Assembly: GCA_013360745.1 (NCBI GenBank)
Contig: JABWBA010000034.1
Coordinates: 1-32,707, forward strand
Direction: 5' to 3'
DNA length: 32,707 nt
Source: Chthonomonadales bacterium
GTDB lineage: Bacteria; Armatimonadota; Chthonomonadetes; Chthonomonadales; CAJBBX01
Positions 1 to 32,707 of this stretch are shown here, piece by piece. Position numbers and translations under genes: made by a program. The stretch's first letter is position 1; every line of letters starts with the position of its first letter. The notes under the pieces were generated by a model. The model was not told the DNA's origin, made no database searches, and saw only the letters and a list, made by a program, of their open reading frames with translations.

Positions 1-299
1 CCTGACGGGATGCGCCGCACTGTCGCTTCGGCCATCGCCCGATGCCGTCGTTCCGAAGGATTGGTCGCTTCCTTGACCGAGCTCACCGGGGCCAGTGGCG
101 GCGAGGGGACCACGCTGCCCCGACGAACCGAAACGCCGCCGATAGCCGAGAGTAGTCCGTGCAGGGCCTCAACATCGCGACGCACGGTCCGCTCATCAAC
201 ACCGAGCTCCTGGGCAATATCAGCCAGAGGCATCCCCTCTGCGGCCGACGCCAACTTATCCAAAAGCCACGCGCGTCGAGATGCTGCAGGATCTGTCAC
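1..299 (-). CDS. DeoR-family transcriptional repressor, N-terminal part (cut by window edge)
   Basis: About 99 residues are visible; the C-terminal sensor domain runs off the left edge. Residues 5-50 form a DeoR-type helix-turn-helix (LADIAQELGVDERTVRRDVE). The following segment, with SERRHRAMAEATVRRIPSG, matches the start of the DeoR sugar-phosphate sensor domain, where an E-K-R-x-I-A-x-A-A pattern precedes a D-G stretch. I chose the GTG at 299 because GGAGG lies 5 bases upstream; ATG codons at 314 and 311 are in frame but would put the Shine-Dalgarno inside the gene. Family members usually repress sugar or nucleoside catabolic genes and often themselves. The AT-rich upstream region with repeated TGACA cores fits autoregulation, and the glycan operon behind it is the obvious candidate target. 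Identification is good; ligand and targets are inference. Confidence 0.78.
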   Translation of the reverse strand, partial: MTDPAASRRAWLLDKLASAAEGMPLADIAQELGVDERTVRRDVEALHGLLSAIGGVSVRRGSVVPSPPLAPVSSVKEATNPSERRHRAMAEATVRRIPS

Positions 300-311
300 G
301 ATCGCCTCCAT

Positions 312-386
312 CATATGACATGTTACTGTCTATTATGACAGATTATCACATATTTATGACATAAGGATGCAAGTATCGTGACATAA
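312..386. promoter_or_regulatory. Phased array of four TGACA boxes (candidate DeoR operator)
   Basis: On the plus strand four TGACA cores start at 316, 336, 357 and 379, spaced 20, 21 and 22 bases, so they lie on roughly the same helix face. The first three share the longer form TATGACA; the fourth is CGTGACATA. The second also sits in a perfect inverted repeat, CTGTC-6-GACAG (326-341). The block is AT-rich against GC-rich neighbours. DeoR-type repressors commonly bind tandem direct repeats, so the adjacent DeoR-like gene is the likely binder; that link is inference. Confidence 0.6.
342..372 (-). promoter_or_regulatory. Candidate promoter of the DeoR-like gene
   Basis: On the minus strand a -35-like TTGCAT (367-372) and a -10-like GATAAT (342-347) are separated by 19 bases. 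The spacing is slightly long, but the -10 matches consensus at 5 of 6 positions. It lies inside the TGACA box array, so a protein bound there would block or reposition polymerase. Confidence 0.4.
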
Positions 387-426
387 CACTGAGGTGAACG
401 TACCGCATCCCTGCAGCATCGGAGGG

Positions 427-1026
427 TCAGACGGTATCGAGTGCGTGGGCTGGCGCAAGAAGCTTGCGCAGGGCGTGTCGGGCGCGCGATAGACGGGATT
501 TGATCGTACCTGCAGGGACGTCGAGGAGATTCGCAACGTCTTCCACTCTCATCCCCTGGAGATGGTGCAGGACGATCACGGTGCGATAATCCGATGGCAG
601 GGCGCCGATAGCGTTGTGGACCTCGTCATGGGCGAGCGTGCGCACCACGATATCAAAGGGATCGCCACTGGAATCGACGAGCTGAATCGCATCGTCGTCC
701 GATCTGGCAGATAGATCGGCAATACCGTAATAGAAGGGCGCCTTGCCCTTGCGGCGTAACGCGTCGACGCACAGGTTGACCGCGATCCGTCGGACCCAGG
801 CTGCCGAGGCGCCCTCAGCCCGGAGTCGGGGAAGCGCCCGGTAGATCCGTACAAACGTCTCCTGGGTCAGATCTGCCGCGTCGCCTTCATTACCGAGTAT
901 CCTGTAGATCAACCGGTAGATCCGGCGGTAATGAAGATCGAAGATCGCTTCGAACTGCTCGCGATGGTCCTGAGAGGCGGCGGCTTCTCCGCGGAACCAT
1001 CGGTTCGGTGAGAGTACGCTGACCAC
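427..1026 (-). CDS. ECF-type RNA polymerase sigma factor
   Basis: This 199-residue protein has the two-domain ECF layout. Sigma region 2 is at about residues 24-92 (DLTQETFVRIYRALPRL is the typical end of 2.2-2.4), then an acidic linker, then region 4 at about 138-190 with ALPSDYRTVIVLHH and the DNA-binding helix VPAGTIKSRLSRAR. The start is GTG at 1026, with AGGAAGG about 9 bases upstream. It would redirect RNA polymerase to a small regulon. There is no anti-sigma gene next to it: the next gene downstream is the DeoR-type repressor and the gene upstream is the GH38 mannosidase, 141 bases away on the same strand. It may belong to the tail of the glycan operon or have its own promoter in that gap. 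Family call is firm; regulon unknown. Confidence 0.93.
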   Translation of the reverse strand: MVSVLSPNRWFRGEAAASQDHREQFEAIFDLHYRRIYRLIYRILGNEGDAADLTQETFVRIYRALPRLRAEGASAAWVRRIAVNLCVDALRRKGKAPFYYGIADLSARSDDDAIQLVDSSGDPFDIVVRTLAHDEVHNAIGALPSDYRTVIVLHHLQGMRVEDVANLLDVPAGTIKSRLSRARHALRKLLAPAHALDTV

Positions 1027-1120
1027 TCGGATGCCCCTTCCTGATACGGCTCAACGAACCCTTCCGACGGGTTTCGCGCCAGCCGCATCGATTACAGGAT
1101 GAGACGCATCTCTGCACCGA

Positions 1121-1142
1121 TTTGTGACAGATATCCATGACG
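1121..1142. promoter_or_regulatory. Isolated TGACA-like box upstream of the sigma gene
   Basis: TGTGACAGATATCC begins at 1123 and closely resembles the second box of the array before the DeoR-like gene (TATGACAGATTATC, from 334). A second partial core, TGACG, starts at 1138. The position is about 100 bases upstream of the sigma start, so co-regulation is possible, but one or two sites in GC-rich DNA could be chance. Confidence 0.25.
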
Positions 1143-1167
1143 ATCCGGTTCGGATCAGAGCGATTGC

Positions 1168-3588
1168 TCAGTCTTCCAGCCGAATCTCCAGACAATCCGT
1201 CTCGATCACGGATGGTGCTGCGCCCGCGAGGATCCGGAAGGTGCGAATCTGGTTTGGTGCGAACTCAGCGCTCCACGATACTGCCGGGGCCCGCAACTCG
1301 AACGTGGCGGTACACGCCAGACCGGCTGTCTCGACGCACCGTACCACGAGGTCATTACCCTCCTCCGAGCGCTTGATCGCCGACATGACGACATGCCATG
1401 GGTCCGAAGCCGAGAACGATCCCGATACCGGCAGCATCCCCGCATGCGCATATTCGTTGACCCAGAGCATGGGGACGGCGTGCTCCAGGGCGCGAAGAGG
1501 CGCCCGCGCCTCGCGCCAGTCACCCATATGAGGAATCAGCCGGTAGCGGTACACGGACCAGCCCTGGTCCATGTAGCGGTATTGGAGATCCGATTCCAGC
1601 ACAGCGGGATCGTGATGGGCGTAGACCGGACTTCGAAGCAATGTCAGGCGGATCTCACCCCTCTGAGCGTCATAACCGTAGCTCGTTTCGCTGAGGATGG
1701 TGAGGCCTCGCCGGTCCTGTACATCCGGGGGCTGGCTGATATCGAGCCAGCCCGAGTACGGATGCTCTTCGCCGTCCTGAGCACGGATCATATGGCCGTA
1801 TGGGATCTCGCTCGTCAAGCTCCCGTATCGGAATGGCGTCGGGATCGACAGCTTGAGCGCCGATAACGGTTCGTTCCAACAGATCTCGATACTGCCCTCA
1901 ATCAACGGGAGGTCCCGATAGAGCCGAATCCGGTGCAGCGCCCGGCTGGCGCCATAGACCAGCTCGCTCCGAATGGCGGCGCGTACCGTTCCGTTCTCCT
2001 CGACGACCGGCGCTCCGGCCATGGTAAACCGTCCCCGTTCCGCGGTATAGGCCCGTATCCCGTGGCTCCACGTATCGCTCGGATCGTCGAGAACCACAAG
2101 ACTCATGCCCGCTTCACGAAGATAATCGATGCCGGAGTCACGATCGGTCAGACTCAACGGAAGTCCGGTATCACCAAGCGTCAGCCGCCACCATTCGTTG
2201 GATAGGTGGCGCTCGTCGACGTTCAACGGGCGCGCTGAGGGAGAGCCGATCGACTCATCGGAGTGACGAAGGACGCGATACCCGCAGGCGGGCAGCGAGC
2301 AGACGATACACGTGCGGGATTGCCGGCTCGTAGTCGTCGGTTGAATGCTCTGGGCAGCGATAGGCATACCATCGTCACCCACCAAAGCCGCTGGCCCCCG
2401 TTCGATTTCGATCGGCATACAGACGGGCCATGGAAGGGGGTTGAACAGAACCAGGGCGCTGCCTGTGCCCCGAGTATCGATGGCCGCCGTCATGGCCTGG
2501 AGCCCCGTATGGAGAGCGTTCGATGCGATATGGGCTGCAAACCCGTGGGCATCTCGCGCGTCAACATAGGCTTCGGGCAAACTGGTGCCCGCCAGGATAT
2601 CGTGGAACTGAGTGAACAGCAGGGCTTTCCACGCTCGAGTCAGGTCCTCATGCGGATATCGGTAGCCGACCAGCGAGGCCGCGATGGCGCCGATGCCCTC
2701 GGCGCACATCAACAACGCTTCTGCGCGTCGATTGTGGCGTTTGACTCCGGAGTGAGCGCTGTAGCATCCGCGGGCGTGGTGCTGAAGCTCATCCTGAACC
2801 ACAGGCAGATTGACCGAGCGTTCATCGCACTCGATCGCCGCGAAAAATCGATCGAGACTGCTGAACTCGATCGCCCGACCCTCCAACCGCAAGGCCTCGA
2901 TGGAGGCGAGGTTCTCTCGTGTCGGTCCGCCTCCATGATTGCCTACCCCATAGAACACGAGATAATCGCCGACATACCGCGGAGCCTCCCGTTCGCATTG
3001 ATCAACATGCTCGCGGAGGTCCGATCCCCAGGTCGCATAGGAACGGGCGATGCGCGCGGTCAGTACTTCGGAGCCGTCCGATCCCCGCCATCGGAACAGA
3101 TGCCCAGGCAACTCCTTCTCGTGCGTACCCGGACGCATGAAAACGTAGCGGGTCAACCGAAGGGACCTCAGGATCTGCGGCAGCGTACCCGGATGCCCGA
3201 ATGTATCGGGATTGTAGCCAACGGATGCCACTCGTCCGAAGGTCTCCTTGAGATAACGCTGTCCATAGAGACCCTGCCGTACCAGCGATTCACCGGAGGG
3301 AAGATTGGTGTCCGGTTCGACCCACCATCCCCCCACCAGTTCCCAGCGTCCCTCGTGAACGTACTGCCGAATCTCCTCGATCATTCCCGGTTCGACCGCC
3401 TCCAATAGCTCGTAGAACGCCGAGGAGCTGCAGGTAAAGACGAAATCCGGATGCTCTCGTAGAATATCGAGCGCGGAACGAAACGTTGCCCTGATCGTTT
3501 CAAGGCCCTCCGTCCAGCGCCAAAGCCAGACGGGATCGATATGCGCGTTGCCAATGGCGTGCAGCTTGATCGGTGTATCGGTGTTCAA
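1168..3588 (-). CDS. GH38 alpha-mannosidase
   Basis: This 806-residue retaining alpha-mannosidase of family GH38 probably removes terminal alpha-linked mannose from oligosaccharides. The N-terminal catalytic barrel opens with HAIGNAHIDPVWLWRW, giving zinc ligands H16 and D18. The nucleophile aspartate is D93 in VEPDTNLPSGES. NPDTFGHPGTLPQIL (126-140) and GVGNHGGGPT (214-223) are family motifs, and H329 in FTQFHDILAGTS completes the zinc site. The C-terminal half is beta-rich, as in the family. No signal peptide is visible, so it is probably cytoplasmic. Start is a TTG at 3588 with AGGAG 9 bases upstream; the HIGNAHID motif follows at once, so no later start is possible. It is the fourth gene of a minus-strand run after the PIG-L, dehydrogenase and URO-D-like genes. 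Exact linkage specificity cannot be read from sequence. Confidence 0.93.
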   Translation of the reverse strand: MNTDTPIKLHAIGNAHIDPVWLWRWTEGLETIRATFRSALDILREHPDFVFTCSSSAFYELLEAVEPGMIEEIRQYVHEGRWELVGGWWVEPDTNLPSGESLVRQGLYGQRYLKETFGRVASVGYNPDTFGHPGTLPQILRSLRLTRYVFMRPGTHEKELPGHLFRWRGSDGSEVLTARIARSYATWGSDLREHVDQCEREAPRYVGDYLVFYGVGNHGGGPTRENLASIEALRLEGRAIEFSSLDRFFAAIECDERSVNLPVVQDELQHHARGCYSAHSGVKRHNRRAEALLMCAEGIGAIAASLVGYRYPHEDLTRAWKALLFTQFHDILAGTSLPEAYVDARDAHGFAAHIASNALHTGLQAMTAAIDTRGTGSALVLFNPLPWPVCMPIEIERGPAALVGDDGMPIAAQSIQPTTTSRQSRTCIVCSLPACGYRVLRHSDESIGSPSARPLNVDERHLSNEWWRLTLGDTGLPLSLTDRDSGIDYLREAGMSLVVLDDPSDTWSHGIRAYTAERGRFTMAGAPVVEENGTVRAAIRSELVYGASRALHRIRLYRDLPLIEGSIEICWNEPLSALKLSIPTPFRYGSLTSEIPYGHMIRAQDGEEHPYSGWLDISQPPDVQDRRGLTILSETSYGYDAQRGEIRLTLLRSPVYAHHDPAVLESDLQYRYMDQGWSVYRYRLIPHMGDWREARAPLRALEHAVPMLWVNEYAHAGMLPVSGSFSASDPWHVVMSAIKRSEEGNDLVVRCVETAGLACTATFELRAPAVSWSAEFAPNQIRTFRILAGAAPSVIETDCLEIRLED

Positions 3589-3674
3589 CGTTTCTGGCTC
3601 CTATCTGAATTCCTGGGATGATGATCGAATGGTCGCTGAAGGCGGTCCATGCGCCGAAGCACCAATGGACTCCC

Positions 3675-4721
3675 CTACTCCAGAAAGGCATGGACCTTCG
3701 ATGTAACGACCTCTTCGTAGCCGGGCGCCCGAAGCACATCACATTCGGTGCCAACGATCACCGGCCGTCCGATATCGCGCATCCGCGTCTCGATCTCGCG
3801 CGCCGCGAAGAGGACCCCATCGATCGTGAGATCATCCGTGTGGAATGCGTCGGACGGCAGGTTGCCGTAGAGCACGATGTCAGAGGGCAGCAGAAGGGCA
3901 TCGTCCCAGAGTACCTGCGAACTGCCGAGACTCAAGATCGCCGGATGCAGGCGCCCGAGGGCGCTGACCATGGGCGGGGTAAGCGCTCCACAGCAATGGA
4001 GCATGATATCGGCGCCTCGGGCTTCGATGATATCGCTCACCGGCTTCAGCGACCCGACCACCAATCGGTCGAGGATATCCGAGCCCCTTCGGAGTTGTCT
4101 CGGCGAGAAATAGACGGTGCTGAACGAGGGCTCCGCTATGATGCAGAGCCGGGCGCCAGCTTCGATCTGCCGATCTGCAGCGATGCAGGCCATCCGTACC
4201 GCGGCCTCGAGCGCCGTTAGCATGGTATGGACCTCAGGGTCATCCTCCGCAGCAGCGCCGGCGGCCATACTGTAGATGGCTGTGACGGGATCCGCGATCA
4301 ATCGGGTCATCAACGTGAACGGTCCCGTAATGACGGCACACGGGAGCAGACCGTCGGCCGATGCCACGACTCGGAGCGCCCGCAGGTTCGCCCGCGTGCG
4401 CGGGTTGATACCGCTAAGCATCGTCGCCTCGATGCCGGCTTGATCGTCCGCTGTTAACGGCGCACGCAGACGGAACGCGACCCGTTCATCCGCCGGCGCT
4501 CCAAGACCGGTGAGGAACTCCTCTCTCTCGACGGTCAGATCAAGCAACGGGAGGGCTATGGGCGTCCGGTAATGCCGGGCAGCTTCCACGATGACGGCGC
4601 CCAGGCGTTCGCCGTCCTGAAGTATCGCATCGAAATCCAGATACTGCCGAAGGATGAGGTCCAGCCCGAGAGGGACGCGATGACCTTGCGCGGCAAGATC
4701 AAGATAGAAATCCCTGCTCAT
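3675..4721 (-). CDS. URO-D superfamily protein with methyltransferase-type zinc motif
   Basis: This 348-residue protein has the uroporphyrinogen decarboxylase fold, but the N-terminal arginine motif of true HemE is absent. Instead it shows H242-C243-C244 in IMLHCCGAL and C327 in VIVGTECDVLRAPGYEEV. This matches the H-x-C...C zinc-thiolate triad of corrinoid-dependent methyltransferases (MtaA, MtbA, CmuA), where the last cysteine lies about 77 residues after the H-x-C; here the gap is 83. I therefore favour a methyl-transfer or demethylation role, perhaps on a methylated sugar or acid, over haem synthesis. No corrinoid protein is encoded in the window, which is a weakness of this reading. It lies 30 bases after the dehydrogenase gene and 86 before the GH38 gene, in the same operon. 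Superfamily is secure; function is inference. Confidence 0.8.
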   Translation of the reverse strand: MSRDFYLDLAAQGHRVPLGLDLILRQYLDFDAILQDGERLGAVIVEAARHYRTPIALPLLDLTVEREEFLTGLGAPADERVAFRLRAPLTADDQAGIEATMLSGINPRTRANLRALRVVASADGLLPCAVITGPFTLMTRLIADPVTAIYSMAAGAAAEDDPEVHTMLTALEAAVRMACIAADRQIEAGARLCIIAEPSFSTVYFSPRQLRRGSDILDRLVVGSLKPVSDIIEARGADIMLHCCGALTPPMVSALGRLHPAILSLGSSQVLWDDALLLPSDIVLYGNLPSDAFHTDDLTIDGVLFAAREIETRMRDIGRPVIVGTECDVLRAPGYEEVVTSKVHAFLE

Positions 4722-4734
4722 CCCTGCGCCAGGG
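4722..4734 (-). promoter_or_regulatory. Small hairpin abutting the URO-D-like start codon
   Basis: Reading the minus strand, CCCTG-GCG-CAGGG forms a perfect 5-bp stem with a 3-base loop that ends directly at the ATG. The only Shine-Dalgarno-like bases (AGGG) are in its second arm, at the wrong spacing. Initiation may rely on coupling to the dehydrogenase gene, which stops 30 bases upstream. The structure is short and may be chance. Confidence 0.3.
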
Positions 4735-4751
4735 CTAACGGCAGAACCCGG

Positions 4752-5726
4752 TCAATAACCCCGACGCGGATCCACGAGATTCAGAAGCTGGACGCCCTGT
4801 AGGAAGCGATGGAGGTTCTGTGTGAAGAGGTCGGTGATCCGTTCTGCATTGTACGGGCTGGCGCCTCCGACATGCTGCGTCAGCAGTACGTTGGGCAACG
4901 TCCATAGAGGGTGGTCCTGGGGTATCGGCTCCGGATCTGTCACATCGAGTCCAGCTCCTGCTAATCGGCCGTTTGTAAGGGCCGCTGCGAGAGCCATGTG
5001 ATCGACGGTGAGCCCTCGACCTACGTTATAGAAATAGGCGCCGACACGCATCCTGTTGATTCTATCGGCGGACATGATCCCCTGCGTGTCTTCGGTAAGC
5101 GGCAGGCACAGCGCCACATGATGGGCCTGTGGAAGCGCTTGATCGAGCTGATCGACGGTGACGAACCCCTGGAGGGCTTTCAGGTCGGGCTTCGGTTCCC
5201 GGTCGCAGCCCAGTACGCGCATACCCAGCCCTCGGGCTTTTCGCGCGAGCGTCGCTCCGAGGTCTCCCAGGCCGATAACGAGCAACGTCTGTCCATCCAG
5301 TTCGAAGCGAGATCGGGCGACGGTGCGACCGATCCAGTCGCGCCGATCTGCGGCGCGGACCAGAGCCGGTAGACCGGATGCGAAGGCGAACATCATCGCC
5401 AGAGCGGTTTCGGCGACCGGAATCCCGTGCGCCCCCTTACCGTTCGTGAGCTGGATACCCCTGCGTTCGATCATATCCAGTGGAAGGTGATCAACGCCAG
5501 CCGACCGGATTTGGATCCACTTCAGATCGGGATAACGCTCCAGGTCCTCCGCCGATAACCGATCGCAGAGGAGGATATGCGGCGAGAAGTCGTCCTCGAC
5601 AGCAGACTCGCGATCGATCCGGGCACGGAACTCGATATCGGGATAGGTTCCCAGTATCGTATCAAGATGATCTTCATCCAGAGCGGTTGTGATCAGGATC
5701 CGCGGTGCACCCTCGAGATCAACCAC
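4752..5726 (-). CDS. D-isomer-specific 2-hydroxyacid dehydrogenase
   Basis: This 324-residue NAD(P)-dependent oxidoreductase interconverts a 2-hydroxyacid and a 2-ketoacid. The cofactor domain, at about residues 102-285, has GLGDLG (152-157) followed by the acidic D175 in GCDRE, which suggests NAD preference. The catalytic triad is visible: R237 in NVGRGLTVD, E266 in DVTDPEPIP and H285 in LTQHVGGAS. The start is GTG at 5726, giving an 8-base overlap with the end of the PIG-L gene (translational coupling); no strong Shine-Dalgarno is seen. The downstream URO-D-like gene is 30 bases away. In this setting it could act on a sugar acid or a 2-ketoacid from glycan breakdown. The substrate cannot be named: the family covers glyoxylate/hydroxypyruvate reductases, phosphoglycerate dehydrogenase relatives and others. 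Confidence 0.9.
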   Translation of the reverse strand: MVDLEGAPRILITTALDEDHLDTILGTYPDIEFRARIDRESAVEDDFSPHILLCDRLSAEDLERYPDLKWIQIRSAGVDHLPLDMIERRGIQLTNGKGAHGIPVAETALAMMFAFASGLPALVRAADRRDWIGRTVARSRFELDGQTLLVIGLGDLGATLARKARGLGMRVLGCDREPKPDLKALQGFVTVDQLDQALPQAHHVALCLPLTEDTQGIMSADRINRMRVGAYFYNVGRGLTVDHMALAAALTNGRLAGAGLDVTDPEPIPQDHPLWTLPNVLLTQHVGGASPYNAERITDLFTQNLHRFLQGVQLLNLVDPRRGY

Positions 5727-7158
5727 CGAACCACACCGCCACCGGACCGGTCCGGTCCACCATCACTCCAGCCATACGTGTTTCAGCCTCCACCACTACG
5801 AACCCCGCGGCGCGCAGGCTCTGCGAAGGTATTGTTATGTGCATCTGATCGCCGACCTGACGTACATCCAACGCACGATCGGCCTCGACGCGATCTCCCG
5901 TAATCGTTGCTGCGAGGCTATCGCCCTCCGCCGCGCCCCCTGATCGATCCAACCAGCGTATATTCAGGAGGAGCTCGGTAAAACGTCCCGCCGGACGCTC
6001 CGTCTGTACCGCCACCAGAGTTCCTCCCTGGAGCTGTTCTACGCGTACCGACTTGATATCCGCTTGAGGTCGGAAGCGCCGTACGAGGTTGTCACGGACG
6101 GGTTGCTGGACGACCGCTCCCGTCGACACACTTGCAGGCGGATAGGGATACGGAGTGCCGAACACCTCGTTGCGCCGCGCGAAGGAAAGCAGGAAGCGCG
6201 ACATGATTGCCATCTGGCTCCTGAAGGCTCGGATCGCCGCAGCCTTCGTCTCGGTCGCATCCTTGCTTATCGATAAACCCCGCCATCCAGTGTGCAGGCC
6301 GATGAGTTCGGACGGAGGCGCCATACGATCTGCAAGGTGGGGTCCTTGCGGCTGAGGCCAGCTTCCGCGATGAACGATGTAGTGACGCAGCCGGCAACCG
6401 TTTGGCGGCAGACCACCGCGTATGCTCAGAGACGCCAACGCCATCTCGACAAAAGCGCCTGTAGCCGAATGGTCTCGGTGATCATCCGAAGGATGGGGAC
6501 ACAGGATATCGGTCGGCGCATAGGATCGGATCTCGTCCTCGAGGAGGCGAAGGAGCGCGGCGCCGCAATAGGGGGCTCCCGTGGCTCCCTCATAGGCCAC
6601 TGGCACTGCATCGAGAGCCGTTGTCGGTGATCGATACCGACGGGCCTCAGACCAGTTGGTATGAAAGAGCGCCTCCAGGCCGCCATCGGGGAATCCGAGC
6701 ATGCGGAAAGACTTCGGTGGAAGGCCAAGCGTGCTCAGCGCGGTTTCGGCTTCGCGCCTTCGCATAACACCGAGCCGGATATAGTCCATTGGATCGACAC
6801 GAAGACGGCGCGTCTCGCGCTCGGCCGCGAATCGAAAGGCGTCGCCATTCGTCATGTAGAGGACGCGCACTCCGGCGCCAACGCGCGAAGCATAATGCAT
6901 CAATCCGCCGCATCCGAGCACTTCATCATCGGGATGCGGAGCCACGATAAGGTACCGCTGGGCAGGCGTCGGTGGATTGAGATCATCCGCGAACGCCCGA
7001 ACTGCTTCACGGTCATGTTCACGGCTATTCCATACATAGGCCGCCCCCGCAGCACTGATCCAGAGGAGAGGAGCAGCGACGATCAGAGCGAGCGCTCGCG
7101 CCCAGGCGCTCAGGTAGAGCTTCGATAAGATCAGGCGGTAGGTTCGCACGATGGCCAT
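5719..7158 (-). CDS. PIG-L (LmbE-like) family deacetylase, membrane-anchored
   Basis: This 479-residue predicted zinc-dependent de-N-acetylase belongs to the family of GlcNAc-PI deacetylase, MshB and BshB. A hydrophobic segment at about residues 20-43 anchors the N-terminus in the membrane or acts as an uncleaved signal. The catalytic domain starts with YLIVAPHPDDEVLGCGG (69-85; zinc ligand H75 and catalytic or ligand D77/D78). It carries the second motif CPHPSDDHRDH (220-230; H227 and H230). A C-terminal beta-rich part of about 140 residues (340-479) is longer than in minimal family members of 230-300 residues, and I cannot assign it. Start is ATG at 7158; no clear Shine-Dalgarno. The tRNA-Ser gene ends 36 bases upstream on the same strand with no terminator between, so the tRNA promoter may also feed this operon. 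The stop overlaps the dehydrogenase start by 8 bases. Confidence 0.88.
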   Translation of the reverse strand: MAIVRTYRLILSKLYLSAWARALALIVAAPLLWISAAGAAYVWNSREHDREAVRAFADDLNPPTPAQRYLIVAPHPDDEVLGCGGLMHYASRVGAGVRVLYMTNGDAFRFAAERETRRLRVDPMDYIRLGVMRRREAETALSTLGLPPKSFRMLGFPDGGLEALFHTNWSEARRYRSPTTALDAVPVAYEGATGAPYCGAALLRLLEDEIRSYAPTDILCPHPSDDHRDHSATGAFVEMALASLSIRGGLPPNGCRLRHYIVHRGSWPQPQGPHLADRMAPPSELIGLHTGWRGLSISKDATETKAAAIRAFRSQMAIMSRFLLSFARRNEVFGTPYPYPPASVSTGAVVQQPVRDNLVRRFRPQADIKSVRVEQLQGGTLVAVQTERPAGRFTELLLNIRWLDRSGGAAEGDSLAATITGDRVEADRALDVRQVGDQMHITIPSQSLRAAGFVVVEAETRMAGVMVDRTGPVAVWFGG

Positions 7159-7194
7159 AGATTATGAAACGACCAGACCCGGAGGATAATGGAA

Positions 7195-7283
7195 CGGAGC
7201 GAGTGGGATTCGAACCCACGAACAGGTATTACCCGTTACACGATTTCCAGTCGTGCTCCTTAGGCCAACTCGGACATCGCTCC
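7195..7283 (-). tRNA. tRNA-Ser (anticodon GGA)
   Basis: The minus strand folds as a class II tRNA of 89 bases. Acceptor arms are GGAGCGA and TCGCTCC with discriminator G. The anticodon stem is CACGA/TCGTG with loop CTGGAAA, giving anticodon GGA (complement of 7246-7248). A long variable arm forms a 6-bp stem with loop AAT, and the T arm is GTGGG-TTCGAAT-CCCAC. The 3' CCA is not encoded (TTC follows). The long variable arm and GGA anticodon identify serine, reading UCC and UCU. Confidence 0.97.
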
Positions 7284-7299
7284 GCATTTACTGCCGCGT

Positions 7300-7329
7300 A
7301 CTATAGCCGAGGCCTCGGCGGGATGTCAA
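7300..7329 (-). promoter_or_regulatory. Promoter of tRNA-Ser
   Basis: On the minus strand TTGACA (7324-7329) and TATAGT (7300-7305) are separated by 18 bases: a perfect -35 box and a -10 box matching 5 of 6 positions. Transcription would begin near 7293, about 10 bases before the mature tRNA 5' end. The spacer contains the palindrome CCGAGGCCTCGG. Confidence 0.85.
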
Positions 7330-7413
7330 CGCGGAATGCGCCTCTACGCACACTTGACGAGTGCGATCCTTGCGGGATCGCGCAGATCGACCCCGTATAT
7401 TCAGAGGGCTCGC

Positions 7414-7728
7414 CTACGGTTTGCCGCCTGGACCACCGCCACCCGGCTCCCCCGGATTGCCCATCGGCTTGCCGCCCGATGCCCTCGGAGTCCGTTGTAC
7501 CGGAGGGGGAGGCGCTAGAGCCCCGGCGTCCACCGCGGCGCCCTTCTGATCGTTGTTCCACGGCTCATGACTGGACGGCCCGAACATCTGATAGGCGATG
7601 ACGAGAACGATCACGATCACAAGAGCGATGGCGCCGATGAACAGGGCCGGCGAAACCTCACGTCGAGCTGATCCGTCAGGCGAACCTCGTTCCATGTGGG
7701 AGTTCGGATCACGGCTTCCGGTGGTCAT
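7414..7728 (-). CDS. Small single-pass membrane protein with Pro/Gly-rich tail
   Basis: I do not recognise this 104-residue protein. It has a polar N-terminus (1-26), one strong transmembrane helix at about 27-48 (ALFIGAIALVIVIVLVIAY), and then a tail of about 55 residues. The tail holds a run of four prolines and ends in a Gly/Pro-rich stretch (GNPGEPGGGGPGGKP). The hydrophobic segment and lack of a convincing alternative frame support real coding. Start is ATG at 7728 with only a weak AGG upstream; ATG at 7695 is possible. It stands alone between the tRNA-Ser gene and the divergent pyrroline-5-carboxylate dehydrogenase gene. The tail is low complexity and may be disordered. No function is proposed. 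Confidence 0.6.
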   Translation of the reverse strand: MTTGSRDPNSHMERGSPDGSARREVSPALFIGAIALVIVIVLVIAYQMFGPSSHEPWNNDQKGAAVDAGALAPPPPVQRTPRASGGKPMGNPGEPGGGGPGGKP

Positions 7729-7869
7729 TGGCGTACCTGTGCCCCCTATCGCTGGAATACCGACAGTACAGCGACATCCATTATACAGCGCGCCTACCCT
7801 ACCGTCAAGATGGCGCTTGAGTGTATGGTTCGCTGTCCTGCCCCCGGGTGCGTGCGATAAAAGGACCGG

Positions 7870-7878
7870 TGCTATAAT
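7870..7878 (+). promoter_or_regulatory. Extended -10 promoter for the P5C dehydrogenase gene
   Basis: TGCTATAAT (7870-7878) is a perfect extended -10 element (TG-N-TATAAT). No good -35 box lies 17 bases upstream, as is usual for this class. The start would fall near 7885, giving a leader of about 15 bases with GAGGTG ahead of the ATG at 7900. Confidence 0.72.
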
Positions 7879-7899
7879 CGACTATAGAGGTGCTACGAC

Positions 7900-9447
7900 A
7901 TGCTTCCCCCATTTCACAATGAACCGATCCTGACGTTCTCAGATCCCGCCGATCGGTCCTCCATGGAGGCCGCGATCAGCCTGGTCCGTTCGCAACTGAA
8001 CCGGGATTACCCACTCCGGATCGGCGATGAACAGCTGACGACGGGCGAATGGATCGTGAGTGTAAATCCAGCGGATCCCGCTGAGATCGTTGGACGTACC
8101 GCCAGCGCCAACGGGGACCTCGCCCGGCGTGCGATCGAGGCCGCGCATCGAGCTTTTCCCGCATGGTCCCATACCCCGCCGGAAAGCCGAGCGCGCTGCA
8201 TTCTTAAGGCCGCGCACATCATACGCCGTCGGCGCTTCGAGTTCGCAGCCTGGCTCGTGTTCGAGGCAAGTAAATCGTGGCAGGAAGCGTACGCCGATAT
8301 GGCGGAGGTGATCGACTTTCTGGAGTTCTACGGCAGGGAGATGATCCGCCTTGGCGGCATGCATCCGACGACGCCGTGGGCCGGGGAAGAGAATGGTGTC
8401 GTCTACATCCCGCTTGGCGTCGGCGTGGTGATCAGCCCCTGGAACTTCCCTCTGGCGATCATGGGCGGTATGACCGCCGCAGCGATCGTAACGGGCAATA
8501 CGGTCGTCGTCAAGCCCGCCTCCCAGGCGCCAATCGTCGCGGCCAAGTTCTGCGAGGTTCTTTCAGAGGCCGGAGTGCCGCCGGGGGTGGTTAACTTCCT
8601 GCCCGGTCCGGGTTCCCAGGTTGGCGATTTGCTGGTGGATGACGCGAAGACACGGTTCATCGCGTTTACGGGATCCAAGGAGGTTGGTGTCCGAATCTTC
8701 TCCCGTGCCGCTGTGGTACATCCGGGCCAGAAGTGGCTCAAGAGGACGATCCTCGAGATGGGCGGCAAGGATGCGATCATCGTCGATGAGACCGCCGATC
8801 TGGAATCCGCTGCGGATGGGATCGTCGCCTCGGCATTCGGCTTCCAGGGTCAGAAATGCTCCGCATGCTCCCGATTGATCGCGGTTCGGTCCATCGTCGA
8901 CCCGCTGGTCGCGATGGTCGCGGACCGAACCCGGGCGCTACGTATCGGCGATCCTGCCCAGTACGGGGTCGATCTCGGCGCCGTCATCGAGGCCGGGGCC
9001 CAACGCAAGATTCAGAACTACATCGCCGCAGGCCGCAACGAGGGGAACACCGTCCTCGCGGACTTGCCAGTGCCGGAGCGCGGATATTACGTCTCTCCGA
9101 CGATCATCGGAGGTGTCTCCGCCGATGCGACCATCGCCCAGGAGGAGATCTTCGGCCCTGTCCTGGCCGTGGTGCCGGCTGATACGTTCGACGACGCGCT
9201 GGCGATCGCCAACGGCACCGAATACGGACTTACGGGCGCCCTGTATTCGCAGGATCGGAGCCGGCTCGAGCAGGCGCGCCGCGAGTTCCATGTCGGCAAC
9301 CTCTACCTCAACCGTAAATGTACCGGAGCGCTCGTCGATGTCCAGCCATTCGGCGGATTCAACATGAGCGGCACGGACAGCAAAGCGGGCGGGCGTGACT
9401 ACCTACAGCTCTTCATGCAGGGGAAATCGATCACCGAGCGCTTCTAG
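7900..9447 (+). CDS. L-glutamate gamma-semialdehyde (1-pyrroline-5-carboxylate) dehydrogenase
   Basis: This 515-residue aldehyde dehydrogenase oxidises glutamate semialdehyde, in equilibrium with pyrroline-5-carboxylate, to glutamate with NAD+. It is the second step of proline breakdown and a late step of arginine/ornithine breakdown. It fits the stand-alone RocA type: PLGVGVVISPWNFPLAI (171-187), cofactor-site K205 in VVVKPAS, general-base E286 in LEMGGKDAIIVDETADL, and nucleophile C320 in GFQGQKCSACSR. NRKCTGALVDVQPFGGFNMS near the C-terminus is also typical. The start is ATG at 7900 with GAGGTG upstream. No proline dehydrogenase is nearby; the next gene, 6 bases downstream, is a Gfo/Idh/MocA oxidoreductase, an unusual partner. 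Identification is strong at subfamily level. Confidence 0.93.
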   Translation: MLPPFHNEPILTFSDPADRSSMEAAISLVRSQLNRDYPLRIGDEQLTTGEWIVSVNPADPAEIVGRTASANGDLARRAIEAAHRAFPAWSHTPPESRARCILKAAHIIRRRRFEFAAWLVFEASKSWQEAYADMAEVIDFLEFYGREMIRLGGMHPTTPWAGEENGVVYIPLGVGVVISPWNFPLAIMGGMTAAAIVTGNTVVVKPASQAPIVAAKFCEVLSEAGVPPGVVNFLPGPGSQVGDLLVDDAKTRFIAFTGSKEVGVRIFSRAAVVHPGQKWLKRTILEMGGKDAIIVDETADLESAADGIVASAFGFQGQKCSACSRLIAVRSIVDPLVAMVADRTRALRIGDPAQYGVDLGAVIEAGAQRKIQNYIAAGRNEGNTVLADLPVPERGYYVSPTIIGGVSADATIAQEEIFGPVLAVVPADTFDDALAIANGTEYGLTGALYSQDRSRLEQARREFHVGNLYLNRKCTGALVDVQPFGGFNMSGTDSKAGGRDYLQLFMQGKSITERF

Positions 9448-9453
9448 TTCGTA

Positions 9454-10431
9454 ATGAACGGTTTGCCCCTACGCGTCGGTGTCATCGGGTGCGGTGCGAT
9501 CGGACATCAGCACGCGGTGCGGTTGTCCCGGATATCGGGGGTGTCGGTCGCTGCGCTGAGTGATCCCTCAAGGGCGGCCATGGAACGTACCGCCTCCGAG
9601 TTGCCCGCAGCGCCCGAAACGATGTCGGAGGACTATCGCATTCCCCTCGGTCAGGGGCTGGATGCGGTATGTATCGCGAGTCCCGACGCGTACCACGTCG
9701 AGCAGGCCCTTGCGGCTCTGCGCGCGGGATGTCATGTGCTGTGCGAGAAGCCCCTGACGCCCTGGGTACAGGAGCTGGAAACCGTCCGGCGTGAGGTTGC
9801 GCGCTCCGGCCGGATCATGGCCATGACCTATCAGCGCCGCTACGATGGGGCGCACCGCGCCTTGCGGCGGGAGATACTATCCGGAACGTGGGGCGAAGTA
9901 ACCGGCATCGCGATCCACGGCGCCGAGGACTGGATCACGCCCAATGCAGGCACATGGCGGCACGATCCCGCGATCTGCCCGGGGGGCTTTTTCTACGACG
10001 CTTGCGGTCATCAAATCGATATGGTCCTGTGGGCCACGGACCTGCGCGGACAGTCGGTTCAGGCATGGACGGAGAACGCGGGCACTGCGGTGCCAATCCG
10101 CATTTGGGGCAACGCGATTCTGTCGAACGGGGCGCCGATGACCTTCCATTTCGTCGGCGACGCTACCGCGTGGAGGGAAACCATCCATATCCACTGCACC
10201 GATCGGGACTTCGCCATTCGGGACTACAAGCCGGAGGCCATCGTCGATGGCGCCTCCCAACCCTTCGCTCCCGGATCCGCACAGGCAGGCTCTGATGTCG
10301 AGTTCATTCAGATGATCCGAGAGGGCGCCCAGAATCCCGCGCCTGTAGAGGATGTCCGACGGGTGCTCCGGTTCACCGAAGCCGCGCTTCGGTCGGCAGC
10401 GACTGGAAACGTGACGGAGGCGCTGCCGTGA
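9454..10431 (+). CDS. Gfo/Idh/MocA family oxidoreductase
   Basis: This 325-residue NAD(P)-dependent oxidoreductase belongs to the glucose-fructose oxidoreductase / inositol dehydrogenase family. The Rossmann domain begins VGVIGCGAIGHQH (8-20). The hallmark EKP motif is E98-K99-P100 in CHVLCEKPLTP, and the C-terminal domain carries the D182...H186...D189 catalytic pattern in FFYDACGHQIDMVLW. Family substrates are mostly sugars, inositols or their amino derivatives; which one applies here cannot be read. The ATG at 9454 follows the stop of the P5C dehydrogenase gene by 6 bases without a clear Shine-Dalgarno, so it is probably co-transcribed and coupled. It ends 13 bases from the convergent Ste24-like gene. 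Confidence 0.92.
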   Translation: MNGLPLRVGVIGCGAIGHQHAVRLSRISGVSVAALSDPSRAAMERTASELPAAPETMSEDYRIPLGQGLDAVCIASPDAYHVEQALAALRAGCHVLCEKPLTPWVQELETVRREVARSGRIMAMTYQRRYDGAHRALRREILSGTWGEVTGIAIHGAEDWITPNAGTWRHDPAICPGGFFYDACGHQIDMVLWATDLRGQSVQAWTENAGTAVPIRIWGNAILSNGAPMTFHFVGDATAWRETIHIHCTDRDFAIRDYKPEAIVDGASQPFAPGSAQAGSDVEFIQMIREGAQNPAPVEDVRRVLRFTEAALRSAATGNVTEALP

Positions 10432-10444
10432 TCCACAACCCCCG

Positions 10445-11701
10445 TCAGTCGGACCGCGCGTTCCTCCGGTCGTAATCGAGGGCACGGGCCACTCGTTCGC
10501 GGAGGGACGGATGGGTGTGGAGCCAGAAGACGGCCCAGCCAGGCGGGTCCGGATCCCCGTAGTCCTGAGTGCTCATCCTTGCATAGGCCGATGCCGCCGC
10601 CCGACCGTTGCGATATAGTTGCAGCCCGTAGGCGTCCGCTTCTCGCTCCATGCCCCGGGATACCGCCGACGCCAACGGCATCTGAAGCAGCAGGAGCAGT
10701 TCGATCAGTAACAGCGCCAGAGGAATCGCGCCAGGATCTGCGATGCCCTTGATTCCCAGGGCCGGGCCGTGCCGGTCCACGGTTTTCTTCATCACCCACG
10801 CGAGCGCGGCCATGATCAGGATCCCGCCGACGGTCTGCAGGACGAAGCCACGCCACAGGTGCAGGCGCACATAATGGCCCAGTTCGTGGGCGATGATCGC
10901 TTTGATCTCCGGTTCGGTGTAGTACATCAACAACGTGTTCCAGAGTATGATCCGATGCGTCGGACCGATACCGACAACGAACGCATTGCCCTTCTTGGTC
11001 CGTCTGGAGGCATCGGATACGAGTACGGTTGGTTCATCCACTCCAGCCCGGTTCGATAGAGTGACCAGTTCCTTTCTCAGTTGGCGATCGGCAAGCGGAA
11101 CGAAACGGTTGAACATCGGATCGATCAGCACGGGGTACACCACGATCATGAAGAGTCCGATCGGCGCAAGGGCCATGCCGAAGTGCAGCCACCACCAGCG
11201 CGGCGATCGTCGGACGAAGTGCAATGCGATCGGAAGCAGCGGCGCCCAGAGGCACCCCAACGCCAGCGCCAGCCCCTGATCGATCAGCCATTGGCGCGGC
11301 GATGTGGTCGACAGATGGTACGCGCGTTCGATCCACCAATCGGCCAGACGAACCGGGATCATCCAGATGCTGAGGCCTATCATGAGCGCCGCATAGACTG
11401 CGATCGCTTGTAGCCAGACAGGGATTCCACGCCAACGCGCGAGGGCTCTTGGCGCCCATCGGGCCCGCACCGCGAGCGCAAGTCCTCCGAAGAGCCAGGC
11501 GAGGCTCGCGGCATAGAGCGCATAGTGGAGATTCGTGTACTGGCGGAGGCTCGGTGATGCCTCGGGCAGAAGCTTATAGGATTCCTCGATAGCCCATCGG
11601 CTCTGAGCATCGGCGACCGGCATCATTATCCCGAGCATCAGCCCAGCACATAGGATCTTATGAAACCACAACCAGAGTGGCCTTGGACTACCGCACATCA
11701 T
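10445..11701 (-). CDS. M48 family membrane metalloprotease, Ste24-like
   Basis: This is an integral-membrane zinc endopeptidase related to Ste24/CAAX prenyl protease 1; in bacteria such proteins take part in membrane protein quality control. From the ATG at 11701 it is 418 residues. It has a signal-like N-terminus, several transmembrane helices, the conserved NAFVVGIGPTHRIILWNTLL, the zinc motif HELGH (272-276) and the third ligand glutamate in EREAD (about 352-356). The C-terminal FWLHTHPSLRERVARALDYD is also typical. An upstream in-frame start at 11743 would overlap the preceding gene by 32 bases; I prefer 11701, which sits 10 bases after that gene's stop with AAGGAG and AGGGG nearby. It follows the beta-helix gene, probably in one transcript. 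Start position is uncertain; family is firm. Confidence 0.88.
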   Translation of the reverse strand: MMCGSPRPLWLWFHKILCAGLMLGIMMPVADAQSRWAIEESYKLLPEASPSLRQYTNLHYALYAASLAWLFGGLALAVRARWAPRALARWRGIPVWLQAIAVYAALMIGLSIWMIPVRLADWWIERAYHLSTTSPRQWLIDQGLALALGCLWAPLLPIALHFVRRSPRWWWLHFGMALAPIGLFMIVVYPVLIDPMFNRFVPLADRQLRKELVTLSNRAGVDEPTVLVSDASRRTKKGNAFVVGIGPTHRIILWNTLLMYYTEPEIKAIIAHELGHYVRLHLWRGFVLQTVGGILIMAALAWVMKKTVDRHGPALGIKGIADPGAIPLALLLIELLLLLQMPLASAVSRGMEREADAYGLQLYRNGRAAASAYARMSTQDYGDPDPPGWAVFWLHTHPSLRERVARALDYDRRNARSD

Positions 11702-11711
11702 CCCCTGAAGG

Positions 11712-12995
11712 TCACTCCTTCGGGTCGCCCACGTTACCCTCAACCGACACGGAACCCTTCGAAGTGTTCTGAATGCGAACCGTACCCCGCACTACGTTGC
11801 CGGTAACAACGGCGCGTCGCACGCCCTCTCCGAGCTCCACCTGATTACGGTCCTGCTGGAACTCACATCCGCGAATCAGAACCGTACCGCTTCTGGCCTG
11901 GATCGCCGCCTTCCCCTCCTTCTTCGAATCCCACTGGACAAAGGTGCAATCGCTGAAACCGACGGTGCCCTTCCCCTCGATCACCGCGATCTGGTTGCAG
12001 GGCCCCCAGAACGCGGAGTTCACGAAGCGTACCGAGCCGCGGTTGGATCCGGTCACCCGAACCATGGTCGGATCGGGCCCCTTGAACGAGACGAATTCAC
12101 CGTTCGTGATCAAAATCCCATACGGCGCCGATTGATCGATCTGGATCGCCGTGAAGCAGTCATCCGCCCCGATTCCAAGGAAGTTCCCGTTGGTGGCGCC
12201 GGTTTTGGTCTCCATGAATCGATAGCCGATCTTATAGCCGAAGCAGAAGGTGTTGAGCACGTACTGCCAGTCCGTTCGTCCGAAAACGAACGCCTCGCCG
12301 TTCTCCATCTGCCACTGGAACAAAGCCGGCTTCATGCTCCACCACGGGTTGAAGTGGACGTTCTCCACTCGGCCGATATCGTAGATGCTGTCGATGTAGA
12401 CGCCCCGCCGGAGAGGCTGCCCCTGAACATTCCGGATGAGATGCCGTTCGTTATTGCTGGCATCGATACCGTTGTAGGGGTTCAGGATCTCAACATCGAG
12501 GACCGCAGGATTCTTGCCTCGCATCGCAATGGCCCACGGATAGGGCGCGGGCGCCTGCTCAGGATCTTGATCCGGATAGTAGAGCACAACGCCCTTCAGG
12601 GTCGAGTTCGTGTTGAGCGTGATCGCGGCAGGAGCGTCCTCGACGCCCCGATCGGCTGTGATCAGGAGCGTCGTGCCATCGTCGGTCGGCTTCGGGAGTC
12701 CCGCATCGCGGATGCCGTTGTGTGCCGGCACACTCTGCCACGCCCCCGCAAGGGTTGTCGCCGTCGGGATCGTCAGTCGCCCCTTGATCAGGTACCGACC
12801 GCGCGGCAAGTACACGGTTGCGCCCTCGGGGCCCGCTGCGTCGAGCGCCTTCTGGATTGCAGGTGTGTCGTCGGCCTTGCCGTCCCCGGTCGCGTTATAG
12901 GGCGCCTCCCGTACGTTGATCCAGTCGTTGGGCTGCGCGGCTGCGACACAGGCACACATAAGGCCTGCCATAATCAAACAGTACATCGAATACAC
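11712..12995 (-). CDS. Secreted pectate-lyase-fold (right-handed beta-helix) protein
   Basis: This 427-residue exported protein begins with a signal peptide of about 21 residues (ending CACVAAAQ). WINVREAPYNATGDGKADDT follows, the signature opening of the Pectate_lyase_3 / GH28-like N-terminal segment, then TPAIQKALDAAGPEGATVYLP and the rung-like repeats of a beta-helix to the C-terminus (GTVLIRGCEFQQDRNQVELG). Relatives cleave or bind pectin and other polysaccharides or occur as phage tailspike-like proteins; I cannot identify catalytic residues, so the activity is open. The start is GTG at 12995 with AAAGGAG exactly 7 bases upstream; the ATG at 12986 would be 16 bases from it. Upstream 12996-13105 holds nothing else recognisable. 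The next gene, a Ste24-like protease, starts 10 bases after the stop. Confidence 0.85.
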   Translation of the reverse strand: MYSMYCLIMAGLMCACVAAAQPNDWINVREAPYNATGDGKADDTPAIQKALDAAGPEGATVYLPRGRYLIKGRLTIPTATTLAGAWQSVPAHNGIRDAGLPKPTDDGTTLLITADRGVEDAPAAITLNTNSTLKGVVLYYPDQDPEQAPAPYPWAIAMRGKNPAVLDVEILNPYNGIDASNNERHLIRNVQGQPLRRGVYIDSIYDIGRVENVHFNPWWSMKPALFQWQMENGEAFVFGRTDWQYVLNTFCFGYKIGYRFMETKTGATNGNFLGIGADDCFTAIQIDQSAPYGILITNGEFVSFKGPDPTMVRVTGSNRGSVRFVNSAFWGPCNQIAVIEGKGTVGFSDCTFVQWDSKKEGKAAIQARSGTVLIRGCEFQQDRNQVELGEGVRRAVVTGNVVRGTVRIQNTSKGSVSVEGNVGDPKE

Positions 12996-13105
12996 GATCT
13001 TACTCCTTTAGTCGTCGGTAGGCTCAGCGCCGCAAGGAGCGACACGATCCAGCGAACCTGCACCGACGTCACTGCGTGCGTCCGTTCCGCGGCACGCCGC
13101 CGAGG

Positions 13106-13747
13106 TTAGAACAGCGTACGCTGCGGCGCTCGTCGAGCCTCGATCACCTTCTTGCGTGCGGCCTCGATATCGTTCACAAGGCTTCGTCTGGTTTCGTCAA
13201 ACGCCTGCCCCTGCTGGCGAAGGATATACGCGGGGTGCAGCGCCGCGATCGCGTGAGGCGCATACCGACACGTATCGAACCATTGACCCCGCTCCGCGAG
13301 CATTCGAAATCCCGGATGGATCATGGCGTTGGCGCTCGGCGCTCCAAGACAGACGATGACCAGCGGCTGGATGATCGTTAGCTGCTGATCCAGCCATCGC
13401 GAGCAGGCTGCGACTTCGGCCGGGCGGGGCGCTCGATTCTGCACTTTGCCCGCCTCACGGATGCAGGCTCGACATTTCACTACGTTGCAGATGTAGACGT
13501 GTTTGCGGGTGATCCCACACTCCGCCATACATTCATCCAACAGCTTGCCCGCGCGCCCAACGAACGGCCGTCCCGTGGCGTCCTCCTGAGCTCCGGGCCC
13601 TTCGCCGACGAACACGAGCGGCGCATCGGGGTTCCCTTCACCGAACACTACGTTGGTTCGGGTCTCCCAGAGAGGGCAGGCGCGACAGCTCAGCGCCTCC
13701 TGCCGCAGAGCCTCCAATCGTTCGCCTCGTGATAGGCTTTCACTCAC
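13106..13747 (-). CDS. Family 4 uracil-DNA glycosylase (iron-sulfur)
   Basis: This 213-residue enzyme removes uracil from DNA, starting base-excision repair of deaminated cytosine. Motif A is GEGPGAQED (48-56) and motif B is HPAYILR (171-177). Iron-sulfur cysteines are C21 and C24 (CRACPLW), C92 (NVVKC) and C115 (AACSRW). Two oddities stand out. C92 to C115 spans 23 residues, longer than the 16 or so usual in the family, and the extra stretch holds another cysteine (C95). The protein also ends in QRTLF, which resembles the bacterial beta-clamp-binding pentapeptide (Q-L-S/D-L-F). The start is GTG at 13747 with AAGGAG 7 bases upstream, overlapping the HIT gene stop by 8 bases, so it is translationally coupled. 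Confidence 0.93.
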   Translation of the reverse strand: MSESLSRGERLEALRQEALSCRACPLWETRTNVVFGEGNPDAPLVFVGEGPGAQEDATGRPFVGRAGKLLDECMAECGITRKHVYICNVVKCRACIREAGKVQNRAPRPAEVAACSRWLDQQLTIIQPLVIVCLGAPSANAMIHPGFRMLAERGQWFDTCRYAPHAIAALHPAYILRQQGQAFDETRRSLVNDIEAARKKVIEARRAPQRTLF

Positions 13748-14243
13748 GAAGGTGCTCCTTCAGTCGATCGTACATGGCCTCCAGTGAAGCGGGGATCACC
13801 CTCGTCTCCGCGACAGTGGCCATAAAGTTCGTGTCACCATTCCAACGGGGGACGATGTGGAGATGGATATGACCCTCCAGGCCGGCCCCGGCTGCCCGAC
13901 CGAGGTTGATGCCGAGGTTGTGACCGTGGGGGTTCAGAGCCTTCCTGAGCGCACCGATACAACGGGTCGCAAGGTCCCAGATCGCTAGCGTCTCTTCCGG
14001 CGTCAGCTCGTCGAGATCGGCGATATGGTTATAGGGTGCGATCAATACATGCCCGTTCGAATAGGGAAAGGCGTTCAGGATGGCGAAGGCCTGGTCATTG
14101 CGCGCGAGTATGAAGCGCTCCGTATCTCGCCCCGCAGCCGGGTAGGTGCAGAGAAAACAGTCGTCCGACCGATCCGCGTTTTCGATGTACGGCAACCTCC
14201 ACGGCGCCCATAGACGGCGCATCGGCTCGCCCTGTTCAGCCAT
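13740..14243 (-). CDS. HIT-family nucleotide hydrolase or Ap4A phosphorylase-like protein
   Basis: This 167-residue histidine-triad protein acts on dinucleoside polyphosphates or nucleotide phosphoramidates. The triad is H125-H127-H129 in GHIHLHIVPRWNGDTNF. The N-terminus MRRLWAPWRLPYI followed by the C29-C32 pair (CFLC) is typical of the subgroup that includes mycobacterial Ap4A phosphorylase; the cysteines probably bind zinc. LNAFPYSNGHVLIAPYNH is the conserved HIT core. The start is ATG at 14243, giving an 8-base overlap with the M48 gene stop; the in-frame ATG at 14222 would begin exactly at MRRLWAPW and is possible. It sits between an M48 protease and a uracil-DNA glycosylase in one overlapping minus-strand operon. 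Confidence 0.92.
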   Translation of the reverse strand: MAEQGEPMRRLWAPWRLPYIENADRSDDCFLCTYPAAGRDTERFILARNDQAFAILNAFPYSNGHVLIAPYNHIADLDELTPEETLAIWDLATRCIGALRKALNPHGHNLGINLGRAAGAGLEGHIHLHIVPRWNGDTNFMATVAETRVIPASLEAMYDRLKEHLRE

Positions 14244-15540
14244 CGGTCTTCATCGGCGCATCAACTGAGAGATCAAAGGACATCCGACCGCGTTTGAAGC
14301 GAACAAGCTGCTCGACGATACCCGAATCCCCGTACACCCGCTTCACAAGACCGATCCCTTCGGCATACCAGGCCTGTACCATACCGTTAGCATCGGAAAA
14401 CTGCAATCGCAAGGTGGGCTCGAATCGCCCGGCCGGTGTTATCACAGCCCCATCCTCGTTTCCGTTCGTACCGGACTGCTGGGCCGGCGCCTCCTTCGGT
14501 GCGATCCACTCCGAGATCCAGACCCGACGGCTATCGTTCAGTCCGGTTCTCCACACCCCGTTGGAGGCCGTCAGTACGGAATAGTGGAGCAGTTGGCCGT
14601 CGGGCAGCTTCGCGGCCATCCGCCATGTGTATGGACCGTTAGCGCCGTCGTGTCCTAGAGCGGTAACCGAATATTCGACCCTGCGACCCCCACTGGTGAT
14701 CCGATATACCCATTCATCTCCGACCGCCGGGGAGAACCATCTACAGGCGCCCGGCGTGACGCCATCCGGAAGGCGCGGCGTTGCACTCGGACGCGGTCTG
14801 GAAGGCGCAGGGAGCGAAGGGCGGGACTTCGACTCGAGATCGCCAGCCAACTGGCGAAGATTCTTGGCGCGATCCTTGCCCGGCGGATGGCTCCGAAGAT
14901 ACACCGGCATGGTGTGCCCAATCTCCATCTTCGCCATCACCTCGGCCGCTGTAACCGCTCCCTGGGGATCATACCCCGCCCGCCATGCGAGCTCCGCCCC
15001 TGATACATCCGCGTCGGTTTCCTGTTCCCGGGAATATTGGGCCTGAACCAGCGTCGCCGCCACCTGTGCTACGTCATCGGAGCCCAGGAGAGTCCCGCCA
15101 AGGATCGCAACGAGCAGCGGCCCCTTCATCTTCTCCACCATCCGCCGCCAGTGACGATGGGATGCATGGGTGATCTCGTGGGCCATTACGAATGCCACGG
15201 AATCATCATCGGGCAATCGGATCAAGAGGCCTTCATTCACGAACATAAAGCCTCCCGGCAGACAGAACGCGTTGAACTCCGGCGCCGCGAGTACAGAGAA
15301 CTCGTAGGGGTATGCCCGCTCGGGCATACTGTTGACCAGCGCCTGACCGATCCTTCGCACTCGCTCCTGCATCGCCGCATCCGCAGACGGCGGCATCTGT
15401 CTCCGGACCTCCATGGCCGCCTGCCGCCCGAGCTCGATCTCGCGCTGCGGATTCGTTCGTTCAAACAACTGCGCGTCGGAAGGCATTCCCGATAGGATCC
15501 ATCCCACGGCGATGCAGAGCGCGATTATCCGGGGCTTCAT
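14236..15540 (-). CDS. Exported M48 metalloprotease with C-terminal beta-rich domain
   Basis: This 434-residue protein has a signal peptide (MKPRIIALCIAVGWILSGMP, cleavage near SDAQ) and a BepA/Oma1-type M48 protease domain at about residues 33-240. It shows NAFCLPGGFMFVNEGLL (90-106), the zinc motif HEITH (121-125) and third ligand E174 in REQETDAD; the SHPPGKDR stretch is also typical. A Pro/Ser-rich linker at about 240-265 leads to a second domain of some 165 residues that looks like beta-sandwich sequence and that I cannot assign. It probably degrades or chaperones envelope proteins. The ATG at 15540 overlaps the TPR gene stop by 4 bases (ATGA), with GGAG 7 bases upstream, so translation is coupled. 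The other M48 protein in the window is a different, multi-pass type. Confidence 0.9.
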   Translation of the reverse strand: MKPRIIALCIAVGWILSGMPSDAQLFERTNPQREIELGRQAAMEVRRQMPPSADAAMQERVRRIGQALVNSMPERAYPYEFSVLAAPEFNAFCLPGGFMFVNEGLLIRLPDDDSVAFVMAHEITHASHRHWRRMVEKMKGPLLVAILGGTLLGSDDVAQVAATLVQAQYSREQETDADVSGAELAWRAGYDPQGAVTAAEVMAKMEIGHTMPVYLRSHPPGKDRAKNLRQLAGDLESKSRPSLPAPSRPRPSATPRLPDGVTPGACRWFSPAVGDEWVYRITSGGRRVEYSVTALGHDGANGPYTWRMAAKLPDGQLLHYSVLTASNGVWRTGLNDSRRVWISEWIAPKEAPAQQSGTNGNEDGAVITPAGRFEPTLRLQFSDANGMVQAWYAEGIGLVKRVYGDSGIVEQLVRFKRGRMSFDLSVDAPMKTDG

Positions 15541-17888
15541 TGCTTCACTCCGACGGTCGGGGGCTCGACGGCCCCATAGTAATCGGCATATTCGGCCAGC
15601 GCCCGCCCCGATCCGATCCCGTCGCCGTTCTCCATCAGCACGCGGCCGAGAAGCAGACTGGCGGGACCGCTTCGTGGATTGAGCGCAACAACACGTCTGA
15701 GCTGCTCCAGCCCTGCGTCACGCCTGCCCAGACCGAGGCTGATCCGAGCTTCCAGGAACAGATAATCCGGCTTCTGGCTCCAGTCTCCGTAATGTCCCGC
15801 CAACAGCTGCTGGGCTGTACCGTATTCGCGGAGATCCGTGAGTGTCTCCGCGATGCAGAATCGTGCATACGGATCCTCAGCGTCGGCGCTGATATCTCGG
15901 AGAGCGCTCAGAAGGATAAAGTCAGCGGCCGCCTCTGGATAAGCATAACCGGCGATCGATACGACCCGAGGGCTCAGGAAGCCGAAGTACCCGGCATAGA
16001 GCCCTTCGTTAACGGATCCGCCCGCCCGCGAGAGGAGTACCGCCTCCTCCAGAGCCTGGATGCACTCGGAACGGAGCCTGGCGGTGTCGCCGGTGGTGAC
16101 CGTCGGATCCTTCATCATCTCCCGCATGAGCAGCATGGCCAGACGATGCCATGCCCAGAAGTCCGATGACTTCCGCGGCTTCTCACCGTCACTGATAACG
16201 GTTTGCTCCCGCGCTTCATCCAGCGTCCATGGTCGGGTATCCGATTCTCCGATCCGATCATCTTGAAGCCGTTCAGCCGCATAGGCGGCGTCCCTGCCAA
16301 ACGAAGGCAGAGCCGACGGGAGAGCGGTCGCCCGCTGCATCACGACCTGCGCCTCCTCCCACCTCTGAGTATCGAGGAGCGCCCGACCATAGGCGGCCTG
16401 CAAAGCCGCGTTCGTCGGTGCACCCTCGGCGGCAATCCTCGTCTCCTCGACCCTCACGGCAGCTCGGAGAGCGTTCGCCGTCTCCGGTAGTCGCTGAGGC
16501 AGAGCATCCAGTGCGTCCCGCACTCGTATCGCGCCGGGCAGATCACCCGTGATGAGCGCCGACCAGCCAAGGGCAGCCAGCATCTCAGGCGGTTCCGCAC
16601 GGGCTATCTTGTCCGGATCTGCGCCGGGAGACATCACCGTCGAACCATAGCGCGCCAGCGCGGCAGAAGGATTCCCTGCCTGCAGCAGGGCTTCGGCGTG
16701 TCGGGTGGTTGCGGATGGCCGTAGTTTCTTCGGCGCCAGGTCTACCGCACGAGCCCAGGCATCGGCAGATACCCCATAGGCACCTGAAGACGCGGAGCAT
16801 TGCGCCAAAGCGATCCAATCGCGGAGTTCGGCAGCGCCTGAAGAGCAGACCGACTGCCAGAGTGCGGTAGCCTCAACGTAGTTGCACGAGGTCATCGCTG
16901 CGTATGCTCCAGCACGGGCCCTGGCCGTTTGTCGATCTGAAGGATCCACCACCACTTGCGCCATGGCGGATGCCTCTGCTCCCCCTGCGATCAATGGCAC
17001 GTCCGACTTCTCAAGCCGGAAGGTGACGATCGTCACACCGCTGCTGCCCGGCTTTGGAGCGCGAACCGTACCGGAGTATCGAACAAGACCCGATTCAGCT
17101 GTAGGTACTCTCTTCAGTCGCCTGGATCCCCACCATTCCGAACGAGCGACAACATCAAGCGGGGGATCAGCGATCGGGCAGCGGATCGCGACAGCCAGCT
17201 CCACCACTTGCCCCGGTTCGGCGATGGACGGCTGGATCGCCACATCGGTCAGCGCTGCGATTCCCCAGTCCGGGTCGGTGAAACTGGAGCCGACGCCACG
17301 CTCGGGAACGAGGATGATCGGTGCATGGGTTACCGAAAAGCCGTTAGGATCGAGAAGGACACAGGGTACGAGGCCCTCGAATGTTTTGTATCCGGTGGCT
17401 GTCACGCGGAGGATCTGCTGTACCACGTCGATTCGTCGCGTCTTGTTGGTTGCCCCGCCAGCGATGAGTCCTGCGATCCCGCCGCTGAGCGCCCGGCCGA
17501 GATCAAAGTTCTCCGATGCACGCCCAATCATTGCGGCGAGTCGGTATGCGCCACGGGCGTCGGTGGTGGCCGTGGTCTTACCGGTCTCAGCAAAAACCCG
17601 ATCCTGACGACATACGACGCGGGCGTCAACGATAGGGGCTCCCGTAGAGGCGTCGTAGACCGAACCATTCACCCTGCCCCAGGACGTTGGGACGGTACCG
17701 GGCCTCGGTCCGGAAGGCGGATTCGCGCATACGGGCCCCAATGCCGCCATCGCGATCAGGATGGTCCACAGGCTGCGCGGACCCGTTATCCCCTCGGCTC
17801 GGGCTAGCGCCAGCGCTCTTTCCGCCAGGCCGCTCACATGGAAGCGAACGTTGACTACAGGACCGAGTATGGGGTAGTTTCTATCCAT
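15537..17888 (-). CDS. Exported TPR-repeat protein with carboxypeptidase-regulatory-like domain
   Basis: From the ATG at 17888 this is 783 residues. A basic N-terminus leads to a hydrophobic segment at about 40-55 (SLWTILIAMAALGPVCA), probably a signal or anchor. A carboxypeptidase-regulatory-like beta domain follows (GRVNGSVYDASTGAPIVDAR through TTDARGAYRLA, about 71-120), then a beta-rich middle. From roughly 320 onward come alpha-helical TPR-like repeats rich in A-L-x-x-G patterns (LLQAGNPSAALARYG, RISLGLGRRDAGLEQLRRV). Such proteins are scaffolds for envelope complexes; the coupled M48 protease gene (4-base overlap) is the likely partner, as BepA-type proteases are TPR-associated. I preferred 17888 over the in-frame codon at 17975 because GGGAGGG sits 8 bases upstream and the longer form would overlap the divergent pyrophosphatase gene. 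Confidence 0.82.
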   Translation of the reverse strand: MDRNYPILGPVVNVRFHVSGLAERALALARAEGITGPRSLWTILIAMAALGPVCANPPSGPRPGTVPTSWGRVNGSVYDASTGAPIVDARVVCRQDRVFAETGKTTATTDARGAYRLAAMIGRASENFDLGRALSGGIAGLIAGGATNKTRRIDVVQQILRVTATGYKTFEGLVPCVLLDPNGFSVTHAPIILVPERGVGSSFTDPDWGIAALTDVAIQPSIAEPGQVVELAVAIRCPIADPPLDVVARSEWWGSRRLKRVPTAESGLVRYSGTVRAPKPGSSGVTIVTFRLEKSDVPLIAGGAEASAMAQVVVDPSDRQTARARAGAYAAMTSCNYVEATALWQSVCSSGAAELRDWIALAQCSASSGAYGVSADAWARAVDLAPKKLRPSATTRHAEALLQAGNPSAALARYGSTVMSPGADPDKIARAEPPEMLAALGWSALITGDLPGAIRVRDALDALPQRLPETANALRAAVRVEETRIAAEGAPTNAALQAAYGRALLDTQRWEEAQVVMQRATALPSALPSFGRDAAYAAERLQDDRIGESDTRPWTLDEAREQTVISDGEKPRKSSDFWAWHRLAMLLMREMMKDPTVTTGDTARLRSECIQALEEAVLLSRAGGSVNEGLYAGYFGFLSPRVVSIAGYAYPEAAADFILLSALRDISADAEDPYARFCIAETLTDLREYGTAQQLLAGHYGDWSQKPDYLFLEARISLGLGRRDAGLEQLRRVVALNPRSGPASLLLGRVLMENGDGIGSGRALAEYADYYGAVEPPTVGVKQ
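17851..17880 (+). promoter_or_regulatory. Weak candidate promoter for the pyrophosphatase gene, inside the opposite gene
   Basis: TTGACT (17851-17856) and TAGTTT (17875-17880) are 18 bases apart. The -35 is good, the -10 poor. The two divergent start codons are only 50 bases apart and both Shine-Dalgarno sites lie in that gap, so the plus-strand promoter must overlap the TPR coding start; this is the best candidate I see. Confidence 0.3.
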
Positions 17889-17938
17889 GCCCGTTTCCCT
17901 CCCAGTCGGGCGCGATCCCAAGGAGGAAGTGCGCTGAC

Positions 17939-20506
<2,568 letters not shown>

Positions 20507-20535
20507 TCTGATCCCGGCGCAGATCCTCGACCATG

Positions 20536-20573
20536 GAGACAGGGCCGCTTCGACATCGAAGCGGCCCTGTCTC
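20536..20573. terminator. Large perfect hairpin between convergent genes
   Basis: Two 18-base arms (20536-20553 and 20556-20573) are perfectly complementary, with CA between them; the stem is GC-rich (core AGGGCCGCTTCGA). It lies 30 bases after the pyrophosphatase stop and 27 bases beyond the membrane-protein stop on the other strand, so it can serve both genes. No T-run follows on either side, so it may act as an mRNA 3'-end stabiliser or a non-canonical terminator. Confidence 0.75.
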
Positions 20574-20599
20574 GTATCTCCAATGTGGATCCTGATATC

Positions 20600-21283
20600 C
20601 TACAGGCCGGATCCGGGAGACATAAAGGGCGGCTCCGCGGGCTGAGCACCCGCGGGGAAGAAGTCCCGGTAGAGCAGCCCGACGGACAGAGCAGCGACAG
20701 GTCCGGTCACCAGGAGGCCAATACCGCACGCAAGCATACCCGCGACGGCCAATAGAGCGATGACGAGATAGAATACGCCTGCCATCAGCCACTGAGATCG
20801 CAAGGCGTTCCAGCTCGTTCGCATTGCGACCACGCCATCACTGCGTTGATCCACGATCAAACACTGGGTAAACATCCAGAGACCCCCCGCGATAATCCCA
20901 GGGATGATACAGAGGAGCGTTCCAATAGACGTACCGATGCCCACCAGAATGCCCGCAACCACTAGAGGTCCTATGAACTCGTTGATGTCGAATAGATCAG
21001 CGACAGCGACCACACCGCCATCGATATGCTTCAACGCGGCTTTGTAGAAGCCGCCCATCAGGATCATCGCCGGCAGATTGCCGAGAAAGGCGCCGACCAC
21101 CGGCACCATTCCGATGATCATAGCGGCAACCAGAGAGACTACCCCGAACACCAGGGCGATCAAGATCCATGGGCCTACCTGCTGTTGGAAGAGCGCAAAC
21201 GCCTGGTTGATGACATCAAAACGGATCATCGGCGGGGGTGACGAATACGAACCGTCCGGTTGACTGTCCAGAGGCATGGCCAT
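20600..21283 (-). CDS. Polytopic membrane protein of unknown function
   Basis: This 227-residue protein has a short polar N-terminus and about five or six transmembrane helices (near 38-60, 63-82, 104-125, 125-145, 164-187 and 188-206). The pattern of paired helices around an S-W-N-A-L-R-S-Q-W stretch (157-165) resembles the loosely defined DUF975/glycerophosphodiester-phosphodiesterase-membrane-domain group of integral membrane proteins, but I would not name a function. The C-terminus is Pro/Gly-rich. The ATG at 21283 has AGGAG 8 bases upstream. It is divergent from the sialidase-fold gene and convergent with the pyrophosphatase gene. Confidence 0.82.
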   Translation of the reverse strand: MAMPLDSQPDGSYSSPPPMIRFDVINQAFALFQQQVGPWILIALVFGVVSLVAAMIIGMVPVVGAFLGNLPAMILMGGFYKAALKHIDGGVVAVADLFDINEFIGPLVVAGILVGIGTSIGTLLCIIPGIIAGGLWMFTQCLIVDQRSDGVVAMRTSWNALRSQWLMAGVFYLVIALLAVAGMLACGIGLLVTGPVAALSVGLLYRDFFPAGAQPAEPPFMSPGSGL

Positions 21284-21335
21284 CGAGTTCTCTCCTGTCC
21301 AGGTTACGGTCCCTGCTCATGGGATGCTGACAGAA

Positions 21336-21348
21336 ACCGATTATCGGT
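21336..21348. promoter_or_regulatory. Palindrome in divergent intergenic region (candidate operator)
   Basis: ACCGAT-T-ATCGGT is a perfect 6+1+6 inverted repeat. It lies 53 bases from the membrane-protein start on one side and 167 bases from the sialidase-fold start on the other, in the 231-base divergent gap. Its centre reads GATAAT on the minus strand, so it could overlap a -10 box. Apart from this repeat, 21284-21514 holds only the two ribosome-binding sites. Confidence 0.4.
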
Positions 21349-21514
21349 CAGGTTCTATTGTCCTGGCGGTAACTCCTTCAACGACGCTCAATGGGTCAAA
21401 GGAGCGAACCTTCGAAGCGGGCCGAAACGGGAAGGAACGACGGCCCCATTGGCGAACTGTACCCCGGGCGATCCGTCGCCCATCCCGCTCGAATACGCGC
21501 AATGGAGGCGCGCC

Positions 21515-22747
21515 ATGCTCTCGATACTACCCCTGGCCACTGCGATCGCCAGCGCGGCGGCCGCCGGTCCGTTGCGCACCGATCGCCTCATCTTCCCGCT
21601 CAATCCGCAGCACAACCATGCCAGCTGCATCGTTGCTCTGCCACACGGAGACCTGCTGGCGTGTTGGTACCGGGGATCCGGGGAACGAACGGCTGACGAC
21701 GTTGCCATTCTAGGCTCGAGGCTCCGCAAGGGTCGTACGCGCTGGACCGAGCCCTTTGTCCTCGCCAATACCCCCGGCTTCCCCGACTGCAATCCCTGTA
21801 TGATTGTGGACAGGAAGTCCGTCCTGTGGTTGTTCTGGCCGGTCATCCTGAACAACGAGTGGGAGAGCGCTCTCCTTCGCTATCAAACTAGCTCGGACTA
21901 TCAGCGGGGCGCTGGCGCACCCCGTTGGACCGGCGGCGGTGTGGTACTGCTGAAACCGGGGCAGGAGTTTACCGATGGCGTCCAGGCGAATCTCGCAAAG
22001 TCATGGCAGCCTTTCGCCGCCAAGGCCTCGCCCGCAGATCAGGCGAAGCTCAAGGAATACCTCACGGACCGCACACGGGCCGCAGGCGACAAACTCCGTA
22101 TGCGCCTGGGATGGATGCCCCGGCCGCGCCCTGTGCAGTTCAACGATGGTCGGCTGTTCCTGCCTCTTTACTCCGATCTGTTCGACTTTTCCTTGATCGC
22201 GTTCAGCGATGACGACGGCCGGACGTGGCGTGTTAGCGCGCCCATCGTCGGCCCGGGGAATGTCCAGCCCAGCCTCGCGCGACGAAAGGACGGTACGCTC
22301 GTAGCGTTCTTCCGAGACAATGGTCCGCCGCCGCAGCGTGTGCTCATCAGTGAGTCGATCGACCACGGCCTGACCTGGACACGGCCAGAGGACACCGTCC
22401 TGCCGGATCCAGGCGCCGGAGTCGAGATCGTCGTCCTGCGGAGCGGCAAATGGGTCCTGATCAACAACGATACCGAATCCGAAAGGGATAGCCTTGCGCT
22501 CACGGTCTCGGACGATGAAGGCCGGACGTGGTCGCGCAAGTGCCATCTGGAACACGATGTCGACCCGGGCGAGCATGGCTCCTACTCCTACCCTTCGATC
22601 ATCCAGGCATCGGACGGCCTGATCCACATCACGTACACGTACACGCCGAACGGGGCTACCAGAACGAAGCTCGGACCCGGCAAGTCGATCAAGCACGTTA
22701 CCATCAATGAGGCATGGCTGGCCGCGAATGCGGCCCCGCTTCGATGA
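21515..22747 (+). CDS. Secreted sialidase-fold (BNR/Asp-box) protein
   Basis: This 410-residue protein starts with a signal peptide (MLSILPLATAIASAAAA, cleavage near residue 17-18). It carries three Asp-box repeats of the S-x-D-x-G-x-T-W type: SDDDGRTW (231-238), SIDHGLTW (281-288) and SDDEGRTW (332-339). LACWYRGSGERTADDVAI (48-65) occupies the place of the arginine and acidic residues near the active-site entrance of six-bladed sialidases. Family members include exo-alpha-sialidases and other glycosidases, so sialic acid specificity is not assured. The reading frame is open back to 21260, but I start at 21515 because GGAGG lies 6 bases upstream and the signal peptide begins there. Its stop overlaps the next start (ATGA), coupling it to the D-threonine-aldolase-like gene. 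Confidence 0.82.
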   Translation: MLSILPLATAIASAAAAGPLRTDRLIFPLNPQHNHASCIVALPHGDLLACWYRGSGERTADDVAILGSRLRKGRTRWTEPFVLANTPGFPDCNPCMIVDRKSVLWLFWPVILNNEWESALLRYQTSSDYQRGAGAPRWTGGGVVLLKPGQEFTDGVQANLAKSWQPFAAKASPADQAKLKEYLTDRTRAAGDKLRMRLGWMPRPRPVQFNDGRLFLPLYSDLFDFSLIAFSDDDGRTWRVSAPIVGPGNVQPSLARRKDGTLVAFFRDNGPPPQRVLISESIDHGLTWTRPEDTVLPDPGAGVEIVVLRSGKWVLINNDTESERDSLALTVSDDEGRTWSRKCHLEHDVDPGEHGSYSYPSIIQASDGLIHITYTYTPNGATRTKLGPGKSIKHVTINEAWLAANAAPLR

Positions 22748-23856
22748 AGCCGAACACATCGGATATTCCAGACGGTCTCAGGGACGTCGATACACCCGCC
22801 CTGATCTGCGATCTCGCTCGCCTGCGTACGAACATCTCCGGCATGGCGGCCGCGGCAGCCGCCGGCGGTAAGGCGCTTCGCCCTCATGTCAAGACCCACA
22901 AATGCCCGAACATCGCCCGGATGCAGATCGAGGCCGGGGCTTGCGGGATAACGGTCGCCAAACTCGGCGAAGCCGAGACCTTCGCGGACGAGGGTTTCGA
23001 GGACATTCTGATCGCCAACACCATTGTCGGCGCGGCCAAACTTCAGCGACTGATCGCGCTCTCCGGGCGCGTCCGGATCGCGGCGGCCGTCGATAGCGTC
23101 GACGTGCTGCAGGGTATGATCGACGCCGCCCGACAGGCCAACGTTCGGCTCGAGGCAATGATCGAAGTGGACAGCGGCCACGGGCGCTCCGGCATCAGAC
23201 ACAGCACAACAGCCGCGGCTCTGGCCGAGCATGCGATCCGATCCGGGTCGATCACCATCCGGGGGATTCTGACCCACGAAGGCCATGCCTACCGAACAGC
23301 GCCCGCGAGGATGGCCGAAGTGGCGACACGGGTAAGCATACGGATGGCCGAGATCGCTCAGGCGGTATCTTCCGTAACCGGCGCCTGTCCGGTGATCAGC
23401 GTCGGTTCTACTCCAACGGCACAAGCCATGCTGGGACGACCGGAGCCGACGGAGGTTCGACCCGGAAACTACGTCTTTTACGACGCATCGCAGTGTGCCC
23501 TTGGCGCATCGCCCGCGGATTGCGCGCTCACCGTGCTCGCAACGGTGATCGCTCGACCGTCAGGCACGGAAGCGCTCATCGATGCGGGGGTCAAGGCTCT
23601 GGCGAGTGACCGGCATCCGCTCTACGGACACGGGTTCGTTCTTAACGATCCGAGCGCGTTTCTGGACTGGTGCAGCGAGGAACACGGGCATCTTCACCTT
23701 GGCTTATCGACGTTCCGACCAGGGATCGGCGATCGCGTCCGGATCGTCCCAGCCCATGCATGCACCTGCGCCAATATGCATCCGCAGATCATGATCGCAG
23801 ACGGAGATCAGATTGTCGATGTCTGGCGTCTCGCGGCTCGCGACCGCCTGACGTAA
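22744..23856 (+). CDS. PLP enzyme of the D-threonine aldolase / D-serine dehydratase family
   Basis: This 370-residue fold-type III PLP enzyme probably cleaves or dehydrates a D-beta-hydroxy-amino acid. The N-terminus DVDTPALICDL is typical. The Schiff-base lysine is K50 in LRPHVKTHKCPNIA. MIEVDSGHGRSGI (139-151) and ISVGSTPTA (218-226) line the PLP pocket. The C-terminal metal pair is H338 and C340 in VPAHACTCANMHP, which in the eukaryotic D-serine dehydratase DSD binds zinc; in D-threonine aldolase the metal is often Mn. I cannot choose between the two activities. It overlaps the sialidase-fold gene by 4 bases and ends 9 bases from the convergent PfkB kinase. Together with the nearby M55 D-aminopeptidase this points to use of D-amino-acid-containing material. 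Confidence 0.9.
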   Translation: MKPNTSDIPDGLRDVDTPALICDLARLRTNISGMAAAAAAGGKALRPHVKTHKCPNIARMQIEAGACGITVAKLGEAETFADEGFEDILIANTIVGAAKLQRLIALSGRVRIAAAVDSVDVLQGMIDAARQANVRLEAMIEVDSGHGRSGIRHSTTAAALAEHAIRSGSITIRGILTHEGHAYRTAPARMAEVATRVSIRMAEIAQAVSSVTGACPVISVGSTPTAQAMLGRPEPTEVRPGNYVFYDASQCALGASPADCALTVLATVIARPSGTEALIDAGVKALASDRHPLYGHGFVLNDPSAFLDWCSEEHGHLHLGLSTFRPGIGDRVRIVPAHACTCANMHPQIMIADGDQIVDVWRLAARDRLT

Positions 23857-23865
23857 CGCCAGCGC

Positions 23866-24816
23866 TTACGAACCGCGACCGTCCAACGGCGTGGATTCCA
23901 TGAAATCGAGGGTGTCCGCGTAGGTACGCACACCCGTTGTCGCCCCGACGGCGCTGACGCAGAGAGCCCCAACGGCGTTCGCAAAGCGAGCGCTCCGTTC
24001 GATATCCCAACCGCGAAACGCTCCCAGCAGGAAGCCTGCAGCCCAGGCATCCCCGGATCCGGTCCCATCCACCGCTGTTACCCGATAGATCGGAACCTGC
24101 ACGCTGCCCGACGGATCCGACACATAGCAACCGTCCTCGCCCAGCTTCAGACAAACCGTGCCAACGCCCTCATCATGGAGGAAGTGGGCGATGTCGGCCG
24201 CTTCGTGCAGTCCCGTCAACTGCCGCGCCTCAGCCAGGCTGGGCATGATGTAGTCCAGTTTCGCCAGACAGGGCCTCAGGACCCCCAGCCAGCGACCGGT
24301 TGCGTCCCATACCGTATCGAGCGATGTCGCCATGCCGTTCGTTCGCGCTCGGTCCAGGACCCGGGCCATCGGCTCGCCGTCCAGGGCAGGCATAACCAGA
24401 GCCCCGGCCATGTGCAGGATTCGGGCGCCGGCTAGGACATCCCAGTCCACGTCCTCCTCGCGATAGCAGGCATTTCCACCCATATTGTGGAGGAACGTCC
24501 GTTCCCCTTCACCGTTGACCAGCACCATGCTTGCCGAAGTCAGCGTCTCCGACGAACGACGGAGTCCTCTGATATCGACGGATTCGCGCTCCAGCGTCTG
24601 CACAACAAAGTCGCCCAGACCGTCTCGGCCCACCTGGCCGAGGACGGTGGTAGAGACTCCTAATCGAACGAGATCGATGCCCGTATTGCTCGCGCAGCCT
24701 CCGATATGGAGCGAGATCTCATCTACCAGGCCAAGGCGCCCGACAGGGGGCAATGTATCAATCGGTCGGCCGACCAGATCGGCCACGAGGATACCCAGAC
24801 ATGCGATATCCGCCAA
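23866..24816 (-). CDS. PfkB-family carbohydrate kinase
   Basis: This ribokinase-like kinase phosphorylates a sugar or nucleoside with ATP. From the preferred TTG start it is 316 residues. Motif 1 is IGGCASNTGIDLVRLG (about 38-53) and motif 2 is DGTGSGDAWAAGFLLGAF (250-267), with catalytic base D256. GQVGRDGLGD and LKLGEDGCYV are further family landmarks. I chose TTG at 24816 because AAGGA lies 9 bases upstream and the next residues (ADIACLGILVADLV) are where the family starts; a TTG at 24855 would add 13 residues and lies 1 base after the M55 stop. It is the last gene of the GH38, M55, PfkB operon. The substrate is unknown; a released hexose or amino sugar is a reasonable guess. Confidence 0.9.
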   Translation of the reverse strand: MADIACLGILVADLVGRPIDTLPPVGRLGLVDEISLHIGGCASNTGIDLVRLGVSTTVLGQVGRDGLGDFVVQTLERESVDIRGLRRSSETLTSASMVLVNGEGERTFLHNMGGNACYREEDVDWDVLAGARILHMAGALVMPALDGEPMARVLDRARTNGMATSLDTVWDATGRWLGVLRPCLAKLDYIMPSLAEARQLTGLHEAADIAHFLHDEGVGTVCLKLGEDGCYVSDPSGSVQVPIYRVTAVDGTGSGDAWAAGFLLGAFRGWDIERSARFANAVGALCVSAVGATTGVRTYADTLDFMESTPLDGRGS

Positions 24817-24856
24817 TCCACACCGTCCTTTCGTTTCTATCGCTTGGTTCGACAAG

Positions 24857-25684
24857 CTATGACGGCTTCCACAGAGTCCGCCATGCTGCCCAGAACGTGT
24901 CGCCGCTGGTCTGGACCGCTCGTTCCTCGACGCGTTCTACACCTTCGAGTTCTGCAAGGCGGCTCGCTCGATCCGGGGATGCGAGATCGACGCGTATCAA
25001 TACCGGATCGGTGTAGGTGACGACCGGAGGGCACGATGCCCTATCCTCCACCGCTGCACGAAACCGCTCTTCCACCAACCTGCATGCGTCCGCAGGTGCG
25101 AGCATTCGCGCTCCGTACCGCCCCATGCCACGTTTGACCACCGCTTGCACGATGGGCGCTCCCAGGAAATCCTCCAACTCGTCGCACGCAGCCATATCCC
25201 CTGCAATTGCGATCGCCGGAACGCCAAAGGAGCCTGCAATCGAGGCAAGAATCGCCGATTCACCGATGATCCTGCCGTTGACGCTGACGGCATGCCAACC
25301 GTCGGCATCGATCGTATGCGAGAGAACCGCGTGGGCCATGCCGGCCCGGGCATGCGCTCCGACAAACGCTATCGCCGTACACTCTCCCGTCTCGAGGGGT
25401 TCGACGTAAGAGCCCCAGCGCCAGCCCCGAACGTATTCCGCACCCGGTTCCAGTTGATCCGGGATCCAGTTCATGAACGGCTTGGCGCCGCGATAGGCCC
25501 CGCCGTGGCCATCCTGGACGATCACCGGCCTGGCGCCTCCGGCGAGACAACCCCGAACGGCCGCGGAAACCTCAGCGGTATAGAGGCGCCGACCTTCATC
25601 GTACAGGGGCGAGGAACCACCGGTGTGTTCCCAGCTCTGGATCCCGCAAATACCCTCCATGTCGGCATAGATCAATAGGCCCAT
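24857..25684 (-). CDS. M55 family D-aminopeptidase (DppA-like)
   Basis: This 275-residue zinc peptidase removes N-terminal D-amino acids such as D-Ala from short peptides, and its best-known role is recycling cell-wall peptides. The metal ligands of Bacillus subtilis DppA are recognisable: D8 and E10 in YADMEGICG, H60 in QDGHGGAYRGA, H111 in FVGAHARAGM and E142 in IIGESAILA. The first three have the same numbering as DppA. The C-terminal 60 residues (VTYTDPVLIRVDLASPDRA) are the usual substrate-facing part. The ATG at 25684 has GGGAG 7 bases upstream and lies 16 bases after the GH38 stop; the kinase follows. M55 enzymes assemble as decamers in the cytosol. With the D-hydroxyamino-acid lyase gene close by, peptide D-residues could be fed to central metabolism. 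Confidence 0.93.
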   Translation of the reverse strand: MGLLIYADMEGICGIQSWEHTGGSSPLYDEGRRLYTAEVSAAVRGCLAGGARPVIVQDGHGGAYRGAKPFMNWIPDQLEPGAEYVRGWRWGSYVEPLETGECTAIAFVGAHARAGMAHAVLSHTIDADGWHAVSVNGRIIGESAILASIAGSFGVPAIAIAGDMAACDELEDFLGAPIVQAVVKRGMGRYGARMLAPADACRLVEERFRAAVEDRASCPPVVTYTDPVLIRVDLASPDRASRLAELEGVERVEERAVQTSGDTFWAAWRTLWKPS

Positions 25685-25700
25685 TCAACATCTCCCATAT

Positions 25701-28319
25701 TTAGGCCCCCTTGTGGGGGTTGATTGGTAGCAGCAGGGCTCGCGAAAGCTCGAACTCCAGCGTCATGATCTGCTTCCCACGGACGTCTACCCTCGCGGCA
25801 TCGCCGCTGTTCCATGCCTCGAGCGGCTCTTCGTTCAGGTTCACCGCACGCCAACGCTCCGCTCCCGGAAGACTCACCTCCACGTGGCGGGCGGGCTCGT
25901 CCGTGGTGTTATAGAAGCGAACGATCACGGTGTCGCGATCCTCAGCCCGTTTGATGGCGCTCAACACCAGGCGCGTGTCGTTGATCATCAGATACGAACG
26001 CCGCTCGGGAGCCTCGGGAACGGACGGAACCTGAACCCCGATCAGAGGGGATTCGAACTGATGCGCCTGCCTCCATGCCAGGCTCTCCTGCCAACCAGCG
26101 CAATGCCGGACTACAGCCAACCGGAAGTGGTGGGCGCCGGGGCACTGGGCGTCGGGAGTCGGCATGCCCGGCCCGTCGCCGCGTCCGCTTAGCTGCCCCA
26201 CGCAGCGTAAGAGGGTAATCGCGACGGCGCTACCCGCCTCATTCGCGCCCTCGATATATTCCAGCTCGTACAGGCCGGGACAAACTAGGGTGACTCCGCC
26301 CTCAGCGTCACGGTACGGTGCGTCGACCCAGAGCGTCATGGGCGATGTCGGAGCCGCGCCAGCGGCGATCGCCGCCGCGTCTCGGGGCCGGGTGATGGCA
26401 TCGAACGGCGCTCCGGCTGTCGGTGGTCCAGCGCAATCGAAGAGCGCCCTCAGGCGATGATCCCGGGCACGGTTGTCCACCACGATATCGTACTCCCAGC
26501 GCGCCACATCCGCCCATTCGGTGCGCTGTATCTGAACGGGCAACGACACCAGCCGGGCCGATCGTGCCGCCGGGCTTGAGGTCTCAGGGATTTGCAGCGC
26601 GGCATCGGCGACGACGCTCCGGCGAACGGCGGTACTCTCCACGGCAATATCCCGCTGCAGATCAATGGTCTGCCGGATGCGGGAATCCCTCAGCGGCGCC
26701 CGATGCAGGTATTCGTCTCCGACCTCGCCCATATCCTCAAAAAGGAAGGTGTCCTCGGGCAGCGGATGAGGCCACGCCCCATCCGTCGCCTCGGGCATCC
26801 GCCCAGCGGCCTCAACGCGATAGCGCGCATAGCCGCACGGAGGGACGTTGTGGGCGACAAACTCGATGTCCATCTGCTGCACCCACTGGTCCAGGGGCAG
26901 TTCATGCGGATTCAGAACGGTATCCAGAACGATCTCATTGGAGCGGACTCCAAAGGGTACCTCGGAGCCATCATCGGAAAGGATACGGATGCCGCGGAGG
27001 ATGCGCTCTTGCTCCTGAACGGCGTTGCCGCGCGCCGGTGAGCCCAGAGGAAAGGCCAGCGTAACGACAACCGGGTCGGTCCGAGCCCAGTTCAGGGTAT
27101 TCCAGACAAGCAGATCGCAGGGAGGCGCAATGGCGCCCAGGGTCCGATCCCGACCGGTCAGGGCATCCAGCGCCCGGGACTCCAGAACAGCGCATACCTG
27201 ACCGACGCGTTCGAAGCGGGGCATCATCTCGCGATGCACCTGGTCGATACTGCAGCCGCAGATCGAGTCATGCGGATGGTTCTGCATCAGGAGCTTCCAC
27301 GCGTACCGCAGTTCATCGGTCGGATAGGGCGCACCGTCGATCGCCGCAAACGCGGCCAGTCGTTCGGCACGTCCCTCAAGGGCAATCTGGGCTGCGGCGT
27401 TGGCTTGCTTCAGGTAGGTTCGTGTTGAGAGGACGCCGGCGAGGCACGATCCGGCATGGTCCTCCCGCAGTTCGCCGCGCACCGTCTCGATAGCCGGATC
27501 GGCGGATGCTTCGCGCAGGCCTTCGACGTACGCTTCCAGTGTACTGTGGACGATATTCATACCCGCGCCGGACGCCTTGAAGGCCGCATCAACCTCCGCC
27601 GTCACACGTCCGGCATACGGTTGGGCCTCCAGATGATCCACGCCGTTCATGAGCAGCAGGTGGTTCAGGGCCGATCGGGACGCCATGCGCTGGGCCAGCT
27701 CCGTGATAAAGGCGCCAGCGGCAGCGGAATCAGGCGGCAGGTACTGGGCGTTGTTGTACCAGTAGGCCATCAGCGACGCGATGACGCGTGAGCCGTCGGG
27801 GCTCTCCCAGTGGAACTCCAGCGTCCGGTCGCCGGTTATGCGCCTCCCGCGGCCGACGATGGCATTATCGATACCGAAGCCGCGAAAGATTTGCGGCATC
27901 TGCGAGATGTTGCCGAACTGATCCGGCAGATAGCCGATGGCCAGACACGCCCCGTATCCCCTGGCAATGCGCGAACCGATGAGCAGACTCCGAATCGTAC
28001 TCTCACCGCTGACCAGGTAGCTGTCGTTGAGCTGATACCATGGTCCCACCCCAAGTCGACCGCAGCGTATTAGCCGTTCTAGATCGGCTCGACGATGCGG
28101 GCGGACCTCGAGGTAATCCTCGAGTACGATGGTCTGAGCATCCAGGCTGAAATGCTGGAACTGCGGATCCGAGTCGAGGATATCGATGACATGGTCGATC
28201 AGGTCGACGAGACGGAGACGAAACTCCTCAAAGGTCAGATACCATTCGCGGTCCCAGTGCGTATGAGACACTAGATGCAATGTCAGCGTCGTGTTCGTTC
28301 TGTCGGACAAGGTTGACAC
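25701..28319 (-). CDS. GH38 glycosidase, mannosylglycerate-hydrolase-like type
   Basis: This 872-residue GH38 enzyme is of the branch that starts LHLVSHTHWDREWYLTFEEF (13-32), like E. coli MngB, and is clearly different from the other GH38 in this window. Zinc ligands are H21 and D23; the nucleophile is D99 in LNDSYLVSGES; GYLPDQFGNISQMPQI (129-144) is the family motif; H350-D351 in MQNHPHDSICGCSIDQVH completes the site. The C-terminal beta domains extend to the end. No signal peptide is seen, so it is probably cytoplasmic. The start is GTG at 28319, but its GAGG is immediately adjacent; a TTG at 28310 would be 9 bases from the same GAGG and may be the true start. First gene of the operon with M55 and PfkB. 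It may act on a phosphorylated or glycerate-linked mannoside; specificity is not readable. Confidence 0.92.
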   Translation of the reverse strand: MSTLSDRTNTTLTLHLVSHTHWDREWYLTFEEFRLRLVDLIDHVIDILDSDPQFQHFSLDAQTIVLEDYLEVRPHRRADLERLIRCGRLGVGPWYQLNDSYLVSGESTIRSLLIGSRIARGYGACLAIGYLPDQFGNISQMPQIFRGFGIDNAIVGRGRRITGDRTLEFHWESPDGSRVIASLMAYWYNNAQYLPPDSAAAGAFITELAQRMASRSALNHLLLMNGVDHLEAQPYAGRVTAEVDAAFKASGAGMNIVHSTLEAYVEGLREASADPAIETVRGELREDHAGSCLAGVLSTRTYLKQANAAAQIALEGRAERLAAFAAIDGAPYPTDELRYAWKLLMQNHPHDSICGCSIDQVHREMMPRFERVGQVCAVLESRALDALTGRDRTLGAIAPPCDLLVWNTLNWARTDPVVVTLAFPLGSPARGNAVQEQERILRGIRILSDDGSEVPFGVRSNEIVLDTVLNPHELPLDQWVQQMDIEFVAHNVPPCGYARYRVEAAGRMPEATDGAWPHPLPEDTFLFEDMGEVGDEYLHRAPLRDSRIRQTIDLQRDIAVESTAVRRSVVADAALQIPETSSPAARSARLVSLPVQIQRTEWADVARWEYDIVVDNRARDHRLRALFDCAGPPTAGAPFDAITRPRDAAAIAAGAAPTSPMTLWVDAPYRDAEGGVTLVCPGLYELEYIEGANEAGSAVAITLLRCVGQLSGRGDGPGMPTPDAQCPGAHHFRLAVVRHCAGWQESLAWRQAHQFESPLIGVQVPSVPEAPERRSYLMINDTRLVLSAIKRAEDRDTVIVRFYNTTDEPARHVEVSLPGAERWRAVNLNEEPLEAWNSGDAARVDVRGKQIMTLEFELSRALLLPINPHKGA

Positions 28320-28403
28320 CCTCGGTCGTACAAAGATACACTGAGCGGTTACGGACTCGGCTCTGAGCCACCGATGAAATGAGGTTGGATTTCGTCGATC
28401 GCG

Positions 28404-28464
28404 GCATGCAGGAGGCCCCGCTCCGTGTCAATATTCGATTCGGCCGCCCCTGAGTCCTGCATGC
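28404..28464. repeat. Ten-base inverted repeat between GH38 and hsp20
   Basis: GCATGCAGGA (28404-28413) is repeated in inverse orientation as TCCTGCATGC (28455-28464), 51 bases apart, about five helical turns. It lies in the 186-base gap between divergent genes and is either a two-site operator or a long hairpin in the hsp20 leader. No CIRCE-like element and no convincing sigma-70 promoter were found in 28320-28505. A short GGCTC-T-GAGCC repeat is also present at 28359-28369. Confidence 0.45.
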
Positions 28465-28505
28465 GGGCGCCGACCGGACCATATCCAGGACGAGGTTTTG
28501 CGCAC

Positions 28506-28973
28506 ATGCAACAATCGAGCGATCGTGACCTGATGATGGCGCGTCGTCTGGAACACGAGATGCAGCGGATGGCAGATGATGCCTTACGGGCTTTCCTGAT
28601 GGGCGATCCGCCGCCGGACCGATTCTGGCAACCCCATGTTGATGTCTATGAAACCGACGATGCCGTACTCGTCAAAATGGAACTGGCCGGTGTGGATAGT
28701 TCGAAACTCCGGGTAAACCTGGCCTCGGACGGCCGGTCCCTGGCGGTCTCCGGCGAACGTACCGAGGAAGAGCCGGAGCGAACAGCGCGAACCCGATGCC
28801 ATCGGCTTGAGATTTACTTTGGGCCGTTCGAGTGCCGGATTGCTCTACCGTCAGGCGCACGGTATCTTCGCGATGCGATATCCGCTCGGTATGTGAACGG
28901 CATACTCGCCATCCACCTGCCGAAGCGGCCAGTCCTTACCATCGCTGTTCAGGATCAGTCAGAACCGAAGTGA
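28506..28973 (+). CDS. Small heat shock protein, Hsp20/alpha-crystallin family
   Basis: This 155-residue ATP-independent chaperone holds unfolding proteins. The N-terminal region of about 40 residues ([20 protein letters not shown]) is helical. The alpha-crystallin domain at about 42-145 runs from [20 protein letters not shown] through [15 protein letters not shown] to [12 protein letters not shown]. The C-terminal V-L-T-I may stand in for the I-x-I anchor. The frame is open from 28425, but I start at 28506 because GAGG lies 10 bases upstream and the added residues look non-coding. Its TGA overlaps the lon GTG start (GTGA). This couples a holding chaperone to an ATP-dependent protease, as in stress operons. 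Confidence 0.9.
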
Positions 28974-31378
28974 GTACAGACGATATCGCCATCGGCGACC
29001 AGGATGAGCACCTTCTCGGTCTCAATGTAACCCGGATCCCTGTGCCAGAGGAGCTCAGCATCCTTCCCCTGCGGGAGTATGTGATGTTCCCCGTCCTCGT
29101 GGCGCCGCTGAACGTCGGGCGGGAAAGCTCGATGCAGATGGTCAACGAGACCGTCGTCGGCGGCAACCGCATCGTAGGATGCATCACGGTCCGCGATCCA
29201 CAGATCGAGCACCCGGGCGTCGAAGACCTGCATCGTACTGGGGTCGCGGTAATCATCCGTATGATGATGCAGGCTCCCGACGGTATCCGGTTGATTGTGC
29301 AGGGGATATCCCGTTTCTCCATCGAGGAGGTTCTTCAGTCCGAGCCCTACCTTCGCGTTCGCATCCGCCGCCTTGAAGAGACAGAACCTAGCGCAGATGA
29401 TGAACCGGAGATCGAAGCTGCACGGCGCAGTATCGTAGCGTTGTTTGGGCAGATCGTCACGCTATCTTCCGATATCCCCGATGAAGTCCAGGGTCTAACC
29501 AACAACGTCGAAGATCCTGGCGCACTAACCGATCTTGTCACCGCGCACATGCCCCGCCTCTCGATCAAGGAGCGTCAGAGCATACTGGACACGCTCCCCA
29601 TTAAGGAGCGAATGCAAGCCCTGCTCACGATCCTGGCCCGTGAGGTTCAGGTTCTGGAGCTCGGCAGCAAACTCCACTCCGACGTGGCCTCCGAACTCGG
29701 GCGGGCGCAACGCGAGTATTACCTTCGCGAACAGCTCAAGGCGATCCACAAGGAGCTTGGTGAGAGCGACGAGCGGACCAAGGAGATCAGCGAGCTCCGC
29801 TCCAAGATCGAGGCGGCACAGATGCCGGAAGAGGCCATGCGCGAGGCCGATCGTGAGTTGGAGCGCCTGTCACGAATGCCGACGGCGGCGCCGGAATACA
29901 CCGTCGCTCGAACGTACGTGGACTGGTTGGTTGCGCTGCCCTGGTCCACATCGACGCCGGACAACCTCGACATCGGCGAAGCGATGGCGATACTCGAAGC
30001 GGACCATTACGGCCTTGAGAAGGTCAAAGAGCGAATCATCGAGTTTCTGGCGGTCCGCAAGTTTCGTGCGGAAGGCGAACTGCGACAGCCGATCCTCTGC
30101 TTCGCTGGTCCGCCAGGCGTCGGGAAGACCAGCCTGGGCAAATCGATCGCACGTGCTCTCGAACGCAACTTCGTCCGGATATCACTCGGGGGTATTCGCG
30201 ATGAGGCCGAGATCCGCGGCCATCGCAGGACCTATGTTGGGGCCCTTCCCGGTCAGATCATTCAAGGGCTCCGACGCGCTGGATCCAACAATCCGATCTT
30301 CATGCTCGACGAAATCGACAAGCTCACATCCGATTTCAGGGGCGATCCCTCGTCCGCGCTGCTGGAAGCCCTCGACCCCGAACAGAACCACGCCTTCCGG
30401 GATCACTATCTTGAGGTGCCTTTCGACCTCAGCCGCGTTCTCTTCATCACCACCGCGAACATGCTCGAGACCATACTACCGCCCCTCCGAGATAGGATGG
30501 AGGTTATCGAGATCGCGGGCTATACCGAAGAAGAGAAGGTTGAGATCGCCCTCCGATACCTGATCCCGAAACAGATTAACGAGCACGGCATCAAGGGCCG
30601 GCTGACCATTACGCCCGACGCAGTCCTGGCGATGGTTCGCGGTCATACGCGCGAAGCCGGCGTTCGAAATCTGGAGCGAACCGTCGCGAGCGTTTGTCGC
30701 AAGGCAACCAGGGCCATCGCCGAGGGTAAGCGAAAGAGGATGAAGATCGGCCCGAAACAGGTTCGCGAGTACCTCGGCGCCCCCCGATATGAAGCGGAGG
30801 AGCTCGACGAACGGGTTTCAACGCCAGGCGTTGCTACCGGACTCGTCTGGACTCCGGTCGGCGGGGATATCGTCTTCATCGAAGCCACGGCAATGGCCGT
30901 GCCGGACGGCCGTTCCCCGCAGCTCCTCATAACCGGCCAGCTTGGCGACGTGATGCAGGAATCCGCCCAGGCGGCCCTATCCTATGTGCGAGTCCACGCG
31001 GCGGACCTTGGGGCTCCGGCTGATTTCTACGCCAAACACGATATCCATATCCACGTTCCCGCCGGTGCAACCCCAAAAGACGGCCCTTCCGCCGGCATCA
31101 CTATGTGCACGGCTCTTGCCAGTCTATTCACAGGCCGGCCTGTGCAGCCTCGCCTCGCCATGACAGGGGAGATAACTCTGAGCGGACGCGTTCTGCCCGT
31201 GGGCGGCATCAAGGAGAAGGTCCTGGCTGCACATCGGGCCGGTGTTCGAACTGTGATTCTGCCTGAGCGCAATGCGAAGGATGTTCAGGAGGATGTCCCT
31301 GAGGCCGTGCTGTCCGAGTTAACCATACGGACGGTCAAGGACATCGGCGAGGTCTTGCGCCTCGCTTTAGTTCCCTGA
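28970..31378 (+). CDS. lon: ATP-dependent Lon protease
   Basis: This 802-residue LonA-type protease is the normal length for the family. It has the N-terminal substrate-binding LAN domain ([20 protein letters not shown], about 32-51), a coiled-coil middle ([17 protein letters not shown]), and an AAA+ domain with Walker [10 protein letters not shown] (380-388) and Walker B FMLDEID (444-450). The C-terminal protease domain has catalytic S707 in [11 protein letters not shown] and K750 in [14 protein letters not shown], 43 residues apart as in E. coli Lon. The start is GTG at 28970, overlapping the hsp20 stop by 4 bases; longer frames back to 28832 would run inside hsp20. It degrades misfolded and regulatory proteins in the cytosol. 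The convergent pntB gene ends 51 bases downstream, and that gap shows no clear terminator. Confidence 0.96.
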
Positions 31379-31429
31379 ATGGTCGATCCCGCCGGCAGTA
31401 AGCGCGCGCCCCAGGCCGCGGCGCTGACG

Positions 31430-32707
31430 CTACCGGTTCTCCGCCGCCATCGCTTTGACCATGTCACCAACATAGGCCTTAGCGTCGCCAAATAGCATGA
31501 GCGTTTTGTCCAGGTAATAGAGCTCATTCTCAATACCGGCGAATCCCGCGCTCATACTCCTCTTGATCACCATCACGGTCGCAGCCTTATCAACATCGAT
31601 GATCGGCATACCATAGATGGGGCTGGATCGGTCTGTTCGCGCAGCCGGATTCGTCACATCGTTCGCCCCGATGACCAGGGCGACGTCGGTATGAGGCAGC
31701 TCCGAGTTGATATCGTCCATCTCGAACAGGCTGTCGTACGGGATATCCGCCTCGGCCAACAACACATTCATATGTCCGGGCATCCGTCCGGCGACGGGGT
31801 GGATACCGAACTTCACATCGATGCCCCGCTTCATCAGCTGATCGTACAGCTCACGTACGCGGTGTTGCGCCTGTGCAACGGCCATACCGTATCCAGGAAC
31901 GATGACCACCGATTGGGCAGCCGTCAGGATCTCGGCCGCCTCTTCCGGCTGAACCGATCGGATCGGGCGCTCTTCGGCGGCCTCAAGAGCCTTAGGGGTT
32001 ACGGCGCCGAAGGCTCCGAACAACACATTGGCGAAGGAACGGTTCATGGCCTTGCACATGATGATGGACAGGATGAAACCGGATGAGCCGTCCAACGCTC
32101 CCGCGATGATCAGGAGTTTATTATTGAGAACGAAACCCATGGCGGAGGCGCTGAGCCCCGCATAGGAGTTCAGGAGGGAGATCACGGTCGGCATATCCGC
32201 TCCGCCGATCGGGATGATCAGGAGCGTGCCAAAGGCCAGAGCCAGCAGGATAAGGATGGGGAACAGAGCAGTCTGGTTCGGCACGATGTTGAGATAGATG
32301 CCGATGGCGATGGCGATAGCCAGTAATCCGAGGTTAACGTAGTTCTGTCCGCGATAGGTGATCGGCCTCGAGGGCAGCAGGCCCTGCAGTTTTCCGAAAG
32401 CCATGAGGCTGCCGGTGAAAGTCAAATAGCCCAGGATCGTCTCGAAGGCGAGGACGCCCATGACGAAATGCGTCAGCCGTGCCGGTTCCTCCGCCACCCA
32501 GAGGTAGTACTTGGCGGTGCCGACCAGTCCGACAGCCAGACCGCCGAAGCAGTGAGACAGCGCGGTTCTCTGGGGCACCGCCGTCATGGGCATCAATACG
32601 GCGATCGGAATCCCGATGGCGGTCCCAACGAGGAAGGTCACGATGATCCAGTGGAAGGCATGGATCTCAGGCAGATGCAGCGTCCCGGCGATGGCCAGCA
32701 GCATGCC
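31430..32707 (-). CDS. pntB: NAD(P) transhydrogenase subunit beta (PntB), 5' end missing
   Basis: About 425 C-terminal residues are visible; the frame is open to the right edge, and full-length PntB is roughly 460-480 residues, so only the first helix or so is missing. The protein couples hydride transfer from NADH to NADP+ with proton inflow. The membrane half shows many helices, including GLAVGLVGTAKYYLW and ITYRGQNYVNLGLLAIAIAIG. The NADP(H)-binding domain III has VIVPGYGMAVAQAQHRVREL, HPVAGRMPGHMNVLLAEA, VIGANDVTNPAAR and MPIIDVDKAATVMVIKRSM, all classic PntB. An alpha subunit gene would be expected upstream, beyond the window. The gene ends convergent with lon. Confidence 0.97.
   Translation of the reverse strand, partial: GMLLAIAGTLHLPEIHAFHWIIVTFLVGTAIGIPIAVLMPMTAVPQRTALSHCFGGLAVGLVGTAKYYLWVAEEPARLTHFVMGVLAFETILGYLTFTGSLMAFGKLQGLLPSRPITYRGQNYVNLGLLAIAIAIGIYLNIVPNQTALFPILILLALAFGTLLIIPIGGADMPTVISLLNSYAGLSASAMGFVLNNKLLIIAGALDGSSGFILSIIMCKAMNRSFANVLFGAFGAVTPKALEAAEERPIRSVQPEEAAEILTAAQSVVIVPGYGMAVAQAQHRVRELYDQLMKRGIDVKFGIHPVAGRMPGHMNVLLAEADIPYDSLFEMDDINSELPHTDVALVIGANDVTNPAARTDRSSPIYGMPIIDVDKAATVMVIKRSMSAGFAGIENELYYLDKTLMLFGDAKAYVGDMVKAMAAENR

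Follow-up and report, generated by a model that had tools for sequence, protein, structure and literature searches.

A GH38-M55 gene pair and a sialidase-fold gene in a candidate scavenging island from an uncultured family of Chthonomonadales

The window, by which we mean the whole analyzed stretch of 32,707 nucleotides, belongs to the genome of a member of an uncultured family within the Chthonomonadales (Armatimonadota). Open reading frame and Pfam scans found the five genes of the locus to be intact. A BNR_2 sialidase-fold gene (21515 to 22747, forward strand, 410 aa; Pfam BNR_2, 170.9 bits) is followed by a PLP fold-III enzyme gene (22744 to 23856, forward strand, 370 aa; Pfam Ala_racemase_N and D-ser_dehydrat), and the start codon of the second at 22744 overlaps the stop codon of the first at 22745 to 22747 (ATGA). 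This pair converges on a reverse-strand set made up of a GH38 alpha-mannosidase gene (25701 to 28319), a gene for an M55 (DppA-like) metallo-aminopeptidase homologue (24857 to 25684, 275 aa), and a PfkB sugar kinase gene (23866 to 24855). The convergent stop codons flank an intergenic gap of 9 bases (23857 to 23865), as the first-pass annotation had described. The left border carries a gene that we read from its sequence as an 855-aa H+-pyrophosphatase-like protein (17939 to 20506, forward strand) and a membrane protein gene similar to BPSS1780 (20600 to 21283, reverse strand). The right border carries HSP20 (forward), Lon (forward), and PNTB (reverse) between 28425 and 32704. The scanned window proteins gave no match to a transporter family, in agreement with an earlier remark that the window holds no transporter. 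Scans of the locus for promoters, terminators, and Rfam families gave counts near chance or nothing.

The GH38 protein has the N-terminal, middle, and C-terminal Pfam domains of its family, and it was compared with the Protein Data Bank entries 3lvt, 5kbp, and 2wyh. In alignment A4 it retains H21, D23, D133, D228, H350, and D351, corresponding to H13, D15, D125, D232, H351, and D352 of SpGH38, whose metal and catalytic roles are described in PMC2815779. Judged by sequence, the protein is closer to the SpGH38 and EfGH38 alpha-mannosidases than to MngB. It was first called MngB-like, and this name did not hold, as the score against the mannosylglycerate hydrolase model NF007331 was 385.4 bits compared to a cutoff of 1138. 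MngB of Escherichia coli mannosylglycerate catabolism shares the GH38 family, but its substrate is phosphorylated (PMC2815779), and the PTS protein MngA of that system is not in the window. The SpGH38 operon of Streptococcus pyogenes, which serves N-glycan degradation (PMC2815779), has a GH38 from the same bacterial group, with its key residues retained here. That operon includes GH84, sugar transporters, and regulators, whereas the window GH38 has M55 and PfkB as partners and no linked transporter.

The M55 protein scored 221 bits against Pfam Peptidase_M55 (cutoff, 25), and aligned with DppA (1hi9) and its relatives (alignment A1) it keeps D8, E10, H60, H111, E142, and H123. We take the metal ligands of DppA to be D8, E10, H60, H104, and E133, with H115 as the active-site residue. 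The metal ligands and the active-site histidine are thus common to the window protein and DppA of Bacillus subtilis, but the window lacks the dipeptide ABC transporter of that system, and the score against the D-aminopeptidase equivalog NF058634 was 112.6 bits compared to a cutoff of 430. Operonic neighbors of M55 genes in other lineages include sugar-acid dehydratases and L-rhamnose isomerase, and no recurrent peptide gene was found in those neighborhoods. There is a slim chance that the family-wide pairing with GH38 points to an M55 subfamily with an undescribed role. Instead of a D-aminopeptidase for wall peptides, this M55 would then be an amidase or deacylase working on an imported alpha-mannoside, trimming off its aglycone or N-acyl moiety either ahead of GH38 or after it. 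The PfkB protein (Pfam PfkB, 188 bits) carries the C-terminal GxGD motif as DGTGSGD. No NCBIfam equivalog reached its cutoff, and the nearest solved structure in a phmmer search of the PDB was that of YdjH (3h49/3in1).

The PLP enzyme had been annotated as a D-hydroxyamino-acid lyase. Its aligned metal site, PAHAC (His-x-Cys), corrects this to a predicted enzyme of the D-serine or D-threo-3-hydroxyaspartate dehydratase type. The dehydratase counterparts 3wqc and 3llx have PNHAC at this site, and the His-x-Cys arrangement is also present in five relatives of the window protein. In contrast, the aldolase-type sites read PSHVD (4v15 and 7dib) or PGHCD (6qkb). The phmmer score was slightly higher to the D-threonine aldolase 4v15, which carries His-x-Asp. 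We rejected the names D-threonine aldolase and BhcC because the site is not His-x-Asp and no histidine aligned with His193, the base of AxDTA whose role is discussed in PMC4401734. The D-threo-3-hydroxyaspartate dehydratase (3wqc) and the chicken D-serine dehydratase (3anu) share both PLP fold III and His-x-Cys with the window enzyme.

The BNR gene has a GGAGG motif ahead of its ATG and encodes a short, signal-like N terminus. Its AlphaFold model (pLDDT, 82.5) matched sialidases in Foldseek with an E value of 6.5e-16 and a TM score of about 0.6. The beta-propeller fold is shared with GH33 sialidases and with propeller lyases such as 7esl, but identity is 10 to 18%, and the family alignment (A3) has an invariant HNHxSC motif in place of the RIP arginine, with no RIP motif and no invariant arginine preceding blade 1. 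On the fold and this alignment, with the comparison resting on the RIP arginine among the active-site residues, we did not place the protein in GH33, for which the propeller fold should come with a RIP arginine and an arginine triad. We found no literature on sialidase-fold BNR proteins together with glucuronate lyases. A polysaccharide utilization locus would be expected to have a linked carrier and coregulated genes. There is no carrier at the window locus, but in relatives the BNR gene does adjoin one, which is of the MFS type in G003, G004, G017, G018, G020, G023, and G026 and an AspT permease in G009. The BNR gene of G047, like that of its near-copy G033, lies directly 5' of an oligogalacturonate-lyase-like gene and TctABC. 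The BNR gene is usually paired with a permease, which the host genome appears to have lost; the missing transporter therefore looks like a derived loss.

Two sister-genus genomes, G007 and G010, match the window in how the BNR, PLP, M55, and GH38 genes are ordered and oriented and in the borders around them, indicating that the arrangement is more than chance. Left-border clusters 11 and 12 recur in L057 and L073, and right-border clusters 13, 28, and 29 recur in L055 and L056. The sister-genus island additionally contains an AspT-type permease, a mannonate dehydratase (ManD), a pectate-lyase-like (PL2-like) protein, an exonuclease (YprB), and the c6 propeller. It does not contain PfkB; in G007, the convergent junction is 6 bases, with YprB where the window has PfkB. 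In G003, G004, G007, and G010, a ManD gene of near-equivalog score either separates GH38 from M55 or adjoins GH38. PfkB adjoins GH38 in G005 and G008 and M55 in G001, and the triad thus looks like the remnant of a larger operon. The host genome as assembled (97% complete) gave no AspT permease or mannonate dehydratase match, its content being judged from searches and chosen stretches. A KDPG aldolase is present, but no ManD-type sugar-acid dehydratase was found there, so the sugar-acid link of the relatives cannot run via ManD here, and a mannonate/KDG route in this genome was rejected.

These island genes bear on a reading in which the locus is one acidic-glycan pathway for a plant or algal polymer of mannose and uronate. 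The sister genus would have the complete pathway, comprising BNR, the c6 propeller, the permease, the PL2-like protein, ManD, and GH38, and the host genome a degenerate version. The PL2-like, ManD, AspT, and c6 genes all lie within the G007/G010 island, BNR adjoins TctABC and the oligogalacturonate-lyase-like gene in G047 and G033, and the host retains KDPG aldolase. TTT carriers can import uronate oligosaccharides, and the KdgK of the alginate/uronate locus described in PMC13390454 is YdjH-like. The window locus resembles such loci in that BNR relatives adjoin TctABC and its PfkB is closest to E. coli YdjH, but it has neither lyase nor carrier. We consider this pathway improbable, as it does not account for M55, the PLP enzyme, or YprB, the host has no ManD, and the two gene sets are unlinked in most relatives.

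Within the family, GH38 and M55 are linked in seven of the nine genomes that have both, across four genera, which supports the first-pass annotation in so far as the two genes form a conserved adjacent pair. Their trees are congruent and their flanks differ in G006, G009, and G011 (heme genes); the two genes are a vertically inherited pair. Outside the family, none of 73 M55 loci had GH38, PfkB, BNR, or PLP genes within about 8 kb, so the neighborhood fails the test of conservation across phyla that the first-pass annotation had named. Odds ratios for the co-occurrence of GH38, M55, and PfkB across 61 genomes were near 1, with score thresholds chosen by us and phylogeny ignored, and only physical linkage inside one family ties these three genes. 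BNR and PLP are linked in 3 of the 18 genomes having both. Of the 12 family genomes, 8 have both genes and 4 have neither, and this matching presence could mean joint action.

The linkage of GH38 to M55 could be due to descent alone, and the locus may then be an uncoupled metabolic hot spot in which unrelated catabolic genes have piled up between stretches of core genes. The genome of Chthonomonas calidirosea is reported to be disorganized and non-operonic (PMC4959169), PfkB, YprB, PL2, and ManD swap at the site, and both the lack of neighborhood conservation across families and the lack of co-occurrence fit this explanation. Nevertheless, we regard it as rather unlikely, because the GH38-M55 adjacency outlasts flank changes over 50 to 60% protein identity, gaps of 5 to 16 bases and the ATGA overlap favor cotranscription, and the BNR-permease pair recurs across many genera.

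The first-pass annotation had proposed a single salvage system for peptidoglycan or glycopeptide, with M55 and the PLP enzyme degrading D-residue peptides and both glycosidases freeing sugars. Its breakdown enzymes and an island shared with the sister genus were found, but the substrate was not borne out. The family names (D-aminopeptidase and D-hydroxyamino-acid lyase), the three genomes holding both gene sets in one island, and the joint presence or absence of BNR and PLP agree with such a system. However, the peptidoglycan-recycling enzyme AnmK is encoded on a different contig, neither the island nor its relatives have a peptide transporter or peptidoglycan enzyme, no peptidoglycan substrate is known for an alpha-mannosidase, the BNR gene is partnered by carboxylate or sugar carriers, and the linkage breaks down outside the family. 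Given also the neighbors of M55 elsewhere, we rejected this reading as highly improbable. Literature searches on M55 D-aminopeptidases, GH38 in Armatimonadetes, and YdjH gave no title or abstract describing this gene set.

We tentatively prefer, at somewhat less than even odds, a lineage-specific scavenging island of this Chthonomonadales family with two independent transcription units rather than one pathway. In the reverse-strand unit, a cytosolic GH38 would take alpha-mannosyl units off imported glycosides, PfkB would phosphorylate the sugar or keto-sugar-acid product, and M55, the constant partner of GH38 in the family, may cleave a small amide or peptide moiety, either of that glycoside or of a compound imported along with it. 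In the forward-strand unit, an exported sialidase-fold enzyme would free an acidic sugar, ancestrally imported by the adjacent carboxylate-type permease, and the metal-dependent PLP dehydratase would produce a 2-oxo acid by deaminating a D-3-hydroxyamino acid, either D-serine or D-hydroxyaspartate. The host island would be a reduced form of an ancestral operon from which the permease, mannonate dehydratase, pectate-lyase-like protein, and exonuclease have gone, with PfkB probably replacing the last two.

The enzyme families at the locus are ordinary, and genome comparison gives no sign of a new cell-wall-consuming system; closely spaced convergent gene sets are not necessarily a system. Two facts that can be tested thereby replace the five-gene proposal: one Armatimonadota family keeps GH38 and M55 together by vertical descent, and a family of sialidase-fold proteins accompanies carboxylate or sugar carriers. 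The biology of the locus is mostly ordinary.

The window covers bases 1-32707 of one contig in a 3.3 Mb genome assembled as 127 contigs, with 97% completeness. The organism falls in an uncultured Chthonomonadales family (Armatimonadota). This placement is taken from the names of the genomes with the closest M55 genes, which were labelled Chthonomonadales bacterium, Chthonomonas calidirosea MAG, and uncultured Chthonomonas sp. The genome of cultured Chthonomonas has been termed disorganized, with pathway genes scattered and not in operons (PMC4959169); linkage is therefore less expected in this group, and linkage that persists is more telling. The gene content and tight convergence claimed by the first-pass annotation were recovered with all five genes intact. 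On the plus strand, the BNR_2 gene (21515-22747) and the PLP enzyme gene (22744-23856) are joined by an ATGA overlap in which the BNR stop codon shares bases with the PLP start codon. They face a minus-strand set of GH38 (28319-25701), M55 (25684-24857), and PfkB (24855-23866), with 16 bases between GH38 and M55 and 9 bases between the convergent stop codons. The window also holds a second GH38 of another subfamily (806 aa, 1168-3588); downstream of it, in the same orientation, are genes for a URO-D-like protein, a D-2-hydroxyacid dehydrogenase, and a PIG-L deacetylase. The stretch 7900-10431 encodes an aldehyde dehydrogenase and a GFO/IDH/MocA oxidoreductase, and a pectate-lyase/rhamnogalacturonase-like protein (PF12708) lies at 11712-12971, about 9 kb from the island.

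Alignment showed that the ligand positions of DppA and its active-site histidine are conserved in the window M55, and that the GH38 retains the SpGH38 positions that bind zinc or serve as nucleophile and acid/base. The GH38 had been described as MngB-like; its family membership holds, but it is closer to SpGH38 and EfGH38 than to MngB. SpGH38 is an alpha-1,3-mannosidase (PMC2815779), and by reference to it we infer mannosidase specificity for the window enzyme. The metal site of the PLP enzyme reads PAHAC. Among the PDB sequences compared, His-x-Asp occupies this site in two D-threonine aldolases and in BhcC, a hydroxyaspartate aldolase, whereas D-threo-3-hydroxyaspartate dehydratase has His-x-Cys, a contrast also given for D-serine dehydratase in an aldolase paper (PMC4401734). 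Because PAHAC is His-x-Cys, the enzyme is predicted to be a dehydratase rather than an aldolase. The PfkB protein is nearest by sequence to E. coli YdjH, and no NCBIfam equivalog was reached over its cut-off.

The island is also present in two genomes of the sister genus (G007 and G010), between the same borders (BPSS1780-like and H+-pyrophosphatase-like genes on the left; HSP20, Lon, and PNTB on the right). It spans two contigs in each, its continuity being deduced from contig ends. One direction carries BNR, a second propeller protein (c6), an AspT-type permease, and PLP, and the opposing direction carries a YprB exonuclease, a pectate-lyase-2-like gene (only partly visible in G010), M55, mannonate dehydratase (ManD), and GH38. 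The convergent junction of the sister island is tight as well (6 bases in G007), with YprB where the window has PfkB. The window island looks reduced or the sister island expanded. Loss is the preferred direction, since further genera also have the BNR-permease and GH38-ManD pairs. The YprB-like RNase_H_2 exonuclease gene, odd among sugar genes, recurs beside PfkB or M55 in family relatives (L055:4003-4755, L056:11125-12102, L058:4296-4640, L065:7486-8274, and L070:6531-7295). Beside the zinc ligands, the GH38 of G007 (L055:8338-10905) has SHTHCDREW where all other aligned members have SHTHWDREW.

Of the 61 genomes surveyed, nine have both GH38 and M55, which adjoin in seven of them; the two genes are a real pair in the family. 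In G009 and G011, neighbours read from the sequences are haem-synthesis genes, indicating that the pair outlives its surroundings. The two protein trees agree, grouping the window with G007 and G010 and then with G006, G009, and G011 (SH-aLRT 97-100 on the common branches). PfkB adjoins GH38 in G005 and G008 and M55 in G001. We infer that a GH38-ManD-M55-PfkB-YprB operon with later losses would be the simplest common origin.

When genome contigs were scanned with an M55 alignment, 80 loci were recovered; their sources included Armatimonadota, Sumerlaeota, Actinomycetota, and Chloroflexota. GH38, PfkB, BNR, or PLP lay near M55 in seven loci, all from the family. Conservation across phyla, the check proposed by the first-pass annotation, was not seen: none of the 73 loci outside the family had a partner gene nearby by single-sequence tblastn (E <= 1e-8), a search that could miss very distant homologues. 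Operonic neighbours of M55 in other lineages were mixed, comprising enolase-superfamily (three, two scoring as galactonate dehydratase), RmlD-like (three), uracil-DNA glycosylase (three), and rhamnose isomerase (one) genes; no recurrent peptide transporter or peptidase was among the neighbour families listed. Across the 61 genomes, co-occurrence of GH38, M55, and PfkB was not above chance. M55-PLP and M55-BNR were associated across the same set and PLP-BNR within the order, and phylogeny may lie behind these associations. In order-level relatives (L088, L089, L188, and L190), a PLP dehydratase-type gene adjoins a prolyl-tRNA synthetase gene (named from the L088 sequence).

The BNR protein has a sialidase-like propeller in a good-confidence structure prediction. 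Its family alignment shows no RIP arginine but an HNHxSC motif that is invariant, which makes sialidase activity unlikely. An MFS carrier adjoins the BNR gene in seven genomes, and the sole copy scanned (G004) matched best, under cut-off, the D-galactonate transporter subfamily profile of NCBIfam. An AspT-type permease adjoins BNR in G009, and the G047 locus and the almost identical one of G033 have an oligogalacturonate-lyase-like gene and TctABC downstream of BNR. Uronate oligosaccharides can enter through TTT carriers (PMC13390454); together with the carrier types beside BNR, this suggests that the product of the BNR enzyme is an acidic sugar. In the window genome, a 97%-complete MAG, the AspT permease had no match in a search run without a positive control, and the MFS carrier had only partial matches (25-33%). 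Across Chthonomonadia, members of the BNR_2 family that share the invariant motifs HNHxSC and RDNGPPPQR have an MFS, AspT, or TctABC carrier as gene partner (L175, L178, L179, L180, L181, L086, L087, L066, L185, and L094).

The single system for salvage of cell-wall or glycopeptide substrates suggested at first has nothing positive for it beyond the family names. The favoured reading is that the island would represent two scavenging units sharing one ancestral site. Every enzyme is from a known family, and the neighbourhood is lineage-specific. What remains most interesting in the finding is the link of M55 with alpha-mannoside cleavage.
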